A stretch of DNA of 7,618 bases from assembly GCA_001871015.1 (NCBI GenBank), contig MNUO01000102.1:1-7618 (forward strand), read 5' to 3'. This DNA is from Candidatus Desantisbacteria bacterium CG1_02_38_46 (lineage in GTDB: Bacteria > Desantisbacteria > UBA1551 > UBA1559). The stretch's first letter is position 1. Each line of letters begins with the position of its first letter. A model generated the notes under the pieces. The model was not told where the DNA came from and made no database searches. It saw only the letters and a program-made list of their open reading frames with translations. Made by a program: the position numbers and the translations under genes. This document shows positions 1 to 7,618 of this stretch, piece after piece.

Positions 1-206
1 TCATCGCATTCTCCTCTGTGTCCTATAATACGTTTAGTCATTTCTTCGTCACAGGCACGAGAGCATACTCCACTCTCACCCCAGCGACCGTACCAACCAC
101 GCTTGGCGATTTGTCCACAGATTTCGCAGATTTCTTCGTCAAACAATTCATCTTGCTTATCCAAAATAGGCACACTACGATTACTACGATTACGATATTT
201 GCTCAT
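1..206 (-). CDS. Small cysteine-motif (probable zinc-binding) protein, 3' end beyond the window
   Basis: The frame opens at ATG 206-204 and is still open at base 1, so at least 68 residues are present and the C-terminus lies outside. The start is well supported: AGGAG at 217-213 lies six bases upstream. A basic, Arg/Asn/Ser-rich N-terminus (residues 1-11) is followed by an acidic stretch (19-25). Next comes a CxxC pair (C27, C30), then C48 and C52 as CxxxC, with a tryptophan- and glycine-rich loop between (W38, W42). H63 and C67 follow. This spacing suggests a small treble-clef or zinc-ribbon fold, such as phages use in short DNA- or RNA-binding accessory proteins; no catalytic motif is visible, so the role is unknown. 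It uses CGT/CGC for nearly all arginines and is 44% GC by hand count, unlike the AT-rich genes upstream. An overlapping ATG at 4-2, with GGAG upstream, may start the next gene. Confidence 0.72.
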   Translation of the reverse strand, partial: MSKYRNRSNRSVPILDKQDELFDEEICEICGQIAKRGWYGRWGESGVCSRACDEEMTKRIIGHRGECD

Positions 207-212
207 CACTTT

Positions 213-217
213 CTCCT
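213..217 (-). promoter_or_regulatory. Shine-Dalgarno site of the cysteine-motif gene
   Basis: On the minus strand AGGAG (within AAAAGGAGAAAG) sits six bases before ATG 206-204. It is the clearest correctly spaced ribosome binding site in the window and fixes the start of the small gene. The three large genes upstream have no comparable site. Confidence 0.75.
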
Positions 218-227
218 TTTATAAAAG
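216..227. repeat. 12-base perfect palindrome overlapping the SD
   Basis: CTTTTATAAAAG reads the same on both strands. Its downstream half (minus strand) runs into the AGGAG of the small gene. As RNA it has no room for a loop unless the central bases open, so any hairpin is weak. It may be a protein-binding half-site pair, or chance in AT-rich DNA. Confidence 0.3.
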
Positions 228-263
228 AACAACCTCTCTAAAGAACAAAGCGGAAGTATTGAA

Positions 264-270
264 ACCTCCT
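264..270 (-). promoter_or_regulatory. Perfect Shine-Dalgarno sequence without an ordinary start codon
   Basis: AGGAGGT (minus strand) lies just after the TAG stop (275-273) of the 94-residue gene. No ATG, GTG or TTG follows within 5-12 bases. The codon four bases downstream is ATA (259-257). That frame stays open for 17 codons and ends in TGA 208-206, overlapping the ATG of the next gene by one base (TGATG). It may be a standby ribosome site, a leader peptide with a rare start, or the remnant of a lost gene. The rest of the 66-base gap holds no clear terminator. Confidence 0.4.
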
Positions 271-272
271 CT

Positions 273-557
273 CTATTTTTTAATCCATTCCTTAAATCCA
301 ATGACAGTACCAATGATAACAGCCATACCCAGAAAAAACCCAACAACTCCTCCAAAAATATGTTTGCTCATTTTCCCCCAGCGTGTTGAATCCTCCCAAA
401 AAATAACAAGTGGGTCCATTCTTTGCCGGTAGAGAGCTTCCGATTCTATGTGTTGTTTTATGAGTGTTTTTATTTCATTGAGAGTTGTTTCTAATTGAAC
501 TTTTCTTTGCGGAAAATTATCGAGATGTTCTCTAATTTCTTTTTTTAATTTTTTCAT
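273..557 (-). CDS. Small single-span membrane protein, candidate holin or lysis accessory
   Basis: The product has 94 residues. Residues 1-46 are charged and helical with coiled-coil character, residues 47-65 form a conserved-looking linker (MDPLVIFW, then RWGKMSK), and residues 67-88 are one glycine-rich hydrophobic span. The tail is short and basic (KEWIKK). A soluble N-terminal helix with a C-terminal anchor and lysine end is the topology of XhlA-like and similar small phage proteins, which often lie just after tail-fibre genes near lysis genes; that is the case here. There is no signal peptide and no enzyme motif. The start ATG 557-555 follows the fibre stop by 21 bases. The only upstream SD-like bases are AGGT (565-562), four bases from the start, so initiation may rely on coupling to the fibre gene. 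A holin function is inferred from topology and position; no sequence motif proves it. A membrane-anchored virion protein is the alternative. Confidence 0.75.
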   Translation of the reverse strand: MKKLKKEIREHLDNFPQRKVQLETTLNEIKTLIKQHIESEALYRQRMDPLVIFWEDSTRWGKMSKHIFGGVVGFFLGMAVIIGTVIGFKEWIKK

Positions 558-578
558 ATCGACCTGTTTGTTATTTGA

Positions 579-2477
579 TTAAAAAAGTTCTTTCCAAAGT
601 ATATTACCATTTATAGTAGCCAAGTTTGCACTAGAGCCTGTCAAAGTTATTGTGTCACCGTCTTGCAATATAAGTTTCAAATCAAGTAAGCGTTCATTTA
701 TCTTGTCGTTCTTCCCTGCAAGTTGAAAAGACATCAACGTCTTCCCACCTGTAACAGTAATGCCTGCTGTATCGATACTTACTACAGAGTCAGTAGTATT
801 TATGTCAGAATAAAAAGGAGCCTCACCAAGTGTAGTATTTCTAACTAATCGAATTATACCGAGATTATTTGCTGATGATGCTTCAATCGATGCTCCAATA
901 TTTTCGATAAGAATAGGTATGAAGTTTGTCTTCCCAGCGTAGGAAGTTTTCACTTTAATTGTAAAAATAGCTACCTCACTTGTTACTGCGCTTTTTTGTT
1001 TTGCCCCTGAGCTAAATTGCGGTTGGTGTATTTCAGAAAGCTCTGACTTCCCCTCTATAAAATAAGCATACGAAGCTGATTTTACAACGATACTGTTTGT
1101 TGTTGCTCCGTTATCAGCAAATATAAAATAATGAAAGTTCGGATTATAAACCGAAGGAGATGTATTGAGGTTGGCATAGAGTATTTTGTGAAAGACTACG
1201 AAGTTTCCTGTTGAATCATCTTCTACAAAAAACTGAATAGCTCCTCCTCCGAGGTACTGAAAGCGAATCTCGAACACATTGAGTTTTGTGGTATCAATTG
1301 TCATTCCTGATGCTCCTGTTCCATCGAGTTTGTCATCCCACGAGTCCCGATTGACTTGAAACAAAACATCATTCTGAAATCGAGCGATACAAAGACTTGT
1401 CCCATTATATCCGATAGAAAAGCCATTCTTAAATGAAGCGGTACTCCCTAGCTCATCCATAATCCCCGCCCATTGAAATGTCCCTGCTACTGGAGTGGTA
1501 AATATAGCTGTGAATCGAAGTAATCCTCCAAGACCTGCCATGTATTTTGCATGTGTTTTTGATTTGAGAGATGCTTTCTTTCCTGCAGTTGTTGATGTAG
1601 TTACTACTGCCATTCCATTCGCCTGAGTGACGGTAGCTGGTGCAACAGCAGAGTTTTCGGTCAGCTCCGTATTGTCTACCGTATATTCGAAAGACCCCTG
1701 AAAAATAGGAGAGAGTTCAGCAGTACGAAGGTCTCCAAATGCAGTGAGTGGGAGTTTGTTTTTAAATGCAGTGAGGGTTTCTTCGGTAGCAAGTGTTTGG
1801 AGCTTTTCTGATTCAATTTGAGTCAATCCGCCACCTCCTCCACCAGCCCTATCAACATTAACTTTTAATCTTCCTAAGTCATCAAATTCAAATGGAATCG
1901 GTTCTTCTTCTGGTTTTGAATATATTAAAGAAAGTACATCAGAAATTGATAGAAGTAGTTTAGAGTAATCTACTGGTTCTTTTTTTGTTTTTATTGTGTC
2001 TACAATTTCAGAAAATAATGATGAATAATCCTTTATTTCAGACTTTTCTATTTTAGGTATTGCTTTCTTTAATTCTTCAAGTTTATCTGTTATTGATTTT
2101 AAATCGATAGTAACATCATTTTTTGCTGGATTTACTACTATTTCCTGAGTATCTTTTTCAAGAATATCTTTCAAAACAGATATAACATCAGTCATATCTG
2201 TTCTTGCCTGCTCTATATTTTTTACTGAAATAGTTTCAACTTCTTCTCTATTTTCTACCGCTTCCTGAACTTTATAGAGTGCATCAACTATAGGAGAAGA
2301 AATATCATCGGCTGAAACTATTGGTATTTCCTTGTTTTGGATTGCTTCAACTACGGGGTCAGAGATTTCCTTCGTATTTATTACCTTTGTAAATACAAAA
2401 TTATCTCTGAAAAATGCTTTCCAGTTAGCAAATATTTCCTTTGATAATCCACTGAAATCGAATGGTTTAGGTTCCAT
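579..2477 (-). CDS. Tail fibre / receptor-binding protein
   Basis: The product has 632 residues. Residues 1-200 are helical, acidic and AT-rich in codons, with short internal duplications: P41VVEAI and P62IVDAL are 21 residues apart, and D150YS and D170YS are 20 apart. This suits a fibre stalk or virion-attachment region. A six-glycine hinge (212-217) follows. From about residue 243 the protein becomes beta-rich. The segment starting TAFGDLRTAELSP, with later pieces such as GFSIGYNGT, LDGTGASGM and KLNVFEIRFQYLGGGAIQFF, matches from memory a phage fibre family frequent in environmental tailed phages. Residues 480-632 form a second beta domain ending NILWKELF, which I also associate with that family. 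It probably trimerises and binds the host surface. No intramolecular-chaperone endosialidase end or catalytic residues are evident. ATG 2477-2475 is the first start in the frame and lacks an SD; a possible promoter lies just upstream. Base composition changes sharply at the hinge, suggesting a swapped distal part. Confidence 0.85.
   Translation of the reverse strand: MEPKPFDFSGLSKEIFANWKAFFRDNFVFTKVINTKEISDPVVEAIQNKEIPIVSADDISSPIVDALYKVQEAVENREEVETISVKNIEQARTDMTDVISVLKDILEKDTQEIVVNPAKNDVTIDLKSITDKLEELKKAIPKIEKSEIKDYSSLFSEIVDTIKTKKEPVDYSKLLLSISDVLSLIYSKPEEEPIPFEFDDLGRLKVNVDRAGGGGGGLTQIESEKLQTLATEETLTAFKNKLPLTAFGDLRTAELSPIFQGSFEYTVDNTELTENSAVAPATVTQANGMAVVTTSTTAGKKASLKSKTHAKYMAGLGGLLRFTAIFTTPVAGTFQWAGIMDELGSTASFKNGFSIGYNGTSLCIARFQNDVLFQVNRDSWDDKLDGTGASGMTIDTTKLNVFEIRFQYLGGGAIQFFVEDDSTGNFVVFHKILYANLNTSPSVYNPNFHYFIFADNGATTNSIVVKSASYAYFIEGKSELSEIHQPQFSSGAKQKSAVTSEVAIFTIKVKTSYAGKTNFIPILIENIGASIEASSANNLGIIRLVRNTTLGEAPFYSDINTTDSVVSIDTAGITVTGGKTLMSFQLAGKNDKINERLLDLKLILQDGDTITLTGSSANLATINGNILWKELF
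1827..1844 (-). other. Six-glycine hinge of the tail fibre
   Basis: Six consecutive glycine codons (GGT, GGA, GGA, GGT, GGC, GGA in reading order) encode residues 212-217. They separate the helical stalk from the beta-rich distal part. Sampled rows of 60 bases on the stalk side are about 25% GC and on the distal side about 42% GC by hand count, so the hinge lies at or near a composition boundary. Confidence 0.6.
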
Positions 2478-2510
2478 TGTTTTTTGTTTTTATTATGACA
2501 CTTCTACACT

Positions 2511-2519
2511 ATTATAGCA
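2511..2519 (-). promoter_or_regulatory. Possible extended -10 promoter for the fibre gene
   Basis: The minus strand reads TGCTATAAT, an exact extended -10 (TGnTATAAT), two bases after the stop of the 908-residue gene. No good -35 is seen 16-18 bases upstream, which extended -10 promoters can tolerate. Transcription would start near base 2504, leaving an A-rich leader of about 27 bases with no SD. A second, weaker match (TGTCATAAT, 2499-2491) follows. The 44-base gap is the widest between the large genes, which fits a separate promoter. AT-rich DNA gives such matches by chance, and hosts with other sigma factors would not use it. Confidence 0.35.
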
Positions 2520-2521
2520 AA

Positions 2522-5248
2522 TTACTTCTTGTTTTTGTTATAGACAAAGCGATATTCTCTAAAAATTTTATTTTTTTCATCCTCTTTTATTTTATCTGCT
2601 TCCTTTGACTGTTCTTCTGGAGTTTTATCTATAAAATCTTTTTGTTTTAATCTAGCTTGAACCTTATCATATACTGATTTATTATATTTTTTCTCAGCCT
2701 CATCTGTTTTTTCAACTCCAACAAATTCCCTGAACTGCTTAATCTTTTTTGCATCACTTTCAGCGAAGTTGAGACCATAATATACTTGGTTTTGAGACAT
2801 ACCGATTATACCAGGAATCTGGAGTAAATTCGGATTCTCTATGATACTCTGATAATACATAGGAACCATCCTATTAAATGCTTCTTTTTTTGCACCATCC
2901 TTAATAATAGCCATAGCTGCTTTATCTCCGCTTATCGCATTTTTTATATCATCTCTATCGGCTCCATTGAAAAATTTTTCCCCAACAGCGTTTTCTCCTG
3001 CAAAAAAATCTGCTACAAGAGCGGCATTTGGTGATAGTTTGTAACGTCCAGTCTGAATAATAGTTGACCCCATTGATGATTGACCATAGCCAGTTCCATA
3101 TGGTTTTAGAATACCCAATTGGTCTGTCTGTCCGCCTGCTAGTAATCGAGCAGCTAATGTTACTACCCAGTCAGAACCGCCAGATATATTTATCGTCTTA
3201 TCTCCAATTCTAGCATCTCCAAATTTTGAGCTTTTCGGGTCGTCAATAATTTCGACATCTTCACCTGCCATCTTCGCCATACGAATTAATGATGATATCG
3301 CAATATATGTTCCAACCATTGAACCAAATCTTACCAATCCTTCTGTGGCAATTATCTTTTCAGCCTTTGTCCCTTTGAAATAACGATAGAAATCTTTTAC
3401 TGGTCTAACAGTAACTTTTCGTATATCTGATATTGTTTTTCGTAAGGAAAACAAAACTTGATTGGCAATAGGAAGAGTATTTCCTTTTTCAACATATTTT
3501 CCAGGGCTTGATGCACCTGTAAAATCGTTTATTACCCTTCCGAGTTCTTCGAGTTCAGGTTTCCCAAAATCAGCTTTTGCATTTTTTAAGTTTGCATATC
3601 TCTTTTCAAAAGCGTCTACTCGCAATCTAGTAAGATACGAAGCCTGAAAACGACCAAAAAATTCTAGTTTTCCGATAGTTTTCAGTATAGGATTATCAGA
3701 TTTCTCCATATTAGCGAAAAGATTGCTCATCCATCCGTCTTCTTTCGCTGATAATTTTTTCTTATTCATCGTGAACATTAACTTGCTGGTCACCATATCT
3801 TTGTATGAATCCCTCGTGATAAAATCAGCAATACTCCTCTTATTATGTTCTATGCTATAAGCATCAAGTAAAGCACCTTTCAACGATTTCCATGCTCCGC
3901 CACCAGGTATTAAGAACCTTGAAACGTGCGCATATCCCTGTATCATGATAGGAGAAAACTCTCCAGTTGTCAGAAAAATTCTCATTGCACCAAGTACAGA
4001 TAAAGCGTGTTCTGTTTTTGTTGCTTTCGGAAGAAGTGTCTCTACATAATCTCTCATTTCTCCTTGTTTCAAGCCCCATTCTACTCTATCATCAAATTTT
4101 CCGCTATCAATAGCTTTCATTCGTAAATCTTCAATATCCATTGATATTTTTGATATTTGTTCTACCTGCTCGACTGAAACGTGAGACTTTCCTTTCACAG
4201 CTACCATATCTGGTATTTTTTTATCTATGAATGCTCTCATTGCTTGAATATCGGTTATTCTATTCAAATCACTTTCTATTTGTTTCGTGTATATCCCTTT
4301 TGTAGCATATTTCAATTTTATCATCACTTCCCTAGGGTTATCTACAAATCTGCTCAAAAAATCCAGTCGCTCCTTTTCTGGCATCAAAAGAATTTCATCA
4401 ATAGGCTTGTTTATTTTTTTCCTGAATGTAGAACCAGCTCCTTCAGAATAGAGATTTTTCTTTATAAAGTCTGTGATAATTCTTTCTTGAGATTTTACCT
4501 TTCTCATTTCATTTATCCTGAGAGCCTGTTCGCCCTTCGCTATAATGTCAGCTACTTTTGCCTTCATCATCCTTTCATTCACCATTTCAGCATCATCAAC
4601 TCCTATTGATTTCAGATATGATATGCGTTCTTTCTCCACCATTTCAGCAACATCATTTGCTGTTATACCTTTTTTAGTTTCACTAGGCTCCTTCTCTCCG
4701 AGTTTTGACTTTATATAGTTGTCAATTTTTTCCTTTTCACGATTAAGAAGCGATTGAGCTTTTGTCTCTGCTTTCTTCAAAGTTGCTACCTCTACCTGTT
4801 GCTTACGGACTATTTCAGCTGATTTCAATTGACTTTCTATTTCATTTATTTGGTCTTTATCGAAATATTTTCGTAGAAAATCCAGTCGCTCCTTTTCTGG
4901 CATCATCGAAACTTCTTTTCCAGTTTTCAGTATTGATTTTTCACTTACAGGAAGAAGTTTCTCCAGTATGTATTTCTTTATTGCTGTCTTTTGACTTTTA
5001 TCAAGATTTGCTATGATAGTCTTCTCATCGAAATTGCTCTTAAAGAAATCTCCTAGGGCACGTTTATTTTTGCTGATAAGTGCCCGTTCAAATTTATTAT
5101 TTATTGTTTTTGCCGAATCACCGAGATATTTCTCCCAGAACATCAATCGTTTTTCTGGTGATAAATTTACAAGACCAAGAACATCTCCATCAAGAGATTT
5201 TATACCATCAAGTATCTTTACCATTGTTTCTTTGGTAATGCAATTCAT
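2522..5248 (-). CDS. Large virion-associated protein with polyvalent-protein-associated domain
   Basis: The product has 908 residues. Residues 28-346 contain four degenerate repeats of about 86 residues, rich in Lys/Glu and helical. Residues about 410-765 resemble a large domain known from phage 'polyvalent' proteins (the LPD group, possibly LPD38; assigned from memory). Landmarks are TGEFSP near 428, a helical ELxxLGRVINDFTGAS region near 565-578, a hydrophobic stretch at about 640-660, DDPKSSKFGDARIGDKTINISGG at 669-691 (quoted in part: key residues D670, P671, S673, S674, F676, G677, G681, G690, G691), and KLSPNAALVADFFAG at 737-751. Residues 830-908 are a lysine-rich helical tail. Relatives are thought to travel in the virion and enter the cell with the DNA; the exact activity is unknown, and no catalytic residues are clear. 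ATG 5248 follows the upstream stop by five bases, in another frame, behind a run of A without an SD, so translational coupling is likely. Its own frame has a TAA at 5263-5261, so an upstream start is excluded. Confidence 0.82.
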   Translation of the reverse strand: MNCITKETMVKILDGIKSLDGDVLGLVNLSPEKRLMFWEKYLGDSAKTINNKFERALISKNKRALGDFFKSNFDEKTIIANLDKSQKTAIKKYILEKLLPVSEKSILKTGKEVSMMPEKERLDFLRKYFDKDQINEIESQLKSAEIVRKQQVEVATLKKAETKAQSLLNREKEKIDNYIKSKLGEKEPSETKKGITANDVAEMVEKERISYLKSIGVDDAEMVNERMMKAKVADIIAKGEQALRINEMRKVKSQERIITDFIKKNLYSEGAGSTFRKKINKPIDEILLMPEKERLDFLSRFVDNPREVMIKLKYATKGIYTKQIESDLNRITDIQAMRAFIDKKIPDMVAVKGKSHVSVEQVEQISKISMDIEDLRMKAIDSGKFDDRVEWGLKQGEMRDYVETLLPKATKTEHALSVLGAMRIFLTTGEFSPIMIQGYAHVSRFLIPGGGAWKSLKGALLDAYSIEHNKRSIADFITRDSYKDMVTSKLMFTMNKKKLSAKEDGWMSNLFANMEKSDNPILKTIGKLEFFGRFQASYLTRLRVDAFEKRYANLKNAKADFGKPELEELGRVINDFTGASSPGKYVEKGNTLPIANQVLFSLRKTISDIRKVTVRPVKDFYRYFKGTKAEKIIATEGLVRFGSMVGTYIAISSLIRMAKMAGEDVEIIDDPKSSKFGDARIGDKTINISGGSDWVVTLAARLLAGGQTDQLGILKPYGTGYGQSSMGSTIIQTGRYKLSPNAALVADFFAGENAVGEKFFNGADRDDIKNAISGDKAAMAIIKDGAKKEAFNRMVPMYYQSIIENPNLLQIPGIIGMSQNQVYYGLNFAESDAKKIKQFREFVGVEKTDEAEKKYNKSVYDKVQARLKQKDFIDKTPEEQSKEADKIKEDEKNKIFREYRFVYNKNKK
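4358..4386 (-). repeat. 29-base exact direct repeat, downstream copy
   Basis: This 29-base stretch is identical to 4877-4905. It encodes the MPEKERLDFL motif of the fourth repeat unit in the 908-residue protein. Identity extends through third codon positions, while the flanks differ at once. Confidence 0.9.
4877..4905 (-). repeat. 29-base exact direct repeat, upstream copy
   Basis: This copy is identical to 4358-4386, 519 bases (173 codons) away in the same frame. It encodes the MPEKERLDFL motif of the second repeat unit. Recombination between the copies would remove two whole repeat units without shifting the frame. Confidence 0.9.
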
Positions 5249-5253
5249 TTTTT

Positions 5254-7404
5254 TTATGTTTTACATATTAACGAATTGAGTATTCCTCTTGCGTCTTCAA
5301 TTTTGAAATCAAGTTCTTTTCTCATTATCTCAGTTTTCTTTATTATTTCACGCCTTGCATTTTCTCCACCTTCTTTCATATAGGCTTTCTTTATATCAAT
5401 AAGTATTTTTGATGGCGAAAATTCATTCAGAAGACTCCATGCTTGTATTCTCTGACCCATAGTGGTTGCTTCTTCTATAAGAGATGATTCGTTAGCTAAT
5501 CTTTCTAGGAGTGCATAGTCGCCCGACAAATCAGCTTTTTTTGCTAAATCTATAAATACTAACTCAGGAGGAATTCCATCTGGAGCAGAGGCACGACCCA
5601 TTGCTACATCGATGACCTCATTGGTTGGTGTATTATCAACAAAATCAGGGACTTTAGTTTGAAAAATCTTCTTTGTTTCCAATTGCTTATATGTAGGAAT
5701 ATCGAATGAATCCATTCCGCTAGCTAATGCTTTTTCTCTGACACTTCTTGCAGCACCACGCTCACGCTCAACTCCTGTACCAGTATATCCTTGTACTTTT
5801 GTTTTTTGTTCTGGAATAACAGGATTTTTCGTTGTAACTGGTTTTTCAACAGGATTTTGTGGAATAACAGGTTCTGTAGTGGTTTTCGGTTTATACCCAT
5901 CCAAAACATTAGCAATTTGAGAAGGGTCTTTCATTGGTGAAAAATCCTTTGCGACACTTGCTACTTCTTTCTCAGGAACAATACCAGTAATCATTTTGAC
6001 TATTGATTTCTCATTTTCAGTCTTTGAAATCTGAGTAGCTAATTTTTCTTTTTTTGCAGTAGGATTATATCCATCAAGAATATTTGCAACTTCATCTGGA
6101 TTTTTCACTAAAAATAATCGTTTTATCAATGCTGGTCTTTCTGCAACTGGTACAAAATCAGGAATAAGTTTTTCTATTTCAGTAGGAGTTTTCGCTAAAA
6201 CAATTTCAGAAGATACTCTTGTAGTTTCAGGAACATCAAAAATATCAGCTGATTGAATATCAGAATTTCCAAAATAATTATCAGTAGCCCTGACTATCTT
6301 ATCTGTGTCAAGATTAACTTTAGCATTATCAGCCTCGTTGATGATTGATTTTATGACATCATCCTTTGACGCTCCATTAAAAACAGATTTTGTAATCTGT
6401 TTCGTTTCTGTACTACCTAGCTTATGACCAAGCAATTCTTCTGCCGCTTTAATAGTATTTCTTGCTTCTGTAACAGCCTCTGCTCCAGCTCGTTTATTCG
6501 CTATAGAGCTTGATATTTTACTTGTAGCACCCGTAACTATCTTACCTAAAGTATGAAGAGCAATACCACCGCCAATGCCAAATACAGTACCTTTTGCAGT
6601 TGATTTTGCGAGGTCTAATGCCCCTTGATTTTGTTGCATACCTGTAGCTAGTCCATATCCAGCACCATATCCAGCCCCACCAGCTACTAATGGATTTTTT
6701 ATCAGATTCGTCAATCCAGCCTTAGAAATCAATTTATCACCTTTTAATATCCCTTTTTTCCCAAGCGATTCCATTCCCTGCTTTATGATGATATCTGTTG
6801 TTTCAGCGGTAATTTTCCCGCCTCCTTTTTTGATAGCTTCATCGACACCTTGCTTTCCGAGTATCCGAGAACCTTCTCTAAATATTTCTCCAAAAGTTTC
6901 TGGACCATATCTTTTTACTGAATCTAATACTAATTTTTTACCAGCATTGGCTAATATTCCTTCCAATGGTGAAAGAATAGTAGCAAAAATATCAACAGTG
7001 TCCAATAATGCTCCACCAGCGAGTTGTTCTTTCGTTATATCACCTTTTGCATAAGCAGTATTCCTTTCATACCCACTTCTCTGTACACTTTTAACTTCAT
7101 TTCCGAATACATTTACCGAAACATCAGTTGGAATATTATTCTTCTTTATATAATTATCTGGTTGGAATAATTCACCGATTGACAACCCTGTTTTTACAAC
7201 AGGTGACAAAACCATCCCAGGAATTTCTTTTGCAAAATTTGCAATACCACCGACAAAAGCACCTATCTTCTCATAAGCAGATGGTTCTGGAGTAGGAGTA
7301 TGAGTAGTTGCGGAATTTTCATTGTATGGTATCCACCTACCGCCAACTTGCGACTCTGACCCGTTATCTCCTTGAATTGTTTTTTTGTATGGAACCCACG
7401 GCAT
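5254..7404 (-). CDS. Large virion-associated (internal / polyvalent-type) protein
   Basis: The product has 716 residues. The N-terminus carries a short duplication (WVPYK near residue 3, WIPYN near 24), then a Pro/Thr linker. Residues 45-80 and about 240-290 are glycine-rich and hydrophobic or amphipathic (for example GGAGYGAGYG and GTVFGIGGGIALH), as in phage internal proteins that meet membranes during DNA ejection. Residues 403-506 are four 29-residue repeats, and 507-535 are a proline-rich linker. Residues about 540-690 match, from memory, a module shared by giant phage proteins: GYTGTGVERER, then APDGIPPELVFI, then EEATTMGQRIQAW. The end is Lys/Glu-rich helix. No protease, muramidase or nuclease motif is recognised. 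ATG 7404 follows the previous stop by 13 bases with no SD (leader ATAAATCAATAT). The next gene begins five bases after the TAA. The two proteins probably work together in the particle; a lytic-transglycosylase role is not supported by visible residues. Confidence 0.8.
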   Translation of the reverse strand: MPWVPYKKTIQGDNGSESQVGGRWIPYNENSATTHTPTPEPSAYEKIGAFVGGIANFAKEIPGMVLSPVVKTGLSIGELFQPDNYIKKNNIPTDVSVNVFGNEVKSVQRSGYERNTAYAKGDITKEQLAGGALLDTVDIFATILSPLEGILANAGKKLVLDSVKRYGPETFGEIFREGSRILGKQGVDEAIKKGGGKITAETTDIIIKQGMESLGKKGILKGDKLISKAGLTNLIKNPLVAGGAGYGAGYGLATGMQQNQGALDLAKSTAKGTVFGIGGGIALHTLGKIVTGATSKISSSIANKRAGAEAVTEARNTIKAAEELLGHKLGSTETKQITKSVFNGASKDDVIKSIINEADNAKVNLDTDKIVRATDNYFGNSDIQSADIFDVPETTRVSSEIVLAKTPTEIEKLIPDFVPVAERPALIKRLFLVKNPDEVANILDGYNPTAKKEKLATQISKTENEKSIVKMITGIVPEKEVASVAKDFSPMKDPSQIANVLDGYKPKTTTEPVIPQNPVEKPVTTKNPVIPEQKTKVQGYTGTGVERERGAARSVREKALASGMDSFDIPTYKQLETKKIFQTKVPDFVDNTPTNEVIDVAMGRASAPDGIPPELVFIDLAKKADLSGDYALLERLANESSLIEEATTMGQRIQAWSLLNEFSPSKILIDIKKAYMKEGGENARREIIKKTEIMRKELDFKIEDARGILNSLICKT
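5887..6198 (-). repeat. Four 29-residue repeats in the 716-residue protein
   Basis: Units start at residues 403, 432, 461 and 490. The shared pattern is K-x-P-x-(E/Q)-(I/V)-xx-(L/I)-(L/I)-x-(G/D)-(Y/F)-x-P. The landmark Gly/Asp-(Tyr/Phe/Ile)-x-Pro falls at 416-419, 445-448, 474-477 and 503-506, exactly 29 apart. Units two and four are closest (NPDEVANILDGYNP and DPSQIANVLDGYKP); unit three is the most degenerate (ENEKSIVKMITGIVP) and unit four is cut short by the proline-rich linker. Codons differ between copies, so the duplication is old or diverged. Confidence 0.75.
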
Positions 7405-7417
7405 ATATTGATTTATA

Positions 7418-7618
7418 TTAGTTTGAAGACCACATCACTCTTTCACCGTTTAACATATATATTTCATTCCCACTATCATCTTTTCCTATGCTTTTTGGGT
7501 TATTATCTCCAGATTTCGTATTTATTGGCGCTAATCCATTTCGTCGTCTTATTTCATTATCAATAACACTTCCGCTAGAAACATCATATTTTCCTTGGAG
7601 TGATTTAATCATTTCATC
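7418..7618 (-). CDS. C-terminal fragment of an upstream gene, 5' end beyond the window
   Basis: The frame is open from base 7618 to TAA 7420-7418, giving 66 residues with codons Asp-Glu before the Met at 7612. That Met has no visible SD and the frame continues off the edge, so I treat this as the end of a longer protein. The fragment is polar and charged. It has a basic cluster (NEIRRRNGLAP), a Gly/Asn/Asp-rich linker, and a final segment GNEIYMLNGERVMW that looks like a short beta-hairpin. I do not recognise the family. It is 13 bases upstream of the 716-residue gene and probably co-transcribed with it, so a virion-assembly or structural role is likely by position only. Confidence 0.65.
   Translation of the reverse strand, partial: DEMIKSLQGKYDVSSGSVIDNEIRRRNGLAPINTKSGDNNPKSIGKDDSGNEIYMLNGERVMWSSN

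Follow-up and report, generated by a model that had tools for sequence, protein, structure and literature searches.

Among the described systems closest to the protein analyzed here are the internal virion, DNA-ejection proteins of phage T7, and sections of a review on ejection proteins report that a hydrolase domain can swap between such proteins (PMC8954989). A further point of comparison is provided by the phage polyvalent proteins, which are encoded among virion genes and injected, and whose domain LPD38 has been listed as phage-only (PMC5512222). The stretch of DNA examined in this study (the window; 7,618 nt) encodes on its reverse strand a protein of 908 aa (2522..5248), in which an N-terminal array of four units is followed by an element B and by a conserved core, over which relatives align with E values down to 3e-54. 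We assume that this is probably an internal virion, DNA-ejection protein of a short-tailed phage, which would act together with the 716-aa product of the adjacent gene and whose N-terminal helical segment would have been lengthened specifically in this lineage. Two elements of this proposal go beyond what had previously been read from the letters of the sequence: the repeated unit is the amplified form of a unit that is single-copy in the protein family, and the genes around it suggest an ejection protein of podophage type.

The sequence-only reading of this locus had described four repeats of about 86 residues, marked by a (S/M)xEKxR(L/I)x(F/Y) motif and by an aromatic-Ile landmark. The first Glu of the motif is indeed found at residues 32, 118, 205, and 291 of the CDS. 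The motif itself is literally present in units 2–4, whereas unit 1 reads SPEKRL and is one residue short. The second landmark recurs as proposed (Y93-I, Y178-I, F261-I, and F340-I). A self-alignment of the protein, which had been recommended as a check, bore out the periodicity: the strongest self-similarity occurs at offsets of 173 (score 69) and 87 (score 42) residues, both above the 95th percentile of shuffled sequences (39; best 25-residue ungapped match), and two separate four-way blocks are significant. These blocks were identified by an exhaustive ungapped search in which each unit could slide freely, and were evaluated against 300 shuffles that kept the composition. The first block, at 27/113/200/286 (VNLSPEKRLMFWEK, VSMMPEKERLDFLR, VAEMVEKERISYLK, and ILLMPEKERLDFLS; spacing 86, 87, and 86), has a score of 164 (z=10) that none of the 300 shuffles reached (57.2 +/- 10.7, maximum 97). 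The second consists of 14-mers around the aromatic-Ile landmark at 85/170/253/332 (SQKTAIKKYILEKL, REKEKIDNYIKSKL, SQERIITDFIKKNL, and TDIQAMRAFIDKKI; spacing 85, 83, and 79) and scores 99 (z=4.4), again above all 300 shuffles (54.4 +/- 10.1, maximum 81). Similarity between distant units is mainly confined to their first ~45–50 residues.

Direct searches for relatives of the 908-aa protein were unsuccessful. None were found by tblastn against phages, by scanning viral and genome contigs with the single protein, or by a scan with an alignment of two units, and neither 98 relatives nor 285 genomes from a small-genome phylum yielded a homologue when searched directly; a match to Brevibacillus phage Sundance (E=1) was taken as chance. 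Relatives came to light when the core stretch FGxxx(I/V)G(D/N)xx(I/F)(D/N)x(S/T)GG was converted into a degenerate DNA pattern and used for searching. This pattern retrieved 50 viral contigs, nearly all of which contain relatives according to blastp, and alignment-based scans extended the set to 167 non-redundant relative ORFs (loci denoted here by the letter L). The nearest of these (L068, L039, L070, L071, and L072) share 25–29% identity in the core (E 3e-54 to 4e-40). Six family loci were found in bacterial assemblies, including Saccharibacteria, Paceibacterota, and WWE3, but these contigs may be phage fragments binned with a host, so that no host range can be deduced from them. Where the N-terminus is intact, relatives consist of a leader, one unit A (~95 aa, consensus IDPEKLAEMTSEERRELLEKIVGEENAKEVNALFESKLLLKNQQQGLINWAKKVAGIKPEAKRDLLSKIEKLDKVLNPKEEEAFLEDLAAKKLGV), element B (VTLEEAKKISELAKK onwards), and a core of ~460 aa. 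The window protein fits this A-B-core family by its core stretch, by collinear alignment, by the presence of A, by the position of B between A and the core, and by a partner of the 716-aa type upstream. Its element B (residues 357–405, 4034..4180, reverse strand; 20.3 bits) is single-copy as in the relatives, and its core (residues 406–908, 2525..4033, reverse strand), aligned with those of the relatives, contains the conserved DPxSSxFG...(I/V)G(D/N)....(S/T)GG stretch. A helical repeat array thus precedes a conserved phage domain, as the sequence-only reading had envisaged, and its statement that it knew of no described repeat family with this motif agrees with the lack of matches in any library searched.

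An A profile made from the relatives alone, with the window protein excluded, matches exactly four places in the N-terminal part of the 908-aa protein (residues 25–63, 112–159, 194–227, and 284–329). Scored as separate pieces, copy 1 (residues 21–107, 4928..5188), the best match to the head of the family A, reaches 24.5 bits (shuffle p <0.0005), copy 2 (108–193, 4670..4927) 10.8 bits (p 0.001), copy 3 (194–280, 4409..4669) 11.2 bits (p 0.0005), and copy 4 (281–356, 4181..4408) 7.1 bits (p 0.005), all on the reverse strand; 477 natural windows taken from elsewhere in family proteins all scored lower. Among the units of the window protein itself the second landmark is significant, but in this region the relatives' profile matches the tail of unit 4 only. 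The four-fold repeat of ~86 residues is thereby confirmed both within the protein and against an independent profile. By comparison, all 62 relatives with a recognizable A have a single A and no second full copy, so that within this sample a multi-copy A is private to the lineage of the window. The A of L068 scores as two pieces (profile positions 1–51 and 45–104), which represent one A with an insertion. No A was detected in 104 further relatives, among them longer or cut ORFs with other N-termini. A separate length change in the N-terminal region was seen in L018 (10779–12953), where ~70 residues are inserted within element B. No support was obtained for A and B being repeats of one another (hhalign probability 1%).

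The outer ends of the array provide clues to its origin. Copy 1, the best match to the family A head, is preceded by the leader typical of the family, and the tail of copy 4 matches the end of the family A together with its transition into B (10.5 bits, reached by 0 of 2000 shuffles); the tails of copies 1–3 do not match the A-tail profile. This pattern is as expected for an amplification inside a single A in which the outer ends were kept and the internal copies drifted. In addition, a tract of 29 nt (TGATGCCAGAAAAGGAGCGACTGGATTTT) is exactly repeated in units 2 (4877..4905, reverse strand) and 4 (4358..4386, reverse strand), 519 nt apart; no other exact direct repeat in the window is as long. 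Codon shuffles gave at most 17 nt, and in 1000 synonymous-codon permutations a length of 29 was never reached. Outside this tract, the DNA of the two units shares only 20–50% ungapped identity. The tract would be best accounted for by a short and recent intragenic exchange between units 2 and 4.

Structure prediction, also recommended by the sequence-only reading, answered in part. A single-sequence model of the array (residues 1–399) is of poor quality (pLDDT 49); in it, the motif of the units lies in a helix, after which comes a long helix. Because an alignment of 79 rows with the window protein first spread the A of the relatives over the four copies, the relative L039 was selected for a second model. 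This AlphaFold model (47 sequences) is mainly helical, with a pLDDT of 82.8 and a pTM of 0.73. Its A comprises a short helix, an amphipathic helix, and a long helix (25–29, 33–44, and 46–75) as well as two less certain helices, a pattern that resembles the window units in the low-confidence model, and its B forms a helical hairpin. No fold match to the L039 model at E <=0.001 was found among solved structures in the PDB, nor was a sequence match to solved ejection proteins. The rows of VIA-align were discarded; for the most part they covered only the two-helix element B and unrelated helical hairpins.

Directly upstream of the 908-aa gene lies the 716-aa gene (5254..7404, reverse strand). The last ~200 residues of its product (5263–5850) are conserved in 33 ORFs, nearly all of which are located directly upstream of a family gene, and in L108 the partner and the family gene are fused into one. 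In the window, the stop codon of the 716-aa gene is found 5 nt before the start of the 908-aa gene within a run of eight A (ACATAAAAAAAATG, 5246–5265), and an obvious ribosome-binding site is absent at this junction. A programmed frameshift joining both genes was considered but is not favored: the overlap amounts to just a few codons (TGTAAAACATAAAAAAAATG), and relatives have the same close two-gene arrangement, which is why we prefer two separate genes. Neither protein has a significant match in Pfam or PHROGs. Downstream of the 908-aa gene, a 632-aa virion structural or fibre-type protein is encoded (579..2477, reverse strand; phrog_1645, E 4e-33). Residues ~236–594 of this protein match the cyanophage virion structural family phrog_1645 and also the 485-kb uncultured phage LR745208 (34%), and its N-terminal part (residues 10–234) matches a gene downstream of the family copy in L039. 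In a relative phage, the fibre-type protein (L148, 1065–3437, reverse strand) carries RCC1-like beta-propeller repeats (PF00415, E 1.8e-40) after a tail-protein N-terminus. The source contig C8 has 8797 bases in an assembly of 1.73 Mb and 133 contigs; a run of N is present at ~7613–7627, right at the end of the window, and the remainder up to 8797 contains an Ala-rich 289-aa ORF and a 93-aa ORF.

The window contig covers only the fibre-type side of the family gene, and the side on which portal and tail tube genes would be expected lies beyond its 8797 bases. The broader context can be seen in L068, the relative with the best score, whose contig measures 41 kb. Here, a portal (PF12236, E 1.6e-42), a 266-aa scaffold-like protein, and a major head protein (phrog_3437) are followed by the tail proteins phrog_394 and phrog_376 (E 3.5e-102), a GNAT protein, a 210-aa protein with weak similarity to gp14 (phrog_418, E 0.0022), proteins of 526 aa and 715 aa (the latter 716-like), the family protein (668 aa), and a fibre-type protein. 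We take this order to be the late gene order of T7, with the pair of 716-type and family genes occupying the gp15/gp16 slot. T7-type portals are encoded on the contigs of three relatives, and L071 has a C-terminal SLT transglycosylase domain and matches phrog_342, annotated as internal virion protein with endolysin domain. A search for the tail tube family PF17212 gave no match, but no control gave a signal either. Furthermore, contig C56 of the same assembly (6215 bases) encodes a terminase large subunit, a P22-type portal (PF16510, E 7e-21), a scaffold-like protein, and a major head protein at a GC content similar to that of the window contig (35% against 36%), and is a candidate for the head module of the phage to which the window belongs. 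The late order in L068, the SLT domain of L071, the conserved and once fused 716-type partner, and the possible head module on C56 form the basis for regarding the 908-aa protein as an ejection protein.

Other interpretations have to be weighed against this one. According to the first, to which we would grant some but clearly limited plausibility, the protein is a polyvalent (conflict) protein, whose core would be the LPD38-like part of a multi-domain effector delivered by injection and whose array would serve as spacer or as binding module for host targets. The sequence-only reading had used the label "polyvalent-type," and at the level of fold this label retains some merit: in Foldseek searches, the L039 model matched predicted viral proteins annotated as "Large polyvalent protein associated domain-containing" (E 7e-6 and weaker, TM 0.37). 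Based on these matches, a fold common to the family and to polyvalent-type proteins is possible even though no link between them is seen with profiles, and the late-gene setting, the injection, and the phage-only status of LPD38 mentioned above would also be compatible with this view. At the sequence level, however, LPD38 was rejected as a relative. Its model (PF18857) matches neither the window protein, judged by the curated cut-off, nor anything in the window's own genome, and a profile comparison with LPD38 proteins was negative (hhalign probability 0.3%). Moreover, searches of Pfam and PHROGs found no enzyme domain in the 908-aa or the 716-aa protein and thus none of the two or more disparate activities expected of a polyvalent protein, and neither an enzymatic nor another polyvalent domain was seen in these proteins or in the aligned relatives. 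It should be noted that this interpretation overlaps with that of an ejection protein, as both assume an injected virion protein.

A tail tape-measure or scaffold-like protein, in which the number of repeats sets a length, would likewise be helical, repeat-bearing, and encoded in a tail or late module, and for L071 there is a weak match to phrog_4197 (E 0.0027), a profile that bears the name tape measure. The podophage portal and T7-like tail proteins of L068 imply, however, that there is no long tail to measure, and the single A in the relatives argues against the repeat number being a general ruler in the family; we therefore regard this function as very unlikely. Even less credible, to the point of being hardly worth assuming, is that the repeats merely reflect chance mimicry by Lys/Glu-rich helices or an artefact of assembly. 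The composition is indeed rich in K and E, distant units share mainly one short block, and the exact 29-nt tract could stem from a k-mer join. Yet composition-keeping shuffles never attain the four-way scores, the profile built without the window protein detects the same four registers, and the divergence of units 2 and 4 outside the tract is incompatible with duplicated reads.

If the 908-aa protein is an ejection protein, it would take the position of T7 gp15/gp16 and work together with the upstream 716-aa protein. Its ancestor would have had an N-terminus with one helical A (a short helix, an amphipathic helix, a long helix of ~30 residues, and two more), followed by the two-helix B and the core. 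Unequal recombination within A could then have generated four tandem units of ~86 residues, thereby extending the N-terminal helical part by ~260 residues into an array that may be rod-like; a rod or scaffold had been suggested by the sequence-only reading. The protein would be packed in the head and expelled ahead of or together with the DNA as part of a transient conduit, where the extra units might add length to a helical stretch that either packs onto partner subunits or spans the envelope. A more specific and rather improbable extension of this scheme is that A is a copy-number-variable spacer of the conduit, whose count sets the reach and is tuned by intragenic recombination to the host envelope; if this were true, the length or reach of the ejection machine would be a function of the repeat count. 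The apparent expansion from one to four N-terminal helical units in one lineage represents a natural length variant, which could serve to test how such segments affect the distance that the ejection apparatus can span. Beyond this case, a large family of probable phage virion proteins, unrecognized by Pfam and PHROGs in the members scanned, has become visible, as have its partner gene and the position it occupies in the late module.

Similarities and differences to known systems are found at several levels. Like T7 gp14/gp15/gp16, the family is largely helical and has partner proteins encoded in a row, and in L068 its gene likewise lies between the tail tube genes and the fibre; in contrast, there is no detectable sequence or fold match to solved ejection proteins. 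The lytic transglycosylase domain of T7 gp16 has a counterpart in L071, there at the C-terminus, whereas the window protein lacks an SLT domain. An array of four units does not feature among the ejection proteins in sections of the review cited above (PMC8954989). With LPD38 (PF18857) and the polyvalent proteins the family has in common the late-gene context and perhaps, judged from the L039 model, a fold resembling that of annotated predicted proteins, but significant profile similarity is missing and no conflict enzymes are attached to the window protein. The closest counterpart is the unnamed A-B-core family itself (for example L039, L068, L070, L071, L072, and L053), with which the window protein is collinear over B and the core at 23–29% identity and shares the upstream partner; its members have one A and a median length of ~640 aa, whereas the window protein has four A units and 908 aa.
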